64,000 bases of DNA from Frigoribacterium faeni (lineage in GTDB: Bacteria; Actinomycetota; Actinomycetes; Actinomycetales; Microbacteriaceae), in assembly GCF_011761235.1 (NCBI RefSeq), contig NZ_JAAOYW010000001.1:1116781-1180780 (forward strand). Direction: 5' to 3'. Below the pieces are notes generated by a model. That model saw nothing but the letters and a program-made list of their open reading frames with translations, was not told where the DNA came from and made no database searches. This document shows positions 1-64,000 of the stretch, piece by piece (position 1 is the first letter of the stretch; the number at the start of each line of letters is the position of its first letter). The translations under genes and the position numbers were made by a program.

Positions 1-42
1 CCGCTTCGACCCGTCCGTCGCCGTCCGCGCGACCGCTCAGCG

Positions 43-66
43 GCAAATGCCGACCAACGGGGCCCG
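43..66. repeat. Left-end fragment of the 81-bp element
   Basis: These 24 bases are identical to the first 24 bases of the complete element at 79-159, and start with the same 13-bp terminal repeat GCAAATGCCGACC. The homology then stops, so this is a truncated copy 36 bp upstream of the full one. Confidence 0.75.
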
Positions 67-78
67 GAACGCGCCGCC

Positions 79-159
79 GCAAATGCCGACCAACGGGGCC
101 CGACAGGCGCTGCAACCGTCGGAAAAGCACGTATTGCACGCACACCGGTCGGCATTTGC
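79..159. repeat. 81-bp inverted-repeat element, copy A
   Basis: The element is bounded by perfect 13-bp inverted terminal repeats, GCAAATGCCGACC (79-91) and GGTCGGCATTTGC (147-159). Its interior shares long blocks with copy B, including TCGGAAAAG and GTATTGCACGC. It holds no ORF of its own. The size and structure resemble a REP- or MITE-like intergenic element; no transposase is nearby. The family is not one I recognise. Confidence 0.75.
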
Positions 160-202
160 CACGAGCAAGCGCCCCGCCCCGACCCATCCCGCCGCGCGGG
201 CT

Positions 203-283
203 GCACATGCCGACCGATGCGCCCCCGTAGGCGCTTCAACTCTCGGAAAAGTAGGTATTGCACGCGCAACGGTCGGCATTTGC
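203..283. repeat. 81-bp inverted-repeat element, copy B
   Basis: The second copy is exactly the same length as copy A. Its ends are GCACATGCCGACC (203-215, one mismatch to copy A) and GGTCGGCATTTGC (271-283). The interior is diverged but collinear, with GGCGCT, CAAC, TCGGAAAAG and GTATTGCACGC conserved. Conservation of blocks in both arms and centre between two diverged copies suggests a real mobile or structural unit rather than chance. Confidence 0.75.
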
Positions 284-312
284 GGAACCGACGTCGTGGC
301 ACGGGCGGCACA

Positions 313-372
313 CCGAGGAGGCGCGGGGCGGCGCGCCGAGGAGGCGCGGGTCGGCACGCCGAGGAGGCGCGG
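313..372. repeat. 23-bp tandem repeat, about 2.6 copies
   Basis: CCGAGGAGGCGCGG starts at 313, 336 and 359, a strict 23-bp period. The array ends 1 bp before the stop codon of the TetR gene at 374, so it would form the start of that gene's 3-prime untranslated region. No hairpin with a T-run is visible in it. Confidence 0.7.
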
Positions 373-373
373 C

Positions 374-949
374 TCAGCGACCGGGCGCGCTCGCGACCCG
401 GGCCAGCTCGCCGTGCACGAGCGACGCCAGCTCGGCGAACGGGCGGGTCTCGCCCTCGGCGATCCAGAGGCCGAAGGCGACCCCGAACACGGTGAGGCAC
501 GACTGGCCGGCGAGCGACGCCGCGGGCTCGGGCACCCCGCGGTCGGCGAACGCCGCCGCGACGTCGCGCGCCAGGCCGGCGAGCTTGAGCAGCTCGCGCT
601 CCTGCAGCGCGGGGTGGGCGTCGATGACGGCCTGACGGCGACGCGACCACGCACGACGGTCGTCGGGGAAGAACTCGCCGGCGCCGCGCAGGGCCGCCGA
701 GACCAGGTCGGCCGGGGACGCGTCCTCGGGGGCGGCGTCGACCCCTGCCGTGAAGCGCTCGGCCAGCACGTGCTGCCCCTCGAAGAGCACCTCGCGCTTG
801 TCGGTGAAGTGGCGGAAGAACGTGCGCTCGGTGACGCCCGCCGCGGCGGCGATGCCGGAGGCGGTCGTCTCGTCGAACCCCTGGCTCACGAAGAGCTGGA
901 GGGCGGCGGCCTGCAGCCGTTCCCTCGTGCCGGGTTCCCATCGAGCCAT
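374..949 (-). CDS. TetR-family transcriptional regulator
   Basis: This 191-residue protein has a typical TetR N-terminal helix-turn-helix (about residues 8-54) ending in TFFRHFTDKREVLFEG, followed by a variable ligand-binding and dimerisation domain. The ATG at 947-949 lacks a Shine-Dalgarno sequence; a TAGGCT box sits 5 nt upstream (955-960), so the mRNA may be leaderless. It is divergent from the SDR-like gene at 1085 with a perfect palindrome between them (977-995), so it most likely represses that gene and itself. A paralogous TetR/SDR pair lies at 57694-59253; both TetR proteins start with the same RWEPG.RERL cap. The ligand is unknown. Confidence 0.93.
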   Translation of the reverse strand: MARWEPGTRERLQAAALQLFVSQGFDETTASGIAAAAGVTERTFFRHFTDKREVLFEGQHVLAERFTAGVDAAPEDASPADLVSAALRGAGEFFPDDRRAWSRRRQAVIDAHPALQERELLKLAGLARDVAAAFADRGVPEPAASLAGQSCLTVFGVAFGLWIAEGETRPFAELASLVHGELARVASAPGR

Positions 950-976
950 GGGGCGAGCCTAGCGGCGCACCCCGGG

Positions 977-995
977 GATGACAGCGACTGTCATC
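977..995. promoter_or_regulatory. Putative TetR operator
   Basis: A perfect 19-bp palindrome, GATGACAG-CGA-CTGTCATC, lies in the divergent region between the TetR gene and the SDR-like gene, 28 bp upstream of the TetR start codon and 90 bp upstream of the SDR start. Position and symmetry fit a TetR dimer site; this is inferred, not shown. Confidence 0.7.
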
Positions 996-1084
996 AGGTG
1001 TAGCGTGACGACCAGGCTACGTCAGCCGCTGACATCACAGGAGGCGCCCGAGGCGCCCCGGTCAGGACACAGGAGGAGAACACC

Positions 1085-1981
1085 ATGCGCGTCTTCGTCA
1101 CCGGAGCATCCGGCTGGATCGGCTCGGCAGCCGTCGACGAGCTGCTGGCCGACGGCCACCAGGTCGTCGGCCTCGCCCGCTCGGACTCGTCCGCGGCGTC
1201 GCTCGAGCACCGCGGCGCCGTCGTGCGACGCGGCGACCTCGACGACCTCGACGGCCTCCGGGCCGCGGCCGCCGACTCCGACGCCGTGCTGCACCTCGCC
1301 AACAAGCACGACTGGTCGGACATGGCCGCCTCGAACCGGGCCGAGCGCCGTGCCGTCGAGACGATGCTCGGCGAGCTCGCGGGCTCCGACCGCCCGTTCC
1401 TGCTCGCGTCGGGGCTCGCCGGGCTCGCCCAGGGCCGCCGCTCCACCGAGGACGACCGCTCGCCGCACAGCGGCCCGGACGCGCCCCGCGGCGGCACCGA
1501 GGCGCTCGCCCTCGAGCACGCCGACCAGGGCGTGCGCACCGTGAGCCTGCGCTTCTCCCCCACCGTCCACGGCACGGGCGACCAGGGCTTCGTCGCCCTG
1601 CTCGCCGCCGTGGCCCGCGAGCGCGGCGTCTCGGCCTGGATCGGCGACGGGTCGGCACGCTGGCCCGCCGTGCACCGGTCCGACGCCGCCCGGCTCGTCG
1701 CGGACGCCCTGGGCGCCGCCACCCCCGGGCTCGTGCTCCACGCCGCGGCCGAGGAGGGGGTCCCGACCCGGGCGATCGCCGAGGCGCTCGGCGAGGCCCT
1801 CGGCCTGCCCTCGACGTCGGTGGCGCCCGCCGACGCCGGCGAGCACTTCGGGTGGATCGGCGGCTTCTTCGGCCTCGACATGCCGGCGGGGTCGGAGGCG
1901 ACGCGCCGCCTCCTCGGCTGGTCGCCCACCGGACCGACGCTGCTCGACGACATCGCCGGGGGCGCGTACACGACGGCGTGA
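1085..1981 (+). CDS. Atypical NAD(P)-binding SDR (epimerase/dehydratase-like)
   Basis: The 298-residue protein starts with a Rossmann nucleotide-binding loop TGASGWIG (about residues 7-14) and the GLARSDSSAASL segment usual in NADP-binding atypical SDRs. The classical YxxxK catalytic pair is missing: the region after the SRDR-like strand reads GGTEALALEH. It therefore belongs to the atypical SDR group annotated as NAD-dependent epimerase/dehydratase or NmrA-like, and the reaction is uncertain. A strong AGGAGG ribosome site is at 1071-1076. It is controlled, by inference, by the divergent TetR gene. A paralogue with the same TetR partner is at 58372-59253. Confidence 0.9.
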   Translation: MRVFVTGASGWIGSAAVDELLADGHQVVGLARSDSSAASLEHRGAVVRRGDLDDLDGLRAAAADSDAVLHLANKHDWSDMAASNRAERRAVETMLGELAGSDRPFLLASGLAGLAQGRRSTEDDRSPHSGPDAPRGGTEALALEHADQGVRTVSLRFSPTVHGTGDQGFVALLAAVARERGVSAWIGDGSARWPAVHRSDAARLVADALGAATPGLVLHAAAEEGVPTRAIAEALGEALGLPSTSVAPADAGEHFGWIGGFFGLDMPAGSEATRRLLGWSPTGPTLLDDIAGGAYTTA

Positions 1982-2163
1982 GCGGCGCGGGCGTCGGCCG
2001 GTCCGCCCTGGCCGGCCGGCGCCTCCTGCGATCTCCGCCGGGGCCGTGGCGGCCATCGTCGTCCGCAGAGCGAACGGGGGACGAGACCCGACGGCAAACC
2101 ACAGGGAGGCGCGGGTACGAACGAGAGGAGAGGCCGCAGGCGCGGCCGAGGAAGGCAGGAACC

Positions 2164-3000
2164 ATGACCGAGATCACCGCCCACCACGGGCTCTTCAAGG
2201 ACACGAACCTCCACGTCGACGACACCGGCGGATCGGGCCGCACCGTCGTGCTCATCCACGGCTGGCCGCTCTCCGGCGAGTCGTGGAGCAAGCAGGTGCC
2301 CGCGTTCGTCGAGGCCGGCTACCGCGTCGTCACCTACGACCGCCGTGGCTTCGGTCGCAGCGACAAGCCGAAGACCGGCTACGACTACGACCACCTCACC
2401 GAAGATCTGCACACCGTCCTCACCGAGCTCGACCTGCAGGACGTCACGCTCGTCGGCTTCTCGATGGGCGGCGGCGAGGTCGCGCGCTACTTCACGAAGT
2501 ACGGCACCGAGCGCCTGCACAGCGTCGTCTTCGCGTCGGCCGTGCCCCCGTACCTCATGAAGACCGACGACAACCCGGACGGCCCCCTCACGAAGGAGGC
2601 GGCGGCCGACATGACCGCGGGCCTCACCAAGGACGAGGACGCGTTCTACGACGAGTTCACCACCGGCTTCTTCTCGGTCGACGGCGACCTCAAGGTGTCG
2701 GAGGCGGACCGCCAGGACGCGCTGCGCCTCGCGAAGCAGGCGAACAAGGCCGCGGCCCTCGAGGCCATGGCGTCGTTCGCGAACACCGACTTCCGCGACG
2801 ACCTGACCAAGGTCACCGTGCCCACGCTCGTCATCCACGGCGACGGCGACGCCACCGTGCCCTTCGAGGGCTCGGGCGCCCGCACCCACGCGGCGATCCC
2901 CGGCTCGCAGCTGCACGTGATCGCCGGTGCCCCGCACGGCGCGAACGTCAGCGACGCCGACGAGTTCAACCGCGTGGTGCTGGAGTTCCTCGCGCGCTAG
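2164..3000 (+). CDS. Alpha/beta hydrolase, non-haem haloperoxidase-like
   Basis: The 278-residue protein has the full alpha/beta-hydrolase core: oxyanion segment IHGWPLSG, nucleophile elbow GFSMGGGE (Ser), acid in HGDGDATVPF (Asp) and base in APHGAN (His). The order and spacing match cofactor-free chloroperoxidases and the arylesterases closely related to them; natural activity is probably ester or perhydrolytic hydrolysis. It has no signal peptide, so it is cytoplasmic. The ATG at 2164 follows an AGGAAGGCAGGA ribosome site; longer readings upstream lack a ribosome site. It stands alone, followed by a large hairpin terminator. Confidence 0.93.
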   Translation: MTEITAHHGLFKDTNLHVDDTGGSGRTVVLIHGWPLSGESWSKQVPAFVEAGYRVVTYDRRGFGRSDKPKTGYDYDHLTEDLHTVLTELDLQDVTLVGFSMGGGEVARYFTKYGTERLHSVVFASAVPPYLMKTDDNPDGPLTKEAAADMTAGLTKDEDAFYDEFTTGFFSVDGDLKVSEADRQDALRLAKQANKAAALEAMASFANTDFRDDLTKVTVPTLVIHGDGDATVPFEGSGARTHAAIPGSQLHVIAGAPHGANVSDADEFNRVVLEFLAR

Positions 3001-3010
3001 TCCGCCCCGT

Positions 3011-3078
3011 CACGACGCCCCCCGGGCCCGTGCCGCACCTCCGACCGGACGGTGCCGCGCGGGCCGGGGGGCGTCGTG
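3011..3078. terminator. Bidirectional hairpin terminator
   Basis: CACGACGCCCCCC (3011-3023) pairs perfectly with GGGGGGCGTCGTG (3066-3078), and pairing continues inward through GGGCCCG/CGGGCC with one bulge. It sits between two convergent genes ending at 3000 and 3093, so it can serve both. There is no T-run. Confidence 0.75.
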
Positions 3079-3092
3079 CGTGGCGTCGCCGG

Positions 3093-3620
3093 CTAGAACT
3101 CGACGGGCGGGCGGTCCATCGTCGCGACGCCCGACGAGATGCCGATGATGACGGCGATCGCGCCGCCGAGCACGCTGAGCCCGAGGAACAGCCACAGCGG
3201 GGCGGCGCTCCCGCCCACGCGACGCCGCACCACCACCGAGCGCCCGATCAGGTAGATCAGCACGCCGAGGATCGACCAGGCCCAGTGGAACGGCCGCTCG
3301 ACCCCGCGCTGCCGCAGGGTGCGACGGTCGAGCCACGAGAGCACGACGAGCGCGACGCCCACGACGACGCTGACGACGAGCGACAGGGTGAAGTCGCCGC
3401 CCGTCACGCCCGTGCTGCCGGGGGCGACCAGCTCGACGGACCGCCGGATCTCGATCGCCGAGAAGACGGCGGTCACGATCGGCGACAGGGCGAGGGCGAG
3501 CACGTACGGCGTCGCGGTGAGCTGCTGGCCCGGGACGGGCGGTCGCGGCTCCGCCGCCGGAGCTGAGGAGGCGGTGGTCGCGTCACCGACGGATCGGTCG
3601 TCTCGCTGCGGATCGGTCAC
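3093..3620 (-). CDS. Four-TM membrane protein of unknown function
   Basis: The 175-residue product starts with about 30 polar residues rich in Asp, Ala and Pro, followed by four predicted membrane segments at about residues 35-55, 75-97, 108-128 and 140-163. The GTG at 3618-3620 was chosen because GAGGGGG precedes it at suitable spacing; an ATG 84 nt further upstream has no ribosome site and would add a basic, unmembrane-like extension. I do not recognise the family; no catalytic motif is visible. It converges on the hydrolase gene at 2164. Confidence 0.75.
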   Translation of the reverse strand: MTDPQRDDRSVGDATTASSAPAAEPRPPVPGQQLTATPYVLALALSPIVTAVFSAIEIRRSVELVAPGSTGVTGGDFTLSLVVSVVVGVALVVLSWLDRRTLRQRGVERPFHWAWSILGVLIYLIGRSVVVRRRVGGSAAPLWLFLGLSVLGGAIAVIIGISSGVATMDRPPVEF

Positions 3621-3755
3621 GGTGTCCCCCTCGTGGTCGTCGCCGGCTCGGGACGTGCCCGGGCCGGTCGCCCGCACGTCGGCGTGCCGGGCTCGTCCAC
3701 CCACCCTAGGGGCGCCTCCTCGGCCGCTGCGAGGGAGGGCGGAGCGGGCGGGACG

Positions 3756-4643
3756 TCAGCGCTGCGGGAGACGCCGGCCGTCGGTGTCGAGGTGGTCGCG
3801 CCAGGAGCGCGTCGGGGTCCAGCCGAGCAGGCGTCGCGCCTTCGCGGTCGAGATGCCCGAGGCGTCGACGCGGTCGAGCTCGCGCAGCTCGACCTGGTCG
3901 CCGTGGTGCGCGCGCAGCGTGGCCGCGAAGTCGTGGCCGCCGGCGTTGTCCGCCGCGGCGACGTAGAACACCTCGTGGCCGGGCAGGTCCGACTCGGCCG
4001 CGAGCAGCAGCGCGTCGGCCAGGTCGTCGGAGTCGACGTAGCTGCCGAAGTTCGCGCTGGTGGGCGACGCCTCGCGCACCTGCGGGCCGAGGTTCTCCTC
4101 GTAGTTGCCGTCGTCGTGCACCGTGCTGGGACGGATGGAGATGGCACGGAGGTCCGACCTGCGGACCGCCGCGTCCATCAGCTGCTCGCCGAAGGCCTTG
4201 GAGAGGGCGTACGGGTCCTGCGGGTGCAGCGGGTGCTCCTCGTCGACCGGGACGTAGTCGGGCAGGAACGGCCGCTCCGGGAAGAAGTTGCCGACGATGC
4301 TCTCGCTCGACACGTTGACGAAGCGCGGCACGCCGAACCGGACCGCCGCCTCCACCAGGTTGAAGGTCGACATGAGGTTCGTCTGGAACACGACGTGCGC
4401 GGGGTTGCCGGTGGGCTGCGGGATGGCCGCGACGTGGACGACGGCGTCCGCGCCCGCGACGACCGCGAAGGCGGAGCCCGCGTCGGTCAGGTCGGCCATC
4501 TGGTAGCGGCCCGGCACGACCTCGCCCGCGTCGAAGACGGGACGCACCAGGTCCACGCCGAGCACGTCGTGGCCCGCCTCGACGAACCGCCGGACGGCGG
4601 CCCGGCCGACCTTGCCGCGCGACCCCGTGATGACGACCTTCAT
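3756..4643 (-). CDS. NAD(P)-dependent SDR, epimerase/dehydratase type
   Basis: The 295-residue protein is an extended SDR. It shows the nucleotide loop TGSRGKVG (about 6-13), an aspartate (GVDL) after the second strand that favours NAD, NVSSES at the catalytic serine strand and YALSK (the YxxxK pair) in DPYALSKAFGEQ. The overall pattern resembles uronate dehydrogenase and related NAD-dependent sugar oxidoreductases, but the substrate cannot be read from sequence. The ATG at 4643 follows AGGGGA. No partner gene is adjacent in the same direction. Confidence 0.9.
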   Translation of the reverse strand: MKVVITGSRGKVGRAAVRRFVEAGHDVLGVDLVRPVFDAGEVVPGRYQMADLTDAGSAFAVVAGADAVVHVAAIPQPTGNPAHVVFQTNLMSTFNLVEAAVRFGVPRFVNVSSESIVGNFFPERPFLPDYVPVDEEHPLHPQDPYALSKAFGEQLMDAAVRRSDLRAISIRPSTVHDDGNYEENLGPQVREASPTSANFGSYVDSDDLADALLLAAESDLPGHEVFYVAAADNAGGHDFAATLRAHHGDQVELRELDRVDASGISTAKARRLLGWTPTRSWRDHLDTDGRRLPQR

Positions 4644-4763
4644 GGTGGTTCCCCTCGACGAGCGGCCGCGCCGACGCCGGCCGAGGTGCCGGGTCGTCCG
4701 CTGAGCCGACGTGCGCGACGCTACCCCGTGGCGCGTGCGGCGGGCGGGGCCGGGCGCCTCGCC

Positions 4764-5963
4764 TCAGCGCGCGAGGTCGCCCGCGGCGTCGAGGTCGTCG
4801 CGGTTCCGGTCGACGTAGGCCGACATGCCCGGCACGGTGTAGGCGATGCGGCCGTGCTCGGGTGCGTAGACGAGGCCCTTGCCGATGAGCGCCGCCCGGT
4901 AGGGGCCGAGGCTGCTCGGCAGGAGGCTCATCCTCCGGGCGACGTCGATCGTGGCGGACGACGCGTCGCCGTCCGCGGCCATCGCGAGTAGCAGGCGCCG
5001 CTCGGACCGCGTGGCCCGCTCCCATCGCGACCGGAAGAAACCCGCGTCGAGCTGTTCAGTCCCGAACTGGACCGCCGCCAGGGCGTCGGCGTCCGTGATG
5101 ACGCGGCCCGCCGCGAGGTTCCACGCGGTCTGGCCGAACTCCTGGATGAAGTACGGATAGCCGCCCGTGGCGTCGAGCAGGCGCTCGAGCGCCTCGGGCT
5201 CGTACTCGGCACCGAGCCGTTCCGCGGGCTCACGGAGCGCGTCGGCGGCGTCCGCCCGGGCGAGCTTGCCGAGAGGGCGGTAGTTGAACAGCCGCTCGGC
5301 GTACGACCGCGTCTCCGTCAGCACCCGAGGAAGATCGGGCAGACCCGCCGCGACGACGTAGAAGGGCCAGTCGCGCTGGTTGGCGACGTGCTGTGCCGCG
5401 ATGAGCGCCCCCATGGTCTCGGCGTCGAGATCCTGCATCTCGTCGACGAAGACGCAGAACGCACGCCGCTTCTCGCCCAGGGCGGACGCCACGTCCTCGA
5501 CGAGCTCGAGCAGGTCGACCTCGACGTCGCCGGAGTCGGCTCGACCCGCGTTGACGCCGATGCCCAGCTCGATGCTCGTCGCTCCGATCTTCGCGTTGAA
5601 GGAGGAGATCGTGCCCAGGGCGTCGCGCAGCCGCCCGGTGAGCGTCGTCCTCGTGAGCTTGCGGGCAGCGACCACGAGTTCCCGGGCCAGTGCACGCCGG
5701 ACCGTCGTCGCTCCGCGCTCGTCTCGCCGGGCCTCCAGCCGCACGGTGAGCCAGCCGGCCGCTTCCGCCCGTGCGTGCATCTCGTTGAGCAAGACCGTCT
5801 TGCCGACGCCACGGAGCCCCGTCAGGACGATCCCCCGATCGCCCATCCCGTGCTCCACACGGCGTGCCAAGGTCTCGAAGGCCTGCAGCTCGGCACCTCG
5901 GCCGACGAGCTGCGGCGGTCGACGACCCGAACCGGGACTGTAGGGGTTCTCCTCCGGAAGCAT
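4764..5963 (-). CDS. AAA/STAND-like ATPase with C-terminal winged helix
   Basis: The 399-residue protein has an AAA_16/Orc1-like NTPase core: ELVGR-type start (LVGRGAEL), Walker A GLRGVGKT (about residue 49), Walker B CVFVDEMQDLD (about 178) and a sensor region, then a C-terminal helical/winged-helix part from about residue 300. Such stand-alone ATPases are common in actinobacteria and unexplained. The start codon has no ribosome site; TATCTT lies 7 nt upstream in an AT-rich leader, implying a leaderless mRNA. It has no obvious partner genes, so its role cannot be inferred from context. Confidence 0.88.
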   Translation of the reverse strand: MLPEENPYSPGSGRRPPQLVGRGAELQAFETLARRVEHGMGDRGIVLTGLRGVGKTVLLNEMHARAEAAGWLTVRLEARRDERGATTVRRALARELVVAARKLTRTTLTGRLRDALGTISSFNAKIGATSIELGIGVNAGRADSGDVEVDLLELVEDVASALGEKRRAFCVFVDEMQDLDAETMGALIAAQHVANQRDWPFYVVAAGLPDLPRVLTETRSYAERLFNYRPLGKLARADAADALREPAERLGAEYEPEALERLLDATGGYPYFIQEFGQTAWNLAAGRVITDADALAAVQFGTEQLDAGFFRSRWERATRSERRLLLAMAADGDASSATIDVARRMSLLPSSLGPYRAALIGKGLVYAPEHGRIAYTVPGMSAYVDRNRDDLDAAGDLAR

Positions 5964-5970
5964 GTAGTGA

Positions 5971-5976
5971 AAGATA
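5971..5976 (-). promoter_or_regulatory. -10 box of a leaderless promoter
   Basis: TATCTT (minus strand) ends 7 nt before the ATG of the ATPase gene. The 5964-6003 stretch is markedly AT-rich for this genome. A weak TTGGAT can be placed 16 nt upstream as -35. Transcription would begin at or next to the start codon. Confidence 0.6.
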
Positions 5977-6053
5977 GACGAAGATTGAATAAATCCAATC
6001 CTGGGCTAGATGTCGCTACATGTCGGCCTCGCGAGGGCTCGAATCCCCTGGCC

Positions 6054-7139
6054 TCAGCGGGCGAGGGTGTCGCGGGGGTACTCGCCGAAGCGGGCGGCGT
6101 ACGCCGCCGAGAAGCGGCCGAGGTTGCCGAAGCCCCAGCGTCGCGCGACCTCCGAGACGAGGGTCGTGCCCGGCTCGCCGGCGAGGAGGTCGAGCCTGGC
6201 CCGGTCGAGGCGCACGGTGCGGACGTAGTTGGTCGGGCTCGAGCCGAGGTGCTCGCTCATCTGCAGCTGCAGGGTGCGGGGGTGCATGTCGGCCGCGGCG
6301 GCGATGTCGCGCGACGTGATGGCCTGGTCGACGTAGGCGTGCACGTACTCGGCCGCCAGCCGCAGCCGGCGGGTGCGCTCGGTCCGCAGCTCGGGCGGCA
6401 CGTCGACGGCGCGCCACGGGAACAGGTCGAGCAGGGCCTCGACCAGCTCGGTCTGGGCCTCGAGGCGCTCCGCGGCCGGCGTCGTCGGGCTGACGATCCG
6501 GGGCGTCACCGCGTCGAGGGTCGTCCGCCACGCGGCGAGCGCGTCGTCGCCGGGCACGGCGGCGTAGTCGAAGACGATCCGCTGCGGGCCGGCTCCGTGG
6601 CGACGGGCCGCGACCCCCTCGAGGAACTCGGCGTCGATCTGCACGATGCTGTGGCGGTGCGGCGTCATCGAGAACGAGTACGACGTCTCGGTCGGCGTGA
6701 GGAACGGCCGCCCGGCGACGCTGCGCAGCTGGCCGTGCGGGTACTCGATGGTGCACGACCCCATCGGGAACCACGACACCGAGTAGTCGCGCGACCACGG
6801 GATGACGCCCTGCAGGTGGCCGAGGAACGTGCCCGTCTGCAGGCTCAGCCGGCGGTCGCCCGCGGTGGCGAAGCGGAACGAGAACTCGTCGGCCCCGCGC
6901 CGCGCACGGAAGTGGCGACCGTCGAGAGCGGCCTCGAGCTGCGCCCGCGCCTCCTCCATGTCGTTGCCCGACCACGCGTCGCGCGAGAAGGCGTCGAGCG
7001 CCGGGGCGGAGTCGGCCTCGGCCGCGCCGTCCACCTCGACGGCAGCGCCCGTGGCAGCCTCGGCGTCGGGGGTCTCGACGGCGACGGCGGCCTCGACGGC
7101 GGCGGCGTGTGCGTCGGTGCGGATGTCGGTGTTCGTCAT
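6054..7139 (-). CDS. AraC-family transcriptional regulator
   Basis: The 361-residue protein has an Ala/Glu-rich N-terminal stretch (about residues 1-55), an AraC-binding-like sensor domain (about 70-230) and a C-terminal double helix-turn-helix (about 255-361) containing ITSRDIAAAADMHPRTLQ and VARRWGFGNLGRFSAAY, the AraC signature. The ATG at 7139 follows AGGAG; an upstream in-frame start at 7229 has no ribosome site. It is divergent from the kinase gene, with a 312-bp region between. The target is unknown. Confidence 0.9.
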   Translation of the reverse strand: MTNTDIRTDAHAAAVEAAVAVETPDAEAATGAAVEVDGAAEADSAPALDAFSRDAWSGNDMEEARAQLEAALDGRHFRARRGADEFSFRFATAGDRRLSLQTGTFLGHLQGVIPWSRDYSVSWFPMGSCTIEYPHGQLRSVAGRPFLTPTETSYSFSMTPHRHSIVQIDAEFLEGVAARRHGAGPQRIVFDYAAVPGDDALAAWRTTLDAVTPRIVSPTTPAAERLEAQTELVEALLDLFPWRAVDVPPELRTERTRRLRLAAEYVHAYVDQAITSRDIAAAADMHPRTLQLQMSEHLGSSPTNYVRTVRLDRARLDLLAGEPGTTLVSEVARRWGFGNLGRFSAAYAARFGEYPRDTLAR

Positions 7140-7451
7140 GGTGCTCTCCTGGCCTTCCTCGTTCCCTGCACGGCGCGCTGGTGAGACGCAGCCGCACAGA
7201 TCAGACGGCGCGAGGGCGTCGATCGTCACGGACCGCAGGGCACGAGTTCGCCGTCAAGGATGCACCATCCCCGCCGCGAAGTCCCTACCCCCGTCCACGG
7301 GGGTGGCCACGGGCCGCGGCGCCCCGTCCACGGACCGGCCGAGTCGGGCGTCGGGCCGGTACTCTGTCCCTCACAGCCGCGCGCGTCGTCGACGTGGCGC
7401 CCCCGCCCGCACCGGCATCGAGCACCCTGCCCCGGCACCGAGAACGAGGAC
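7140..7451. other. Divergent intergenic region, AraC gene / kinase gene
   Basis: No gene is seen in these 312 bp. It holds a perfect inverted repeat, ACCCCCGT-CC-ACGGGGGT (7287-7304), and a TACTCT box (7360-7365) that could be the -10 of the kinase gene, giving a leader of about 80 nt. The palindrome could be an operator or a hairpin; nothing distinguishes the two. Confidence 0.5.
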
Positions 7452-8837
7452 ATGATGACACCGCCCGGCGACGGCGATGCAGCCGAGTCCCTCCTCAACG
7501 ACCGGTACCGGCTCGGCGAGGTCATCGGCCGCGGCGGCATGGCCGTGGTGCACCGCGCGTGGGACGAGTCGCTCGACCGGCCCGTCGCGGTCAAGCTGTT
7601 CCACCCCGGCCTCGTCGACATCGCCCGCCAGGAGGCCGAGCAGGGCGTGCTCGCGTCGCTCGACCACCACAACCTGGTCAGCCTGCTCGATGCCGGCGTC
7701 GCCCACTCGCAGGCCGGGCCGCAGCGCTTCATCGTCATGGCCCTCGTCCCCGGCCAGGACCTCGAGGAGCGGCTCGCCGCGGGCCCCCTCGCCGCCCAGC
7801 ACATCGCCGAGATCGGCTACGACATGGCCGAGGCGCTCGACTACGTGCACGGCCACGGGGTCGTGCACCGCGACATCAAGCCGTCGAACATCCTTCTGGT
7901 CGACTACGGCAACCACAGCGACCGGGCCCGCGCCGCGCTGACCGACTTCGGCATCGCCCTCTCCGACGGCGTCGAGCGCCTCACGGCCGACGGCATGACG
8001 ACCGGCACGGCCGCCTACCTCAGCCCCGAGCAGGCGCGCGGCGCCGAGGTCGGGCCCGCCAGCGACGTCTACGCGCTCGGGCTCGTGCTGCTGCAGTGCT
8101 TCACGCGTCGGCGCGAGTTCCCCGGCTCGCTCGTCGAGTCGGCCATCGCCCGGCTCTCGCGCGACCCCGTCATCCCCGAGCCCCTGCCGGCCCACTGGCG
8201 GCGTGCGCTGAGCGCCATGACCGCCCAGGACCCGGCGGCCCGCCCCGCCGGGGCCGAGCTCGTGGCCCTGCTGCGCGACGTCGTCATCGCCGAGACCCCC
8301 GCCGGAGGCGCGGCGGGCGAGGTCGGCACGACCGCCGGCACCGAGGCGGTCGAGTCCCCCGTGCCCGAGACCTTCGACTCGCTGCCCGAGGAGGCGCTCG
8401 AGCGCGTGACCGCGATGGCCGCGCGCCTGCTCGGGGCACCCATCGCCCTGGTCAACGTCCGCGACGAGGACAGGGTGTGGTCGCACACCCACCTCGACGA
8501 CGGCGTCGACGACTCGGCCCGGGCGCTCTCGTTCAACTGGGGCTCGACGCTGCCCTCGGTGCCCGTCGTCATCGCCGACGGCCTCGCGCACCCCGACATG
8601 CGCGAGAGCCCGCTCGTCACCGGCCCCCTCGGCGTGCGGTCGTACGTCAGCGTGCCCCTGACCCGGCACGACGGCCAGACGATCGGCACCCTCTCGGTGC
8701 TCGACGTCGTGCCGCGCGAGGTCACCGAGGCCGAGCTCGCGAACCTCGCCGACCTCGCCGCCCTGGCCGTGACGCAGCTCGAGCTGCGCCAGGAGTCGCT
8801 GCGCAGCACGAGCGACTCGCTCTCGCTCGGCGACTGA
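7452..8837 (+). CDS. Soluble Ser/Thr protein kinase fused to a GAF domain
   Basis: The protein has 461 residues. The N-terminal half is a Hanks-type kinase with glycine loop GRGGMAVV, VAVK lysine, HRDIKPSN catalytic loop, DFG and the TAAYLSPEQ (APE) segment. From about residue 310 a GAF-type sensor domain follows (LPEEALERVTAMAARLLGAPIALVNV to VTQLELRQ). There is no transmembrane helix and no PASTA repeats, unlike PknB-type kinases, so it should act in the cytoplasm and sense a small molecule or redox signal through GAF. Start is one of two adjacent ATGs (7452 or 7455) behind GAGGA. No phosphatase gene is nearby. Confidence 0.92.
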   Translation: MMTPPGDGDAAESLLNDRYRLGEVIGRGGMAVVHRAWDESLDRPVAVKLFHPGLVDIARQEAEQGVLASLDHHNLVSLLDAGVAHSQAGPQRFIVMALVPGQDLEERLAAGPLAAQHIAEIGYDMAEALDYVHGHGVVHRDIKPSNILLVDYGNHSDRARAALTDFGIALSDGVERLTADGMTTGTAAYLSPEQARGAEVGPASDVYALGLVLLQCFTRRREFPGSLVESAIARLSRDPVIPEPLPAHWRRALSAMTAQDPAARPAGAELVALLRDVVIAETPAGGAAGEVGTTAGTEAVESPVPETFDSLPEEALERVTAMAARLLGAPIALVNVRDEDRVWSHTHLDDGVDDSARALSFNWGSTLPSVPVVIADGLAHPDMRESPLVTGPLGVRSYVSVPLTRHDGQTIGTLSVLDVVPREVTEAELANLADLAALAVTQLELRQESLRSTSDSLSLGD

Positions 8838-8863
8838 GGGGCTCCGCCCCGGCCGACGCGCCA

Positions 8864-8905
8864 CCCGGGGCCGCCCCGGGCCGCCCCGGGGCCTGGCCTC
8901 CAGGC
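8864..8905. terminator. Terminator region between convergent genes
   Basis: Repeated CCGCCCCGGG segments can form alternative hairpins, and GCCTGG-CCT-CCAGGC (8891-8905) is a separate perfect one. It lies between the kinase gene (ends 8837) and the MarR gene (ends 8916). No T-run is present. Confidence 0.5.
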
Positions 8906-8915
8906 CCGGCGGGCG

Positions 8916-9410
8916 TCAGGCGCGCTCCTCCCGCAGGCGGGCCGAGCCGCCGGCCGCCGCCGCGACCATGCGCCGCAGGAACGCCGTCGCCGCCTGCAGC
9001 TCGGCGGGCTCGGCGTCGTGCAGCACGGCGGCGATCTCGGTGCTCGACGTCGCCATGAACCCGCGGGCGCGCTCCTGCGCCGCCGCCGTCGGGCGCAGCG
9101 TCACCCGCCGCCGGTCGGTGTGCTCGCGGCTCCGCTCGAGCAGGCCCGCGGCCTCGAGGCGGTCGACGAGGACGGTGACGGAGCCGGACGTCATGCCGAT
9201 GCGCTGGCCGAGCCGGGCCGGCGAGAGCGGGTCGCCGGCGGACGCCGCCCAGAGCACCTGGCCGAGCGCGTGGGCGTCGGTCGTGGGCAGGGCCATCCAG
9301 GTCGCCATGTGCTGGTTGAGCTCGGCGAAGGCCACGGCCCAGTCGCGCAGGGCCTCCATCACCTCGACCTCGGGTGCCTGCCACGAGGCCTCGAACACGT
9401 CGGTCATCAT
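8916..9410 (-). CDS. MarR-family transcriptional regulator
   Basis: The 164-residue protein has the MarR winged helix: LSPARLGQRIGMTSGSVTVL recognition region, DRLEAAGLLERSREHTDRRR wing, and terminal dimerisation helices. AAGGAGA lies directly before two consecutive ATGs (9408-9410 and 9405-9407); spacing favours the second, so it may start one residue later. It is divergent from the FAD monooxygenase at 9466 and separated by only 55 bp holding a perfect palindrome, so it most likely represses that gene. Confidence 0.93.
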   Translation of the reverse strand: MMTDVFEASWQAPEVEVMEALRDWAVAFAELNQHMATWMALPTTDAHALGQVLWAASAGDPLSPARLGQRIGMTSGSVTVLVDRLEAAGLLERSREHTDRRRVTLRPTAAAQERARGFMATSSTEIAAVLHDAEPAELQAATAFLRRMVAAAAGGSARLREERA

Positions 9411-9428
9411 TCTCCTTCATTGTGCAGT

Positions 9429-9445
9429 AGCTTTACTCTAAAGCT
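9429..9445. promoter_or_regulatory. Putative MarR operator
   Basis: A perfect inverted repeat, AGCTTTA-CTC-TAAAGCT, lies midway between the two divergent start codons. It is AT-rich in contrast to the surroundings, and overlaps the only place where both promoters could lie. Confidence 0.75.
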
Positions 9446-9465
9446 TATCCGATCGAGGAGAACCC

Positions 9466-10653
9466 ATGAAGAAGCGCACCGCAGTCGTCTCCGGAGCCAG
9501 CATCGCAGGACTGTCCACGGCCTGGTGGCTGCGACGGACCGGATGGGACGTGACGGTGCTCGAGCGCGCCGAGGCGTTCCGGGACGGCGGCCAGAACGTC
9601 GACGTCCGCGGCGTCGCCCGCGACGTCCTCCGCCGGATGGACCTGTTCGACGCGGTCGCGGCCCGGAACACCACCGAGACGGGGACGGTCCTCGTCGACG
9701 CCCGGGGCGAGGTGACCGCCGAGCTGCCGTCCGACGGCGTCGGCGGGGCGACCGCCGAGCTCGAGATCCTCCGCGGCGACCTCGCCCGCACCCTGCTCGA
9801 CCACCTGCCCGACGGGGTCGACCTCGTCTACGGCGACCCCATCGCCGCGGTCGACGACGAGGCCGACGGCGTGACGATCACGACCGCCTCCGGGCGGCGG
9901 ACGACGGCCGACCTGCTCGTCGTCGCCGAGGGAGTCCGCTCGCGCACCCGCGGCCTCGTCTTCGGCGCGGACGAGGTCGACGTCCGCGACCTCGGCGTCA
10001 CGATGGTGTTCGGCACGATCCCCCGGACCGAGCGGGACGACGACCGCTGGCGCTGGCACAACTCCCTGCGCGGACGCCAGATCCACCTGCGGCCCGACCC
10101 CTACGGGACGATCCGCGCGATCCTGGCCTACTCCCCCGGCGACGACGTCCTCGGCCTCTCCCGCGAGCAGACGCTGGCCGTCGTCCGCGAGCGCTACGCC
10201 GACGCCGGCTGGGAGGCGCCCCGCGTGCTCGACGCGCTCGAGACGTCGCCCGACGTCTACGTCGACCAGCTGCAGCAGGTGCGCATGCGCACCTGGCACC
10301 GCGGGCACGTCGTGGCGGCCGGCGACGCCGGGTGGTGCGTCACGCCCATGGGAGGCGGGGGCGCCTCCCTCGCCCTGACCGCCGGCTACGTGCTGGCGGC
10401 CCAGCTGGCCGGCCACCAGGACCAGGAGGCGGCGCTCGCGGCCTACGAGACCTGGATGCGGCCGCTCGTCGACGACGTCCAGGACCTGCCGCGCGGGCTC
10501 ACCGCCTTCGCGTACCCGCAGACGCGGGCGGGCCTCGCCGCCCGCGGCGTCGCGGACAAGGTGATGACGTCGCGCCTGCTTCGCCCCGTCGCCGCGACGC
10601 TGACCCAGGTCGCCGAGACCGATCGCGAGCTGCCGGCCCTCGACCTCGCCTGA
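9466..10653 (+). CDS. FAD-dependent monooxygenase / oxidoreductase
   Basis: The 395-residue protein is a class A flavoprotein monooxygenase type: N-terminal dinucleotide loop GASIAGLS with conserved E (VLERAE), an R in the RGDLARTLLDHL helix, and the FAD-ribityl segment AGDAGWCVTPMGGGGASLAL, corresponding to the GD.AH..P..G.G motif but with W replacing H. Members oxidise phenols, polyketides or antibiotics, or act as TetX-like inactivators; the substrate is unknown. GAGGAGA precedes the ATG. It is regulated, by inference, by the divergent MarR gene. Confidence 0.9.
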   Translation: MKKRTAVVSGASIAGLSTAWWLRRTGWDVTVLERAEAFRDGGQNVDVRGVARDVLRRMDLFDAVAARNTTETGTVLVDARGEVTAELPSDGVGGATAELEILRGDLARTLLDHLPDGVDLVYGDPIAAVDDEADGVTITTASGRRTTADLLVVAEGVRSRTRGLVFGADEVDVRDLGVTMVFGTIPRTERDDDRWRWHNSLRGRQIHLRPDPYGTIRAILAYSPGDDVLGLSREQTLAVVRERYADAGWEAPRVLDALETSPDVYVDQLQQVRMRTWHRGHVVAAGDAGWCVTPMGGGGASLALTAGYVLAAQLAGHQDQEAALAAYETWMRPLVDDVQDLPRGLTAFAYPQTRAGLAARGVADKVMTSRLLRPVAATLTQVAETDRELPALDLA

Positions 10654-10656
10654 GGC

Positions 10657-10713
10657 GGCGCACGGGTCCCGTGAGGACCGGGCCGATCGGCGCACGGATC
10701 CCGTGAGGACCGG
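10657..10713. repeat. Direct repeat of a 25-bp hairpin sequence
   Basis: The 25 bases at 10657-10681 recur at 10689-10713 with one mismatch (period 32 bp). Each copy contains a small palindrome, CACGGGTCCCGTG in the first and CACGG-ATC-CCGTG in the second. It lies between the monooxygenase stop and the CorA-like start and could act as a terminator or regulator site. Confidence 0.65.
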
Positions 10714-10747
10714 CGGTCGACGCCGTGGCGACCGCTAGACACGGCCC

Positions 10748-11515
10748 ATGACCACCGCCCCGCCCGCGCACGTCGCACCGCGCCTCCCCCTCGTCCGCGT
10801 CCTCGACACGGGTCGGCTCGACGTCGTCGACCACGACGCGCCCCTCGCCCCCGGCCTCGGGGCCGAGGGCCGGCGGGCGGCCATGCGGGCGCACCTCGGC
10901 GTCGTGCTCGCGGCCTACGACGACGTGCTGGAGGCGGTGGCCACGCGGGTGGACGAGGTCGAGGACGGCCTGCTCGACGAGCGCACGGAGTCGTTCCGGC
11001 CGCTGCACGCCGCCCTGCGCGACGTGGCCGTCGTGCAGCGCTGCCTGCGCCGCGTGGGCCACTACGTCGCGGAGCACGACGCCCTGGCGGACGCCTCGTC
11101 GCTCCGGCCCACGGCGGTCCCGACGCGCAGCGGGGAGGCGGTCCGCTGGGCGGACCTGACCGACCGGGCGGCGTCGCTGCGCGCCGCCCTGCGCGACGCG
11201 CTGACCATCCACGCCGCCGTCGAGACCGAGCGCCAGAACGACGAGCTGCGTCGCCTGTCGGAGGCGAGCCTCGCCCTGGGCAGGGAGACGCGCGACGTCT
11301 CGCGGACCGGGGTCCGCCGGGCCGAGGAGAGCAAGACCATCTCGTCGTGGGCGGCCATCCTCTTCGCCCCGACCCTGATCGGCACCGTCTACGGCATGAA
11401 CTTCGAGCACATGCCCGAGCTCGGCTGGGTCGGCGGCTACCCCCTGGCGGTGGGCGCGATGCTGGCCATGGGGGTCGGCCTCTGGCTGGCCTTCCGCCGC
11501 AAGGGCTGGCTCTGA
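10748..11515 (+). CDS. CorA-family divalent-cation transporter, short form
   Basis: The 255-residue protein ends in the CorA pore: a membrane helix containing LIGTVYGMNF with the invariant GMN selectivity motif, followed by HMPELGW and a second helix and a basic tail (FRRKGWL). The cytoplasmic part is shorter than in classic CorA proteins of about 315 residues. It would move Mg2+ or related ions as a pentamer in the membrane. The ATG has no ribosome site; TAGACA lies 6 nt upstream (10736-10741), a possible leaderless promoter. It converges on kdpD. Confidence 0.88.
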   Translation: MTTAPPAHVAPRLPLVRVLDTGRLDVVDHDAPLAPGLGAEGRRAAMRAHLGVVLAAYDDVLEAVATRVDEVEDGLLDERTESFRPLHAALRDVAVVQRCLRRVGHYVAEHDALADASSLRPTAVPTRSGEAVRWADLTDRAASLRAALRDALTIHAAVETERQNDELRRLSEASLALGRETRDVSRTGVRRAEESKTISSWAAILFAPTLIGTVYGMNFEHMPELGWVGGYPLAVGAMLAMGVGLWLAFRRKGWL

Positions 11516-11534
11516 CCGCGGCGACGCAGCCCGC

Positions 11535-14036
11535 TCACGCCGCGCCTCCTTCGGCCCCGTCGGCCACCGCCCGCAGCGAGACGACCATCGTCAGGCCGCC
11601 GCCGGGGGTCTCCTCGGCGGCCAGGGTGCCGCCCATGCCCTCGGTGAACCCCTTGGCGATGGCGAGTCCGAGCCCGAGGCCGGCGGTGTTGTCGGTGTCG
11701 CCGAGGCGCTGGAACGGCACGAAGACGAGGTCGAGCCGGTCCGGGCTGATGCCGGGGCCGCGGTCGGCCACCCGGATCTCGACGACGTCGCCGAAGGTGC
11801 TCGCCGAGAGGCGCACGGGCACGTCGACCGGGGCGTGCTTGACGGCGTTGTCGAGCAGGTTCACGAGCACCCGCTGCAGCAGGACGGGGTCGGCGTCGAC
11901 CCGGGGCACGTCGTCGGCGATCTGCAGGTCGGTCCGGCCCGGGCCCGCCTGCAGCTCGTCGACCGCCGCGAAGAGGACGTCGTCGACGTCGAGCGCCTGA
12001 CGGGACACGGCGAGGGCGCCGGCCTGCACCCGGCTGACGTCGAGGAGGTTCGTGACGAGCGCCGAGAGCGCGTCGAGGCTCTCGTGGGCGGTGCTGAGCA
12101 GCTCGTCGCGGTCGCGGTCGTCCCAGACCACGTCGCGCTGCTGCAGCCCGGTCACCGCGGCCGTCGCGGAGGCCAGGGGCCGCCGGAGGTCGTGCCCGAC
12201 GGCGGCGAGCAGCGCGGTCCGCACCCGGTCGACCTGGGCCATGGGACCGGCCGAGTCGGCCGTGGCCGAGAGGGCCTTGTGCTCGAGGGCCGTCGCGACC
12301 TGCGCCGCGATGACGGCGAGCAGGCGCCGCTCGGACGCGGCCATCGGCGGGCCGGTCAGCTCGAGGCGGGCCGTCTCCCCCGCCGCGACGACCGTCGTCT
12401 GCTCGCCCGTCCCGGGCACGCCGACGGAGTCGACGACGGTGCCGTCCTGGTCGACGACGGCGACCGACCGCAGCCGGAACGCGTCCTGGGCCCGCGACAG
12501 CAGGGCGTGCAGCGCGTCCTGGCCGCGGATCACCCCGCCCGCGACGGCCGCGAGCAGCTCGGACTCCGCCGCCGCACGCGCGGCCGACCGCGACCGCCGG
12601 GCGGCCTGGTCGACGACGTAGCTGACGAGCAGCGCGATGACGACGTAGAGCAGCAGCGTCAGCAGGTGCAGCGGGCGGCCCACGGTGATGCTGTCGTAGG
12701 GCTCGACGAAGAAGTAGTCGAGGGTGACCCCCGAGAGCACCGCGGCGAAGAGCGCGGGCCAGATGCCGCCGACCAGGGCCACGACGACGACGAGCAGCTG
12801 GTAGACGAGCACGTCGCTGGTCAGCGACTCGTCGCCGCGCGACATCAGCAGCAGCCAGGTGACCACGGGCCCGAGCACCACGGCGAGCGCCGACCCCAGG
12901 AGGCGGCGGCGGAGCGTGAGGGCGCCGCCGGCCCGCGGCAGGGTGAAGCGCCCTCCGGCGGCGGCGTGCGTGACGATGTGCACGTCGATGTCGCCCGACT
13001 CACGGACGACCGTGGAGCCGATGCCGGGGCCGGTGAGCGCCGCCGCGACCCGGCTGCGCCGGCTGACCCCGATGACCAGCTGGGAGGCGTTGGTCGCCCT
13101 CGCGAACTGGACCAGCGCCTCCGGGACGTCGCCTCCCACGACCTGGTGGTAGGTGCCGCCGAGCTTCTCGGTGAGGGCTCGCTGGGCGGAGAGGGCGCCC
13201 GGGTGCGCCTCGCGCAGGCCGTCCTGCGCGATGACGTGCACGACGAGGAGCTCGCCGCCGGACGACCGGGCGGCGATGCGGGCCCCGCGACGGATCAGCG
13301 TCTCGCCCTCGGGGCCGCCGGTGAGGGCGACGACGACGCGCTCGCGCGCCTCCCACGCACTGTCGATGCCCTTCTCGACGCGGTAGGCCCGGAGGGCGCT
13401 GTCGACCTCGTCGGCGAGCCACAGCAGGGCCAGCTCGCGCAGGGCCGTGAGGTTGCCGAGGCGGAAGTAGTTCGACAGGGCCGCGTCGATCCGGGCCGCC
13501 GGGTAGACGTTGCCCTCGGCGAGCCGGTCGCGCAGGGCCTGCGGGGCGAGGTCGACGACCTCGATCTGGTCGGCGCCGCGCAGCACCCCGTCGGGCACGG
13601 TCTCGCGCTGCGCGGCGCCCGTGATCTTCTCGACGACGTCGGCGAGCGACTCGATGTGCTGCACGTTGACCGTCGAGACGACGCTGATGCCCGCGTCGAG
13701 GAGCACCTGGACGTCCTGCCAGCGCTTCTGCCGGGCGGAGCCGGGGGCGTTGCTGTGGGCGAGCTCGTCGACGAGGGCAAGGTCGGGCCGACGGGCGAGG
13801 ACGGCGTCGACGTCCATCTCGGTCAGCTCGACGCCGCGGTGCAGGGTGGTCGTCCGCGGGACGACCTCGAGGTCGCCGAGCATCGCGGCCGTGGCCTGGC
13901 GACCGTGGGTCTCGACGACGGCGACGACCACGTCCTTGCCCTCGCGGGCGAGCCGGGCGCCCTCCTCGAGCATCGTGTACGTCTTGCCGACGCCGGGGGC
14001 GGCGCCGAGGAGCACCCGGAGCCGCCCCCGTCGCAT
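11535..14036 (-). CDS. kdpD: KdpD osmosensitive K+ sensor histidine kinase
   Basis: The 833-residue protein has the complete KdpD order: N-terminal KdpD domain with Walker A GAAPGVGKT (about residue 11), a USP-like domain (about 230-360), four membrane helices (about 380-480), then a GAF-like part, the HisKA helix GHDLRRPLASA, N-box LLDNAVKHAP, DRGPGISPD and GLGLGLAIAKG ATP-binding boxes. It starts with an ATG that overlaps the kdpC stop by one base (TGATG), so it is translationally coupled. The cognate response regulator KdpE, normally next in line, is not here: the operon ends and a convergent CorA gene follows 19 bp later. Confidence 0.96.
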   Translation of the reverse strand: MRRGRLRVLLGAAPGVGKTYTMLEEGARLAREGKDVVVAVVETHGRQATAAMLGDLEVVPRTTTLHRGVELTEMDVDAVLARRPDLALVDELAHSNAPGSARQKRWQDVQVLLDAGISVVSTVNVQHIESLADVVEKITGAAQRETVPDGVLRGADQIEVVDLAPQALRDRLAEGNVYPAARIDAALSNYFRLGNLTALRELALLWLADEVDSALRAYRVEKGIDSAWEARERVVVALTGGPEGETLIRRGARIAARSSGGELLVVHVIAQDGLREAHPGALSAQRALTEKLGGTYHQVVGGDVPEALVQFARATNASQLVIGVSRRSRVAAALTGPGIGSTVVRESGDIDVHIVTHAAAGGRFTLPRAGGALTLRRRLLGSALAVVLGPVVTWLLLMSRGDESLTSDVLVYQLLVVVVALVGGIWPALFAAVLSGVTLDYFFVEPYDSITVGRPLHLLTLLLYVVIALLVSYVVDQAARRSRSAARAAAESELLAAVAGGVIRGQDALHALLSRAQDAFRLRSVAVVDQDGTVVDSVGVPGTGEQTTVVAAGETARLELTGPPMAASERRLLAVIAAQVATALEHKALSATADSAGPMAQVDRVRTALLAAVGHDLRRPLASATAAVTGLQQRDVVWDDRDRDELLSTAHESLDALSALVTNLLDVSRVQAGALAVSRQALDVDDVLFAAVDELQAGPGRTDLQIADDVPRVDADPVLLQRVLVNLLDNAVKHAPVDVPVRLSASTFGDVVEIRVADRGPGISPDRLDLVFVPFQRLGDTDNTAGLGLGLAIAKGFTEGMGGTLAAEETPGGGLTMVVSLRAVADGAEGGAA

Positions 14037-14641
14037 CAGCGGGCCGTCTCGGCCAGGGCCGCGTTCAGCTCGAGCACGTTCACCGTGAGCTCGCCCAGGT
14101 AGCCGAGGTCACGGCCCTGGGTGTGCTCGGCGACGAGCGCCTCGACGTCCGCCACGGGCAGGTCGCGCGCGGCGGCGACGCGCTCGACCTGGATCCGGGC
14201 GTACTCGGGGCTGATGTGGGGGTCGAGTCCCGAGGCGGACGCCGTGAGGGCGTCGACGGGGACGTCCTCCGGGGCGACGCCGTCGCTCTCGGCGATCGCG
14301 GCCCGACGCTCCTCGACGGCGGCGACCAGGTCGTCGTTCTCCGGCCCGAGGTTGCTGCCGCTCGAGGCGGAGGCGTCCCAGCCGTCGCCGGCGGCCGAGG
14401 GCCGCGGCTGGAACCACTCGGGCAGGGCGGCGCCGTCGGCGTCGGAGAACGACTGCCCGATGAGCGAGCTGCCGACGGTCTCGCCGCCGACGACGACGGG
14501 CGAGCCGTCGGCCCGGCCGCCGAGGGCGAGCTGCCCGATGCCGGTGACGACGGCCGTGTAGGCGACGCCGAGGAGGACGGTGAAGACGAGCATCGCGCGG
14601 AGGGCGACGCCGTGCTGGCGGAGGAGGGTGCGTGTGTCCAT
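14036..14641 (-). CDS. kdpC: KdpC, K+-transporting ATPase subunit C
   Basis: The 201-residue protein has one N-terminal membrane helix (about residues 12-40, LVFTVLLGVAYTAVVTGIGQ) and the periplasmic KdpC domain with GSSLIGQSF, NLGPEN and SASGLDPHISPEYA, all conserved in the family. It stabilises the KdpFABC complex. It lies 28 bp behind kdpB, with GAACGAGAAAGAG upstream of the ATG, and its stop overlaps the kdpD start. Confidence 0.97.
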   Translation of the reverse strand: MDTRTLLRQHGVALRAMLVFTVLLGVAYTAVVTGIGQLALGGRADGSPVVVGGETVGSSLIGQSFSDADGAALPEWFQPRPSAAGDGWDASASSGSNLGPENDDLVAAVEERRAAIAESDGVAPEDVPVDALTASASGLDPHISPEYARIQVERVAAARDLPVADVEALVAEHTQGRDLGYLGELTVNVLELNAALAETAR

Positions 14642-14669
14642 GGTCTCTTTCTCGTTCCCTGGTCGCCGG

Positions 14670-16835
14670 CTAGAAGCCGGGGATGACGCTGACGACGAGG
14701 TCGATGATCTTGATGCCGACGAACGGGGCGACGACGCCGCCGAGTCCGTAGACGAGGAGGTTGCGCGACAGGATCGACGACGCGGAGGCCGCCCGGTACT
14801 TCACGCCGCGCAGGGCGAGCGGGATGAGCACCACGATGACGAGCGCGTTGAAGACGATCGCCGACAGGATCGCGGAGGCGGGCGAGCTGAGCTGCATGAC
14901 GTTCAGCAGGCCGAGCCCCGGGAACACCCCGGCGAACATGGCCGGGATGATGGCGAAGTACTTCGCCACGTCGTTCGCGATCGAGAAGGTGGTGAGGGCG
15001 CCGCGGGTGATGAGCAGCTGCTTGCCGATGCGGACGATGTCGATCAGCTTGGTCGGGTCGCTGTCGAGGTCGACCATGTTGCCGGCCTCCTTCGCGGCCG
15101 ACGTGCCGGTGTTCATCGCGACGCCGACGTCGGCCTGGGCGAGCGCGGGGGCGTCGTTGGTGCCGTCGCCGGTCATCGCGACCAGCGCGCCGCCCTCCTG
15201 CTCGCGGCGGATCAGGGCGAGCTTGTCCTCGGGCGTGGCCTCGGCGAGGTAGTCGTCGACGCCGGCCTCGGCGGCGATCGCCTTGGCCGTGAGGGGGTTG
15301 TCGCCGGTGATCATCACCGTGCGGATGCCCATCGTGCGCAGCTCGGCGAAGCGCTCGCGCAGCCCCGTCTTGACGACGTCCTTGAGGTAGACGACGCCGA
15401 GCACGCGGGCCTCGGCGGACGCGCTCTTCATCGCGACGACGAGGGGCGTGCCCCCGGCGTTGGAGATCTCGTCGATGCGGGCCTGCAGCTCGTCGTGCTC
15501 GCTGCTGGCGAGGCGGCGGTCCTCCTCGACCCAGGCGATGACGGAGGCGCCGGCGCCCTTGCGGATCTGGGTGCCGTCGGGCAGGTCGAGGCCGGACATG
15601 CGGGTCTGCGCGGTGAACGGGACGATCTCGCCCTGCAGGCCGGCGGCCTCGTGCCAGCCCGTCGTGAGGGCCAGGTCGACGATCGACTTGCCCTCGGGCG
15701 TGGGGTCGCTGAGCGACGACGTCGCGGCGGCGTCGACGAGCTCGCCGCGGGCGACGCCGTCGAGGGGCGTGAACTCGGCGGCCTGGCGGTTGCCGTAGGT
15801 GATCGTGCCGGTCTTGTCGAGCAGCAGGGTCGTCACGTCGCCGGCGGCCTCGACGGCTCGGCCCGACATGGCGAGCACGTTGCGCTGCACGAGGCGGTCC
15901 ATGCCGGCGATGCCGATCGCGCTCAGCAGGGCGCCGATCGTCGTCGGGATCAGGCAGACGAGCAGGGCGATCAGCACCGGGATGCTCACCGAGGCGTCGC
16001 TGTAGGCGGCGATCGGGTTCAGCGTCAGCGTGACGACCACGAAGACGATCGACAGGCTCGCGAGCAGGATGTTCAGCGCGATCTCGTTCGGGGTCTTCTG
16101 GCGCGAGGCGCCCTCGACGAGGCGGATCATCCGGTCGACGAAGGTCTCGCCGGGCTTGCTCGTGACGCGGACGACGACGCGGTCGGACAGCACGCGGGTG
16201 CCGCCGGTGACGGCGCTGCGGTCGCCGCCCGACTCGCGGATCACCGGGGCGGACTCGCCCGTGATGGCCGACTCGTCGACGCTCGCGATGCCCCAGACGA
16301 TGTCGCCGTCGCCGGGGATCAGCTCGCCGGCGGTCACGACGACGACGTCGCCGAGGACGAGGTCGGCCGACGAGACCGCCTCCGTGGAGGCGCGCTCGGC
16401 CGAGGCGTCCGAGGTCGCGTCCCACCCGCTGACCCGCCGTGCGGTCGTGCTGGTGCGGGTGGCCTTGAGGCTCTCGGCCTGGGCCTTGCCGCGGCCCTCG
16501 GCGACGGACTCGGCGAGGTTCGCGAAGACCACGGTGAGCCACAGCCAGACGGCGATGGCCCAGGTGAACGACCCGGGGACGGGCGAGCCGCCCGAGGTCC
16601 CGGGACCGGTGAAGAGGCCCGCGACCGCGAGGATCGTCGTGTAGGCCGCGCCCACCTCGACGATGAACATGACGGGGTTGTGCCACATCTCGCGGGGATC
16701 GAGCTTGCGCAGCGCGCCCGGCAGGGCGGCGGCGAGCTGGGCGGCGCTGAACGCGCCGCCGCGGTCCGTGGGGGCCTGCTCGCGCTCGCCCTCTCGGTCG
16801 GTGGTGGGTGTGTCGGTGGAGACGGACATGGTCAC
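14670..16835 (-). CDS. kdpB: KdpB, K+-transporting P-type ATPase subunit B
   Basis: The 721-residue P-type ATPase contains the TGES actuator motif (about 194), the phosphorylation site DKTGT (about 340), the KGA nucleotide-binding motif and the hinge [10 protein letters not shown] (about 560), with about seven membrane helices. It hydrolyses ATP to drive K+ uptake through KdpA. The GTG at 16835 overlaps the kdpA stop as GTGA; an ATG six bases further in (16829) is an alternative. The N-terminal 30 residues are an unconserved Asp/Glu/Arg-rich tail. Confidence 0.97.
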
Positions 16836-18505
16836 TGCAGCCCTTCGGCGAGCGGTCCCAGTGCGAGCACGGGGAAGTAGGTCAGCGCGGTGATGATCAC
16901 GGACACGCCGGTGAGGAGGCCCACGAACTGCGGGCGGTGGGTGGGCAGGGTGCCCGCGGTGGCGGGCACGGTGTCCTGGGCGGCGAACGAGCCGGCGAGG
17001 GCGAGCACGAGCACGATCGGGATGAACCGTCCGAGCAGCATCGCGACGCCGAGGGTCGTGTTGAACCAGGGCGTGTTCGCCGTGAGCCCGGCGAAGGCGG
17101 AGCCGTTGTTGTTGGCGGCCGACGTGAAGGCGTAGAGCACCTCGCTGAAGCCGTGCAGGCCGGGGTTCCAGATCGACGTGCCCTCGACGTCGGCGCGCAC
17201 CGCCGGGACGGCGAAGCTCAGCGCCGTGAAGGCGAGCACGATCGTCGGCGTCACGAGGATGTAGAGGCTCGCGAGCTTGATCTCGCGGGGCCCGATCTTC
17301 TTGCCGAGGTACTCGGGCGTGCGGCCGACGAGCAGGCCGGCGATGAACACGGTGATGACCGCGAGCACGAGCATGCCGTAGAGGCCGGAGCCGACGCCGC
17401 CCGGGGCGATCTCGCCGAGCATCATGTTCAGCATCGCCATCATGCCGCCGAGCGCCGTGTACGAGTCGTGCATCGAGTTGACGGCGCCCGTCGAGGTGAG
17501 CGTCGAGGTGGAGCCGAACAGGGTCGAGCCCCAGATGCCGAACCGCGCCTCCTTGCCCTCCATGGCGCCGCCGGCGAGCTGGGTGGCCGTGCCGGCGCCC
17601 CGCAGCTCGAACCAGGTCATCGCGCTGAGCGAGACGGCGAAGATCGTCGTCATGACCGCCGCGATCGCGACGCCCTGCTTCGTCGAGCCGACCATGCGGC
17701 CGAACGTGCGGGGCAGCGAGAACGGGATGACGAGCATGAGCAGCACCTGGAACACGTTCGTCCAGGCGGCGGGGTTCTCGAAGGGGTGGGCGCTGTTGGC
17801 GTTGAAGAAGCCGCCGCCGTTCGTGCCCAGCAGCTTGATCGCCTCCTGCGAGGCCACCGGGCCGCCCGGGACGGTCGCGCTGCCGCCCGTGAGCGTCGCG
17901 ACGTCGGTGAAGCCGGCGAAGTTCTGCACGACGCCGCCGGCGATGAGCACGACGGCCGAGGCCACGGCGAGGGGCAGCAGCAGACGCGTCACCGACCGGG
18001 TCAGGTCGACCCAGAAGTTGCCGAGCGTGCCGCTGCGGGCCCGGGCGAGGCCGCGGATCAGGGCCACCGCGACCGCGATGCCCACGGCGGCCGAGACGAA
18101 GTTCTGCACGACGAGGCCGAGCACCTGCACGGCGTAGCCCATCGTCACGTCGGGCGAGTACGACTGCCAGTTCGTGTTCGCCACGAACGAGGCGGCGGTG
18201 TTGAACGAGAGCCCCTCCGGGACGGCGGGGAACCCGAGCGAATACGGCAGGAACGCCTGGAGGCGCTGGATCGCGTAGACGAGGAGGACGCCGACCAGCG
18301 AGAACGCCAGCACGCCGCGCAGGTACGCGGGCCAGGACTGCTCGGAGGTCGAGTCGACGCCGATCAGGCGGTAGAAGCCGCGCTCGACGCGGGCGTCCCC
18401 CGCGGTCGTGAACACCCGCGCCATGTGGTCGCCCAGGGGGCGGTACACGACGACGAGGACGACGACGACGGTGAGGACCTGGAGGATGCCGAAGAGGGCG
18501 TCCAT
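16832..18505 (-). CDS. kdpA: KdpA, K+-channel-like subunit
   Basis: The 557-residue membrane protein is full length for KdpA, with about ten membrane helices and the four selectivity-filter-like loops, including [28 protein letters not shown] and [12 protein letters not shown]. It is the K+-binding and translocating subunit. Its ATG overlaps the kdpF stop by one base, and its stop overlaps the kdpB start. Confidence 0.97.
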
Positions 18506-18594
18506 CAGAAGCGCTCGGGCTTCACGAGCGCGTACACGAGGTACGCGAGAGCGGCCACGGCGAGGACGACCGCGCCGATGCTGAGGACGATCAC
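18505..18594 (-). CDS. kdpF: KdpF, small K+-ATPase subunit
   Basis: This 29-residue single-helix peptide ends in [12 protein letters not shown], the KdpF signature (ALxxPERF). The GTG at 18592-18594 overlaps the stop of the upstream 27-residue ORF (GTGA), and the stop overlaps the kdpA start (TGATG). It stabilises KdpFABC in the membrane. Confidence 0.93.
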
Positions 18595-18674
18595 AGCTTC
18601 TCGACCCCCTTCGCCACGAGGGTGACCACTGCGAACACAGCGATGACGGCGAGCACGTACACGATGTCGAGCAC
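18591..18674 (-). CDS. 27-residue membrane peptide at the head of the kdp operon
   Basis: A GTG at 18672-18674, preceded by GGAG with 5-nt spacing, opens a 27-codon frame whose product is a single hydrophobic helix ([19 protein letters not shown]) with a charged AKGVEKL tail. Its stop overlaps the kdpF start by four bases. It has the best ribosome site of the two tiny genes, so kdpF probably depends on its translation. It resembles small unannotated peptides that I believe accompany kdpF in other actinobacteria, but I cannot verify that here. A partner or assembly factor of KdpFABC is the natural guess. Confidence 0.72.
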
Positions 18675-19065
18675 TACGACTCCAAGGAGAACGACCGACG
18701 GGCCTCACGGCCCGGTGCCCGTCGTGGGCACAGCGAGTCAGTAGACACCTCACGGGGCGGGCGCCCGAGGGTCCTCACGGTCTGCTCACGGCGGGAGGCG
18801 CGTTCCTCACGGAGCCCACACGCCCACGGTGCCCGGACGCCCTCGGAGCCCCCGCGCCGGTCGGGTCGAGCCCCCGCCCGACGGGATCGTCGACCCCGAC
18901 CCTTCCGTCCAGGCCGGGCGGAGCGTAACATGTCACGCACGACGCACCGGCAGCACCGGTGCGGACGGCGCTCCTCCGGATCGGGGGCGCACTGCTGAGC
19001 CGGGAGCCGACGCTCCCGACAACCCGAGCCTCTCGTGGTACTCGTCCGCACAGAACGGAACGCTC
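18675..19065. other. Divergent intergenic region, kdp operon / secreted protein
   Basis: These 391 bp contain no convincing gene. The kdp leader lies at the left. At right, TAACAT (18926-18931) could be the -10 of the secreted-protein gene, followed by a leader of about 128 nt that has GCACCGGTGC (18953-18962) and other potential stems. I compared the leader with the c-di-AMP (ydaO/yuaA) riboswitch and did not find its conserved core. Confidence 0.45.
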
Positions 19066-19614
19066 ATGCACCTCCCCCAGAAGCCCCTCGTCCCCGTCGC
19101 CCTCGCCACCCTCGTCCTCGCCGGGGGCATCGCGTCCGCGGCACCGGCCTCCGCGGCGCCCGCGCTCGCGCCGACCGTCCTCACCTGCCAGGGCAGCGAG
19201 ACGGACAGCTACTCGCCCGCCCTGACGAACACGCCGACGACCGTCGCGGTCACCTCCCGCGCCCAGCACACCTGTCTCGGCCTCAGCTCCCCCGCCGTGA
19301 CCAAGGCCGCGATCGCGTTCCCGATCACCCAGACCGGGTACTCGTGCACCAGCGTCCTCCGCAGCGGCGACGGCTCGTCCGTCATCGACTGGGGCGGCGG
19401 CCGCACGAGCACGTTCCGCTTCTCCGGCGTCGTGAACGTCGCCGACGGGACGCTCGTGACGACGCAGACCGGCACCATCGCCTCCGGCCTCTTCGCCGGG
19501 TCGGTCGCGGTGCGGGTCATCACCGGGCCGCAGCTGGGCGTGCTCGAGTGCGCCGGGCAGGGCGTCTCGGTCCGGACCGGCACGTCGGTCCTGACCGTCG
19601 GCGGGCTCGGCTGA
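19066..19614 (+). CDS. Secreted protein of unknown function
   Basis: The 182-residue product begins with a signal peptide (residues 1-30: MHLPQKPLVPVALATLVLAG core, cleavage likely after APASA). The mature part is small, rich in Thr, Ser and Gly, and contains four Cys residues (LTCQG, QHTCLG, YSCTS, LECAG) that could form two disulphides. It has a beta-rich look but no motif that I recognise. The ATG at 19066 is chosen because the signal peptide starts there; only a weak ribosome site (CGGAAC) precedes it. Confidence 0.8.
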   Translation: MHLPQKPLVPVALATLVLAGGIASAAPASAAPALAPTVLTCQGSETDSYSPALTNTPTTVAVTSRAQHTCLGLSSPAVTKAAIAFPITQTGYSCTSVLRSGDGSSVIDWGGGRTSTFRFSGVVNVADGTLVTTQTGTIASGLFAGSVAVRVITGPQLGVLECAGQGVSVRTGTSVLTVGGLG

Positions 19615-19630
19615 GGCCAGGCCGACGACG

Positions 19631-19700
19631 CGGGGCGGGCGGCGGTCGTCGCCCGCCCCGTGTCGTCGCCCGCCCCGCGCGGTCGTCGCCCGCCCCGTGT
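19631..19700. terminator. Bidirectional terminator with repeated right arm
   Basis: CGGGGCGGGCG (19631-19641) pairs perfectly with CGCCCGCCCCG (19650-19660) over an 8-nt loop, between genes converging at 19614 and 19703. The GTCGTCGCCCGCCCCG right arm is present three times in tandem (from 19645, 19663 and 19682), so alternative hairpins are possible. Confidence 0.7.
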
Positions 19701-19702
19701 GG

Positions 19703-20764
19703 TCAGCGCAGCACGCCCGGGATCGTCCACAGCCCGGTGATGCGCAGCGCGTCGTGGGCGATGCCGGCCCGTTCGCGCAGGTCCGCCGCCGGCAGGGACG
19801 CCACCTCGCCGCGGTCGTCGACGGGGAACAGCCGCACCGTGGGCCGCCGTCGGTCGGGCCAGACCCGTTCTTCGAGGTCGAGGGCGAGGTCGACCAGGGT
19901 GGCCGCGCGACGCATGTGGGAGGCGCTGGTCACGAGGGCGAGGTCGGTCACGCCCCGCTCCAGCACGATCCCGGTGCTCTCGAGGGCGTTCTCGACCGTG
20001 TTCGTCGACGCCGCCTCCTCGACCACCCGGTCGGGGTCGACGCCGCGGTCGACCAGCCACCCGGCCATGGCGTGCGCCTCGGTCGTCCCGTGTCGGCCGT
20101 TGCCCCCGCTGGTGACGACGACGGTGTCGGGACCCACGATCCGGAGCACCCCGTCGAGGCGGGGCTGGAGGGCCGGCCCCGGCTCGGCCCGGTCGTCGAG
20201 GAGGGCACCGAGCACCACGACGGCCTCGGGCAGCGCAGCCCCGGGCGGAGCGTCCGCAGACGGTGCGCCCGCGGCCGGTGCGCCCGCGGGCCAGGCGGCC
20301 GGGGCCGCCCCGGTGCCGGTCGCCGCGAGGTGTCGAGCGAGCCGGTCGAGGAACGGTCGGTCGTGGTCGTGGTCGTGGTCGCGGTCGTGGCCCTGCCCCG
20401 GGTCGCCCACGCCACGCGCGTCGAGCGCCGTGTCGAGGGCGGCCGCCGCACGCGCCGCCGAGCGGGCCTCGCCCGGGAGCTCGTCGCCGAGCCGCAGCAG
20501 GCGGTCGCGCACGGCGTCGAGGTCGCCCGACATCCAGAGCAGGTGCACCGACGCCCAGGCGGCCGCGGGGTCGAGGGGGTCGCTCCGTCGCGCTCGGCGC
20601 ACCAGCCCGGCGGCCTCGTCGAGCTCGCGCTCGAGCACAGCGGCGGCCGCGGCCACGAGGAGGTCCCGTCGACGATCGCCCGTCAGGTGCGGCACGGTCG
20701 ACCCCTTCGGCCCCGGGAGGGGCCCGCTCGCGTCGGGGCCTTCGCCGCGGGACCGTCGTGTCAT
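19703..20764 (-). CDS. YdcF-like (DUF218) protein
   Basis: The 353-residue protein has an N-terminal helical half and a C-terminal DUF218 domain from about residue 185: VVVLGALLDD, TSGGNGRHGTTEAHAMAGWL and VEEAASTNTVENAL, with SASHMRRA near the end. DUF218 proteins are related to SanA/YdcF and bind nucleotide-like ligands; the activity is undefined. A linker between the two parts contains a hexanucleotide-repeat-encoded GHDRDHDHDHDRP run (about residues 130-142) and an Ala/Pro-rich stretch. No signal peptide. The ATG follows TAGCAT by 7 nt (20772-20777), a leaderless arrangement. Confidence 0.85.
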   Translation of the reverse strand: MTRRSRGEGPDASGPLPGPKGSTVPHLTGDRRRDLLVAAAAAVLERELDEAAGLVRRARRSDPLDPAAAWASVHLLWMSGDLDAVRDRLLRLGDELPGEARSAARAAAALDTALDARGVGDPGQGHDRDHDHDHDRPFLDRLARHLAATGTGAAPAAWPAGAPAAGAPSADAPPGAALPEAVVVLGALLDDRAEPGPALQPRLDGVLRIVGPDTVVVTSGGNGRHGTTEAHAMAGWLVDRGVDPDRVVEEAASTNTVENALESTGIVLERGVTDLALVTSASHMRRAATLVDLALDLEERVWPDRRRPTVRLFPVDDRGEVASLPAADLRERAGIAHDALRITGLWTIPGVLR

Positions 20765-20863
20765 GTCCGGAATGCTATCCGCAGCATGCGACACGGCGAC
20801 AGGGGCCCGCGCCGCCCGAACGGGGAGTAGAGGCGGGCGGCCCGGATCTGGTCGGATGAGGCA

Positions 20864-21508
20864 GTGACCGACATGCCCGAACTGCCGCAAGACACCCTCC
20901 CCCTCAGCCAGGACACCGAGACGAGGGTGCGCATCGTGCGGGCCGTCATCGCCGCGTTCCGCACCCGGGCGTTCCACGAGACCGACTTCGCCGTGGTCGC
21001 CGACCTCGCCGACCTGCCCCTCGAGACCGTCCGGGGCTTCTTCCCCCGGTGGGACGGCCTCGTCATGGCGGCCGTCGACCGCTGGAACGCCGAGCGCATG
21101 GCCCCCGTCGTCCCCCTGCTGCACGCCCACGGCACCGTCCGGTTCCTCCGCGGCATCGTCGAGCAGAACGTCCAGGACCCGTCGCTCATGCGCCTCCTCA
21201 CGTCGCTCCTGAACGTCGCCGCGACCCCCGGCCACCCGATGGCCCCGACCCTGCAGCACGAGTGGCACAAGTTCCACGCCCTCGTGCTGCAGGGGCTCGT
21301 CACCGACATCGACCTCGGCCGCGAGCCCGCGACCATGCAGCCCGAGCGCGGCGCCGAGCAGCTCATCGCCCTCTACGAGGGCCTCCAGATGCAGTCGATG
21401 GTGCGGCCGCGGATGGACCTGCTGGCCTCGTACGACCGAGCCGTGACGCGCCTCCGCGCCGGCTGGTCGCAGGACTACGTCGAGCAGGTCTGGGACCTCA
21501 CCGCCTAG
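20864..21508 (+). CDS. TetR-like transcriptional regulator
   Basis: The 214-residue protein has a divergent TetR-type DNA-binding domain: VRIVRAVIAAFRTRAFHETD, VVADLADLPLETVRGFFPRW. The GFFPRWDGL segment corresponds to the usual YYHFxxKxxL. The C-terminal part (about 85-214) is all-helical. The first codon is GTG at 20864 in the window, with ATG at 20873 as an alternative; no clear ribosome site was found. It is divergent from the YdcF-like gene. The target is unknown. Confidence 0.83.
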   Translation: MTDMPELPQDTLPLSQDTETRVRIVRAVIAAFRTRAFHETDFAVVADLADLPLETVRGFFPRWDGLVMAAVDRWNAERMAPVVPLLHAHGTVRFLRGIVEQNVQDPSLMRLLTSLLNVAATPGHPMAPTLQHEWHKFHALVLQGLVTDIDLGREPATMQPERGAEQLIALYEGLQMQSMVRPRMDLLASYDRAVTRLRAGWSQDYVEQVWDLTA

Positions 21509-21566
21509 TCCGCGACGCCGGGCGCCGGGGCCGGCCGCCGCCTCCTGGTGGCCGACCCGCGCCTCC

Positions 21567-22571
21567 TCAGGGCCGGTCCGACGAGCCGAGGAGGCGGCCG
21601 GTCCACTCCCGCAGGGCACGCGCGGCCCTGCGGGACGGCGTCGCGTCCGGCAGCATGCTCGCCGAGCCGTGGAACGCGCCCGGCCACACGTGCAGCTCGG
21701 CCTGCACCCCGGCCGCCCACAGCGCGCTCGCCCACGCGACGGTCTCGTCGCGGAACACCTCCGCGCTGCCGCAGTCGACGTACGCGGGCGGCAGGCCGGC
21801 GAGGTCCGTCGCCCGGGCCGGTGCCGCGTAGTCCGAGACGTCGTCGCCGCCGCGCCGCTCGCCGAGGTAGGCGTCCCACGCGAAGCGGGTCATCGCCCGG
21901 TCGGCCACGCCCACGCCGTCGAACTGCCGCGTCGAGACCGTCGCGTCGCGGTCGTCCAGCATCGGGCTCACCAGCACCTGCCCGAGCACCGCGGGGCCCT
22001 GCCGGTCGCGGGCCAGGAGGGCGAGGCCCGCGGCGAGCCCGGCTCCCGCGCTCTGGCCGACGAGCAGCAGGCGCTCCGGGTCGACGCCGAGCTCGGCGGC
22101 GTGCTCGGCCGTCCAGACCAGGCCCGCCCAGCAGTCCTCCACGGGGTACGGGTCGGGGTGCTCGGGGGCGAGGCGGTAGTCGGGGCTGACGAGGACGACG
22201 TCGTGCACGAGCAGCCACTCGTCGTACGACTCGAGGTTGCCGAGGTGGTGGCCGAACATCATCCCGCCGCCGTGGATCGCGTACGCGCACGCCGCCGTGC
22301 CCGTGCGGCCGATGCGCTGGACGACGGCCAGGGCGATCGGGTCGCCACGGTGCCCGGGCACGGTGACGCTGCGCCGTTCGAGGCCGCGGGCGCGCAGCCC
22401 GTCGTCGAGCTCGGCCTCCGACATCTCGAGCTGTCGCATCCGGGGCAGCATCTCGGCCGTGAGGGCCGGGCGGCCGCGCTCGTCCATGGCGGCGAGGAAC
22501 GGCGCGAGCTCGGGGTCGAAGGGCGGGCGGGGCTGGGTCTGGGTCCGGGGCTGGGTCTGGGCGTCAGGCAC
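21567..22571 (-). CDS. Alpha/beta hydrolase, hormone-sensitive-lipase family
   Basis: The 334-residue esterase has the HSL-family oxyanion motif HGGGMMFG, DYRLAPEHPDP, nucleophile GQSAGAG, acid DCGSAEVFRDE and base GAFHGS. It should hydrolyse short-chain esters in the cytoplasm. The N-terminus has a degenerate repeat (AQTQPRTQTQPRP). Its ATG lies inside the last codons of the upstream MFS gene (8-bp overlap), so the two are co-translated; exporter and esterase probably deal with the same compound. Confidence 0.93.
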   Translation of the reverse strand: MPDAQTQPRTQTQPRPPFDPELAPFLAAMDERGRPALTAEMLPRMRQLEMSEAELDDGLRARGLERRSVTVPGHRGDPIALAVVQRIGRTGTAACAYAIHGGGMMFGHHLGNLESYDEWLLVHDVVLVSPDYRLAPEHPDPYPVEDCWAGLVWTAEHAAELGVDPERLLLVGQSAGAGLAAGLALLARDRQGPAVLGQVLVSPMLDDRDATVSTRQFDGVGVADRAMTRFAWDAYLGERRGGDDVSDYAAPARATDLAGLPPAYVDCGSAEVFRDETVAWASALWAAGVQAELHVWPGAFHGSASMLPDATPSRRAARALREWTGRLLGSSDRP

Positions 22572-24150
22572 GGGAGGTCTCCTCGGTGGGCACGGCCGGG
22601 CTGGTGCCGGCGGGGGTTGTCGGGGCGGTGGGGGCGGTGGGGGCGAGGGCGACGGGAACGCCGGCCGGATCAGGCGCGTCCGGGTCGGCTGCGCCGGGCG
22701 CGTCCGCGCGGGCCCGCCGCATGCCGACGACGACGAGCAGGGCGGCGACGGCGGCGAGGCCGAGCCCGGCGACGGTGAGCGCGTCCTGGAACGACGCGAG
22801 GCGATCGGCGGTCCATGGGCTCGTGGCGATGCTGCCGGTCACGAGGGCGGCGACGATCGTCCCCGCGGCGGCGACGGCGGCCCCGCCGGCGAGCTCGCTC
22901 GACGTGTCGACGAGCGCGGCCCCGACCGAGGTGCGGTCGGCAGGCAGGCCGGTCAGCACGGAGGCGCCCGCGACGACGCCGACGACGCGCATCCCGGCGG
23001 CCACGAGCACGAGCGCGACGAGCACCCAGCCGTACCCGTGCCGCCCCAGGGCGCCGAAGACGGCGAGCCCGGACACGACGGCGAGCGAGCTCGTCCAGGC
23101 GGCCCGGCCGAGGCCGACCCGTCGCACGAACGGGCCGACGAACCGGCCTCCCGCGAGCAGCACGACCACCTGCGGCAGGGTCCCCACCGCGGCGAGCGCC
23201 GGCGGCCAGCCCCAGGCGAACTGCAGCTGCAGCGTCACGAGGTACGACAGCCCGGCGACGGCGAGGCCCGCCGCCGCCTTGAACGCCAGGCCGCTCGACA
23301 CCAGCGGGCGCGCCAGCAGCGGCAGGTCGACGAGCGGGTGCCGCGCCGAGCGCTCGCGGACGACGAAGGCGGCCGCGCCGGCGACCGTCGCCGCCACGCA
23401 GAGCCAGCCCCACGAGGAGGCGCCGCCCGACTGCACGAGGACGGTCGGCGTCACGAGGGCCCCCGTCACGGCGACGGCCCCGAGGAGGCCCCCGACGACG
23501 TCGACGGGCTCGCGGCGCAGGTCGTCGGGCTCGTCGCGCGCCACGCCGAGCCGGATGCCGACGACGGCCAGCAGGGCGACGGGCACGTCGGCGAGCAGGA
23601 GCACCTGCCAGGGCGCGACGGCGAGCACGAGCCCGCCGACCGTCGGCCCGACGGCGAGGCCGACGAGCCCGGCGGTCGAGATGACGGTGAGCGCCCGGAC
23701 CCGGAGCCCCTCGTCGTCGAACAGCCGGAACGCCAGGGCCATCGAGCCCGGCGTGGTCATGGCGGCGGCGACGCCCGTCGCGACGCGCACGGCGACGAGC
23801 TCGCCGGTCGTCGTCACCCCGACGGTCGCGACGCTCGCGAGCGCCAGCAGCACGAGCCCGACGAGCATGACGCGGCGGCGACCGACGCGGTCGGCGACGG
23901 CGCCGAAGAGCAGCATGAGGCCGCCGAAGGCGACCGAGTAGCCGCCCGACACCCACTGCAGGCCGCCGGACGACGACCCGAGGTCGCGCCCGATCGTCGG
24001 CAGCGCGACGTTGAGCACGGACGTGTCGAGCATCTCGAACAGGAACACCGCGGACAGTCCGGCGAGGGCCGCCCAGGCGTCGGAGAGACGAGGAGGCGCG
24101 TCACCGGCGGGCGGGCGCCGGCGGCGGACGAGAGAGGGGCTGAGGGACAC
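22564..24150 (-). CDS. MFS drug exporter, DHA2 (14-TM) type
   Basis: The 528-residue protein has about 14 membrane helices and the DHA2 hallmarks: FLFEMLDTSVLNVALPTIGRDL in helix 1, WVSGGYSVAFGGLMLLFGAVADRVGRRR (motif A; shown in parts), and PGSMALAF in helix 5 (motif C region). The C-terminal tail is Pro/Thr/Ala-rich. It exports small hydrophobic compounds by proton antiport. The GTG at 24150 was chosen because GAAGGAG precedes it; the leader contains a strong hairpin (24207-24227). Confidence 0.92.
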   Translation of the reverse strand: MSLSPSLVRRRRPPAGDAPPRLSDAWAALAGLSAVFLFEMLDTSVLNVALPTIGRDLGSSSGGLQWVSGGYSVAFGGLMLLFGAVADRVGRRRVMLVGLVLLALASVATVGVTTTGELVAVRVATGVAAAMTTPGSMALAFRLFDDEGLRVRALTVISTAGLVGLAVGPTVGGLVLAVAPWQVLLLADVPVALLAVVGIRLGVARDEPDDLRREPVDVVGGLLGAVAVTGALVTPTVLVQSGGASSWGWLCVAATVAGAAAFVVRERSARHPLVDLPLLARPLVSSGLAFKAAAGLAVAGLSYLVTLQLQFAWGWPPALAAVGTLPQVVVLLAGGRFVGPFVRRVGLGRAAWTSSLAVVSGLAVFGALGRHGYGWVLVALVLVAAGMRVVGVVAGASVLTGLPADRTSVGAALVDTSSELAGGAAVAAAGTIVAALVTGSIATSPWTADRLASFQDALTVAGLGLAAVAALLVVVGMRRARADAPGAADPDAPDPAGVPVALAPTAPTAPTTPAGTSPAVPTEETSRA

Positions 24151-24206
24151 GGGGACGCACTCCTTCGAGGGAAGAAGTGGCGACTCGTTCGATGCCGCGT
24201 GCGGGT

Positions 24207-24227
24207 GCGTCCCGCCGAGCGGGACGC
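24207..24227. promoter_or_regulatory. Palindrome in the leader of the MFS gene
   Basis: GCGTCCCGC-CGA-GCGGGACGC is a perfect 9-bp-arm inverted repeat. It lies just inside a putative promoter (TACAGT, minus strand, 24248-24253) and 57 bp upstream of the MFS start. It could be a repressor operator or an attenuator hairpin. On the plus strand it is followed by CTTTT, like an intrinsic terminator. Confidence 0.6.
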
Positions 24228-24414
24228 CTTTTACCTCAGTGGTCGTGACTGTACACGGTCCGCGGGCCCCGGTCGACCGGTGCATCGGCGGCGGCCGGAG
24301 AGCGGCGGCGCGCAGGGCGGGCCGGGCCGCCCGTCGTCACCGGCGGTGCAACGCTGGGGCCTCGACCGGCCATGTCCCGGGCAGACGACCCACCCAGCGA
24401 ACGGCGGACCCACC

Positions 24415-24993
24415 ATGACCACGACGGACCTCGACGAGCTCCTCGACGCGAGCAGGCCTGCGACGGCGGCCGACGACCCGCGCATCACGGCGCTGCTCGC
24501 CCCCTTGTCGGCGGCGGCCCGCGACGCCGCCGCCGAGCCGGCCACCACGAGGGTGCCGGGCCGGCGACGGGCGAGCCTGCCGTTGGTCGCCGTCGCACTG
24601 GGCGGCTCCCTGCTGCTCGGCGCCGGCGCGCTCGTCGAGGGCCTGCAGCCGGACCACCAGGCCCACGCCGAGATCGTGTTCGTCCTCCCGGGCGACCCGT
24701 TCGTCGACGACGGCGTCGGGGCGCCCGCGCGGTGCACGGCCGTGCTGCTGTTCGACGTCGTCGACGACGGCGCACACGAGCAGGAGGCGGTCGAGACCGC
24801 CGTCGCGAGTCGCGACTGGTCCGCCCTCGGGTCGCAGCTGGCCGACGTCGTGCGGCAGGGCCGGGGCGAGGCCGGCCTCGGCGCGGACGTCGTTGACGCC
24901 CTCGACGCCGGCCTGCGCTCGGCCCTCGACCCCGCGCTCGTCGGGACCGCCCGGTACGGCGGCGTCGCGCTGACCTGCGGAGGGGCGGCGTGA
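24415..24993 (+). CDS. Single-pass membrane protein ahead of an ECF sigma factor
   Basis: The 192-residue protein has a cytoplasmic N-terminal 55 residues, one membrane helix (about 58-78, LPLVAVALGGSLLLGAGALV) and an extracytoplasmic C-terminal domain with two Cys. Its stop overlaps the GTG of the sigma-factor gene (GTGA), so the two are translationally coupled. By position it may be the anti-sigma factor or a surface sensor, although anti-sigma genes usually follow the sigma gene. No zinc-binding HxxxCxxC motif is visible. Confidence 0.75.
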   Translation: MTTTDLDELLDASRPATAADDPRITALLAPLSAAARDAAAEPATTRVPGRRRASLPLVAVALGGSLLLGAGALVEGLQPDHQAHAEIVFVLPGDPFVDDGVGAPARCTAVLLFDVVDDGAHEQEAVETAVASRDWSALGSQLADVVRQGRGEAGLGADVVDALDAGLRSALDPALVGTARYGGVALTCGGAA

Positions 24994-25535
24994 GCCCGGG
25001 TCGCGGCACCCTGCAGCCGGGGCGACCCGGCGATCTCGAGGCGCACGCGACCGCCGTGGTCGAGGCGACCTCGCGGGACGTCCTCGGGTACTTCCTCCGC
25101 CGGGTCGGCCCGCCCGAGGACGCCGCCGACCTGCTCGGCGAGACCCTGCTGGTCGTCTGGCGGCGCGTCGACCACCTCCCCGCCGACCCCCTCGAGGCCC
25201 GCCTGTGGATGTTCGGGATCGCGCGCCGCGTCCTCTCCACCCACCGTCGTTCCGGGGCCCGCCGGGTGGCCCTGGCCGATCGGCTCCGGGGCGAGATCGA
25301 GGCGCAGGGAGCGGCGGTCGTCGAGCCGCCGGACGCCGCCCACCCGGTGCGCGCGCTGCTGCTCGAGCTGAGCCCGCTCGACCAGGAGATCATCCGCCTC
25401 GTGCACTGGGAGGGCTTCGCGCTCGTCGACGTCGCGCGGGTCCTCGACGCGAAGCCGGCCACGGTCCGCAGCCGGTACGCCCGCGCCCGGGCCGCGCTCC
25501 GGCGCGGGCTCGACGAGCAGGAGCGCCGCACCTGA
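24990..25535 (+). CDS. ECF-type RNA polymerase sigma factor
   Basis: The 181-residue protein has sigma region 2 (VLGYFLRRVGPPEDAADLLG, TLLVVWRRVDHLP, ARLWMFGIARRVL) and region 4 (LSPLDQEIIRLVHWEGF, VARVLDAKPATVRSRYARAR). It lacks a long linker, as in ECF factors. It would direct polymerase to a stress or envelope regulon. It is co-transcribed with the preceding membrane-protein gene. Confidence 0.92.
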   Translation: MSPGRGTLQPGRPGDLEAHATAVVEATSRDVLGYFLRRVGPPEDAADLLGETLLVVWRRVDHLPADPLEARLWMFGIARRVLSTHRRSGARRVALADRLRGEIEAQGAAVVEPPDAAHPVRALLLELSPLDQEIIRLVHWEGFALVDVARVLDAKPATVRSRYARARAALRRGLDEQERRT

Positions 25536-25611
25536 CGGGGTCGGTCCTTGCCCGGAGGGCGTGCGCGGGATACGTTCGTGGGCTGCCCGTCCGGACCGAA
25601 GGGACCACCTG

Positions 25612-26175
25612 ATGACCACCGAGCGACAGCGACGCCGGCCCGACGTGACGACCGTCGAGCTCGTGGGCGGCCCCGAGCCGCTGCGCGTCCGGCTGCACGA
25701 CCACGACCCCCGTTGGGCCGAGGCCTACCGCGAGCACCGGGCGACGATCCTCCGCGCCCTCGCCGGTCACGACGTCGACGTCGAGCACATCGGCTCGACG
25801 GCCGTGCCGGGCCTCGCGGCGAAGCCGATCGTCGACGTCGTCGTCGCGGTCGCCGACGTCACCGCCGAGGAGGACTACCTCGACCAGCTGCTGGCGGCGG
25901 GCTACGTGCTGCGGGTGCGCGAGCCCGGTCACCGTCTCGTCCGCACGCCGGGCCGTGACGTGCACATCCACGTCTACGACCGGGGCGCCTCCGCCGTGTC
26001 CGACTACCTCCTGCTGCGCGACCACCTCCGTGCCGACGCCGCGGACCGCGCCCTCTACGGCGACGTGAAGAAGGAGCTGATGACCCGTCGGTGGGACGAC
26101 ATGAACGCCTACTCCGACGCCAAGGACGAGGTCATCGCTGCCATCAAGCAGCGCGCCCGGGCCGCGCGGGCGTGA
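25612..26175 (+). CDS. GrpB/UPF0157-family nucleotidyltransferase-like protein
   Basis: The 187-residue protein has the GrpB signature VEHIGSTAVPGLAAKPIVDVVV (split: HIGSTAVPGL, AKPIVD), the nucleotidyltransferase-fold active-site strand, followed by the GHRLVRTPGRDVHIHVY and YGDVKKEL segments. Function is not established for the family. The ATG at 25612 follows GAAGGGA; TACGTT at 25571-25576 could be the -10 box. Confidence 0.9.
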   Translation: MTTERQRRRPDVTTVELVGGPEPLRVRLHDHDPRWAEAYREHRATILRALAGHDVDVEHIGSTAVPGLAAKPIVDVVVAVADVTAEEDYLDQLLAAGYVLRVREPGHRLVRTPGRDVHIHVYDRGASAVSDYLLLRDHLRADAADRALYGDVKKELMTRRWDDMNAYSDAKDEVIAAIKQRARAARA

Positions 26176-26235
26176 CCGCGGCGCACGGGCGACCCTGCTC
26201 CCTAGGCTGACCCCGAACGGACGAGAGGGACGTCG

Positions 26236-26733
26236 ATGACGACATCACGAGCACGCGGAACGGCCATCGTGGCGGTGCTGGTCGGCCTGGTCGCGCTGAC
26301 CGGCTGCACCGGCACCGGAGGAGGCGGTGGTGACGACGCCCCGCCGGCGGCTGCCACCACCGGCGGCGACGCGAGCGACGCGTCGACGGCCGCGTTCCCC
26401 GAGGCCGACACCAGCGCCTCCTTCACCTGTGGCCAGGTCTCCGCGTACGTGAGCGTCATCTTCGGCGCGTCGACCGACCGGGACGCCGGAGCGCTGGACG
26501 ACGGCGGCTACCGCGCCCGGGTCGACGGCGCCGGCGAGCTGCTGGGCTACCTCGGCTCGGACGACCCGAAGATCGCGACGGCGCTCTCGGAGCTCACGGC
26601 GCTCAGCCGGGACGGCGAGACCCTCGACCCGACGACGGAGAGCTGGGAGGCCGCGCGTGGCGCCGTCGCCGACGCCTGCGAGGCGGCGGGGTCGCCGCTC
26701 GTGCTCAGCGCGCCCCGGTCCGCCGGCGGCTGA
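26236..26733 (+). CDS. Small lipoprotein of unknown function
   Basis: The 165-residue product has a lipoprotein signal peptide with lipobox LTGC (Cys at about residue 29), then a Gly/Asp/Ala-rich linker of about 30 residues, and a helical C-terminal domain with two Cys (FTCGQ and DACEA). It would be anchored on the outer face of the membrane. GAGAGGGA precedes the ATG; TAGGCT at 26203-26208 is a plausible -10. No family recognised. Confidence 0.83.
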   Translation: MTTSRARGTAIVAVLVGLVALTGCTGTGGGGGDDAPPAAATTGGDASDASTAAFPEADTSASFTCGQVSAYVSVIFGASTDRDAGALDDGGYRARVDGAGELLGYLGSDDPKIATALSELTALSRDGETLDPTTESWEAARGAVADACEAAGSPLVLSAPRSAGG

Positions 26734-26751
26734 CGCCGTCAGGCCGGCCCG

Positions 26752-27603
26752 CTAGCCGGCGCCGTCCTCCCAGGCCGAGAAGAGCTCGTCCGAGACGCGC
26801 GCGACGTGGGCACGCGCCTCGGCGTCGGTCCACGTCATGACCTCCCTCGCCGCGTCGGGGGTCGAGGCCCGGGGCCCGACGACCTGGTCGGCCAGCCAGT
26901 AGCCGGCCCGAGGCGGGACGCCGGGGGCGGGTCGCAGGTCGAAGAGCGACTCGAGCTCGCGGTCGGATCCGGTCTCGGCTCCCCGGACGAGCGCGGCGAT
27001 GCGGTGCCGTGCCGCTCGACAGTCGGCCGCCCACCCGGGGTGCGCCTGGTCGAACCAGAAGCACTCGGAGTCGGACGCGTCGGTCACGACCATCCGCGAC
27101 ACGGCCAGGGCGACCCCCTCGGCGACGAGCCGCCCCGCGAAGGCGCCCGTGTCGAAGGTCGGGCTGAGGCGCCGGTGGACGACGTGGGCCGCCTCGTGCG
27201 CGGCGAGCACGACGTCGCCCGGTGAGTCGTCGAGGTGCTCCAGGGCGATGAAGAGGGCGGGCTCCCCCTCGAGGTCCGCGACCCACCCGTTCGCGCTGTG
27301 TCCGCCGACGAGCATGACCAGGGGGATGTCGAGATCGGCCAGGCCGAGCCGCCTCAGCCGCCGGCTCACCGTGGCGACGGCCCGCGACGTCTCCCGCTCG
27401 CGGCGGCGGACGACGGCCGCCTGTGCCTCGACGAGCCCCGCCGCCGTCGGGATCGCGGCGCGGTCGCCCCACGCGGAGTAGTACACGGCGAAGATCTCGG
27501 GGTGCGCCGCCTCGTACACGTCGACCCAGGCGGCGTCGCGCTCCGGTCCGGCCCGGTGCCGGAGCAGGGCGAGGTACTCGGGGACCGTCGATCGCTCGGT
27601 CAC
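26752..27603 (-). CDS. Putative HEXXH zinc peptidase (DUF2268-like)
   Basis: The 283-residue protein carries AAHEAAHVVHRRLS, a HExxH zinc motif, followed about 25 residues later by AEGVALAVSR whose Glu could be the third zinc ligand, as in gluzincins and DUF2268-type proteins. It is soluble. The GTG at 27603 overlaps the stop of the GNAT gene (GTGA); it is the last gene of a four-gene operon starting at 29198. Substrate unknown. Confidence 0.83.
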   Translation of the reverse strand: MTERSTVPEYLALLRHRAGPERDAAWVDVYEAAHPEIFAVYYSAWGDRAAIPTAAGLVEAQAAVVRRRERETSRAVATVSRRLRRLGLADLDIPLVMLVGGHSANGWVADLEGEPALFIALEHLDDSPGDVVLAAHEAAHVVHRRLSPTFDTGAFAGRLVAEGVALAVSRMVVTDASDSECFWFDQAHPGWAADCRAARHRIAALVRGAETGSDRELESLFDLRPAPGVPPRAGYWLADQVVGPRASTPDAAREVMTWTDAEARAHVARVSDELFSAWEDGAG

Positions 27604-28154
27604 CGACGTGCTCCCCCGGACGAGCTCGATCCGCGCGGAGCCGTCGACCCGTCCCGTGCGTCGCGGGCGCCCCGCACGTAGTGGTCGAGGCCCTCGTGGT
27701 GGCCCTGCGGCTCGAAGGAGCGGCGGGTCAGGGCCCGGACGGAGGCCGCGTTGTCGGGCGCGACGCGGGCAGAGAGCGGGAGCGGGCCGTAGAGACCGGC
27801 CACCGCCTCCAGCGCCCGGTCGAGCATCGCGCCGGCGACGCCTCGTCCCCAGTGCGGAGGGGCGACCCAGTAGCCGACCTCGACGGAGTGCTCGCGACGC
27901 GTCGTGACGAACAGGCCCACCTCACGCCCCTCCTCCTCGTCGTCCTCCCCCGCCGCCTCGACGGCGACGAACCAGCGGGCGGCACCGACCTCGTCGGTCG
28001 GATCGCGACGCAGGGCGGGACGCGAACGGTCGGCGATCTGCTCGGCGCTCCACGGCCGGCCGTCGCCGACGAAGCGGGTCACGCGCTCGTCGCGCGCCAG
28101 CGCCGCGACGAAGGCGAGGTCGGCGGCGTCGAACGGCCTGAGCCGGAGTGTCAC
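27600..28154 (-). CDS. GNAT-family N-acetyltransferase
   Basis: The 184-residue protein is a RimJ/RimL-like GNAT domain: TLRLRPFDAADL start, the VEVGYWVAPPHWGRGVAGAML acetyl-CoA loop (Gx.GxA), and PDNAASVRALTRRSFEPQG. The GTG at 28154 overlaps the stop of the YbaK-like gene (GTGA), which fixes the start. A short basic/Ser-rich tail follows the domain. Confidence 0.9.
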   Translation of the reverse strand: MTLRLRPFDAADLAFVAALARDERVTRFVGDGRPWSAEQIADRSRPALRRDPTDEVGAARWFVAVEAAGEDDEEEGREVGLFVTTRREHSVEVGYWVAPPHWGRGVAGAMLDRALEAVAGLYGPLPLSARVAPDNAASVRALTRRSFEPQGHHEGLDHYVRGARDARDGSTAPRGSSSSGGARR

Positions 28155-28654
28155 GAGGCCGCGTCGTCGTGCGCCGCGACGCGGACGAGCCGTCCGCCCG
28201 TGACCGCGGTCAGCTGCTCGACGGTCAGCGGCACGACGGTGTGCGGGGTGCCGGCCGCGGCCCAGACCGTGTCGTAGGCGCTCAGCGCCCGGTCGACCAC
28301 GGTCCGCACGGGTGCGGGGTGCCCCACCGGGGCGACGCCGCCGATGGCCTGGCCCGTGACCGCCCGGACCTGCTTCGCCGTCGCCATCTCGACGCTGGTC
28401 GCCGCGAGCTCGTCGGCGAGGACGTCCGTGTCGACGCGGTGACGCCCGCTGGTCATGACGAGCACGGGCTCGCCGTCCGCGACGAAGAGCAGGCTGCTCG
28501 CGATCGCGCCGAGCTCGCACCCGAGCGCGGCGGCCGCCTCCACGGCCGTCCGGGTGGAGTCGGGCAGCTCGTGGACGCGCGCGGTCACGCCCGCGTCGGC
28601 CAGGTGCTGTCGGACGATCCGGCTGCGCTCCGGCAGCTGCTGGTCATCGGTCAT
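28151..28654 (-). CDS. YbaK/EbsC-family aminoacyl-tRNA deacylase-like protein
   Basis: The 167-residue protein matches the YbaK fold: LGCELGAIASSLLFVADGEP, ATAKQVRAVTGQAIGGVAPVGHP (family GxxxGGVxPxG) and TPHTVVPLTVEQLTAVTGG. Such proteins remove misacylated amino acids from tRNA (YbaK, ProX type). It overlaps the HTH-cupin gene by 11 bp and the GNAT gene by 4 bp. Confidence 0.93.
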   Translation of the reverse strand: MTDDQQLPERSRIVRQHLADAGVTARVHELPDSTRTAVEAAAALGCELGAIASSLLFVADGEPVLVMTSGRHRVDTDVLADELAATSVEMATAKQVRAVTGQAIGGVAPVGHPAPVRTVVDRALSAYDTVWAAAGTPHTVVPLTVEQLTAVTGGRLVRVAAHDDAAS

Positions 28655-29198
28655 GGTGGGTCGCTCCTCCGTCGGGCGTGGCGTGGTCGGGGTAGTGCAT
28701 GAGCAGGACGACGTGGGCGGGGTCGCCCCGCGCCTCGAACCGGTGCGGCACGTCGCCCGGGTAGCGGAGGCTCTCGCCCTCGCCCAGCTCTCGTCCGCCG
28801 TCGGCCGGGCCGACCACGACCCGGCCGCTGATCACGGTGACGGTCTCCTCGACGCCGGCGGCGTGGGCGGCCGAGTCCTGCCGCCCGGGCGAGACCGTCG
28901 CCCGGTACACCTCGACGAGGCCGGGGCCGAGCGCCCGGCGGTCGAGCAGCACGGCACTGACGGACGCCCCGGCCACGGGCGGGCCGTCGCCGCCGGCCCG
29001 GTCGGGCCAGAGAGCGCCGAGGGGCGCGTCGAGCGCGGTCGTGAGGGCGAACAACGTGTCGAGGCGGGCGCCGCGGCGGTCGTTCTCGAGCTCGGAGATG
29101 GTGCCCTTGCCGACCCCGCTGAGGCGCGCGAGCTCGGACAGCGACACCCCGCGGGCGTCGCGGAGCTGCCGCAGCCTCGACCCTGTCGTCCCGTCCAC
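28644..29198 (-). CDS. XRE-type regulator with C-terminal cupin
   Basis: The 184-residue protein joins an XRE helix-turn-helix (residues 7-62: LRQLRDARGVSLSELARLSG, VGKGTISELENDRRGA) to a cupin sensor domain (about 85-175). The GTG at 29198 follows GGAGG. It is the first gene of the operon and has a perfect palindrome 9 bp upstream of its start, so it is likely autoregulated. Confidence 0.92.
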   Translation of the reverse strand: MDGTTGSRLRQLRDARGVSLSELARLSGVGKGTISELENDRRGARLDTLFALTTALDAPLGALWPDRAGGDGPPVAGASVSAVLLDRRALGPGLVEVYRATVSPGRQDSAAHAAGVEETVTVISGRVVVGPADGGRELGEGESLRYPGDVPHRFEARGDPAHVVLLMHYPDHATPDGGATHHDR

Positions 29199-29207
29199 AC
29201 ACGCCTC

Positions 29208-29225
29208 CGTTCTGGTAACAGAACG
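29208..29225. promoter_or_regulatory. Putative operator of the HTH-cupin operon
   Basis: CGTTCTG-GTAA-CAGAACG is a perfect 7-bp-arm inverted repeat immediately upstream of the GTG at 29198. It also overlaps the place expected for the -10 box. Confidence 0.7.
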
Positions 29226-29299
29226 CTAGCCGTTCCCCACGGCGCCTCGCAAGGGCAGGTGAGCCCGCGGACGCGGCGGAGCCCCTGCCCGCCCGACCG

Positions 29300-30583
29300 C
29301 TACGGGCCGACCTGGCCGGCGTGAGCGGCGAGGAGGCGCGGGTCGCCCACCCGCCGGAGGGGCGACGCGACCACCCACACGACGGTGAGCAGCGTGCCGG
29401 CGCACCCCAGCGCGATGCCGGCGCGGGTGCCGAGGGCCTCGCCGACGAGGCCCCCGACGGCGGCGCCGACGGCGATGACCCCGTACGAGAGCCACCGCAT
29501 GGTGGCGTTGACCCGCCCGAGCAGGTGGTCGGGGGTGCGGAGCTGTCGGAGCGTCAGCGCGACCACGCTCGAGAGCGACGTCCCCGCGCCGTTGACGGCG
29601 AAGACGACGACGAGCACGGCGACGACGACGGGCACCGTCCACGACGCGTCGACGAGGGGCAGCGCGGCGAGGGCGACGCACTCGGCCGCCGCGCAGCCGA
29701 CCATGACGGGCCCGGCACCGAGCCGACGCACCGCCGCGGGCGCGGCCGCGGCGCCGAGGACGGCGCCCACGGCGCCGAGGCTGAAGACGAGTCCGAGGTG
29801 GCCCGCGGTGAGGTGCAGCTCGCGGACGGCGTGCACCGTGAAGAGGACCATGATCCACTGCGCGAATAGGTTGTAGATGCCGGCGAAGCCGACCAGGGAG
29901 ACGAGGTAGGGGTCGCGCCGGACGAACCGCAGCCCGTCGACGAGGTCGCGGGCGACGCTCCTGCCCGTGGGGACCGGAGGCTCCTCCGGCGTCGCGATGC
30001 CGACGAGCGCGACGGCCGAGACCACGTAGGTGACGGCGTGCGCCAGCAACGCCCACGGGGCGCCCGCCGCCTGGACGAGCAGCCCGGCGAGGCCGGGGCC
30101 GCCGATCTCGGCCGCCGACGCCGTCGCCTGCAGCCGGCCGTTGGCCTTCTCGAGCTGGTCGCGGCCGGCGACCGTGGGCAGGAAGGACTGGTAGCCGACC
30201 TCGAAGACGACGGTGAAGGCGCCGAGCAGGCCCACCAGGCAGACGAGGGCGGGCAAGGTCAGGGCGCCGGAGGAGGCGAGGGCCACGACGACGAGGGTGA
30301 GGGCCGCCCGGGCGACGTCGGCCGTGACGAGCAGCGGGCGGCGGCGGCGCCTGTCGACCAGCACCCCGAGGGGCAGGGCGAGCAGCAGGAAGGGCACCCA
30401 CCGGGCCGCGCCGAGGAGGCCGACCTCGGCCGCCGACGCCCCGAGCACCAGGACCGCGAGGAACGGGACGGCGAGCTCGCTGATCTGGCCCCCGACGGCC
30501 GACGCCCCCTGGGCGGTCCAGAAGCGGGCGAAGTCCGGGCCCAGCCGCCTCGGCGTGGCACTAACGGGTTCAGAGGGGTTCAC
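29300..30583 (-). CDS. MFS exporter, MefA/DHA3-like
   Basis: The 427-residue protein has 12 membrane helices and the start FARFWTAQGASAVGGQISELAVPF typical of the DHA3 group, LGVLVDRRRRRPLL (motif A) and GRVNATMRWLSYG in the second half. It would export macrolide-like or other hydrophobic compounds. GTG start at 30583, without a clear ribosome site. It is divergent from a CGNR regulator and shares CATTAG-containing promoter DNA with it. Confidence 0.9.
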   Translation of the reverse strand: MNPSEPVSATPRRLGPDFARFWTAQGASAVGGQISELAVPFLAVLVLGASAAEVGLLGAARWVPFLLLALPLGVLVDRRRRRPLLVTADVARAALTLVVVALASSGALTLPALVCLVGLLGAFTVVFEVGYQSFLPTVAGRDQLEKANGRLQATASAAEIGGPGLAGLLVQAAGAPWALLAHAVTYVVSAVALVGIATPEEPPVPTGRSVARDLVDGLRFVRRDPYLVSLVGFAGIYNLFAQWIMVLFTVHAVRELHLTAGHLGLVFSLGAVGAVLGAAAAPAAVRRLGAGPVMVGCAAAECVALAALPLVDASWTVPVVVAVLVVVFAVNGAGTSLSSVVALTLRQLRTPDHLLGRVNATMRWLSYGVIAVGAAVGGLVGEALGTRAGIALGCAGTLLTVVWVVASPLRRVGDPRLLAAHAGQVGP

Positions 30584-30584
30584 G

Positions 30585-30640
30585 CATTAGACACTGGCAT
30601 GAGCCCGCTAATGGCGCAACGGGTGTCCACGCATTAGCAT
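30585..30640. promoter_or_regulatory. Divergent promoter with three CATTAG motifs
   Basis: CATTAG occurs at 30585-30590 and 30632-30637 and inverted (CTAATG) at 30608-30613, spaced 23 and 24 bp. ACGCATTAG is repeated exactly at both ends. TAGCAT at 30635-30640 ends 6 nt before the CGNR start and can be a leaderless -10. This arrangement suggests an operator array used by the CGNR regulator. Confidence 0.6.
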
Positions 30641-30646
30641 CGAGAC

Positions 30647-31240
30647 ATGACCGAGCCGGACGCACGACCGCGGTTCCCCGAGGTCGGCGGGCACCCGGCC
30701 TTCGACCTCGTCGACACGGTGCACTGGCGCCTGGACGAGAGCCGCGCGATCGAGACGCTCACCTCGTTCGCGGACGTCGTCGCGTGGTGCCTGCAGCGAG
30801 GGGCCCTGGGCGCCGATCCGGCGGACCTCGAGCGCCTCGCCCGCGAGGACCCCGCCGCGGCCGCGCGGGAGCACGACGCCGTCGTCGCCCTGCGCGAGGC
30901 GGTCTACGAGGCCGTCTTCGAGGCGTCGGCGTCCGCGGTCGAGCTGATCGCGCGCGAGCACGTCGCGGCGCTCAGCCGGTCGACGCTCGTCGCCGACGCC
31001 GTCTCGTCGACCTGGTCCTGGCGCGCGCCCGACGACCTCTCGGGGCCCCGCACGGTGGTCGCCTTCGCCGCGCACGACCTGCTCACGTCCGACCTCGGCG
31101 CCGCCCGCCAGTGCGGCGACGACGCCTGCGGCTGGGTCTACCTGGACACGTCCCCGCGTCACAACCGGGTCTGGTGCACGGCCGCGGGGTGCGGCAACCG
31201 CAACCGGGTGGCACGGCACCAGGCCAGGAAGAAGGCCTGA
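30647..31240 (+). CDS. CGNR zinc-finger (ABATE) regulator
   Basis: The 197-residue protein has the N-terminal ABATE domain (FPEVGGHPAFDLVDTVHWR) and the C-terminal CGNR zinc finger: QCGDDACGWVYLDTSPRHNRVWC then GCGNRNRVARHQAR, with four Cys ligands. The treble-clef finger binds DNA in family members. Its start is leaderless-like. It is likely the regulator of the divergent MFS exporter. Confidence 0.92.
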   Translation: MTEPDARPRFPEVGGHPAFDLVDTVHWRLDESRAIETLTSFADVVAWCLQRGALGADPADLERLAREDPAAAAREHDAVVALREAVYEAVFEASASAVELIAREHVAALSRSTLVADAVSSTWSWRAPDDLSGPRTVVAFAAHDLLTSDLGAARQCGDDACGWVYLDTSPRHNRVWCTAAGCGNRNRVARHQARKKA

Positions 31241-31248
31241 GCCAGGTC

Positions 31249-31270
31249 GGGCCGCCCGGCGGAGCGGCCC
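31249..31270. terminator. Hairpin terminator between convergent genes
   Basis: GGGCCGC (31249-31255) pairs with GCGGCCC (31264-31270) over an 8-nt loop, exactly filling the gap between the CGNR gene and the gene ending at 31271. Confidence 0.65.
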
Positions 31271-32584
31271 TCACCGCGCGGCGATGAGGGACTCCGCGAC
31301 GACCGTGAGGACGTCCGACCGCTCCGGGGGGACGGCGTTCGAGTAGCCCACCTGCAACCACGAATCGTCGACGAGCACGTCCAGCCAGCAGCTCTCCCCC
31401 TCGGCCGTCGAGCACCGCAGGGTCGCCGCCTCGGCGCCGGCCACCTCCGTCGGCGTCGCCGACTCGGCCGTGTCGCCGAACGCGCCGGGCGCGGCCTCCC
31501 AGGCCCAGCGTGCCCCGGGAGCGATGCCGACGTCGACCGAGGCCAGGTCTCCCTCGGGCCTCGTGACGCCGTCGGGCACCGCCCACCGGCACCCGAAGGC
31601 GTCGCTCTGCGTCTCCTGGATCGCGTCCCGCGACCCGGGCAGCAGGTCGATCGGGGCGTCCGCGACGTTCGGCGACGACAGCAGCACGCTCATCGGCGTG
31701 GTCGTCACGAGCGTCGAGCACGAGTCGGTCGGCGTCCACCGCGACGCGGCGTCGGGACGCACCCAGGCCGGTGCCGGCGTGGCCGGCCCCACGACGTCGG
31801 CCACCCGCTGGAGGTGCGCCGTCAGGAGCGACGTGACGTCGCCTCCCAGCTCGGGCGTCTCGGTGAACTGCAGCTCGACCCAGAAGTCGCCCGCGACGAG
31901 TCCGCCCTCGCAGAGCGAGTACTCGGGGGTGCAGAGCAGGGAGGAGGAGTCGCCGACGCCCGGGTCGGCCGCGCCGGCGGCCCGACGCTCGGCCAGCCGC
32001 GCGCTGCCGGTGTCGACGTCGGGCGAGACGCTGAGGTTCAGGGTGGCCGTGCCCGTGTCGCTCGACGACGTCCACCAGCACGTCGTCACGCCGGCCTGTC
32101 GCTGCGCGGCCTCGTCGGGCCGGTACACCTGCTCGAGCAGGTCGAGGCCCTCGGGGGCGCGGAGCAGCGAGGTCACCGCCGTCTGCTCGCCGAGGGCGTC
32201 GCAGCCCAGGTCGAGGGCCGGCGAGGGCGTCCCGCCGACGGGCGGGCTCGACGGGGTGGAGGTGGGCACGGGGGCAGGGCTCGCCGTCGGGGTCGGCGGC
32301 GGGGCCTGTGACACGACCGAGGTCGGCTCGGGCTGTGCCTGTCCGACGAAGGGCGAGGGGATGAGGCCCAGGGCCACCCCGCCGCTGGCCGCGCCGACGG
32401 CGACGAGCGCCACGAGCGCGCCGGCCCCGCCGAACAGACGGCGCCTGTGCGCACGGGCGGCGGCGTGCTGCTCGTGCTCCAGCCGCGTGAGGACGGCGGT
32501 CTTCTCCTGGACGACCATGCGGGTCGTCTCGTCCGCGGACGGCGGCACCGCCCTCCACTCGCCACGCTCGTCATCGACGCTCAT
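31271..32584 (-). CDS. Single-pass membrane protein coupled to an ECF sigma factor
   Basis: The 437-residue protein has a charged cytoplasmic N-terminus (about 50 residues), one membrane helix (about 50-75, LFGGAGALVALVAVGAASGG), a Pro/Thr/Ser-rich linker (about 80-120) and a large extracytoplasmic domain with several Cys. It overlaps the upstream sigma gene by 14 bp. The layout is that of an anti-sigma/sensor protein; the N-terminus lacks a zinc-binding anti-sigma motif, so the role stays open. Confidence 0.8.
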   Translation of the reverse strand: MSVDDERGEWRAVPPSADETTRMVVQEKTAVLTRLEHEQHAAARAHRRRLFGGAGALVALVAVGAASGGVALGLIPSPFVGQAQPEPTSVVSQAPPPTPTASPAPVPTSTPSSPPVGGTPSPALDLGCDALGEQTAVTSLLRAPEGLDLLEQVYRPDEAAQRQAGVTTCWWTSSSDTGTATLNLSVSPDVDTGSARLAERRAAGAADPGVGDSSSLLCTPEYSLCEGGLVAGDFWVELQFTETPELGGDVTSLLTAHLQRVADVVGPATPAPAWVRPDAASRWTPTDSCSTLVTTTPMSVLLSSPNVADAPIDLLPGSRDAIQETQSDAFGCRWAVPDGVTRPEGDLASVDVGIAPGARWAWEAAPGAFGDTAESATPTEVAGAEAATLRCSTAEGESCWLDVLVDDSWLQVGYSNAVPPERSDVLTVVAESLIAAR

Positions 32585-33110
32585 CGTCGATCACCGCCTT
32601 CCGGAGTCGGGTTCGGGTGCGCATCACGCGCTGCTTCACGGCGCCGACGCTGAGGCCGACGGCGTCGGCCACGTCGGCGTAGGGCCGCCCCTCGACGAGG
32701 CAGAGCTCGCAGACGCGGCGGTCGGTCTCGGACAGCAGGTCGATCTCGGCCATCACGAAACGGAGGCGGTCGCGCGCCTCCGCGGGGTCGGCGGGAGCGG
32801 CGAGGTCGTCGTCGAGCTCCTCGGCGAGGTGGCGGCCGTTCTTGCGGTTCAGGTTCAGCGCGTGGTTGCGGCAGGTCACCAGCAGCCACGGCAGCAGCGA
32901 CTCGACGGCGGCCAGCGTCTCGGCCCGGCGCCAGAGCGTGAGGAACGTGTCCTGCACGACCTCCTCGACGTCCATCCGCCGCGACGTGATCGCCCAGGCG
33001 TACCTGTTCACCGCCGGCGCGTGCCGGTCCATCACGGCCGACAACGCCCGCGTGTCTCCGCCGACCACCCGCCTCAGCAAGGCCTGGTCGGACTCCGTCA
33101 TGATCTCCAC
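32571..33110 (-). CDS. ECF-type RNA polymerase sigma factor
   Basis: The 179-residue protein contains sigma region 2 (LSAVMDRHAPAVNRYAW, VEEVVQDTFLTLWRRAETL, LPWLLVTCRNHALN) and region 4 (LLSETDRRVCELCLVEGRPY, VADAVGLSVGAVKQRVMRTR). The GTG at 33110 follows GAGGGGG at 5-nt spacing; an ATG at 33101 is the alternative. It is the first gene of a pair with the membrane protein at 31271. Confidence 0.93.
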   Translation of the reverse strand: MEIMTESDQALLRRVVGGDTRALSAVMDRHAPAVNRYAWAITSRRMDVEEVVQDTFLTLWRRAETLAAVESLLPWLLVTCRNHALNLNRKNGRHLAEELDDDLAAPADPAEARDRLRFVMAEIDLLSETDRRVCELCLVEGRPYADVADAVGLSVGAVKQRVMRTRTRLRKAVIDDERR

Positions 33111-33204
33111 GTGGACCCCCTCACCTGAGTGATGTCGCGGAACGGCCGAAGGTCACGAACTCGTCGGGCCGGAGTCGCAGGGCCGGAGTCGCCGGGCACG
33201 GCGG

Positions 33205-35304
33205 CTAGCGGCCGGCGAGCGCGTCCTCCACGCCCCGCTGCAGCATCGGCGCCAGGGTGCGGGCGTAGGTCGAGGTGACGTGGCCCGGGTCGCGGTAGAC
33301 GAGCACGTCGCCGATCACCGGCGGGCACGAGCCGTCCTGGCAGAAGTACCTCGAGAGGTCGACGAGGTGCGCGCCCGGCAGGCCGCGGACCGCGTCCGGC
33401 TGGCCGTCGAAGGCGCGGAACGCGGTCTCCTCGGGCACGGCGCACTCGGCGCCGGCCGACGCCCCGCTGCGGTCGACGCAGGTGAGGTAGTCCGGCTTGG
33501 TCTCGGGGTTGTCGCGCACGGCGACCACGGGCGTGCCCCGGGCGACGACGGGAGCCCAGGCGGCCTCGAAGCCCCTGACCGCCTCCTCCTTCGCGTCCGT
33601 GCCGTCGCCCGGGGCGATCGGGCTCGCCGCGGAGGCGCTGGTGAGGACGACGTCGTAGGCCTCGCCGGTGGCGAGGTGCTGCGCGAGCGAGCGCTTCCAG
33701 GTCTCGCAGTCGTCGACCCACGACGGCGACTCGACCTGCTGCGCGCCGGTCCAGATGCACCCGGTCTTGCCGATGACGTCCACCTGCCACCCGGCGGTGC
33801 GGGACAGCCACCGCACGGCGGAGAGGTACTGGTTGCTGTGCGAGTCGCCGACGAGCGCCACGCGCAGCGTCGGCTCGCCCTCGGGCTGCTCGGTGCAGAT
33901 CTTGAGCTCGACCTCGCCGTTGCGGCTCCAGCACTCGGGCGAGTTGACGTCGTCCGCGCGTGCGTTGCCCGTGTCCGGGTAGACCTCGCCCGTGAGCTCG
34001 GGGTTCTCGCACCCGGGGTCATCGACCACGGCCGCGCCGAGGCAGGCCACGTCGCCCGCGACGACCTCGTCGAGACGGGCCTGGTACTGCTGCTGCCTGT
34101 CGGCCACGTGGGCGGTCACGACGAGCGCCGCGACGAGGACGGGCGCCATGGCGACGGCCGTGCCGACGAGGGTCCACCGCGACGGCAGGGCCGACAGCCG
34201 GCGCGACCCGCGGACCGGATCTTCGACGAAGCGCTTGGTCAGCGCCGCGAGGACGAGGGACGCGAGGAGGAGCGCGAGGTTGCCCAGCAGGGTCTCGCGG
34301 CTCGTGACCACGAACGGGACGATGACGATGAGCGGCCAGTGCCACAGGTAGAGGCCGTACGACACGTCGCCCAGCCACTGCACCGGAGCCAGCCGCGTCA
34401 CGCCGCCGGGGGCCCACCGGTCGGTCGGGTCGCCGGCCCAGAGCACGAGCACCGTGGCGGCGACCGGCAGCAGGGCCGCCCAGCCGGGGAACGCCGTCTC
34501 GGAGTCGAAGGCCAGGAACGTGCCCGCGATGCCCGCGAGGCCGAGCCACGACGCGGCCGCCCGGAGCCGCGACCGGCCCTCGCGCCGCACGAGGACGAGC
34601 GCCAGCACGCCGCCCGCCGCGAACTCCCACGCCCTGGTCGGGGTCACGAAGTAGGCGGGACCGGGATCGGTCGCGGTGAGGTGCACGCACCAGGCGAAGG
34701 AGGCGGCCAGGACGACGACGAGGGGCGCGGCCAGGACGCGGCGCGAGACGGGCGCCGCCGGCTCGACGCCGCCGCGACGGCCGCGACGTGCCCGGCTGGC
34801 CAGCCACCACGTGGCCGCCAGCAGGAGCGGCCACACCAGGTAGAACTGCTCTTCGACCGACAGCGACCAGTAGTGCTGGGCCGGGCTCGGGTCGTTCGTC
34901 TGCCGGAGGTAGTCGACCGAGTCGCCGGCCAGCACCCAGTTCTGCACGTAGAGGGCCGACCCGGCGATCTCGCGGAAGAACTGCTGCCAGTACCGCTCGG
35001 GCACGGCGACGAGGACGGCGACGGCCGTCGCCGTCAGGACGAGCAGGCCCGCCGGCAGGAGGCGTCGGGCCCGCCGGGCCCAGAACCGGCCGAGCCGGAC
35101 GCGACCCGTCGCCGCCAGCTCACGGGCGAGGTGGCCCGTGATGAGGAACCCGGAGATGACGAAGAAGACGTCGACGCCGACGAACCCCCCGGGAAGTCGA
35201 CCGGGCCAGAGGTGCCAGGTGACGACGCCCAGGACGGCGAGCGCGCGCAGCGCCTGGATCTCGGGCGCCCGGGTGGATCCGGGGCGCGGGGAGGCAGGGT
35301 GCAT
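33205..35304 (-). CDS. OafA/YrhL-type acyltransferase with SGNH domain
   Basis: The 699-residue protein starts with an acyltransferase-3 membrane domain (about residues 12-390, ten helices): EIQALRALAVLGVVTWHLWP, FVGVDVFFVISGFLI, YWSLSVEEQFYLVWP. After a linker with four Cys it ends in a periplasmic SGNH domain with GDSHSNQY (Ser/Asp-block) and VYRDPGHVTSTYART (Asp-His). Such enzymes O-acylate cell-wall or surface glycans. It stands alone; a TAGGCT box (minus, 35406-35411) about 100 nt upstream is a possible -10. Confidence 0.95.
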   Translation of the reverse strand: MHPASPRPGSTRAPEIQALRALAVLGVVTWHLWPGRLPGGFVGVDVFFVISGFLITGHLARELAATGRVRLGRFWARRARRLLPAGLLVLTATAVAVLVAVPERYWQQFFREIAGSALYVQNWVLAGDSVDYLRQTNDPSPAQHYWSLSVEEQFYLVWPLLLAATWWLASRARRGRRGGVEPAAPVSRRVLAAPLVVVLAASFAWCVHLTATDPGPAYFVTPTRAWEFAAGGVLALVLVRREGRSRLRAAASWLGLAGIAGTFLAFDSETAFPGWAALLPVAATVLVLWAGDPTDRWAPGGVTRLAPVQWLGDVSYGLYLWHWPLIVIVPFVVTSRETLLGNLALLLASLVLAALTKRFVEDPVRGSRRLSALPSRWTLVGTAVAMAPVLVAALVVTAHVADRQQQYQARLDEVVAGDVACLGAAVVDDPGCENPELTGEVYPDTGNARADDVNSPECWSRNGEVELKICTEQPEGEPTLRVALVGDSHSNQYLSAVRWLSRTAGWQVDVIGKTGCIWTGAQQVESPSWVDDCETWKRSLAQHLATGEAYDVVLTSASAASPIAPGDGTDAKEEAVRGFEAAWAPVVARGTPVVAVRDNPETKPDYLTCVDRSGASAGAECAVPEETAFRAFDGQPDAVRGLPGAHLVDLSRYFCQDGSCPPVIGDVLVYRDPGHVTSTYARTLAPMLQRGVEDALAGR

Positions 35305-35463
35305 GTGCGGGCAGTCGTCTCGGCGGGAGCCGCGCCGGGCGAGCCGGGCAGGTCAGGTCGGTCAGGGCGTCGATGGTGCGATCGCGAGGATCACTCGCTG
35401 GAGTGAAGCCTAGGCGAGGCCACCGACACGTCCGTCCACCCCGCGGGGCACGGCCGGGCCCGG

Positions 35464-35799
35464 TCAGCCCTTCTCGGGATCGTGGCCCCAGTTCATCAAC
35501 GACCACCGCCACGCGGTGTCGGTGACGTCGCCGGAGGGGCGCTGCGACGAGTGGCGCGCGACGTAGCCGACGACCTTGCGCATGTGGTCGTGGTCGGCGT
35601 CCGTCAGGTCGGCCTTCTTCTTCCGCAGGATCTCGACGATGCGGCGACCGCTCCGGTGTCCCGTCGACTCGTGGCCCGCCTCCTTCTGGCCGACGTCGCG
35701 GGAGTGGTCCGTCTCGAGCCACTCCTCGATCTCGCCGGCCGTCATGTTGACCGCCTGGGCGAACTCGTCCCGCGTCTCGGCGTCGTCCTTCGTGCTCAT
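35464..35799 (-). CDS. DUF3140-family protein
   Basis: The 111-residue protein matches DUF3140 along its length: AVNMTAGEIEEWLETDHSR, GHRSGRRIVEILRKKKADLT, HMRKVVGYVARHSSQRPSGD and SLMNWGHDP. The family is small, soluble and of unknown function, common in actinobacteria. TACGGT (minus, 35807-35812) lies 7 nt before the ATG, indicating a leaderless mRNA. Confidence 0.9.
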   Translation of the reverse strand: MSTKDDAETRDEFAQAVNMTAGEIEEWLETDHSRDVGQKEAGHESTGHRSGRRIVEILRKKKADLTDADHDHMRKVVGYVARHSSQRPSGDVTDTAWRWSLMNWGHDPEKG

Positions 35800-35851
35800 G
35801 GGGAGGACCGTACCCCTCGTCGCGCCCCCGTGACCCCGGGCGGAGGTGGTG

Positions 35852-37378
35852 CTAGTGACCGCCGCCGAGGGTGCCCGCGAGGCGGCCGTGCACGGCTGCG
35901 CTGGGGGCGTTCATGCCCTCGATGCGCGCGTGCTTGCCGTGCCGCTCGTACTTGGTCGTGATCGCGTCGAGGGCGGCGACGGTGGAGGCGTCCCAGACGT
36001 GCGACCCGGAGAGGTCGATGACGACCGCCTCGGGGTCGCCGGCGTAGTCGAACTGGGTGGTGAGCTCGTTGCTCGAGGCGAAGAACAGGGCCCCGGTGAC
36101 GGTGTAGCGCGCCTCCTCGACTCCGTCCGTGGTGGCGGTGAGGGTGCGGTCGACGGTCGCGAGGTGGGCGACCCGGCGGGCGAAGACGACCATGGCCGCG
36201 ACGACCCCGACCACGACGCCGATCGCGAGGTTGTGCGTCACGACCACGACCACGACGGTCAGGACCATGACGACGGTCTCGCCCAGGGGCATGCGCCTCA
36301 GGGTCGAGGGCCGGATGCTGTGCCAGTCGAACGTGCCGACGCTGACCATGACCATGACGGCCACGAGCGCGGCCATCGGGATGACGGCGACGACGTCGCC
36401 GAGGCCCACGACGAGCACCAGCAGGAACACCCCGGCCATGAACGTCGAGATGCGGGTCCGGGCGCCGGAGGCCCTGACGTTGATCATCGTCTGGCCGATC
36501 ATCGCGCAGCCGCCCATGCCGCCGAAGAAGCCGGAGAGGATGTTCGCGCCGCCCTGGCCGAGGGTCTCGCGCTTCTTGCGGCTCGGCGTGTCGGTGATGT
36601 CGTCGACGAGCTTCGCCGTCATGAGCGACTCGAGGATGCCGACGAGCGCCATCGCGAGGGCGTAGGGGGCGATGATCGCGAACGTCTCGCCCGTGAACGG
36701 CACGGACGGCAGGAACAGGCTGGGGAGGCTGTCGGGCAGCTCGCCCTCGTCTCCCACCGTCGGGACGGCGATCGCCGCCACGACGGTCGCCGCGGTGAGG
36801 AGCACGATCGCGACGAGCGGCGCGGGGACCACGGTCGACAGCCGCGGCAGGAAGACCATGATCGCGATGCCGATCGCGACGAGCGGGTAGACGACCCAGG
36901 GCACGTCGACGAGGTTCGGCAGCTGTGCGGTGAAGATGAGGATCGCGAGGGCGTTCACGAAGCCGACCATGACGCTGCGGGGCACGAAGCGCATGAGCCT
37001 CGCGATGCCGACCAGGCCGAGGACCAGCTGGAACACGCCGGCGAGGATCACGGTGGCGATGAAGTAATCGAGCCCGTGCTCGCGGGCGACCGGGGCGATG
37101 ACGAGCGCGATCGCGCCGGTCGCGGCCGTGATCATCGCGGGCCGGCCGCCGAGGAACGCGATGGACACGGCCATCACGAACGAGGAGAACAGCCCGACAC
37201 GGGGGTCGACCCCGGCGATGATCGAGAACGAGATGGCCTCGGGGATGAGGGCGAGGGCGACGACCAGGCCGGCGACGACCTCGCGGCTGAGGGTCTTCGG
37301 GTGGCGGAGGGCGCTGAGGACGGTGGGCCCGTCGTGCGGCGGGGGCTGCACGACGGAGGCGGTGGCGGCGATGGGCAT
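35852..37378 (-). CDS. SulP-family anion transporter with STAS domain
   Basis: The 508-residue protein has the SulP membrane domain (about ten to twelve helices; AGLVVALALIPEAISFSIIAG, FFGGMGGCAMIGQTMINV) and a C-terminal STAS domain (about 415-508; VVIDLSGSHVWDASTVAALD). Family members take up sulfate or bicarbonate; no carbonic anhydrase or sulfate-assimilation gene is adjacent, so the ion is undecided. A 28-bp perfect palindrome lies 117 bp upstream. Confidence 0.93.
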   Translation of the reverse strand: MPIAATASVVQPPPHDGPTVLSALRHPKTLSREVVAGLVVALALIPEAISFSIIAGVDPRVGLFSSFVMAVSIAFLGGRPAMITAATGAIALVIAPVAREHGLDYFIATVILAGVFQLVLGLVGIARLMRFVPRSVMVGFVNALAILIFTAQLPNLVDVPWVVYPLVAIGIAIMVFLPRLSTVVPAPLVAIVLLTAATVVAAIAVPTVGDEGELPDSLPSLFLPSVPFTGETFAIIAPYALAMALVGILESLMTAKLVDDITDTPSRKKRETLGQGGANILSGFFGGMGGCAMIGQTMINVRASGARTRISTFMAGVFLLVLVVGLGDVVAVIPMAALVAVMVMVSVGTFDWHSIRPSTLRRMPLGETVVMVLTVVVVVVTHNLAIGVVVGVVAAMVVFARRVAHLATVDRTLTATTDGVEEARYTVTGALFFASSNELTTQFDYAGDPEAVVIDLSGSHVWDASTVAALDAITTKYERHGKHARIEGMNAPSAAVHGRLAGTLGGGH

Positions 37379-37494
37379 GGGGGTGCTCCGTTCGAGAGGC
37401 GGACGGCGGTCCGCGAGGGTGAGGTCGGGGGCGCGTCGTCGCGCGTGCCGGTCGCAGAGGACTCGGCTGGAGATCGGGGCCCGAGGGCACCCCC

Positions 37495-37522
37495 GACTCT
37501 ACCCTCACGTGAGGGTAGAGTC
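37495..37522. promoter_or_regulatory. 28-bp perfect palindrome upstream of the SulP gene
   Basis: GACTCTACCCTCAC (37495-37508) is followed directly by its exact reverse complement. It lies 10 bp past the DoxX stop and 117 bp before the SulP start. On the minus strand TGGACT and TAGAGT fall 17 bp apart around its centre, so it occupies a promoter spacer like MerR- or SoxR-type operators (SoxR boxes also contain CCTCA...TGAGG). It could also act as a terminator hairpin, but has no loop and no T-run. Confidence 0.7.
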
Positions 37523-37532
37523 CACCGGCGCC

Positions 37533-37898
37533 TCAGGACACGGCGACCGCCGCGAGGACCGTCGAGCCGAGGGTGACGACGGCCAGGGCGAGCTGGACGA
37601 CGGCGGGCTCCCGGCGCCGCAGGTGGACGACGACGGCTCCCGCCATCAGGACGGTCAGGCACGCGCCGGCGACGGGGCTGAGCACCTCGGCGACGCCCAG
37701 GGCGACGGGCAGCACGAGCCCGACCGCACCGAGCACCTCGGCCAGCCCGAGGAGCTTGACGACAGGCAGAGGGACGCTCTCGGTCCAGCCCATGCCTGCG
37801 GCCTGCAGAGCCGACCGCGGGCGGACGACCTTCGTCGCCCCCGCCCCGGCGTAGAGCACGGCGACAAGGCCGGCGACGATCCAGAACGCGGCGGTCAT
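37533..37898 (-). CDS. DoxX-like membrane protein
   Basis: The 121-residue protein has four membrane helices and the DoxX-like pattern: VAVLYAGAGATKVVRP, KLLGLAEVLGAVGLVLP, ACLTVLMAGAVVVHLRRRE. Function is undefined in the family; often it is an accessory to redox proteins. Its ATG overlaps the stop of the SnoaL-like gene (ATGA). Confidence 0.9.
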   Translation of the reverse strand: MTAAFWIVAGLVAVLYAGAGATKVVRPRSALQAAGMGWTESVPLPVVKLLGLAEVLGAVGLVLPVALGVAEVLSPVAGACLTVLMAGAVVVHLRRREPAVVQLALAVVTLGSTVLAAVAVS

Positions 37899-38302
37899 GA
37901 CGCGCTGCCCGCGGGGACGATGACCCGGCGCGCGATGCGCCACCCGGCTGGTCCCCGCCGCACGACGTCGTGGTTCACGACGACGCCCACCGTGTTGTCT
38001 CTCATCAGCATCAGGCCCTTCGAGTCGACCAGCGCCTCCTCGTCCCCTCCCCGGGCGATGACGACGTTCGTCACCAGGTGGGCGACGGGGCCGTGGGCGC
38101 CCATCTGGCGCGCGGCCTCGCGCGCTCCGTCGATGCCGTGGACGACGGGCATCCCCAGCGCGCTCATGTCGTAGACGACGTCGGCCGTGAAGACGGCGTC
38201 GATCTCGTCCAGCCTGCCGTCGTCGAAGACGTGCCCCACCAGGCTCAGCGTCTCGGCGATGTCCATGCGGTCCTCGGTGTCCATGCGGTCCTCGGTGTCC
38301 AT
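37895..38302 (-). CDS. SnoaL/NTF2-like protein
   Basis: The 135-residue protein has an NTF2-like fold: LSLVGHVFDDGRLDEIDAVFT, GIDGAREAARQ, AHLVTNVVI and GPAGWRIARRVIVP. It is probably a small polyketide-cyclase- or isomerase-like enzyme or an accessory. The N-terminus is a perfect duplication, MDTEDR-MDTEDR-MDIAE, coded by an 18-bp tandem repeat, giving three in-frame ATGs each preceded by GAGGA. It is the first gene of an operon with DoxX, under a TetR-type operator. Confidence 0.87.
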   Translation of the reverse strand: MDTEDRMDTEDRMDIAETLSLVGHVFDDGRLDEIDAVFTADVVYDMSALGMPVVHGIDGAREAARQMGAHGPVAHLVTNVVIARGGDEEALVDSKGLMLMRDNTVGVVVNHDVVRRGPAGWRIARRVIVPAGSAS

Positions 38303-38341
38303 GTCGTTCCTCTCGGTCGCGCCGGCCCGAGCGAGCCGACG

Positions 38342-38372
38342 TCGAAATGGTACCGCGTTCCATCTGGAACGC
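38342..38372. promoter_or_regulatory. Putative TetR operator with three half-sites
   Basis: GCGTTCC-ATCT-GGAACGC (38355-38372) is a perfect inverted repeat. The left arm also pairs with an imperfect half-site further left: ATGGTAC-CGC-GTTCCAT (38347-38363, one mismatch). It lies between the SnoaL operon and the divergent TetR gene. Confidence 0.7.
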
Positions 38373-38426
38373 AAGCCCACACGGGTTCGGGTACGCGAAC
38401 GGACCCGATCCGATAGCGTTGGGGGC

Positions 38427-39023
38427 ATGACGGACGCCCTCTCCCTGGTGGAGCGCAAACAGGAGGCGGCCCGCGGGCGCATCGAGCGCGCGGCCGCCGA
38501 GCTGTTCGACGAGCGCGGCTTCGACGGCGTCTCCGTGTCGGACATCGCCGAGCGGGCCGAGGTGGGTCGGACCACGTTCTTCCGGCACTTCACGGACAAG
38601 CAAGAGGTCGTCTTCGCCCGGGAGCGCGCGATCCTCGACTCGCTGACCGTCGACGCCCTCGGGCCGGTGCCGTCCGGTCGTCGCTCCGCGAGCGACGCCG
38701 TGAGGGCCCTGCAGCCGGTCGTCCTCGAGATCTGTGCCCGCGTCAGCGAGGACGCGGAGGAGTACCGGCGACACGAACGGCTGGTCCGGGACAACGTCGT
38801 GCTGCAGGGTCGCAGCGCGGCCAAGGCCCAGGTCGTCGCCGGCCGGCTCCGCTCGCTGCTGGTGGACGCGGGGTGGGACGACGAGGTCGCGAGCTTCGCC
38901 GGCCAGATCGCCGTGGCCTGCTACGCGACCGCCCAGGCGGCCTCCCCCGCGCCCGAGGCCGTCGTCGCGGCGACCCGCGCCGCGTTCGAGCAGGCCCTGG
39001 CCCTCGGCACGGAGGCGCGCTGA
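38427..39023 (+). CDS. TetR-family transcriptional regulator
   Basis: The 198-residue protein has a TetR helix-turn-helix at residues 15-61 (AAAELFDERGFDGVSVSDIA, TFFRHFTDKQEVVFA) and a helical ligand domain. The recognition helix is nearly the same as in the TetR protein at 374 (TFFRHFTDK). TAGCGT (38414-38419) ends 7 nt before the ATG, so the mRNA is probably leaderless. It is the likely repressor of the divergent SnoaL/DoxX operon. Confidence 0.93.
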   Translation: MTDALSLVERKQEAARGRIERAAAELFDERGFDGVSVSDIAERAEVGRTTFFRHFTDKQEVVFARERAILDSLTVDALGPVPSGRRSASDAVRALQPVVLEICARVSEDAEEYRRHERLVRDNVVLQGRSAAKAQVVAGRLRSLLVDAGWDDEVASFAGQIAVACYATAQAASPAPEAVVAATRAAFEQALALGTEAR

Positions 39024-39033
39024 CGCCGTGACG

Positions 39034-39050
39034 CCCGGCCGCCCGCCGGG
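39034..39050. terminator. Hairpin between convergent genes
   Basis: CCCGGC-CGCCC-GCCGGG is a 6-bp stem between the TetR gene (ends 39023) and the radical SAM gene (ends 39079). No T-run. Confidence 0.5.
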
Positions 39051-39078
39051 CTGGGCAGGCTGAGCGGGTTCGGCAAGC

Positions 39079-40146
39079 TCAGAACGCGTACCGGATGCGG
39101 CACCACGGCGCGACCTCGCGGACGAGCGCCGTCAGCGCGGCGACCCCCTCGGCCTTGAGGTCGCGGCGGTACCGGACGTTCTCGGCCCCGTTCTGCGAGA
39201 TCTTGGCCTCCTGCAGGCGGGGCTGCCAGATCAGCTCCTCGCCCTTCGGGTGCCACAGCTCGTTGACCTCGTGCAGCGCGGCGTTGTGCGTGAGGAAGAT
39301 CACCTCGGCGGCGGCCTGCGCCTTGGCGGCGGGCGACAGGACGTCGTCGAGCTGCTGCAGCAGGAGGCGCCAGTCGGCCAGCCAGGTCGGCGTCATGACC
39401 ACGGGCGAGAAGTTGAGGTGCACCTCCCACCCGGCCTCGACGAAGTCGTCGATCGCCGCGATCCGCTCGGCCATCGGGCTCGTGCGCAGGTCGGTCACCT
39501 TCGCCGTCTCGGCCGGCATCAGCGAGAAGCGGATGCGCGACCGACCTCGGGGATCCCAGTCGAGCAGGTCGCGGTTCACCCACTTGGTCGCGAACGACGC
39601 CTTGGCCGTCGGCGTCATGCGGAACAGGTCGCAGAGGTCGCGCACGTTGTCGCTGATCGCGGCGTCGACGGAGCAGTCGCTGTTCTCGCCGATGTCGTAG
39701 ACCCAGGCGTCGGGGTCGCACTGGTTCGGCTCGGGCTTGGGGCCCTGCGCGTGGACGTGCCGGGCGACGTGACGGCCGATCTGCTCGATGTTGGTGAAGA
39801 CCGTGACGGGGTTGCTGTAGCCCTTGCGCCGCGGGACGTAGCAGTAGACGCAGGCCATGGCGCAGCCGTTCGCGAGCGACGGGGCGATGAAGTCGGCGGA
39901 ACGCCCGTTGGGGCGCGTGACGAGGCTCTTCTTCTCGCCGAGCACGAGCGCCTCGGTCTTGATGCGCACCCACCGTCGGGCGTTCGCCTCGTCGCCGTGC
40001 AGCTCGGGGATGCGCCAGTGCGACTCGACCGGAACCACGGTGGCCTCGGGCCACTGCGCCAGCACGTCCTGCCCGCGGGGCGACGCGGCGGCCGCGGGCT
40101 CGGCGTAGATGCGCCGCACGTCGAGCAGGCGCGAGGAGGACGTCAC
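39079..40146 (-). CDS. Spore-photolyase-like radical SAM protein
   Basis: The 355-residue protein carries the radical SAM cluster motif CAMACVYC (CxxxCxxC, about residue 95) in SLANGCAMACVYCYVPRRKG, and matches the spore photoproduct lyase family over most of its length (SRIRFSLMP, GWEVHLNFSPVV). SplB repairs the spore photoproduct in endospore formers; this organism group does not form endospores, so another DNA-repair or modification role is likely. The conserved extra Cys near the C-terminus of true SplB (the H-donor) is not obvious; the last Cys is in VAPWCRIRY. It stands alone. Confidence 0.85.
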   Translation of the reverse strand: MTSSSRLLDVRRIYAEPAAAASPRGQDVLAQWPEATVVPVESHWRIPELHGDEANARRWVRIKTEALVLGEKKSLVTRPNGRSADFIAPSLANGCAMACVYCYVPRRKGYSNPVTVFTNIEQIGRHVARHVHAQGPKPEPNQCDPDAWVYDIGENSDCSVDAAISDNVRDLCDLFRMTPTAKASFATKWVNRDLLDWDPRGRSRIRFSLMPAETAKVTDLRTSPMAERIAAIDDFVEAGWEVHLNFSPVVMTPTWLADWRLLLQQLDDVLSPAAKAQAAAEVIFLTHNAALHEVNELWHPKGEELIWQPRLQEAKISQNGAENVRYRRDLKAEGVAALTALVREVAPWCRIRYAF

Positions 40147-40260
40147 GGACCCAGTGTCGCCGACACCACCGACACCGGCGGGCCCGGGTGGCCCGGCAGC
40201 CCCGGCTGGCCCGTCCGCCCCGGCCAGGCGCCCCGGCGCGGTGCGCCCCGCCCGCCCCGC

Positions 40261-40680
40261 TCAGGAGGCGTCGAACCGCTCGCGGTTGGCGGCGACCGCG
40301 TCGCGGTGGGCCTCGGACCAGGCCTTCAGCTGCCGCACCGTCCGGTGCAGCGAGAGCCCGAGATCGGTCAGCTCGTACGTCACCGTGACCGGGACGGTGG
40401 CCGTCGCGGTGCGGGTGACCAGGCCGTCCCGCGTGAGCGACCGCAGGGTCTGCGACAGCATCTTCGGGCTGACGCCGGCGAGCACGCGGGCGAGCTCGGA
40501 GTACCGCATCGGGCGGGGATCCCCGTCGCAGTCGGGCCCGCTGCCGAGCGCGGACAGCACGAGCGTCACCCACTTGCCGGACACCTGCGCCAGGAGCTGC
40601 TGGCTCGGGCAGGCGGCCAGGAACGCGTCGTAGCGCATCTTCTCCGTGGCCTTGCGGTCTGCTGCGGTCGTCGTCGCCAT
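40261..40680 (-). CDS. HxlR-family transcriptional regulator
   Basis: The 139-residue protein has the HxlR winged helix: LAQVSGKWVTLVLSAL, MRYSELARVLAGVSPKMLSQTLRSL and RDGLVTRTATATVPVTVTYELTDLG. It carries one Cys near the N-terminus (AACPSQQ), as in redox- or aldehyde-sensing members. GGAGGGG precedes the ATG. It is divergent from the aldo/keto reductase and presumably controls it. Confidence 0.93.
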   Translation of the reverse strand: MATTTAADRKATEKMRYDAFLAACPSQQLLAQVSGKWVTLVLSALGSGPDCDGDPRPMRYSELARVLAGVSPKMLSQTLRSLTRDGLVTRTATATVPVTVTYELTDLGLSLHRTVRQLKAWSEAHRDAVAANRERFDAS

Positions 40681-40693
40681 GTCCCCTCCGAGG

Positions 40694-40719
40694 GTATCTA
40701 CGCACTTCTGGGTAACTAC
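40694..40719. promoter_or_regulatory. Direct-repeat operator candidate for HxlR
   Basis: GTATCTAC (40694-40701) and GTAACTAC (40712-40719) form an 18-bp-spaced direct repeat in the divergent region; the DNA is AT-richer than its flanks. HxlR-type proteins are known to use direct repeats in some bacteria. Confidence 0.55.
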
Positions 40720-40787
40720 TTCCGCACGGGAAGCACCTCCTCCAAGGTGGTGCACGACACGACGTTCCACAAGACGAAGAGGCGACG

Positions 40788-41663
40788 ATGACCGACATGA
40801 CCACCCCCTCCCTGCCCGGCGGCAGCTGGACCCTGGGCGACCGGACCGTGACCCGCTTCGGGTACGGCGCGATGCAGCTCGCCGGCCCCTGGGTCATGGG
40901 CCCGCCCCGCGACCACGAGGCCGCCCTCGCCGTCCTCCGTGCCGCCGTCGCCGGCGGCGTCACGCACATCGACACCGCCGAGACCTACGGGCCCCGCGTC
41001 GTCAACGAGCTCGTCCGCGAGGCCCTGCACCCGTACGCCGACGACCTGGTCATCGCCACGAAGGCCGGAGGTCGCCGGGACGGGCAGGGCGGGTGGCCGT
41101 CGGCGCGGAGGCCCGACGAGCTGCGCGCCCAGATCGACGACAACCTCGAGACCCTCGGGGTCGACGCGCTCGACCTCGTGCACCTGCGTCTCGGCGACGC
41201 CGAGGGCCCGGTGCAGGAACCGGTCGCCGAGGCCGTCGAGACGCTCGTCGACCTGCAGCGGCAGGGCGTCGTCCGGCACCTCGGGGTCAGCAACGCCACC
41301 GCGGAGCAGGTCGCGGAGGCGCAGTCGATCGCCCCGATCGTGTCGGTGCAGAACAGGTACAACCTCGCCGACCGCCGGGACGACGACCTCGTCGACCGCC
41401 TCGCCGACGAGGGCGTCGCCTACATCCCGTTCTTCCCCCTCGGCGGGTTCACCCCGCTGCAGTCCGACGCCCTGTCGGGCGTCGCCGCCCGGCTCGGCTC
41501 GACTCCCCTCTCGGTCGCCCTCGCCTGGCTGCTGCACCGCTCCCCGAACATCCTCCTGATCCCGGGGACCTCGTCGGTCGACCACCTGCGCGAGAACGTC
41601 GCGGGCGCCGGGCTCGCCCTCTCCGAGTCCGACCTGCGCGAGCTCGACCGCATCGGCCGCTGA
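40788..41663 (+). CDS. Aldo/keto reductase
   Basis: The 291-residue protein has the catalytic tetrad of the family: Asp and Tyr in HIDTAETYGP, Lys in VIATKAGG, His in LVHLRLGD. It is a cytoplasmic NADPH-dependent reductase of aldehydes or ketones, with the classical (beta/alpha)8 pattern and SNATAEQV and LLIPGTSSVDHLREN at the C-terminal cofactor site. AAGAGG precedes the ATG. The HxlR gene is divergent. Confidence 0.95.
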   Translation: MTDMTTPSLPGGSWTLGDRTVTRFGYGAMQLAGPWVMGPPRDHEAALAVLRAAVAGGVTHIDTAETYGPRVVNELVREALHPYADDLVIATKAGGRRDGQGGWPSARRPDELRAQIDDNLETLGVDALDLVHLRLGDAEGPVQEPVAEAVETLVDLQRQGVVRHLGVSNATAEQVAEAQSIAPIVSVQNRYNLADRRDDDLVDRLADEGVAYIPFFPLGGFTPLQSDALSGVAARLGSTPLSVALAWLLHRSPNILLIPGTSSVDHLRENVAGAGLALSESDLRELDRIGR

Positions 41664-41714
41664 GCCAGGAGGCGCCCCCCGCGGCCGCGTCGGCGTCCTG
41701 CCAGGCCCGTGCGG

Positions 41715-42536
41715 TCAGCCGTCGCGCCGGTGGCCCACGGCGTCGCCCCGGCGCACGTCGGCCGCCGAGGCGAAGCGCCCCGGCGTGGTCCCGAGCACGC
41801 GACGGAAGTGCCGGGTGAGGTGGGACTGGTCGTGGAAGCCCGCCGCGACGGCGACGTAGGCGGGGCCCACGCCGTCGAGCAGGAGCCAGCGGGCGAGGTC
41901 GACCCGACGGCTCGTCAGGTAGCGGTGCGGCGCGAGGCCGTAGGTCGTCGAGAACGACCGCGAGAGGTGCGCCGGGTGCGCGCCGAGCACCCTGCCCGCC
42001 TCGGCGAGCGTCACGCCCTGGACGAGGTCGCTCTCGAGCAGGTCGCGCAGACGACGCGCCAAGGAGGCGTCGCGCACGGGAGGCGCCCCCTCCGACCCAG
42101 CCCCCACCTGTCCGGCCAGGGCGAGGAGGGCCGCCTCGGCCGCGAGCTCCTCTCCCGTCGCGGCCAGGGCGCGGTGCACCCGGCGCGTCCCGGCCAGCAG
42201 ATCGGCCCGGCCGGGACGGTCGACCGTGGCGCCGGTGAGCACCTCGGGAGCCCAGGACGCGTCGAGGTACGCGACGCGCTTGCGGAAGCCCGTGGCGCCC
42301 GGGGCCGCGCGACCGTCGTGGGCGACACCGGGCGGCAGCAGGGTCGCCGACGTCGCGTCGGCGATCCGTCGACGACCGCCGAGGTCGTAGACGACGGCCC
42401 CCTCGTCGACGAGCATGAGGGCCCAGTCGGCATGGGAGTGCGCCGGGTAGGCGTGGTCGGTCATCCGGGCGTGCAGCACCTCGCGCACCCCGGGCACCGA
42501 GGGGTGCCAGGCGCGCAACGAGACCGTGTCCGTCAT
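41715..42536 (-). CDS. AraC-family transcriptional regulator
   Basis: The 273-residue protein has an N-terminal cupin-like effector domain (HAYPAHSHADWALMLVDEGAV) and a C-terminal AraC double helix-turn-helix: VTLAEAGRVLGAHPAHLSRSF and VAAGFHDQSHLTRHFRRVLGTTPG. TACGTT lies 6 nt before the chosen ATG (42536), consistent with leaderless translation. An upstream start would overlap the divergent gene. It likely regulates DUF2000. Confidence 0.9.
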   Translation of the reverse strand: MTDTVSLRAWHPSVPGVREVLHARMTDHAYPAHSHADWALMLVDEGAVVYDLGGRRRIADATSATLLPPGVAHDGRAAPGATGFRKRVAYLDASWAPEVLTGATVDRPGRADLLAGTRRVHRALAATGEELAAEAALLALAGQVGAGSEGAPPVRDASLARRLRDLLESDLVQGVTLAEAGRVLGAHPAHLSRSFSTTYGLAPHRYLTSRRVDLARWLLLDGVGPAYVAVAAGFHDQSHLTRHFRRVLGTTPGRFASAADVRRGDAVGHRRDG

Positions 42537-42585
42537 GCGAGGAACGTACAAGACGAGGGACCCGGCGTCATCCGATGATCGAGGC

Positions 42586-43008
42586 ATGACCGATGAGCCC
42601 GTCCGATTCCCGACCCGCGTCGCCCTGGTGCTGCGCGACGACCTCGAGCCCTGGCAGGTGGCTAACGTCGCCGCGTTCCTCGCGAGCGGCGTCGCCGCCG
42701 ACCCGGCGCTGGCCGGCGAGCCCTACGTCGACGCCGACGGCACGACCTACGCCGCCCTGCTCGGCCAGCCGGTCGTCGTGCTGCAGGGCGATCGCGACGT
42801 GCTGCGGGGCGTCCGTTCGCGAGCCGTCGCGCGCGAGCTCCTCACCGCCGTCTTCGACGCCGGCATGTTCGCCACCGGCCACGACGCGGCGAACCGCGAG
42901 GTCGTCGCCAGCGCGCCGGGCGACGAGCTCGACCTCGTGGGCGTCGCGGTCCACGGGCCCAAGAACCAGGTCGACCGCGTCGTCAAGGGCGTCGGTCGCC
43001 ACCGCTGA
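42586..43008 (+). CDS. DUF2000-family protein
   Basis: The 140-residue protein matches DUF2000: VALVLRDDLEPWQVANVAAFLASG, and a peptidyl-tRNA-hydrolase-like alpha/beta fold. Function is unknown; in other genomes it lies next to AraC- or Lrp-type regulators, as here. GATGAT lies 6 nt before the ATG, a weaker leaderless -10. Confidence 0.85.
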   Translation: MTDEPVRFPTRVALVLRDDLEPWQVANVAAFLASGVAADPALAGEPYVDADGTTYAALLGQPVVVLQGDRDVLRGVRSRAVARELLTAVFDAGMFATGHDAANREVVASAPGDELDLVGVAVHGPKNQVDRVVKGVGRHR

Positions 43009-43266
43009 CGCGAGGGCGTGGGAGGCCACGGGACGCAGGCGCGCCGCACCCCCGTGACCCCCGCCTCCTCGTCTCTTCTGCAGGTCGTCCACGGCCCAGG
43101 ACCAGTCGTCGTCGCCGTTCGTGGGCGAGGACCGGACCCGCGGCACGATGCGTCCGACCGGACGCCGCGTCGTGCCCCCCAGAGCTGTTCCGCGGGACCG
43201 ACCCCGTTGATCCCCTTCATAGGGGCGCCCATTAAGTTCAGCCCGAGACCCACCGGGAGGACGACA

Positions 43267-43407
43267 GTGGACGACGAGCACCGACAGCCCCATGATCCGC
43301 GAGACGACGACCCCTCGGGTCGTCGCGTCCACTGGGTGCCGCTCGCCGGCGCCGTGGCCATCGCGGTGGTCGGCATCGGCGGGCTCGCGCTCTTCGACGC
43401 CGTGTAG
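43267..43407 (+). CDS. 46-residue single-helix membrane protein
   Basis: A GTG at 43267, with GGGAGG 6 nt upstream, opens a 46-codon frame: a polar N-terminal 22 residues rich in Asp, Arg and His, then one membrane helix (VPLAGAVAIAVVGIGGLALF). No family recognised. A 258-bp region without other genes precedes it. Confidence 0.65.
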   Translation: MDDEHRQPHDPRDDDPSGRRVHWVPLAGAVAIAVVGIGGLALFDAV

Positions 43408-43410
43408 TCC

Positions 43411-43425
43411 GCCGACCTGGTCGGC
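43411..43425. terminator. Hairpin between convergent genes
   Basis: GCCGAC-CTG-GTCGGC fills the 26-bp gap between the small membrane protein gene and the MarR gene. Confidence 0.55.
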
Positions 43426-43433
43426 CTCCTGGT

Positions 43434-43904
43434 TCAGCCCTGCGTCGGCGCCCAGACCCGGTCCGGGCCGGCCGCCTCCGCGATCAACCGGCTGAGCCGG
43501 CCGAGATCGTGGGCCTGCCGCGGCGAGAGGGCGTCGAAGACGATCCTGCGGACGAGCTCTTCGTGACCCGGCGCGGCCGCCTGGACCCGGTCGTGTCCGG
43601 CCGCCGTGAGGACCCCGAGCGTCGTCCGACCGTCATCGGCGTCGGCGACCCGGGTGACGAGACAGTCCTTCTCCAGCCGCGTGACGGCTCGCGACAGGCG
43701 CGAGAGGGTGCAGCTGGCGTAGCCGGCAAGCGTCTTGAGCTTCAGCGTGCGGCCGGGTGCGGTGTCGAGGGCGTAGAGCAGGCCGTACTCGAAGTGCGTG
43801 AGGCCGGCGTCGCGCTGCAGCTGCGCGTCGAGTGCTGCGGGGAGGCGCTCCAGCACGGTGGCGAGCGCCGACCACGTGGCCGTCTCGTCGTCGCTCAGCG
43901 TCAT
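43434..43904 (-). CDS. MarR-family transcriptional regulator
   Basis: The 156-residue protein has the MarR winged helix: LKLKTLAGYASCTLSRLSRAVTRLE recognition region and KDCLVTRVADADDGRTT wing, with two Cys (YASCTLS, KDCLV). TAGCAT lies 6 nt before the ATG (43911-43916), so it is leaderless-like. It is divergent from an SDR, with two copies of TTGCYYGAGCAA between them. Confidence 0.93.
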   Translation of the reverse strand: MTLSDDETATWSALATVLERLPAALDAQLQRDAGLTHFEYGLLYALDTAPGRTLKLKTLAGYASCTLSRLSRAVTRLEKDCLVTRVADADDGRTTLGVLTAAGHDRVQAAAPGHEELVRRIVFDALSPRQAHDLGRLSRLIAEAAGPDRVWAPTQG

Positions 43905-43925
43905 GGCTCGATGCTATCCCATGAC

Positions 43926-43969
43926 TTGCCTGAGCAACTGATTCCCCCTATCGTCGGTTGCTCGAGCAA
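43926..43969. promoter_or_regulatory. Pair of MarR operators
   Basis: TTGCCTGAGCAA (43926-43937) and TTGCTCGAGCAA (43958-43969) are two near-identical palindromes, start to start 32 bp (three helix turns) apart, in the MarR/SDR divergent region. Confidence 0.75.
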
Positions 43970-44004
43970 GCAAATGGAGCCGTCGGCTCCGGGACGGACG
44001 CACC

Positions 44005-44796
44005 ATGGACCTGCACCTGCACGACACGAGGGCATTCGTGAGCGGCTCGACCGCCGGCATCGGCTACGCGATCGCCGCCGCCCTCGCCGCCGAGGGGGCC
44101 TCGGTGGTCCTCAACGGCCGGACCGAGGAACGAGTGCAGGAGGCGGTGGCGAGGCTGCGTGCAGACCGGCCCGGCGCGATCGTCACGGGCATCGCTGCCG
44201 ACTTCGCGGACCGCGCCTCCGTCACCGCCCTGGTCGACGAGCTCGGCGACGTCGACGTGCTCGTCAACAACGTCGGCACGTTCGAGCTCGCCCCGTTCGA
44301 GAGCATCGACGACGCGACGTGGCAGCGGTTCTTCGAGGTGAACGTCATGAGCGGCGTGCGCCTCTCCCGAGCCCTGCTCCCCGGGATGCTCGACCGTGGG
44401 CGAGGCAGGGTGCTGTTCGTGAGCAGCGAGTCCGGCGTCTCCGTGCCGGCCGACATGGTCCACTACGGCGCGACCAAGGCCGCGATGATCGCCCTGTCCA
44501 ACGGCCTCGCGAAGACGACGCGCGGCACGGCCGTCACCGTCAACGCCGTCCTCGGAGGCCCGACCTGGTCGGACGGGGTCGCCGCCTCGGTGTCCGCCAT
44601 CGCAGCGGCACAGGGCGCCCCGGTCGACGCCGTCCGCGATGCCGTCATCGGCCGGAACACCACGACGCTGCTCGAGCGCTTCCTCGAGCCCGACGAGATC
44701 GCCTCGCTCTGCGCCTACCTCGCCAGTCCCCTGGCCTCCGCCACGAACGGCGCAGCGCTGCGAGCCGACGGAGGCGTCCTGACGACGACCCTCTAG
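44005..44796 (+). CDS. Classical SDR oxidoreductase
   Basis: The 263-residue protein is a classical SDR: TGxxxGIG equivalent SGSTAGIG, NNVG, the catalytic SSES and HYGATKAA (YxxxK), PxGPT segment VLGGPTWSDG. It is NAD(P)-dependent, substrate unknown. The GGACGGACGCACC leader gives only a weak ribosome site. It is probably repressed by the divergent MarR protein. Confidence 0.93.
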   Translation: MDLHLHDTRAFVSGSTAGIGYAIAAALAAEGASVVLNGRTEERVQEAVARLRADRPGAIVTGIAADFADRASVTALVDELGDVDVLVNNVGTFELAPFESIDDATWQRFFEVNVMSGVRLSRALLPGMLDRGRGRVLFVSSESGVSVPADMVHYGATKAAMIALSNGLAKTTRGTAVTVNAVLGGPTWSDGVAASVSAIAAAQGAPVDAVRDAVIGRNTTTLLERFLEPDEIASLCAYLASPLASATNGAALRADGGVLTTTL

Positions 44797-44853
44797 CGCC
44801 CCGTCACCGCTCCGGCGTCGTCAGCCGTGGACCACGCAGACCGGTCCCCCGCA

Positions 44854-45441
44854 TCAGCCCTCGGGGTGCAGGCCCGCGTCGGCGGGACCGGTCCGCCACG
44901 CGGTGAACAGCACGGTGAGGCCCTCTCGCGACGGCGCGCAGCACATCGGGCCCGCGGCCACCGTCGCCGCGGGGTCGAGCGGCGCCACCCGGACCAGGCG
45001 CCACGGCTCGTCGTCGACCCGGGCACGCACCGTCAGGGCGTCGCCGGAGCGGCTGGCGCGCATCGTGACGAGCCGGCCGCGCCACTCCGGGACGGGCGAC
45101 AGCGACCAGTCGGACATGCCGCGGGTGACCACGGCGCCCAGGCTGTCCTCCCCGTCGCTGCGCTCGACCCCGGCCTTGGTCCAGGTGGCGTCGTCGACCT
45201 TGACGAAGACGCCCGCCTGGTCGAACTGCGCCGTGAAGTCGAGACGGAACGACACCTCCACCGCGGTGTCCTGCGCGAGCGGGGCGAGGAGCGCGTGCTC
45301 GGTGTCGTGGACGAAGCCGTACGACGTCGTGCGCCAGGCGTCGCTGCCCTCGACGGCGGTGACGCGCATGCCGTCGTCGGCGACGTTCACGTGGGCGGGC
45401 GCGGTCGTCCAAGTGCCGGAGCTCCAGTCGATGTCGTTCAT
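44854..45441 (-). CDS. DUF1349 (concanavalin-like) protein
   Basis: The 195-residue protein matches DUF1349: YGFVHDTEHALLAPL, EVSFRLDFTAQFDQAGVFVKVD, WTKAGVERSDGE and FTAWRTGPADAGLHPEG. The fold is concanavalin-like; function is unknown although some proteins are annotated as regulators of enolase. It has no signal peptide. The ATG lies at one end of a 30-bp palindrome shared with the divergent acetyltransferase, and TACGCT precedes it by 7 nt. Confidence 0.88.
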   Translation of the reverse strand: MNDIDWSSGTWTTAPAHVNVADDGMRVTAVEGSDAWRTTSYGFVHDTEHALLAPLAQDTAVEVSFRLDFTAQFDQAGVFVKVDDATWTKAGVERSDGEDSLGAVVTRGMSDWSLSPVPEWRGRLVTMRASRSGDALTVRARVDDEPWRLVRVAPLDPAATVAAGPMCCAPSREGLTVLFTAWRTGPADAGLHPEG

Positions 45442-45468
45442 GTGTACGAGCGTACGCTCGGACACATG
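45439..45468. promoter_or_regulatory. 30-bp palindrome with overlapping divergent -10 boxes
   Basis: CATGTGT (45439-45445) and ACACATG (45462-45468) flank the 14-bp perfect palindrome CGAGCGTACGCTCG (45447-45460); the only mismatched pair is 45446/45461. CAT at the left end is the start codon of the DUF1349 gene and ATG at the right end is that of the acetyltransferase. The centre AGCGTACGCT contains TACGCT on both strands, each 7 nt from its ATG, sharing two bases. This is a complete bidirectional leaderless promoter-operator in 30 bp. Confidence 0.75.
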
Positions 45469-46059
45469 ACCACCGACCACTTCGCCGGAGACGACCGCAG
45501 CAACCGAGAGAGGATGCTCGCCGGTGACCCGTACATCGCCGACGACCCCGAGAGCGCTCGCCTGGCCCAGCGGGCCGTGCGGCTCGCCGACGCCTACCAC
45601 CGCGCCGCCGTCGAGGACGAGGCCGCGGCCCGCCCGCTGCTCGACGAGCTGCTCGGGTCGCTCGGCCCGGACGCCTTCGTCAAGCCGCCCCTGTACGTCG
45701 ACTACGGGGAGAACATCCGCATCGGCGCCCGCACGTTCGTCAACTACGGCCTCACCGCCCTCGACGTCGCCGCGATCACCATCGGCGACGACTGCCAGAT
45801 CGGCCCGAACGTGCAGCTGCTCACCCCGACGCACCCGGTCGAGCCGGGTCCGCGCCGGGACAAGCTCGAGGCCGCCCGGCCGATCACCATCGGCGACAAC
45901 GTCTGGCTCGGCGGCGGCGTGATCGTCTGCCCCGGCGTCTCCATCGGCGACGACAGCGTCGTCGGGGCCGGCTCGGTCGTGACCCGGGACGTCCCGGCCG
46001 GCGTGGTCGCCGTCGGCAACCCCGCGAGGGTCGTGCGCGACGTCTCGGCGAGACCGTGA
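45466..46059 (+). CDS. Sugar O-acetyltransferase, maltose/galactoside type
   Basis: The 197-residue protein is a left-handed beta-helix acetyltransferase of the Maa/LacA/NodL group: N-terminal RMLAGDPYIADD, FVKPPLYVDYGENIRIGARTF (split), catalytic His in LLTPTHPVE, and hexapeptide repeats IGDNVWLGGGVIV, PGVSIGDDSVVGAGSVV. It acetylates sugars with acetyl-CoA. It is leaderless-like and its stop overlaps the TetR gene start (GTGA). Confidence 0.94.
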   Translation: MTTDHFAGDDRSNRERMLAGDPYIADDPESARLAQRAVRLADAYHRAAVEDEAAARPLLDELLGSLGPDAFVKPPLYVDYGENIRIGARTFVNYGLTALDVAAITIGDDCQIGPNVQLLTPTHPVEPGPRRDKLEAARPITIGDNVWLGGGVIVCPGVSIGDDSVVGAGSVVTRDVPAGVVAVGNPARVVRDVSARP

Positions 46060-46637
46060 CGACCTCCGTCGCCGGGCGGACGCCGCGCCGCAACGACCCC
46101 CACCGGCGCGAGCGCATCGTCGAGGCGTGCCTCGACGTCATCTCCGACGTCGGGGTCGCGGGGACCACCCATCGCCGCGTCGCGTCCGCGGCAGACGTCC
46201 CCCTCGGCTCGATGACCTACCACTTCGACGGCATGGACGACCTGCTCCGTGCGGCGTTCACCCTGTTCGCCGACCGCGTCGCAGCACGGATGGAACACCG
46301 GCTGCGAGACGCCGCCACCGCCGAGGAGGCCCAGGCAGCGGTGGTGGCCGCCGTCCTGCACGACGTGGTCGGCACGCACGGCGACCTCGTGCTCACCCAC
46401 GAGCTCTACACGCTCGCGGCCCGCCGCCCCGAGTACCGCACGATCACCCGGACCTGGATGGCTCGGAGCCGGGCAGCCCTCGAGCAGCACGTCGACCCCG
46501 CCACCGCCCGCATGCTCGACGCCCTCGTCGAGGGGCTCACGATCCACCGCGCCCTCGACCCCGACCCGCCCGGCGAGGCCTTCGTCGTCGAGGCCGTGGG
46601 GCGGGTGCTCGGCCAGGACCACGAACCTGAGCGGTAG
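46056..46637 (+). CDS. TetR-family transcriptional regulator
   Basis: The 193-residue protein has a TetR helix-turn-helix: RRERIVEACLDVISDVGVAG, HRRVASAADVPLGSMTYHFDGMDDLL (in parts) with the YHF core. GTG start overlaps the stop of the acetyltransferase, so the two form an operon. It is the natural candidate to bind the 30-bp palindrome at 45439-45468. Confidence 0.93.
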   Translation: MTTSVAGRTPRRNDPHRRERIVEACLDVISDVGVAGTTHRRVASAADVPLGSMTYHFDGMDDLLRAAFTLFADRVAARMEHRLRDAATAEEAQAAVVAAVLHDVVGTHGDLVLTHELYTLAARRPEYRTITRTWMARSRAALEQHVDPATARMLDALVEGLTIHRALDPDPPGEAFVVEAVGRVLGQDHEPER

Positions 46638-46747
46638 CGCGGGGCAGGCTGCCGGCGCCTCTCTCGTAGTCTTGATCTCGACCGGTCCGGGCATCACCTT
46701 CGCGGAGGGGCTGCCGGCCCCGTTCGTTCCCGTGCAGAGAGGACTCC

Positions 46748-46921
46748 ATGGCCTTCGGTCTGACCCTGGTCATCGTCGGTGCCCTCGGCGTCGTCGGCGG
46801 CATCTGGCTCGCCCTGGACAAGCGCGCGGCGAGCATCGTCGGCGGCGTCGTCATCGCCCTGCTCTCCCTCGCCCCGGTCCTCGTCGGGGCGGCCTTCCTC
46901 GCCTGGGACACGTCCCGCTGA
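46748..46921 (+). CDS. 57-residue two-helix membrane protein
   Basis: An ATG at 46748, with AGAGGA 4 nt upstream, opens a 57-codon frame ending TGA at 46921. The product has two hydrophobic helices (FGLTLVIVGALGVVGGIWLA and IVGGVVIALLSLAPVLVGAA) joined by LDKRA and ends in WDTSR. TAGTCT at 46667-46672 is a plausible -10. No family recognised. Confidence 0.65.
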   Translation: MAFGLTLVIVGALGVVGGIWLALDKRAASIVGGVVIALLSLAPVLVGAAFLAWDTSR

Positions 46922-47037
46922 CGGTCCGCGCGCAGGAGGACCGGCTCACCCGACGCCCCGCCTCGTAGGACTCTCAGAGGAGTCGAACGTCGGGGATCGA
47001 GGGCGCCACTCCATGGTGCGCATGACACGATCGCGAG

Positions 47038-47244
47038 ATGAGCCGTCTACGTCGCGCGAGCCTCGCCTCCTCGATGCTGTGCATGCTCGTCCTCGCGGCC
47101 GGTCTCGTCTACGCGGCCACCGCCTCCCCGCCGACGTTCACCTCCGGAGTCCTGTTCCTCGGAGCGGCAGGCGCTCTCGTCCTCGTCGCTCTCGTGCTGC
47201 TGTGCCTCGATCTCGTCGTCGTTCGGACGCGCGGGCGGAGGTGA
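47038..47244 (+). CDS. 68-residue two-helix membrane protein
   Basis: The product has two hydrophobic helices (about residues 9-29 and 38-60) and a basic C-terminal tail (VVRTRGRR), with a basic N-terminus (MSRLRRAS). The start has no ribosome site; the frame is supported by membrane composition and high GC at third positions. No family recognised. Confidence 0.55.
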   Translation: MSRLRRASLASSMLCMLVLAAGLVYAATASPPTFTSGVLFLGAAGALVLVALVLLCLDLVVVRTRGRR

Positions 47245-47273
47245 TGGGTCAGCTGGGCGCCGGGGGCATCCGT

Positions 47274-47705
47274 TCAACGAGCAACCGGTCGACGCCCGGT
47301 CGACGACTGGAACCGGACCAGGTAGCCGTCCGGGTCCTGGACGAGGAACTGCTGCACACCGGCCTCCTCATCCCCGATGCGGTACCACTTCGTCTCCGGC
47401 GGCAGGAACAGCTCCACGCCGGCGTCGGCCAACACGACCGCCAGGGCGGCGCTGTCGGGAACGGCGATCTGGAAGTTCACTCCTCGCCCCCAGGGGCGCT
47501 CGAGAGGACCGGTGACCCAGTTCCGACCGACGCCGACCTGCTCGAGCATGAGGTGCGCCGAGCCGAGGACCACGTACGCGAACCGCTCGTCCGGCCGTGA
47601 CCAGGCGACGGTGAAGCCGCACAGTTCACACCAGAATGCGAGGCTCCGATCGAGATCGGCGACGAGCAGCTCGGGGACGAGCGCGGGCTCCAGGGCATCG
47701 TTCAC
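47274..47705 (-). CDS. VOC-family protein, bleomycin-resistance-like
   Basis: The 143-residue protein is a single glyoxalase-fold unit pair: PELLVADLDRSLAFWCELCGF, WSRPDERFAYVVLGSAHLML, GVNFQIAVPD and FLVQDPDGYLVRF. It resembles bleomycin-binding resistance proteins and could sequester a toxic compound. The GTG at 47705 was chosen over an ATG 42 nt upstream because the domain begins right after it; the longer form is possible. Confidence 0.85.
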   Translation of the reverse strand: MNDALEPALVPELLVADLDRSLAFWCELCGFTVAWSRPDERFAYVVLGSAHLMLEQVGVGRNWVTGPLERPWGRGVNFQIAVPDSAALAVVLADAGVELFLPPETKWYRIGDEEAGVQQFLVQDPDGYLVRFQSSTGRRPVAR

Positions 47706-47753
47706 ACGCTCATCGTCGCACCCACGTGGCGCTCGGGGACCTAGCATCAGTCG

Positions 47754-48155
47754 ATGGAGGAGGCGGCGGGGTCACGGATCAGCGAGCGGCGGCACGGGGC
47801 CGAGGTGGCCGCCTTCTGGTCGCTCACGGTGCTGGGCGCGGCGGTCATGTGCGCCGCGTGGACGTGGCTGGGCCTGGCCTCGACGGAACAGGTGACGGAG
47901 TCGGCCAAGGCGCCTCCGGGTGACACCTCGACCGAGGGACTGTTCGTGATGATCGGCGTCGTGCCGCTCGTGCTCGCCCACCTGCTCGGGCTCGTCATCC
48001 TGCGGGCCGTGGCGCCGCGCGGGCGCGACGCGCCAGGCGCGCGATGGGCCGTGGCAGCCGCGGCGGTCCTCGCCACATCGGCGATCGGCCTTGCCGTTGC
48101 GCTGTCCGTCAGCGGTGGGCTCCTCCTCACCCCCGGCGGCGGCTACACGCCGTAG
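47754..48155 (+). CDS. Three-helix membrane protein of unknown function
   Basis: The 133-residue protein has three membrane helices at about residues 19-41, 62-86 and 97-120, with short loops and a Gly/Pro-rich end. TAGCAT lies exactly 6 nt before the ATG (47742-47747), a leaderless start. No motif seen. Confidence 0.72.
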   Translation: MEEAAGSRISERRHGAEVAAFWSLTVLGAAVMCAAWTWLGLASTEQVTESAKAPPGDTSTEGLFVMIGVVPLVLAHLLGLVILRAVAPRGRDAPGARWAVAAAAVLATSAIGLAVALSVSGGLLLTPGGGYTP

Positions 48156-48312
48156 GGGACCACAGCGCCGAGCCCACTCCGGCGCCCGGTCGGCGATCAG
48201 GCACGGCGACGGGCACCGCTGCCTCCTTCAGGGACCGCGCCTCCGTCGGCGCGCTCGAGGTCGCCCTGTCCCAGAGCGTCGACGACGCGACCGGCCAGCG
48301 AGGCACTTGCCT

Positions 48313-48332
48313 GCTAACGTTTCTGTGTTAGC
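48313..48332. promoter_or_regulatory. Putative operator upstream of the amidase
   Basis: GCTAAC and GTTAGC are separated by 8 nt in a perfect inverted repeat 35 bp upstream of the amidase start. It may be the target of the TetR protein encoded downstream (49942). Confidence 0.6.
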
Positions 48333-48366
48333 GCCCAATGGGCGACCCCGACACAGAGGAGCAACC

Positions 48367-49863
48367 ATGTCCGTCCAGAAGCCGACGTCGCTGCAGATCG
48401 CCGACCTCGCGACACAGATCGGCTACACCGACATCGCCGAGGCTCCCGAGGAGTACACCGCGATGATCTCCGGCATGGTCGGCGTCCTCGACGCCCTCGA
48501 CGCCATCCCGGAGCCCGAGGTCCTCGTCAGCCGCGACGCCGTCGACTACACGGTCCCCACCGCCGAGGAAGACCCGCACCACGCATGGGAAGTCCGTACG
48601 TCGATCCCGGGCGCAGACTCAGGTCTGCTCTCCGGAGTCCGACTGGGCGTGAAGGACAGCATCCTGGTCGCAGGTGTGCCCATGCGCAACGGTTCCCAGG
48701 AGCTCGCGTCCTTCGTGCCGAACGAGGACGCGACCGTCGTGACCCGTGCCCTCGACGCCGGCGCCGAGGTCGTCGGCAAGACCACGAACGAGTACTTCTG
48801 CATGTCCGGCGGAAGCCACACCGCCGCGACGGGCGTCGTGCACAACCCCCACCGCATGGGGCACTCCTCGGGCGGCTCCTCGAGCGGGAGCGCCGTCGCC
48901 CTCGTGACCGGCGACGCGGACATGGCCTTCGGCGCCGACCAGGCCGGCTCGATCCGCATGCCCGCCTCCTGGTCCGGGGTCGTGGGCCTCAAGCCCACGT
49001 ACGGCCTGGTTCCCTACACCGGCATCGCCACCCTCGACGGCTACTTCGACCACGTCGGCCCGATGACCCGCACCGTCGCCGACAACGCCCGGCTCCTCAC
49101 CGTCATCGCAGGCTCCGACGGCATCGACTTCCGTCAGAAGGACATCGTCGTCGGCGACTACCTGAGCCGCATCGACGACGGCGTCGAGGGCCTGAAGATC
49201 GGAGTCCTCAGCGAGGGCTTCGGCACCGAGAACGCCGAGGCCGAGGTCGACGAGACGGTCCGCGACACCGTCGAGGCCCTCCGCCAGCAGGGCGCGATCG
49301 TCGAGGAGGTCTCCATCCCGCTGCACTCGCTCGGAGGCGCGCTGTGGACCGCGATCGCGATCGAGGGCATGGCCGAGACGGTGCTCCGCAACCAGGGCCT
49401 CGGCTTCGGCCGCCCCGACCACTACCCGGTCGACATGATGCAGCACCTGTTCGACCACAAGGGCGACGCCGATGCGCACCCCGCCAACGTGCGCCTGTTC
49501 ACCCTTGTCGGGAAGTACGTCGACCAGCAGGCCGGCCGACTCCACTACGCCAAGGCCGTCAACCGCGCCCGCACCCTCCGCGCCGCCTACGACGCGGAGC
49601 TCGCGCGCTTCGACGTGCTGGTCACCCCGACCACCCCGCAGACCGCCCGCCCGCTCCCCGACCCGGACCACGGCGCCGGTGCAGCGATCGGCGCCTCGAT
49701 CGAGATGTCGACGAACACGACCCCGTTCAACATCACGCACCACCCCGCGATCAGCGTCCCGTGCGGCACCGTCGGCGGGCTGCCGGTTGGCATCCAGCTG
49801 ATCGCGAAGCACTTCGACGAGGCGACCCTGTTCCAGGTCGGGCAGGCGATCGAGAACCTCTGA
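48367..49863 (+). CDS. Amidase-signature-family amidase
   Basis: The 498-residue protein has the Ser-Ser-Lys triad of the amidase signature family: Lys in VRLGVKDSI, Ser in GHSSGGSSSGSAVAL, and nucleophile Ser in DQAGSIRMPASWSG. It hydrolyses an amide, perhaps aryl- or alkylamide; GatA is unlikely because no gatB/C is nearby. AGAGGAGCAACC precedes the ATG. It is followed by a strong hairpin and then a TetR gene. Confidence 0.94.
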   Translation: MSVQKPTSLQIADLATQIGYTDIAEAPEEYTAMISGMVGVLDALDAIPEPEVLVSRDAVDYTVPTAEEDPHHAWEVRTSIPGADSGLLSGVRLGVKDSILVAGVPMRNGSQELASFVPNEDATVVTRALDAGAEVVGKTTNEYFCMSGGSHTAATGVVHNPHRMGHSSGGSSSGSAVALVTGDADMAFGADQAGSIRMPASWSGVVGLKPTYGLVPYTGIATLDGYFDHVGPMTRTVADNARLLTVIAGSDGIDFRQKDIVVGDYLSRIDDGVEGLKIGVLSEGFGTENAEAEVDETVRDTVEALRQQGAIVEEVSIPLHSLGGALWTAIAIEGMAETVLRNQGLGFGRPDHYPVDMMQHLFDHKGDADAHPANVRLFTLVGKYVDQQAGRLHYAKAVNRARTLRAAYDAELARFDVLVTPTTPQTARPLPDPDHGAGAAIGASIEMSTNTTPFNITHHPAISVPCGTVGGLPVGIQLIAKHFDEATLFQVGQAIENL

Positions 49864-49870
49864 CGCCTCT

Positions 49871-49913
49871 GAGCCGGTGGGATCATGGTCTGCAGCCACG
49901 ATCCCGCCGGCTC
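49871..49913. terminator. Hairpin terminator after the amidase gene
   Basis: GAGCCGGTGGGATC (49871-49884) pairs with GATCCCGCCGGCTC (49900-49913), a 14-bp stem with one G-T pair, over a 15-nt loop, 8 bp after the amidase stop and 28 bp before the TetR start codon. It may limit read-through into the TetR gene. Confidence 0.7.
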
Positions 49914-49941
49914 TGCTGTCCCCCGACACGAAAGGCACGCG

Positions 49942-50622
49942 TTGACTCGCTCTGAGGAGATGCGCATCCGCATCCTCGACACGGCGCACGACCTCCTGAA
50001 CGCCGAAGGTCGCGACGCTGTGACCACGCGCGCGTTGACGTCGGCCCTCCACATCCAGGCGCCCACGATCTACCGGATCTTCGGCGACAAGCAAGGACTC
50101 CTCGACCAGGTCGCGCTCCACGGTTTCTCCGCACACCTCGCGACCTGGACCGGGTGGACGCCCGGCGCCGATCCCGTCGATTCCCTCCGTCAAGGGTGGG
50201 ACATGCACATCGACTGGGGGCTGCTCCACCCGCAGGTGTACTCGATCGCCTACGGCCAGCCACGCACGGGCACCTCGTCCCCGGCCGCCGACGCGATCGA
50301 CGCGATCCTCAGGACCCAGATCGAGGTCGCCGCGAAGGACGGCCTGCTGACGGTCCCCGTCTCCGACGCCGTCAGCATGATGCGCGCGACCGGGGTGGGA
50401 GTGGTGTTCACGCTCCTCGCGATGCCTGACGACTCCCGCGACATGACGTTGTCCACGCGAGCTCGCGAAGCGACGATGGCCGCGATCTTCACCGAGCCGG
50501 TCGATCGCGGGGACCGGGACGGCGCCGCGATGCAGCTCAGGCACCAGCTCGAGGACACCACCGCGCTCACGCAGAACGAACGCGCGCTCTTCGGCGACTG
50601 GCTCGACCGCCTCGCGAAGTGA
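49942..50622 (+). CDS. TetR-family transcriptional regulator
   Basis: The 226-residue protein has a TetR helix-turn-helix (AHDLLNAEGRDAVTTRALTSALHIQAPTIYRIFGDK, in parts) and helical C-terminal domain. I place the start at TTG 49942 because AAAGG lies 6 nt upstream and the DNA-binding domain begins soon after; an ATG at 49885 has no ribosome site and falls in the hairpin. It is probably the repressor of the amidase gene. Confidence 0.87.
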   Translation: MTRSEEMRIRILDTAHDLLNAEGRDAVTTRALTSALHIQAPTIYRIFGDKQGLLDQVALHGFSAHLATWTGWTPGADPVDSLRQGWDMHIDWGLLHPQVYSIAYGQPRTGTSSPAADAIDAILRTQIEVAAKDGLLTVPVSDAVSMMRATGVGVVFTLLAMPDDSRDMTLSTRAREATMAAIFTEPVDRGDRDGAAMQLRHQLEDTTALTQNERALFGDWLDRLAK

Positions 50623-50712
50623 GCAGCTAGCGAGAGACGGCTCCCCTGGGCGTCGGCGGCCGAGCCCCCACCCGACGACGGACGAGCCAGCGTGGTCGCC
50701 GTCGTCGATCAG

Positions 50713-51261
50713 CTACCGGGTCGAGGGCAAGCCGACCCGATCGCGGGATCCTGAGGGGCGTCGGCCACGTCGCGCCGGCGACCCGAAGCTGTGCTCCGTG
50801 GCCGCAGCCACGAGGCCGCCGACGATGGCGGCACCGATGGTGTAGACGGCCTCGCCAGGTGTCGTCGCGAGTGTCGACAGCGCGTGTGCGGGCATCCACG
50901 CCAGGCCACCCGAGACGACGCTCCCCACGGCGCCGACCGCCAGTACGCGTGTCGGGTGTCTCGCACGCCGCACGAGGTGATGGGTCGAGAGCGCGACTGC
51001 CGCGGTGAGCGTGCCGATCAGGAAACCGAACACCAGACCGCGGACCCCGAAGTCGACCACGAAGATGAGCCACAGGAAAGCCGCCGTCGACCCCGAACCG
51101 AGACTGAGGCTGCCGTGCCAGGCGAGCAGGAGGTAGCCCACGTCGATCCCGATGTAGAGCGGAACGCCCAGCAGCCCGCCGGCGACCATTCCTCTGAGGA
51201 TGAAGTAGCTCGCTGCCGACCGGGGCCGGCGAGCGCCGTCGGCCTGAGGACCAGCGTCCAT
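50713..51261 (-). CDS. Membrane protein of unknown function
   Basis: The 182-residue protein has four or five hydrophobic segments (about residues 20-45, 58-85, 103-125, 135-155) and a basic Arg/Ser-rich tail. ATG at 51261 follows AGGAG with 5-nt spacing. No motif recognised; it resembles no family that I can name. Confidence 0.75.
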   Translation of the reverse strand: MDAGPQADGARRPRSAASYFILRGMVAGGLLGVPLYIGIDVGYLLLAWHGSLSLGSGSTAAFLWLIFVVDFGVRGLVFGFLIGTLTAAVALSTHHLVRRARHPTRVLAVGAVGSVVSGGLAWMPAHALSTLATTPGEAVYTIGAAIVGGLVAAATEHSFGSPARRGRRPSGSRDRVGLPSTR

Positions 51262-51371
51262 CAGCACTCCTCGCCCTCCGCTCGCGGCGACGCCATCACG
51301 CCGGGCGCCTCGTCGAACAGCACGATAGACGGTCGAGGGGACGATGCCCAGACCCCTGTCCGGGACGTGGC

Positions 51372-51617
51372 CTACAGGCCGGTGGCCTCCCGAGAGGGCA
51401 GTCGGGAGCCGACCTCGACGGAGGATCGCCCGACGGGTGACCCTCGATCGAGGAGGCGTTCGCTGAGGGCCCAGAGTCGGCGGGGGTCATCAGGGTCGAG
51501 CATCGCCGAGTTGGCCTCTGCGGGGATGCTGTCGGCGGTCACCAGGCGCACCTCGTCGTCGATGGGCGCGACGTCGCGGTAGCGCTCGGCTTGGGGCATC
51601 GCCACGATGATCCACAT
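51372..51617 (-). pseudogene. Possible C-terminal remnant of an SDR
   Basis: An 81-codon frame has the segment LDPDDPRRLWALSERLLD, which resembles the C-terminal LWxxSExL helix of retinol-dehydrogenase-like SDRs. No Rossmann domain precedes it. I read it as a decayed fragment; alternatively a short orphan gene. Evidence is limited. Confidence 0.35.
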
Positions 51618-51620
51618 CGT

Positions 51621-52013
51621 TTACCGAGTCCGCAGGCCTAAGCGCTCTGCGTGAGGTTCTCGCATGTTCTCGAGACGAGTGACCACCCCAGTAGCAACGC
51701 GATGTCGACCGTCCAGGAGTGTGACCTGACCGCCTGTAGCGACGTGCAGCGGGGCGTCTACACCCGAGACGAAAAAGAGATCGACGGCACCTGAAGCCCC
51801 CTGCCCGGACGCCCAGACACAGCGTGCGGACCCGAGCAGAACACCTTCAGGCGTAGCTTTTCCAGATTGAAAGTCGGGGGGACCTGAGCCAAACCAGACC
51901 ATGGGTCTGTAGGTGATGTCTGCTGGGACGGGGTCGCGTCCCCCTTCGGATCGCGGCAGCCATCGGATGTCGGCCCGGACGCGAAAGGCCGGCAAGTCTG
52001 TCCGTGGTCGCAT
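51621..52013 (-). CDS. Stand-alone EF-Tu domain III-like protein
   Basis: The 130-residue product is a small beta-barrel resembling the C-terminal domain of EF-Tu: ADIRWLPRSEGGRDPVPADI, TYRPMVWFG, then VDLFFVSGVDAPLHVATGGQVTLLDGRHRVATGVV (in parts). Such orphan barrels are found in actinobacteria, function unknown. TAGATT lies 6 nt before the ATG (52020-52025), a leaderless promoter. Confidence 0.65.
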   Translation of the reverse strand: MRPRTDLPAFRVRADIRWLPRSEGGRDPVPADITYRPMVWFGSGPPDFQSGKATPEGVLLGSARCVWASGQGASGAVDLFFVSGVDAPLHVATGGQVTLLDGRHRVATGVVTRLENMREPHAERLGLRTR

Positions 52014-52025
52014 GAGCCGAATCTA

Positions 52026-52333
52026 GGCCAAGAGTGTCACCAAGATGGAGCGGATCGACGCGGAGCTCGCAGTCGCGAGAAGCAATCTGGACTATCTCCT
52101 CTGCGGACACGGAGTCATGCCAGGGTGAAGCGTCCCGTCCCGGGTCGGCGGTTCACGGCCGTCGGCCTCCCAACACTGTGGCCACGTTTCGTCGTCATGG
52201 AGGTTCGCAATGCGGACCGCTGACCGATCCCCCACCGGGCATCCCCCGCCGACGGGCCCACCTTCCCGCCGAGCAAGTCCGGCAGGCCCCTCGGCGCCCT
52301 TACATCTCACTTGCAGCGGAGAAGGAGTCTCGG
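52026..52333. other. 308-bp region without a convincing gene
   Basis: The only coherent signal is a 27-codon frame from the ATG at 52045 (starts MERIDAELAVARSNLDYLL) on the plus strand, which looks like the tail of a helical regulator but has no upstream part in frame. It may be a remnant. Otherwise I see nothing. Confidence 0.35.
52045..52128 (+). other. 27-codon frame, possible gene remnant
   Basis: ATG 52045 to TGA 52126-52128 encodes an acidic-helical peptide (MERIDAELAVARSNLDYLL...). There is no ribosome site and no upstream continuation in frame (TAG at 52024). It may be a leftover of a longer gene. Confidence 0.25.
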
Positions 52334-53077
52334 TCAGACTGCGATGCGACCGCCGTCGACGGGCAGGACAGCGCCGTGCACGAACGAGGCCGCGTCCGTG
52401 GCGAGGAACACGATCGCCTCGGCGACCTCGGCTGCCGTGCCGGGGCGTCCGGCCGGGCCGGCCGCTGCAAGCTGGTCGAGGGCCTCACCCATCGCGGCCG
52501 TCCCCTCGGTGCGGGTCGGACCAGGGCTCACTGCGTTCACGCGCACCCCCGACGGACCGAACTCCGCAGCCCACGACTTCGTCAAGAGCACCAGAGCGGC
52601 CTTGCTGGCCCCGTAGATGCCCATGCCAGCCGCCCCGAACTCCGCGACCATCGTCGTCACGTTCACCACGGCCCCCTCACCTCGCTCTGCCATCGCCGGA
52701 GCGAGGGCGGCGACGAGGAAATAGGGCGCCTTCACGTTGATGCCGACGACGTCGTCGAAGCCCTGCTCGGTCGTCTCGGCAGTCGGTCCGAACGGGAAGA
52801 TGCCGGCGCTGTTGACGAGCACGTCCACGCGGCCCCCGCCGAGCTCCGTCGCGCGGGCTGCGAGCTCACGAGCCCCAGCCTCGTCACGCAGGTCGGCGGC
52901 GACGAAGTCCGCGCTCCCCCCGGCTTCGCGGATGCCCTGCACGACAGCGTCTCCGCGCTCGGCGTCCCGTCCGGAGACGACGACATGGTGGCCTCGCGCT
53001 GCGAGCTGCTCAGCCGTGGCCCGGCCGATCCCGCTGGTGGCTCCGGTGACGAGGGCGATCTTCTGGTCAGTGGTCAT
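52334..53077 (-). CDS. Classical SDR oxidoreductase
   Basis: The 247-residue protein is a classical SDR: TGATSGIG, VVSGRD (NADP-type Arg), NSAG, catalytic IYGASKAALV (YxxxK) and VSPGPTRTEG. AAGGA precedes the ATG. It is divergent from the TetR gene at 53155, with two similar palindromes between; the TetR protein is the likely repressor. The substrate is not predictable. Confidence 0.94.
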   Translation of the reverse strand: MTTDQKIALVTGATSGIGRATAEQLAARGHHVVVSGRDAERGDAVVQGIREAGGSADFVAADLRDEAGARELAARATELGGGRVDVLVNSAGIFPFGPTAETTEQGFDDVVGINVKAPYFLVAALAPAMAERGEGAVVNVTTMVAEFGAAGMGIYGASKAALVLLTKSWAAEFGPSGVRVNAVSPGPTRTEGTAAMGEALDQLAAAGPAGRPGTAAEVAEAIVFLATDAASFVHGAVLPVDGGRIAV

Positions 53078-53091
53078 GACGACATCCTTAT

Positions 53092-53142
53092 CTGAACAGT
53101 TCTGTTCGGGTTTGTGTCGTTGACTGTACAGAGCTGTTCAGT
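53092..53142. promoter_or_regulatory. Two TetR operator sites
   Basis: Site 1, 53093-53108: TGAACAG-TT-CTGTTCG. Site 2, 53123-53142: ACTGTACAG-AG-CTGTTCAGT (one mismatch). Both have the consensus CTGAACAG-NN-CTGTTCAG, spaced about 32 bp centre to centre, between the SDR and TetR start codons. Confidence 0.78.
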
Positions 53143-53154
53143 AAGAATGCAAGT

Positions 53155-53754
53155 GTGACCACAGCACCTGCTCCCCAGACCCGCAAACGACCCGCGAGGC
53201 AGCGGGCCGTCGCGTCGGCGGATCGCCTCTTCTACGAGAGGGGCGTCCACGCGGTCGGAGTCGACCAGATCACGGAGGACGCCGGCATCTCGAAGGCGTC
53301 TTTGTACACGCACTTCCGCACCAAGGACGACCTCGTCGTGAACTACCTCGTCGGGCGGAGCGACGCCTGGCAGGAGCACGTCGAGGCCGAGTTGCCGAAG
53401 CGCGCCACCACACCGGGCGACAGGGCTGTCGCCGTCTTCGACCTCCTCGGGGAGTGGTTCGACGAGCCCGGCTACCGCGGATGCCCGTTCATCAACGTCG
53501 AGGCCGAGTTCGGCCACGACCACCCCTCGCACGATGTGACCCTCGCGCACCGCACCTGGGTGCGCGAGCTCTTCACCTCACTTCTCCGTGAGGCCGACGT
53601 CGACGAACCAGAACTCGGCGCACTCGAGCTGTGCCTGCTGTACGACGGAGCGATGGCTTGTGCGCAAGCCGATCCCAGCCGCCCCTGGGCACAAGCCGCC
53701 GGCCGAACAGCTCGACGCATCGTTGCCCGGCCAGGAACACCGGCCAGCAAGTAG
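53155..53754 (+). CDS. TetR-family transcriptional regulator
   Basis: The 199-residue protein has an N-terminal helix-turn-helix: ADRLFYERGVHAVGVDQITE, GISKASLYTHFRTKDDLVV, and a ligand domain with Cys (GYRGCPFINVEAEF), a segment seen in the AcrR/YcdC-like TetR subfamily with TetR_C_33-type domains. GTG start. Likely autoregulated through the adjacent operator pair. Confidence 0.93.
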   Translation: MTTAPAPQTRKRPARQRAVASADRLFYERGVHAVGVDQITEDAGISKASLYTHFRTKDDLVVNYLVGRSDAWQEHVEAELPKRATTPGDRAVAVFDLLGEWFDEPGYRGCPFINVEAEFGHDHPSHDVTLAHRTWVRELFTSLLREADVDEPELGALELCLLYDGAMACAQADPSRPWAQAAGRTARRIVARPGTPASK

Positions 53755-54062
53755 CCGAAGCCACGATCAGAGAGCCGTGCGCTCGCGTTCCCGCTAGGGC
53801 GTCGACTACTGGACCCACCCCCGACTTAGCGCGTGATGGTGGCGAATGCTTCGTTGAGGAGCTGCCCAACGGGTGTTGCGCCGTCGCGGCGCGACAGCGC
53901 CGCGTGGACGAAGGCCTGGTCGCTTCGTCGTGTGACCCAGCCAAGGGTGTCCGACAGAGGATCGGTCACCGAACGACGACGGAGGCTAGCCACTCCCCCG
54001 CAGCTACGGGCCGCCGGCTGTCTCGATAAGTCATTCCGAAAGTGATCTCGGCGACCAATGGG
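53755..54062. other. 308-bp region with a possible regulator remnant
   Basis: On the minus strand, a frame ending at 53826-53828 (TAA) reads LGWVTRRSDQAFVHAALSRR and GQLLNEAFATITR, which resembles the C-terminus of a LysR-type regulator. No N-terminal part is present upstream before the stop near 54050. I treat it as decayed coding DNA; the match is by eye. Confidence 0.3.
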
Positions 54063-54965
54063 CTACTGAGGCACGTCCCGCGCGCCGGACGTCGCCAGGA
54101 ACGTGGCCATCCGATCCAGTGCGTCGCTGATGACCGGTCGGTCGCGCCCGGCGATGAAGTCGTGGTCAGCGCCGGGGTACTCGTTGTACTCGACGCGCGT
54201 ACCCGCGGCTCGGAGCGTGGCGGCGAGTGCTGCGCCTTCCGGGGCGAGGGTGTCGTTCGAGCCGGTGAGGATCAGCGTCGGCGGCAGCACCCTGGCCAGG
54301 GTGTCATCGAACAGGGGCGACGCCAGGGGCTCGCGACGACGAGCGACGTCCGGGAAGTACGCCCACCCGACGAAGCGCTGCACGAACGGACTGATCGCTG
54401 GGCGCCGAATGCTCGAGGTCCGATCCGTTCGAGTGACGTCGATGACGGGGACGACGAGGGCGAGGGCTTGAGGGCCGGGTAGGCCGGCCCTGCGCAGTTG
54501 CTGACACACGTTGATCGCCAGCTTCGCTCCCGCGCTGACCCCGGACAGCGCGAGGGCAGCACCGTCCCAGTTCTGGTCGTCCGCGTTCTGTACCCACCGG
54601 GCGACGTCGAGCATCTGCTCCTCCGCAACCGGGTACTGCACCCGGGGTGCTGTGTCGTAGTCGGGCAAAACGACCGTCAGGCCGGACTCCACGGCGAGGT
54701 GACGGGCGATGTGGAGATCCTGCTCCGGGTAGCGGTTCACGAACCCGCCGCCGTGCATGTGCATCACCACTGGTGCACTCGACGCTCTGGGCCCCGGGCG
54801 TTGCACGAGGACTCGCACCGTGCCATGCCGTGTGGGAACGTACTCCGTCGTCGGATTCGGAAGGCGCTCGACGCCGGTGGTCAGACCGGTAGGCGCCTTG
54901 GCCTTGATGCGGGAACCGAGCTGCGCGAGTGACCAGAACAGCGGCTGGAAGGTGCGAACGACCAC
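54063..54965 (-). CDS. Alpha/beta hydrolase, hormone-sensitive-lipase family
   Basis: The 300-residue esterase has HMHGGGFVNRYP (oxyanion), PDYDTAPRVQYP, nucleophile GVSAGAK, acid in TGSNDTLAPEG and base in PGADHDFIAG. It resembles HSL-type carboxylesterases. The N-terminal 30 residues are hydrophobic/basic (FQPLFWSLAQLGSRIKAK) without a clear signal peptide. It is a single gene without an obvious regulator. Confidence 0.92.
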   Translation of the reverse strand: MVVRTFQPLFWSLAQLGSRIKAKAPTGLTTGVERLPNPTTEYVPTRHGTVRVLVQRPGPRASSAPVVMHMHGGGFVNRYPEQDLHIARHLAVESGLTVVLPDYDTAPRVQYPVAEEQMLDVARWVQNADDQNWDGAALALSGVSAGAKLAINVCQQLRRAGLPGPQALALVVPVIDVTRTDRTSSIRRPAISPFVQRFVGWAYFPDVARRREPLASPLFDDTLARVLPPTLILTGSNDTLAPEGAALAATLRAAGTRVEYNEYPGADHDFIAGRDRPVISDALDRMATFLATSGARDVPQ

Positions 54966-55213
54966 GCCTCACCGTAGCGATCAACCGTGAACACCAGCCT
55001 GCGACCTCGTCGCAAACACCGGCAGGTCACCGCGCTCGGATCGCACCGGCGACAAAGGGGAACAGGTCAATCAAGACGTCTCGACAGCACGACGACGACG
55101 GACCGACTGCGCCGACCGACGACTCCTGCGCGACTGCACGCCTCAGGATGCCTCGGTAGGTCAGTCCAAGACGCATCTCGGTGAGGGACGCCCTTCCGGG
55201 CCTTGCCTCGACG

Positions 55214-55810
55214 TCAGCGATCATCTCCCGTGAGGACGTCGACGGAGATACTGGCAATCGCTGCGTCGGCGATACGGTTCCGGGTGGCCGGGTCGACCCC
55301 GGCTTTCGCGAGTGCTTCCAGACCACGGTGCGTCGTCAGGATGAGGCCACCCAGGGCCACCGCGTCCGCCTCCAGATCGACGAGTCCGGCGCGCTGCGCC
55401 TGTTCCACGAGCTGCCGGCAGCTGTCGAGCAGGGTGTCGTACGCGGCTCGAGAACGAGCGGCGATGTCTTCATCCTCGGAGGCGAGTTCAGCGGTCCCCT
55501 TCGCAAGGAGGCAGCCGTGACCACTCGTGATCTCCGGTGAGTGCAACCAGGCCCGCAAACGGAGGAGCGCTTCATCCTCCGGACCGTCGATGCGGGCGGC
55601 GGCCATCGCGTCAGACCCTGCGCAGTAGTCGTCGAACACGCGCTGAAACAGGGTGTGCTTGTCGCCGAACGCCCCGTACAAGCTGCCCTTGCTCAAACCG
55701 GTGGCCTGCGACAGGTCATCCACGGAAGTTCCGTGGTAGCCGGTCTCCGTGAACTGCTGACGGGCGGCGTCGAGCACGTCGCTCTCGTCGAACTTCCTCG
55801 GCCTTGCCAT
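55214..55810 (-). CDS. TetR-family transcriptional regulator
   Basis: The 198-residue protein has a TetR helix-turn-helix (AARQQFTETGYHGTSVDDLS, GLSKGSLYGAFGDKHTLFQ) and a ligand domain with Cys (SGHGCLLAKGTAEL), characteristic of the AcrR/NemR-like electrophile-sensing type (TetR_C with GCL). TATGAT lies 6 nt before the ATG (55817-55822). It is divergent from two SDR genes with an operator between; it presumably represses them. Confidence 0.94.
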   Translation of the reverse strand: MARPRKFDESDVLDAARQQFTETGYHGTSVDDLSQATGLSKGSLYGAFGDKHTLFQRVFDDYCAGSDAMAAARIDGPEDEALLRLRAWLHSPEITSGHGCLLAKGTAELASEDEDIAARSRAAYDTLLDSCRQLVEQAQRAGLVDLEADAVALGGLILTTHRGLEALAKAGVDPATRNRIADAAIASISVDVLTGDDR

Positions 55811-55816
55811 GGATCA

Positions 55817-55858
55817 ATCATACACCGTTCTGGACAAACGGTCCAGAACAGGTATTGT
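55817..55858. promoter_or_regulatory. Divergent leaderless promoters around a TetR operator
   Basis: The operator GTTCTGGAC-AAACG-GTCCAGAAC (55827-55849, perfect 9-bp arms) lies between TATGAT on the minus strand (55817-55822, 6 nt from the TetR ATG) and TATTGT on the plus strand (55853-55858, 7 nt from the SDR ATG). Binding would cover both -35 regions. Confidence 0.78.
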
Positions 55859-55865
55859 GGACCGC

Positions 55866-56645
55866 ATGTTCAGAACTAGTACAGCCCCAGACCCTTCCGA
55901 ATTTGCCCGAAAGCGCGTCGTCGTCACCGGCGGCTCCCGCGGCATCGGAGCAGCCATCGTCCAGCGCTTCCTCGACGGCGGCGCGAGCGTCGTGACTACC
56001 GCGCGAACCGCCACCGACGAGAGCCCGGCGGGTGCGACCTTCATCCAGGGTGACGTCAGCAGCAACGACGGCGTCCAGGCTTTCGCCACGGCCGCCCTCG
56101 ACTCCCTCGGCGGTGTCGACGTCATCATCAACAACGCTGGCGCAGCCCGCGCTCACCTCGGCGGAATCGGGTCCATCCCGGACGAGGAATGGATCGATGC
56201 CCTCAACCTCAACTACCTCTCCGCCGTCCGCCTCACCGGCGCTCTCTTGCCCGCCCTCCGCGCTGCCGGCGCCGGCAGCGCGGTCGTCAACATCTCTTCC
56301 GGTGCCGCAGTCACCCCGCAGGGCCCGATGGCGCACTACGGTGCCGCGAAGGCCGCCCTCGCCGCCTACGGCAAGGCGCTCGCCTCCGAACTCGCCCCAG
56401 CCGGCATCCGGGTCACCACCGTCACTCCCGGCAACGTCCTCACCCCGGGCGCCGACGCTCTCCGTCAGACGATCGCCGACGCGATGGGGGTGCCCCTCGA
56501 AGCGACGACCGCGGGCGTTCCCCTCGGCCGCCCCGGCGATCCGCGCGATGTCGCCGAAGCGGTGGCGTACCTGGCCTCCGACCGCGCCCAATGGGTCACC
56601 GGCGCGAACCTCGTCGTCGACGGCGGCGAACTCCCCACCTTCTGA
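55866..56645 (+). CDS. Classical SDR oxidoreductase
   Basis: The 259-residue protein is a classical SDR: VVVTGGSRGIGAAIV, VVTTART (NADP-type), INNAGAARAHLGG, HYGAAKAALAAYG (YxxxK) and VTPGNVLTPG. The ATG at 55866 is leaderless by the TATTGT box 7 nt upstream; a longer reading from 55809 would run through the operator. It is first in an operon with the SDR at 56763. Confidence 0.94.
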   Translation: MFRTSTAPDPSEFARKRVVVTGGSRGIGAAIVQRFLDGGASVVTTARTATDESPAGATFIQGDVSSNDGVQAFATAALDSLGGVDVIINNAGAARAHLGGIGSIPDEEWIDALNLNYLSAVRLTGALLPALRAAGAGSAVVNISSGAAVTPQGPMAHYGAAKAALAAYGKALASELAPAGIRVTTVTPGNVLTPGADALRQTIADAMGVPLEATTAGVPLGRPGDPRDVAEAVAYLASDRAQWVTGANLVVDGGELPTF

Positions 56646-56762
56646 CACGTCCGGACCCTCACCGGTCCGACGACCTCCCGGCCGGAGGTGCAGGGCTCGA
56701 CCCGCACCTCCGGCCTCCCTCCGCACGAGAACTTCGGGGCACCGCCCCGCGAAAGGCATCCG

Positions 56763-57527
56763 ATGAACACCACCTCCACCACCGGCCGCCTCGCCGGTCG
56801 ACGCGCCCTGGTCACCGGTGCATCCCGCGGCATCGGCGCGGCCATCGCCCGAGCCCTCGCTGCCGACGGCGCGTCCATCGTCATCACCTACTGGTCCTCT
56901 GCCGATGCCGCCGACGAGCTCGTCCGGGGCATCCGCAACGCCGGCGGCCAGGCCGAAGCGATCCGCGCAGACGCTGGCGATGCCGCAGACGCCGTCCGCA
57001 GCGTCCAGCGCGCAGTGGAGATCTTGGGCGGCCTCGACATCGTCGTCCCGAACGCTGCCACCGCATGGAACGAAGCCTTCGAAGACGCCAGCGCCGAGCA
57101 CATCGAGAAGACCCTCGACCTCAACCTCCGCGGGCCCGCGTACACCGTCCAGGAAGCGCTCCGACACATCAGCGACGAGGGCCGCATCATCCTGATCAGC
57201 TCGCTCAGCGCGCAGATCAGTCCGTTCCCCGGCCAGACGGTCTACGGAATGAGCAAGGCCGCGCTCACCGCCCTCGGCCGGGGCCTCGCCCGAGACTTGG
57301 GCGCCACCGGCAGCAAGGTCACCGTGAATGTGATCCAGCCCGGCCCGATCGACACCGACGGCAACCCCGCCTCGAGCGACTTCGCACCCGTCATGTCCGC
57401 CCTCACCACCCTCGGCCGGTACGGCACACCCAACGAGGTCGGCAACCTCGTCGCCTGGCTCGCCTCCGAGCAGTCCTCCTACATCACCGGCAGCGTCATC
57501 AACATCGACGGAGGTGTCACCGCCTAG
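56763..57527 (+). CDS. SDR oxidoreductase with altered NNAG motif
   Basis: The 254-residue protein is SDR-like: LVTGASRGIGAAIARAL, YWSSADAADEL, YGMSKAALTALG (YxxxK) and QPGPIDTDGNP. The usual NNAG strand reads VVPNAATAW, so the second Asn of the triad region is displaced. GAAAGG lies 6 nt before the ATG. It is in an operon with the previous gene, 117 bp downstream of it; a hairpin CGGGG/CCCCG (57534-57550) ends the unit. Confidence 0.92.
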   Translation: MNTTSTTGRLAGRRALVTGASRGIGAAIARALAADGASIVITYWSSADAADELVRGIRNAGGQAEAIRADAGDAADAVRSVQRAVEILGGLDIVVPNAATAWNEAFEDASAEHIEKTLDLNLRGPAYTVQEALRHISDEGRIILISSLSAQISPFPGQTVYGMSKAALTALGRGLARDLGATGSKVTVNVIQPGPIDTDGNPASSDFAPVMSALTTLGRYGTPNEVGNLVAWLASEQSSYITGSVINIDGGVTA

Positions 57528-57693
57528 ACAGGACGGGGTTTCACTCCCCGACGGCCAGCCTGATGACCGATCATCTGTTCGGACTCCTGCTCCGGCGGCG
57601 AGGACCCCATACATGCACGGAGGTCGAGCGCCGTGTCCCGGGGGTGCGTGAACGACTCGTCCAGACCGAGCCGGAACGGCTTTTCGTAGCGGT

Positions 57694-58272
57694 TCAGGCG
57701 AGCGATGCCGCGGCGCTGCGCAGACCCTCGAGTGCCGTCAACGCGTGAGGCGCGAGCCCTGCGTCCTCGGACCCGTCGCCGTCCGACCACCGGGCGTAAC
57801 CCTGCTTGAAGGCCAGCACGCCCATCTCGCTCGCGAGGTGCGCCGTCGCCTCGGGGACTCCGCGAGCCTGGAGGGCCGCGGTCATCGCCGCTGCCATGCC
57901 GACGCTCTTGAGCGCGTCCCGCTCCTGCAGCTCGCTGCTTGCCGCGACGGCTGCCTTCAAGCGGGGGCCGAGGGCGCGGTTGCGCGGCCCCATCTCGGCG
58001 GAGGCGCGCTCGAGCCCGACGGCGACGGCCTCGAGAGGGGTCGCGTCGACGGGTGCTTCGGTGATGCCGTCCGCCAAGAGCTTGCTGAGGCTCTCCTGTC
58101 CGGCGACGAGCAGCTCGCGCTTGTCGGGGAAGTGACGGAAGAACGTGCTCTTGGTGACCCCGGCCCGTTCGCTGATCTGGGCCACCGTGGTGTCGTCGTA
58201 GCCGCGCTCGACGAACAGGTCGACGGCCGCGACGACGAGCCGCTCACGCGCTCCCGGTTCCCATCTGGACAT
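57694..58272 (-). CDS. TetR-family transcriptional regulator (paralogue of 374-949)
   Basis: The 192-residue protein aligns with the TetR protein at 374 from the first residues (SRWEPGARERL, TFFRHFPDKRELL) and has the same divergent SDR partner. TAGGAT lies 6 nt before the ATG (58279-58284), leaderless. Two 22-bp operator-like inverted repeats (58287-58342) lie between it and the SDR gene; the first is adjacent to its own -10. Confidence 0.94.
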   Translation of the reverse strand: MSRWEPGARERLVVAAVDLFVERGYDDTTVAQISERAGVTKSTFFRHFPDKRELLVAGQESLSKLLADGITEAPVDATPLEAVAVGLERASAEMGPRNRALGPRLKAAVAASSELQERDALKSVGMAAAMTAALQARGVPEATAHLASEMGVLAFKQGYARWSDGDGSEDAGLAPHALTALEGLRSAAASLA

Positions 58273-58286
58273 GAGGCCATCCTATG

Positions 58287-58342
58287 TGATGCGACAGTTG
58301 TCCCGTCAGAGGTGCTACGGTGACGGGACATGAGTCCCATCA
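58287..58342. promoter_or_regulatory. Two 22-bp TetR operator-like repeats
   Basis: TGATGCGACA-GT-TGTCCCGTCA (58287-58308) and TGACGGGACA-TG-AGTCCCATCA (58321-58342) are two imperfect inverted repeats of the same consensus, 34 bp apart, on the same helix face within about one base. The second covers an upstream ATG (58330) of the SDR frame, so that ATG is unlikely to be the start. Confidence 0.72.
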
Positions 58343-58371
58343 GGGGCCGGTCGACCCAAGAGGAGCACCCC

Positions 58372-59253
58372 ATGCACGTTTTCGTCACCGGAGGAACGGG
58401 CACCATCGGCACCCCCGTCGTCGCCGAGCTGCTGGCCAACGGCCACACCGTCGTCGGACTGGCTCGCTCGGAGGCTTCCGCGGCAGCACTGGAGAAGGCT
58501 GGCGCGACGACGATCCGGGGAGGCCTCGCTGACCTCGACGCGCTCCGCGAAGGCGCTGCGCAGGCGGACGGCGTCATCAGCCTGGCCTTCGGCAGCGACT
58601 ACAGCACCGCCGATGCCTTGACGCTGAGCATCGCCGAAGAGGCGACCGCAATGAGCACCCTCGGCGAGGCCCTCGTCGGCACCGACAAGCCGTACGTCGT
58701 CGTCTCGGGCACGCCGTCGGCTGCCGGTCGGCCGTCCATCGAGTCCGACCCGCTGCCCCACGAGGGGCCGGTGGCTGGCCGGGCGCTGTCGGTCGAGGCT
58801 GCCCTGGCCCTGTCGTCACGCGGCGTCCGCTCGTCCGCCGTGCGGATGCCGCGCACCGTCCACGAGGACGGCAGGGGCGGGTTCGCCGGCCTGCTCGCGC
58901 AGGCGGCCCGTGCCGCCGGAGTCGCCGGCTATCCCGGCACCGGTACCCAGCGCTGGCCAGCCGTGCACGCCCGTGATGCCGCGGTGCTGTTCAGGCTCGC
59001 GCTCGAGAAGGCTCCGGCCGGGACCGCCTGGCACGCCGTGGCCGACGAAGGCGACGCCGTGATCGACATCGCGACGGTCGTCGGGCGTCGCCTCCGCCTG
59101 CCGGTGGAGCAGGTCCCGGACGAGACGTTCGGACCGTTCGGTCCGATCTTCGCAGCCGACCAGCCGTCGTCGAGCGCGTACACACGAGAGGCGCTCGGCT
59201 GGAAGCCGGCACACCCCAGCCTCCTCGCCGACCTGGAGAACCTCCAGCCCTAG
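58372..59253 (+). CDS. Atypical NAD(P)-binding SDR (paralogue of 1085-1981)
   Basis: The 293-residue protein has the Rossmann loop TGGTGTIGTP and the GLARSEASAAALEKAG segment identical in style to the gene at 1085; YxxxK is again missing (GRALSVEAALALSS). The ATG at 58372 follows AGAGGAG at 7 nt; an upstream ATG (58330) lies in an operator. It probably catalyses the same type of reaction as the paralogue. Confidence 0.92.
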   Translation: MHVFVTGGTGTIGTPVVAELLANGHTVVGLARSEASAAALEKAGATTIRGGLADLDALREGAAQADGVISLAFGSDYSTADALTLSIAEEATAMSTLGEALVGTDKPYVVVSGTPSAAGRPSIESDPLPHEGPVAGRALSVEAALALSSRGVRSSAVRMPRTVHEDGRGGFAGLLAQAARAAGVAGYPGTGTQRWPAVHARDAAVLFRLALEKAPAGTAWHAVADEGDAVIDIATVVGRRLRLPVEQVPDETFGPFGPIFAADQPSSSAYTREALGWKPAHPSLLADLENLQP

Positions 59254-59263
59254 ACCCAGCGCG

Positions 59264-59297
59264 AGGCGCCCGGCAAGGCATCCTCTATCGGGCGCCT
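59264..59297. terminator. Hairpin terminator between convergent genes
   Basis: AGGCGCCCG (59264-59272) pairs perfectly with CGGGCGCCT (59289-59297) over a 16-nt loop, 10 bp after the SDR stop and before the end of the next minus-strand gene at 59333. Confidence 0.7.
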
Positions 59298-59332
59298 AGC
59301 TCCCATTGCTCGACTGTCTGACAGCCACCCCG

Positions 59333-59896
59333 CTAGTAGGCGGCGGCTATGGGGCCGGTGAGCGGGCTGAAGGATGGACGCGGCAGCCTCGTCCACCGCA
59401 TGACGCGACGGACTCCCGTGATGACCGTGACTTCTCCGAAGTCGATTCGCCGGCGGGCGATCCTGTCTCGCTCGTCGACAACCAGCGTGGTTCGGAAGGC
59501 AGGGTCCTCGACATGCTCGAACGTCACGAGCAACAAGTGATCCCCAACCCGCTGCACGAGCACCGGAGTGAAACTCTCCCTGGCGCGCCCCCACCAGCGC
59601 AAGCACTCAGGCACGGCCATGGAGATAGCCGGCGGCAATGACCGCTCGAAAGGGAACTCGACCGGCCCATCCACGCTGTGAAGCACGCCGTCCTCGAACC
59701 ACTGCTCGGAGCCGCCTTCACGCTGCAGCGACCATGAACAGGTCGCCTCGCCGAGCGTGAATGCGAACTGCCAGATGCTGCCACCACGCTCTTGATGCAC
59801 GCCCCGGACTTCTATGGGCCCCCGCCACCGTGGCATCGCGAGTTCCTTGGCCAGAGCGAGCCCTTCCGCGTGCCTGAGGACTTGATCGAGTCGCAT
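59333..59896 (-). CDS. Hypothetical protein
   Basis: The 187-residue product is soluble, rich in Trp, Arg and Glu (QFAFTLGEATCSWSLQREGG, ECLRWWGRARESFTPVL), with a beta-rich look and no known motif. Base composition is slightly less GC-rich than its neighbours. The start is uncertain: ATG 59896 is the most downstream plausible one, GTG 59968 gives 24 more residues with four Cys. Neither has a good ribosome site. Confidence 0.6.
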   Translation of the reverse strand: MRLDQVLRHAEGLALAKELAMPRWRGPIEVRGVHQERGGSIWQFAFTLGEATCSWSLQREGGSEQWFEDGVLHSVDGPVEFPFERSLPPAISMAVPECLRWWGRARESFTPVLVQRVGDHLLLVTFEHVEDPAFRTTLVVDERDRIARRRIDFGEVTVITGVRRVMRWTRLPRPSFSPLTGPIAAAY

Positions 59897-59980
59897 CTCA
59901 CCACGCTGACACATGCAGCAGCGAGCGTGGCAGCAACCGAGTATTTCTCCCGATTCAGAAATAGTCACCCGCCCCCATCA

Positions 59981-59993
59981 CCGATCCCCTATC
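59981..59993. repeat. Left copy of a 13-bp direct repeat flanking a hydrolase gene
   Basis: CGATCCCCTATCG at 59981-59993 recurs in the same orientation at 61026-61038; the bases after it (G/A then AC) also agree. The two copies bracket a 1.06-kb segment with the hydrolase at 60130. The repeat contains CGAT...ATCG ends, so it is itself a small inverted repeat. Confidence 0.55.
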
Positions 59994-60129
59994 GGACGCT
60001 TCTGACAGGCTCGGATGCTTCTCGCGGAGGACGACACCGGCGCACCGACCTGGTCCACTAGTCCCATGACTAACAGCACCACGCGAGCTCATTCCGTGCA
60101 GTGGCGACACTCGCTCGAGGCCGGACACC

Positions 60130-60969
60130 ATGCGATCAACTGAGCCCGCTCGCGTCGCGTCGAAGACCATGAACGAGCCCGACGAAAGGGTCCCCCTTCG
60201 CTGGTACGAACCGGCAGCTGGCGTGGGAAGGGTCGCAGGCCCCACCCTGCTCTGGCTGCATGGCGGTGGCTTCTTCCGAGGCAGCCTGGACCAACCCGAA
60301 GCACATGACGTCGCTGGGGCGCTCGCACGGCAGGGACTCGCTGTGGCCACCGCGGGCTACCGCTTGGCGCCTCCACCCGGCTTGGGCTGGGTCAAATCAC
60401 GGGCGGGACGTGCGCGAGGGCGATTCCCGCTACCACTGGACGATGTCCTCACGGCGTACCGCGAAGTAAGTGCTCGATCTCCAGAAGGGGTGATTCTCGG
60501 TGGAGCAAGTGCCGGCGCATGCCTCGCCGCCGCCGCGACCCTTCGTGCCATGGATGAGGGCCTCTGCCCGAGAGGCGCCGTCTTCGTCTACGGCTTCTTC
60601 CACCCCAAGCATCCCCGAGCGCGAGACCCCCGTCAGCGATCTCGACGCCACCGCCGAGTCACTCACGCGCCATGGGCGTTGGACGTGATGAACCGCAACT
60701 ACGCCGGATCGAAAGGCTCGCTGACAGACCGCCTCGCCTTCCCTGGCGGCCATGAACTCGGCCACTTCCCGCGCACTCTCGTCGTCAACGCTGAGCACGA
60801 CAACATGCGCGCATCCGGGGACCTCTTTGCCGCCGAACTCGGCGCCGCGAGAATCGACCTGGAGCACCACGTCCTCCCTGGCACGCGGCACGCATTCCTG
60901 AACAGGCCCGCCCTCGACGAATTCGCCACGGCGATCTCCATGATCCGTGCATGGAGCCACGACAGTTGA
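60130..60969 (+). CDS. Alpha/beta hydrolase with a compensated frameshift
   Basis: The 279-residue protein has HSL-family motifs: WLHGGGFFRGS, AGYRLAPPPGL, nucleophile GGASAGA, acid NAEHDNMRASG, base GTRHAFLNRP. Between about 60606 and 60683 the open frame gives an Arg/His-rich string (RQRSRRHRRV), while the +1 frame gives a natural-looking segment (IPERETPVSDLDATAESLTR) with G/C third positions. The simplest reading is a pair of compensating frameshifts (or two sequencing errors) around a 75-nt stretch. The protein is probably inactive or altered. No ribosome site is evident at ATG 60130. Confidence 0.7.
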   Translation: MRSTEPARVASKTMNEPDERVPLRWYEPAAGVGRVAGPTLLWLHGGGFFRGSLDQPEAHDVAGALARQGLAVATAGYRLAPPPGLGWVKSRAGRARGRFPLPLDDVLTAYREVSARSPEGVILGGASAGACLAAAATLRAMDEGLCPRGAVFVYGFFHPKHPRARDPRQRSRRHRRVTHAPWALDVMNRNYAGSKGSLTDRLAFPGGHELGHFPRTLVVNAEHDNMRASGDLFAAELGAARIDLEHHVLPGTRHAFLNRPALDEFATAISMIRAWSHDS

Positions 60970-61025
60970 GGTGCGCCGATCTTGCCGCTGTCTCGGGCTG
61001 ACCGGACCACGACGAGACCGGTCAT

Positions 61026-61038
61026 CGATCCCCTATCG
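61026..61038. repeat. Right copy of the 13-bp direct repeat
   Basis: CGATCCCCTATCG, identical to 59981-59993. See that entry for the bracketed segment. It lies 57 bp after the hydrolase stop. Confidence 0.55.
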
Positions 61039-61167
61039 AACACTCATAGGGAGCCGTACTAGGTCCTTCCTACATCGAGCGCCCTCACTTGCAGAAGAAA
61101 GACCATCATCCTCACCGTGGCCGATGAGCCCCTGCTCATCGCGCCCAGATCGCCAGTCGGCGTGTAG

Positions 61168-61202
61168 GCCACTGGTCGGGTGCACCGCTGGTGGCCAGTG
61201 GC
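61168..61202 (-). terminator. Hairpin after the VanZ-like gene
   Basis: GCCACTGG (61168-61175) pairs with CCAGTGGC (61195-61202) directly after the VanZ stop codon. A second perfect hairpin, CGATGAGC-CCCT-GCTCATCG, lies at 61122-61141. Confidence 0.6.
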
Positions 61203-61703
61203 TCACCCGGAGACCGCGATGGTCCTGCGGCGCCGCTCGAGCGCGCAGATGACAAGAGCGATGACCGCGCCCAGGACCGCCCCTACGGTGTTCATGAACC
61301 AGTCGTTCGTGTCGCACCGGCGACCGAGGACGGGCGCAAGGGCCTGTACGACTTCGATGACGGCGGAGAGGGCGACCGCACCGGTGAGGACCGCGAGCGG
61401 CCGGCTCGTCGCCGTCCCGAGGAAGAGCACGAGCGGCAGCAGCATCGCGACGTTGGCGAGCGTGTCGATGCCCTGGAACGGGACGCTGAACTGCACGGTG
61501 CAGGTGACACCGCCGGGCCGAGCCCCGTCGGGCAGCAGGGTCAGGACGAGCACCGCGACGACTGCGACAGCCGAGAGGCCGAGGAGGACACGCCGGAGCC
61601 GGAGCCGGTGCAGGACCCAGGCGAGCAGGGTGGCGGCCGCGACGGCGACCCAGAAGCCGATGCGGACGAGGGGCGCGTGTTCGACGAGGAACGTGGAGAT
61701 CAC
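61203..61703 (-). CDS. VanZ-family membrane protein
   Basis: The 166-residue protein has four to five membrane helices and the VanZ pattern: VQFSVPFQGIDTLANVAMLLPLVLFLG (in parts), VIEVVQALAPVLGRRCDTNDWFMNTVGAVLGA (in parts), where DTNDWFxNTxGxxxG is characteristic. VanZ proteins confer low-level teicoplanin resistance in enterococci; in actinobacteria the role is unknown. GTG start overlaps the TetR stop (GTGA), so it is co-transcribed with TetR. Confidence 0.9.
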   Translation of the reverse strand: MISTFLVEHAPLVRIGFWVAVAAATLLAWVLHRLRLRRVLLGLSAVAVVAVLVLTLLPDGARPGGVTCTVQFSVPFQGIDTLANVAMLLPLVLFLGTATSRPLAVLTGAVALSAVIEVVQALAPVLGRRCDTNDWFMNTVGAVLGAVIALVICALERRRRTIAVSG

Positions 61704-62416
61704 CGGGGGCCGTCGCTTTCTCGGTCGAGGCGCGTGAGCCAGACGTTCATGAGCGCGGACTCCTCGGGGAGGAGGGCGCCAGGCCCGCCCTCGGCGAGCT
61801 GCGCACGGAGCTGCCGCCGGGCGGCTGTGGCGGCGTCGAACGACGCCGGCGGGGAACCCGCGACGAGGACGGCACCGAGGACGGCGTCGCGGAGCGCGTC
61901 GGCGACCGCATTCGCCTGTGGCGCGGTACGCACGGTCGTCATCTCGTCGAGGGCGAGCCCGACGTTGGCCGCCAAGATCATCCCCGATGCGACGTCGATC
62001 TCGAGACGGAGTAGCCCCGCGGCCGCGCACCGAGAGAGCGTCCGCTCGAGCAGCGCCCTCACACCGTCCGCTGCGCGACCGCCCGCCCAGGGTCGCGGCG
62101 CGAACATCAGGCGATAGAGGGCGGGGTTCTCCCTCGCGAAATCGAGGTGATCACCCCAGCCGCGGCGCAGGTCCGCCGCCGGGTCGTCGGTGGCCTCGAG
62201 CTCGGCCTTGCGGGCGGCGTAGCGCTGCAGGCCCGTCTCGGCCAGGGCGTCGAGTAGTCCCCGCTTGTCGCCGAACACCCGATACAGCACCGGCTGGGTC
62301 ACACCGACGGCCTCACAGACCGCTCGCGTGGCGATCTCGCCGTCGGACGCGGCGACCAGTTGTTCCTCGGCCGCCGCGAGCAGCGCGCTCCGGAGGTCGT
62401 CGTCGGATCGGGTCAT
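61700..62416 (-). CDS. TetR-family transcriptional regulator
   Basis: The 238-residue protein has a TetR helix-turn-helix (RSALLAAAEEQLVAASDGEI, VCEAVGVTQPVLYRVFGDKRGLLD) and a helical C-terminal domain (FARENPALYRLMFAPRPW). The last domain is similar in layout to the TetR protein at 49942 (IYRIFGDKQGLLDQ). TAGGCT lies 6 nt before the ATG (62423-62428), leaderless. It is divergent from the SDR pair at 62512. Confidence 0.93.
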   Translation of the reverse strand: MTRSDDDLRSALLAAAEEQLVAASDGEIATRAVCEAVGVTQPVLYRVFGDKRGLLDALAETGLQRYAARKAELEATDDPAADLRRGWGDHLDFARENPALYRLMFAPRPWAGGRAADGVRALLERTLSRCAAAGLLRLEIDVASGMILAANVGLALDEMTTVRTAPQANAVADALRDAVLGAVLVAGSPPASFDAATAARRQLRAQLAEGGPGALLPEESALMNVWLTRLDRESDGPR

Positions 62417-62437
62417 GCCCCCAGCCTAGAGCACTTG

Positions 62438-62474
62438 CTATCGCTTGTCGTATCTGTGATAGTTCTTGCGTATC
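62438..62474. promoter_or_regulatory. Candidate operator, TetR/SDR divergent region
   Basis: CTATC (62438-62442) and GATAG (62458-62462) form an inverted repeat with 15 nt between, and CTTGC-TATCG / CTTGCG-TATCG is a direct repeat over 62434-62474. The symmetry is weak, so this is a low-grade candidate. Confidence 0.4.
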
Positions 62475-62511
62475 GACGAAACCGTCAACCAATAGCAACG
62501 AAAGGCACATC

Positions 62512-63252
62512 ATGAGCACCGATCCCCAGCGCGTCGCCGTCGTCACGGGTGGCTCCCGCGGCATCGGCCGCGCCATCTCTACCCGACTCTCCCGCGACGG
62601 GTTCACCGTCGTCGTCGCATCAGCCAGCGGGGGCGCCGCGGCCGCCGCGACCATCGACGAGATCGAGAGCGTCGGCGGCCATGCCGTCGCCATGCAGGCC
62701 GACGTCGCCGACGAGCACGCCGTGGCGGCGATCTTCGACAGGGTCGCGAACGACTTCGGGGGCGTCGACGTCGTGGTGCACTCGGCCGGACGCCTCGGCT
62801 TGTCGACCATCGCCGAGCAGGACCTCGACGCCCTCGACGACCTGCACAGGACGAACGTCCGCGGCACCTTCGTCGTCGCACAGCAGGCAGCACGTCGACT
62901 GCGCTCCGGGGGTGCCTTCGTCGGCATGTCGACCTCCGTCGTCGGAACGCAGTTCCCCACCTACGGCGCCTACGTCGCGAGCAAGAGCGCGGTCGAGGGA
63001 ATGGCGCTGATCCTCGCGAAGGAGCTCCGTGGCCGGGACGTCACGGTGAACGTGGTCGCTCCGGGCCCGACCGCGACGGAGCTGTTCCTCGACGGCAAGA
63101 CGCAGGAGCAGATCGACGCCCTGGCCAAGGTCCCGCCGCTCGAGCGCCTCGGCACCCCGGAGGACATCGCCGGCGTGGTGGCGTTCCTCGCCGGGCCGGA
63201 CGGGCGCTGGGTGAACGGCCAGACCATCCGTGTCAACGGTGGCATGGTCTGA
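62512..63252 (+). CDS. Classical SDR oxidoreductase
   Basis: The 246-residue protein is a classical SDR: VVTGGSRGIGRAI, HSAG, YVASKSAVEGMA (YxxxK) and VAPGPTATELF. The ATG follows GAAAGG at 6 nt. It is the first gene of an operon with the SDR at 63252, whose ATG overlaps its TGA. Its regulator is probably the divergent TetR protein. Confidence 0.94.
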   Translation: MSTDPQRVAVVTGGSRGIGRAISTRLSRDGFTVVVASASGGAAAAATIDEIESVGGHAVAMQADVADEHAVAAIFDRVANDFGGVDVVVHSAGRLGLSTIAEQDLDALDDLHRTNVRGTFVVAQQAARRLRSGGAFVGMSTSVVGTQFPTYGAYVASKSAVEGMALILAKELRGRDVTVNVVAPGPTATELFLDGKTQEQIDALAKVPPLERLGTPEDIAGVVAFLAGPDGRWVNGQTIRVNGGMV

Positions 63253-64000
63253 TGACAGGGCCACTGGTCATCCTCGTCACCGGTGCCTCCACAGGATTCG
63301 GTCGACTCACGGCAGAGTCGCTGGCACGCGCGGGCCACGTCGTCGCGGCGGGCATGCGCGCCGCCCACGGGAGGAACGCGGCTCATCGCGACGCCCTGGC
63401 CGACCTCGCCTCTCGTGAGGGGCTGACGCTCGGCGCCGTCGAGCTCGACGTCCAGTCGCAGGAATCCGTGGACGCTGCGGTCGACACCGTCATCAGGGCG
63501 TACGGCCGCATCGACGTCGTCGTGCAGAACGCCGGCCACATGGCCTTCGGCGCCGCCGAGGCTTTCACGCCGGAACAGTTCGCGCATCTGTACGACGTCA
63601 ACGTGGTCGGCGGCCACCGGGTAGCCCGCGCCGTCTTGCCGCACATGCGCTCCCAGCGCTCTGGCTTCGTCGTGTGGGTGGGCAGCTCCTCGACCCGCGG
63701 CGGGCACCCTCCGTTCCTCGCTCCGTACTTCGCCGCCAAGGCCGGCATGGACGCTCTCGCCGAGAGCTACGCGGCCGAGACGATCCGCTTCGGCATCGAC
63801 GGCTCGATCGTCGTCCCCGGAGCGTTCACCTCGGGCACGAACCACTTCACCAACGCCTCCACCCCGGCGGACGAGGCGCGGGTGACCGACCACGACGCCG
63901 AGTACGGTGCGCTCCGCCGCGAGCTGACCGATCGCCTCGCCGCGATCGTGCCGCCCGAGGCCGACGTGCAGGACGTCGCCGACGAGATCGTGCGCCTGGT
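63252..64000 (+). CDS. SDR oxidoreductase (truncated by the window edge)
   Basis: At least 249 codons from the ATG overlapping the previous stop (TGATG) run to the end of the window. It is an SDR with ILVTGASTGFGRL, QNAGHMAFG, SSSTRGG and PYFAAKAGMDALA (YxxxK), resembling the KR/retinol-dehydrogenase-like group. The C-terminus is beyond 64000. Confidence 0.9.
   Translation, partial: MTGPLVILVTGASTGFGRLTAESLARAGHVVAAGMRAAHGRNAAHRDALADLASREGLTLGAVELDVQSQESVDAAVDTVIRAYGRIDVVVQNAGHMAFGAAEAFTPEQFAHLYDVNVVGGHRVARAVLPHMRSQRSGFVVWVGSSSTRGGHPPFLAPYFAAKAGMDALAESYAAETIRFGIDGSIVVPGAFTSGTNHFTNASTPADEARVTDHDAEYGALRRELTDRLAAIVPPEADVQDVADEIVRL

Follow-up and report, generated by a model that had tools for sequence, protein, structure and literature searches.

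The stretch of DNA analysed here (64,000 nucleotides, hereafter ‘the window’) carries a gene for a SulP transporter that is preceded by a long palindrome. The features that bear on the interpretation of this palindrome are given below, with the basis for each in parentheses.

37495..37522, no strand: presumed operator of the SulP-associated MerR regulator, with the core ACCCTCAC/GTGAGGGT at 37501-37516 (chance expectation, conservation and PWM score)
37496..37501, minus strand: predicted −10 element TAGAGT of the SulP promoter, within the palindrome (conservation among aligned sites)
37519..37524, minus strand: weak −35-like TGGACT, tentative and not conserved, 17 bp from the −10 element (sequence)
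35852..37378, minus strand: SulP/SLC26 anion transporter with a STAS domain, the presumed target (Pfam Sulfate_transp and STAS)
37533..37898, minus strand: DoxX-like gene, in the place where relatives have merR (Pfam DoxX_2)
37898..38302, minus strand: SnoaL-like gene, in an apparent operon with the DoxX-like gene, listed as context only (Pfam SnoaL_4)
about 38421-39023: gene for a TetR-family protein, the nearest regulator gene to the palindrome that we identified

The start codon of the SnoaL-like gene is ambiguous because of a short tandem repeat at 38260-38303, which is located in the 5′ part of the gene and encodes MDTEDRMDTEDRMD.

Read directly, positions 37495-37522 form a 28-bp perfect palindrome whose 14-bp arms, GACTCTACCCTCAC (37495-37508) and GTGAGGGTAGAGTC (37509-37522), meet without a spacer, as a preliminary description of this DNA had stated. 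The palindrome begins 10 bp past the stop codon of the DoxX-like gene, and the start codon of the SulP gene (ATG, 37376-37378) follows 116 bp downstream of it. No other perfect palindrome in the window is as long; the next has 13-bp arms (56258-56283), and then come arms of 11 bp. In 60 windows simulated with a first-order Markov model of matching composition, no arm exceeded 12 bp, which bears out the earlier judgement that chance is an unlikely source. The 26-bp core is single-copy in the 3.2 Mb genome even when as many as three mismatches are allowed. A long inverted repeat, perfect or nearly so, is a feature of MerR-family operators, and the 14-bp arms agree with this. The preliminary description was also right that no MerR gene is adjacent, given that none of the six PF13411 matches in the source genome falls inside the window, and that a tblastn search of the window with two MerR proteins found no remnant of such a gene (best E 0.68).

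The second-longest perfect palindrome of the window, CCGCGCTGCCGGCGCCGGCAGCGCGG, is rich in G+C and likewise exceeds the Markov control. It is perhaps a terminator hairpin.

Conservation of the motif with MerR-SulP gene pairs

With at most one mismatch, the core TACCCTCACGTGAGGGTA was found in 17 of the 60 genomes searched, the source genome included. These comprise 14 of the 16 genomes of the genus and three others, and in the two congeners that escape this search (G002 and G003) the site reads CGACCCTTACGTTAGGGTAG. In all 15 congeners searched, the motif is located between divergently oriented SulP and MerR genes.

The wider distribution of this arrangement is evident from a MerR protein search of named genomes, from which the best 80 of at least 573 confirmed loci were taken. 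These loci span Curtobacterium, Cryobacterium, Clavibacter, Rathayibacter, Arthrobacter, Agromyces, Leucobacter and Georgenia, among others. A divergent SulP gene is located upstream, within about 750 bp, at 72 of these best 80 loci. Of the eight loci that lack one, two (L091 and L145) extend only a short way beyond the gene and two (L099 and L141) have a SulP gene on the other side. The sequence ACCYTNACGTNARGGT is present with at most two mismatches in 66 of the 72 divergent pairs from named actinobacteria (exactly in 43), leaving six pairs without the motif at this threshold. Markov resampling of the same 72 regions gave a mean of 0.1 matches and a maximum of one in 20 runs, and 100 shuffled mirrored decoy patterns gave a mean of 1.3 and a maximum of 18, where the decoy that reached 18 may closely resemble the true pattern. 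Alignment of 63 unique sites yielded, in the direction of SulP, the logo A(−8)CCCT n ACGT n AGGGTAGnGTT, with three of the 66 sites left out because they were identical to another or too near the end of a locus.

Viewed from the side of the transporter, the genus provides 20 SulP loci (L052-L071) in 16 genomes, with L072-L079 omitted as second pieces of genes already counted. An adjacent MerR gene is present at 16 of the 20, namely in the 15 congeners and at a second locus of the source genome (the C2 locus), and all 16 carry the site with zero or one mismatch over 20 bp. Three of the four loci without MerR (in G002, G003 and G006) are also without the site, their best matches having 7-8 mismatches, and the fourth is that of the window, where the site is present without a mismatch. 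Because every MerR-adjacent locus carries the site and three of the four MerR-less loci do not, the site and the regulator go together, and the window is an exception that kept the site without an adjacent MerR gene. The sequence is conserved beside both a MerR gene and a target gene in relatives, whereas in the window the regulator gene is not adjacent. In G045 and G114, another gene is also present between the operator and MerR, and in these two genomes and G212 MerR is found only about 1.5-1.7 kb from the operator. Conservation before the orthologous SulP genes was the test that the preliminary description had set beforehand, and the site is indeed conserved there, with MerR across it in most relatives.

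The three further SulP genes that have neither MerR nor operator (L068 in G002, L069 in G006 and L071 in G003) share a different upstream stretch, which reads CTAAAGTCGAACGCGCCGCATCGCGG or differs from it by one base.

In broader samples, too, the strict motif mostly accompanies SulP genes. It was found in 18 of 297 genomes of the order sample, where 15 of the 19 sites have a SulP gene within 1.5 kb, and in seven of 396 genomes of the phylum sample, where all eight sites do. The two samples have three sites in common, and a reversed control pattern had no match in either. Because no SulP gene was found within 1.5 kb of four of the 19 order-sample sites (L042, L046, L048 and L049, in two other families of the order), the motif may also serve other regulators. 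At L042, the motif (1501-1520) is flanked by genes that we read as acetyltransferase-like and acyl-CoA-synthetase-like, and a 36% identical MerR is encoded about 0.8 kb away.

We consider it highly probable from these patterns of conservation that a small MerR-family regulator devoted to SulP transporters uses the palindrome as its operator. A dimer of this protein would bind the two ACCCT/AGGGT half-sites around the central ACGT and, once bound, would cover TAGAGT, the −10 region of the SulP promoter, thereby setting SulP expression. In most relatives, where the regulator gene is divergent from sulP, one operator would serve both genes. For a clade of actinobacterial SulP/SLC26 transporters, the palindrome and its partner would thus supply a candidate regulator and its DNA motif, and sequence matches to the motif are enough to find most of its targets.

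Two sites and one regulator in the source genome

The source genome has two copies of the strict motif, both before SulP genes: one in the window and one at C2:948219-948238. When three mismatches are allowed, a third place appears, and the reversed control then also gives one. The C2 motif is located between the second SulP gene and the gene for the only strong homologue of the MerR regulator in the genome (198.1 bits; the next scores 34.6). This protein, hereafter C2 MerR, is 67% identical to the F. faeni regulator, and in the DNA-binding regions of the two proteins 52 of 65 residues agree and the stretch SLRTIRHYDEVGLL is identical.

The two sites were scored with an operator PWM made from 48 unique sites, for which the Frigoribacterium loci L080, L125 and L157 were excluded and L086, whose record is titled Frigoribacterium, was kept. 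The window palindrome scores 43.5 and the C2 operator 33.8, where the 48 sites themselves have a median of 45.6 and a range of 23.4-52.6. Homology between the window and the F. faeni contig, as found by blastn, extends from 35817 to 37521 and stops at the far edge of the palindrome. The operators in these two sequences differ at one base in the inner 26 bp and at three in the full 28 bp, and the alignment is poor in the stretch that separates the operator from the final ~70 bp upstream of sulP. Identity of the window SulP to its counterparts is 87% in G006, 85% in G002 and 80% in G003, and those genes are found in other surroundings. At the C2 locus, a neighbouring gene that we read as a glycoside hydrolase is shared with G007 and F. 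sp. Leaf8 (L028, L031 and L125), with no match at the F. sp. PhB160 locus (L157). Because of this shared neighbour, the C2 locus looks like the resident copy. Our reading of the window is that a SulP-operator unit may have lost merR, or left it behind, with the operator retained.

If C2 MerR, encoded beside the second SulP gene, recognises both sites, it would control both SulP genes and act in trans on that of the window, which we judge to be probable. Its binding to the window site is not certain, because its own operator is the less perfect of the two. The window palindrome is very probably part of an ordinary kind of switch, whose regulator gene is normally adjacent but here is located elsewhere in the genome. 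The source genome offers a natural test of trans regulation after the loss of a second regulator.

An alternative that shares the operator assignment but not the action in trans is that the palindrome is a relic, a MerR-type operator left without a regulator when the window SulP lost its control along with merR. This would fit with the lack of MerR in the window, with the limited identity between the surviving regulator and that of F. faeni, and with the differences between the operator of the survivor and that of the window. Furthermore, a −10 element inside the palindrome would alone preserve part of one arm. However, the palindrome is perfect and its motif score is near the median of sites from other genomes even though the adjoining DNA has diverged, and the genome still encodes one MerR whose recognition stretch is the same. 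We therefore regard a relic as rather unlikely.

The palindrome could also be the terminator hairpin of the upstream DoxX-like/SnoaL-like operon, with a 12-pair stem and a 4-base loop. Its start so soon after the DoxX stop codon is suited to this role, and the hairpin appears when a 76-nt stretch is folded to minimum energy (z −3.4 versus 200 shuffles). However, no T-run follows, a scan of 37300-37700 finds no terminator, and this sequence is also maintained where merR and sulP diverge and neither gene runs into it. In several congeners, moreover, the two bases at position 3 from the centre do not pair. Thus, we consider this function very improbable, although the palindrome may end transcripts here as a side effect. 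There is even less reason to invoke a different regulator such as the TetR-family protein, which is encoded nearest of the regulators identified, given that the palindrome accompanies MerR-SulP pairs in relatives and that homology around SulP ends short of the TetR gene in the compared stretches of F. faeni, G002 and G003.

Characteristics of the candidate regulator and of the predicted SulP promoter

The F. faeni regulator matches the Pfam families MerR_1, MerR and MerR-DNA-bind, and scores under the cut-off of all 17 NCBIfam models that it matched. No cysteine is present in 82 of 84 homologues of the regulator, and the other two have a single one. Metal-sensing MerR proteins were rejected as a class on both grounds, where the scores in bits and the cut-offs are 69.4 and 147.4 for CueR, 67.3 and 167.95 for ZntR, 63.7 and 150.85 for MerR, and 59.5 and 151.45 for CadR-PbrR. 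The score for NmlR is 46.3, against a cut-off of 175. The preliminary description had likened the palindrome to SoxR-type MerR operators, and the MerR part of this comparison stands, since the site is conserved with MerR genes. The SoxR part does not, because the regulator scores 31.4 bits against a cut-off of 116.9 for the SoxR model and SoxR requires a cysteine-bound iron-sulphur cluster. In addition, CCTC is located at −6 to −3 from the centre of the window palindrome, whereas it is at −9 to −6 in the SoxR site.

An AlphaFold2 model of C2 MerR (132 aa, monomer, 31 sequences; mean pLDDT 91.9) consists of a winged-helix domain and, after it, a single long helix (91-131), with no further element, and thus this single-chain model suggests that the protein has no visible classical sensor domain. 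Good matches in the PDB include MtaN bound to DNA (1r8d, best E 1.1e-7), CadR, and an HiNmlR structure described as ‘lacking the sensor domain’ (5d90_C, TM 0.68), where MtaN is a truncated fragment of Mta. Identity of C2 MerR to MtaN and HiNmlR is only 23-30%, and because CadR and CueR, both with metal sites, give matches of similar quality, the absence of a sensor does not follow from the structure search alone. A MerR protein with neither a visible sensor domain nor cysteines raises the question of what, if anything, is sensed.

Hexamers resembling −35 and −10 elements had been described as symmetric about the palindrome. TAGAGT is present on both strands, and on the SulP side a −10 element is conserved, with TAGNGT at +8 to +13 in 54 of the 63 unique sites that were aligned. 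No conserved −35 element stands out on these 63 sites when spacers of 13-23 are scored. The mean match to TTGACA towards SulP is 2.05 of 6 at a spacer of 17 and 2.13 at 19, and towards MerR it is 2.44 of 6 at spacers of 17 and 20. A sigma-70 scan of 37300-37700 also found no promoter-like pair.

The sites of MerR, CueR and ZntR resemble that of the window in having a long inverted repeat in a promoter and a MerR-type dimer, whose binding is predicted here. The operator is often located between divergent regulator and transporter genes in the layouts described in excerpted text of PMC1526738 and PMC9909328, which also give 19-20 bp as the usual MerR promoter spacer. MerR, CueR and ZntR promoters have such spacers, whereas here no −35 element is conserved and the best by-eye fit in the window gives 17 bp. 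Because the site is located over the −10 element, repression is suggested, and the 17-bp spacer would suggest the same if TGGACT is the −35 element. Thus, repression by the SulP-associated MerR seems somewhat more likely than activation, although our confidence is low both for the sign of control and for the signal. A precedent may be the strong palindrome of a CadR-type site in Brucella, whose sole promoter-like match has a 17-bp spacer, and for which loss of regulation, or repression without activation, were the readings given (PMC1526738, excerpted text). That site is a single odd case, whereas the 17-bp layout described here, if real, would be family-wide.

Taken jointly, these characteristics allow a more elaborate proposal that we offer tentatively, as somewhat less likely to be correct in full than not. 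The sensor-less and cysteine-less MerR would be a dedicated SulP repressor that acts via a 17-bp-spaced promoter, rather than a switch that distorts DNA to activate. An incoming second SulP whose own MerR was lost would have been captured by the MerR of the resident paralogue, giving a two-transporter regulon controlled in trans.

Published relatives and the transported anion

None of the CueR, HmrR, MerR and ZntR signals given in the excerpted text of PMC1526738 is the same as the motif ACCCTnACGTnAGGGT, and the 14-bp core was not found under six spellings in the literature searched. No palindrome operator of this kind is described in the portions of PMC5045206, PMC4531530, PMC9909328 and PMC1526738 that we consulted, and no study of a MerR regulator of SulP or SLC26 genes was evident, by title and start of abstract, among the matches listed. 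The gene pair itself is already in print for two plasmids: the SLP module of the Arthrobacter plasmids pA8H1 and pA40H2 consists of a MerR regulator and a sulfate permease (SulP) (PMC6305408, excerpted text), in which there is no mention of an operator. Between the divergent SulP and MerR genes of pA8H1 (L200) and pA40H2 (L201), around 4001-4029, we found a 29-base match to the region of the window palindrome with 93% identity. The SLP module has a sulphur-dioxygenase/rhodanese cluster beside it, and differs in this from the window, which also is missing MerR. As a regulatory pair, MerR and SulP seem to have been little studied.

The solved structures nearest in sequence to the window SulP are 5da0 (E 6e-147) and 5iof (4e-125), deposited as ‘Sulphate transporter’, which we take to be SLC26Dg of Deinococcus geothermalis. 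Transport of fumarate in proteoliposomes has been reported for SLC26Dg (PMC6497670, excerpted text). The plasmid SulP copies point to a sulphur anion as the substrate instead, given their location beside the sulphur-dioxygenase cluster (PMC6305408, excerpted text). Sulphur-dioxygenase-like (MBL) and rhodanese genes adjoin the MerR-SulP pair on the two plasmids, and among the other 88 loci scanned such genes are found, at a greater distance, at one (L032). Only F. faeni, represented by two copies of a single locus, has a gene that we read as TauE-like close to the pair. Thus, the neighbourhood gives no general rule on the substrate of SulP. On the Antarctic Arthrobacter plasmids, a ‘metal-sensitive transcriptional regulator’ also adjoins the pair, along with the MBL-fold enzyme and the rhodaneses.
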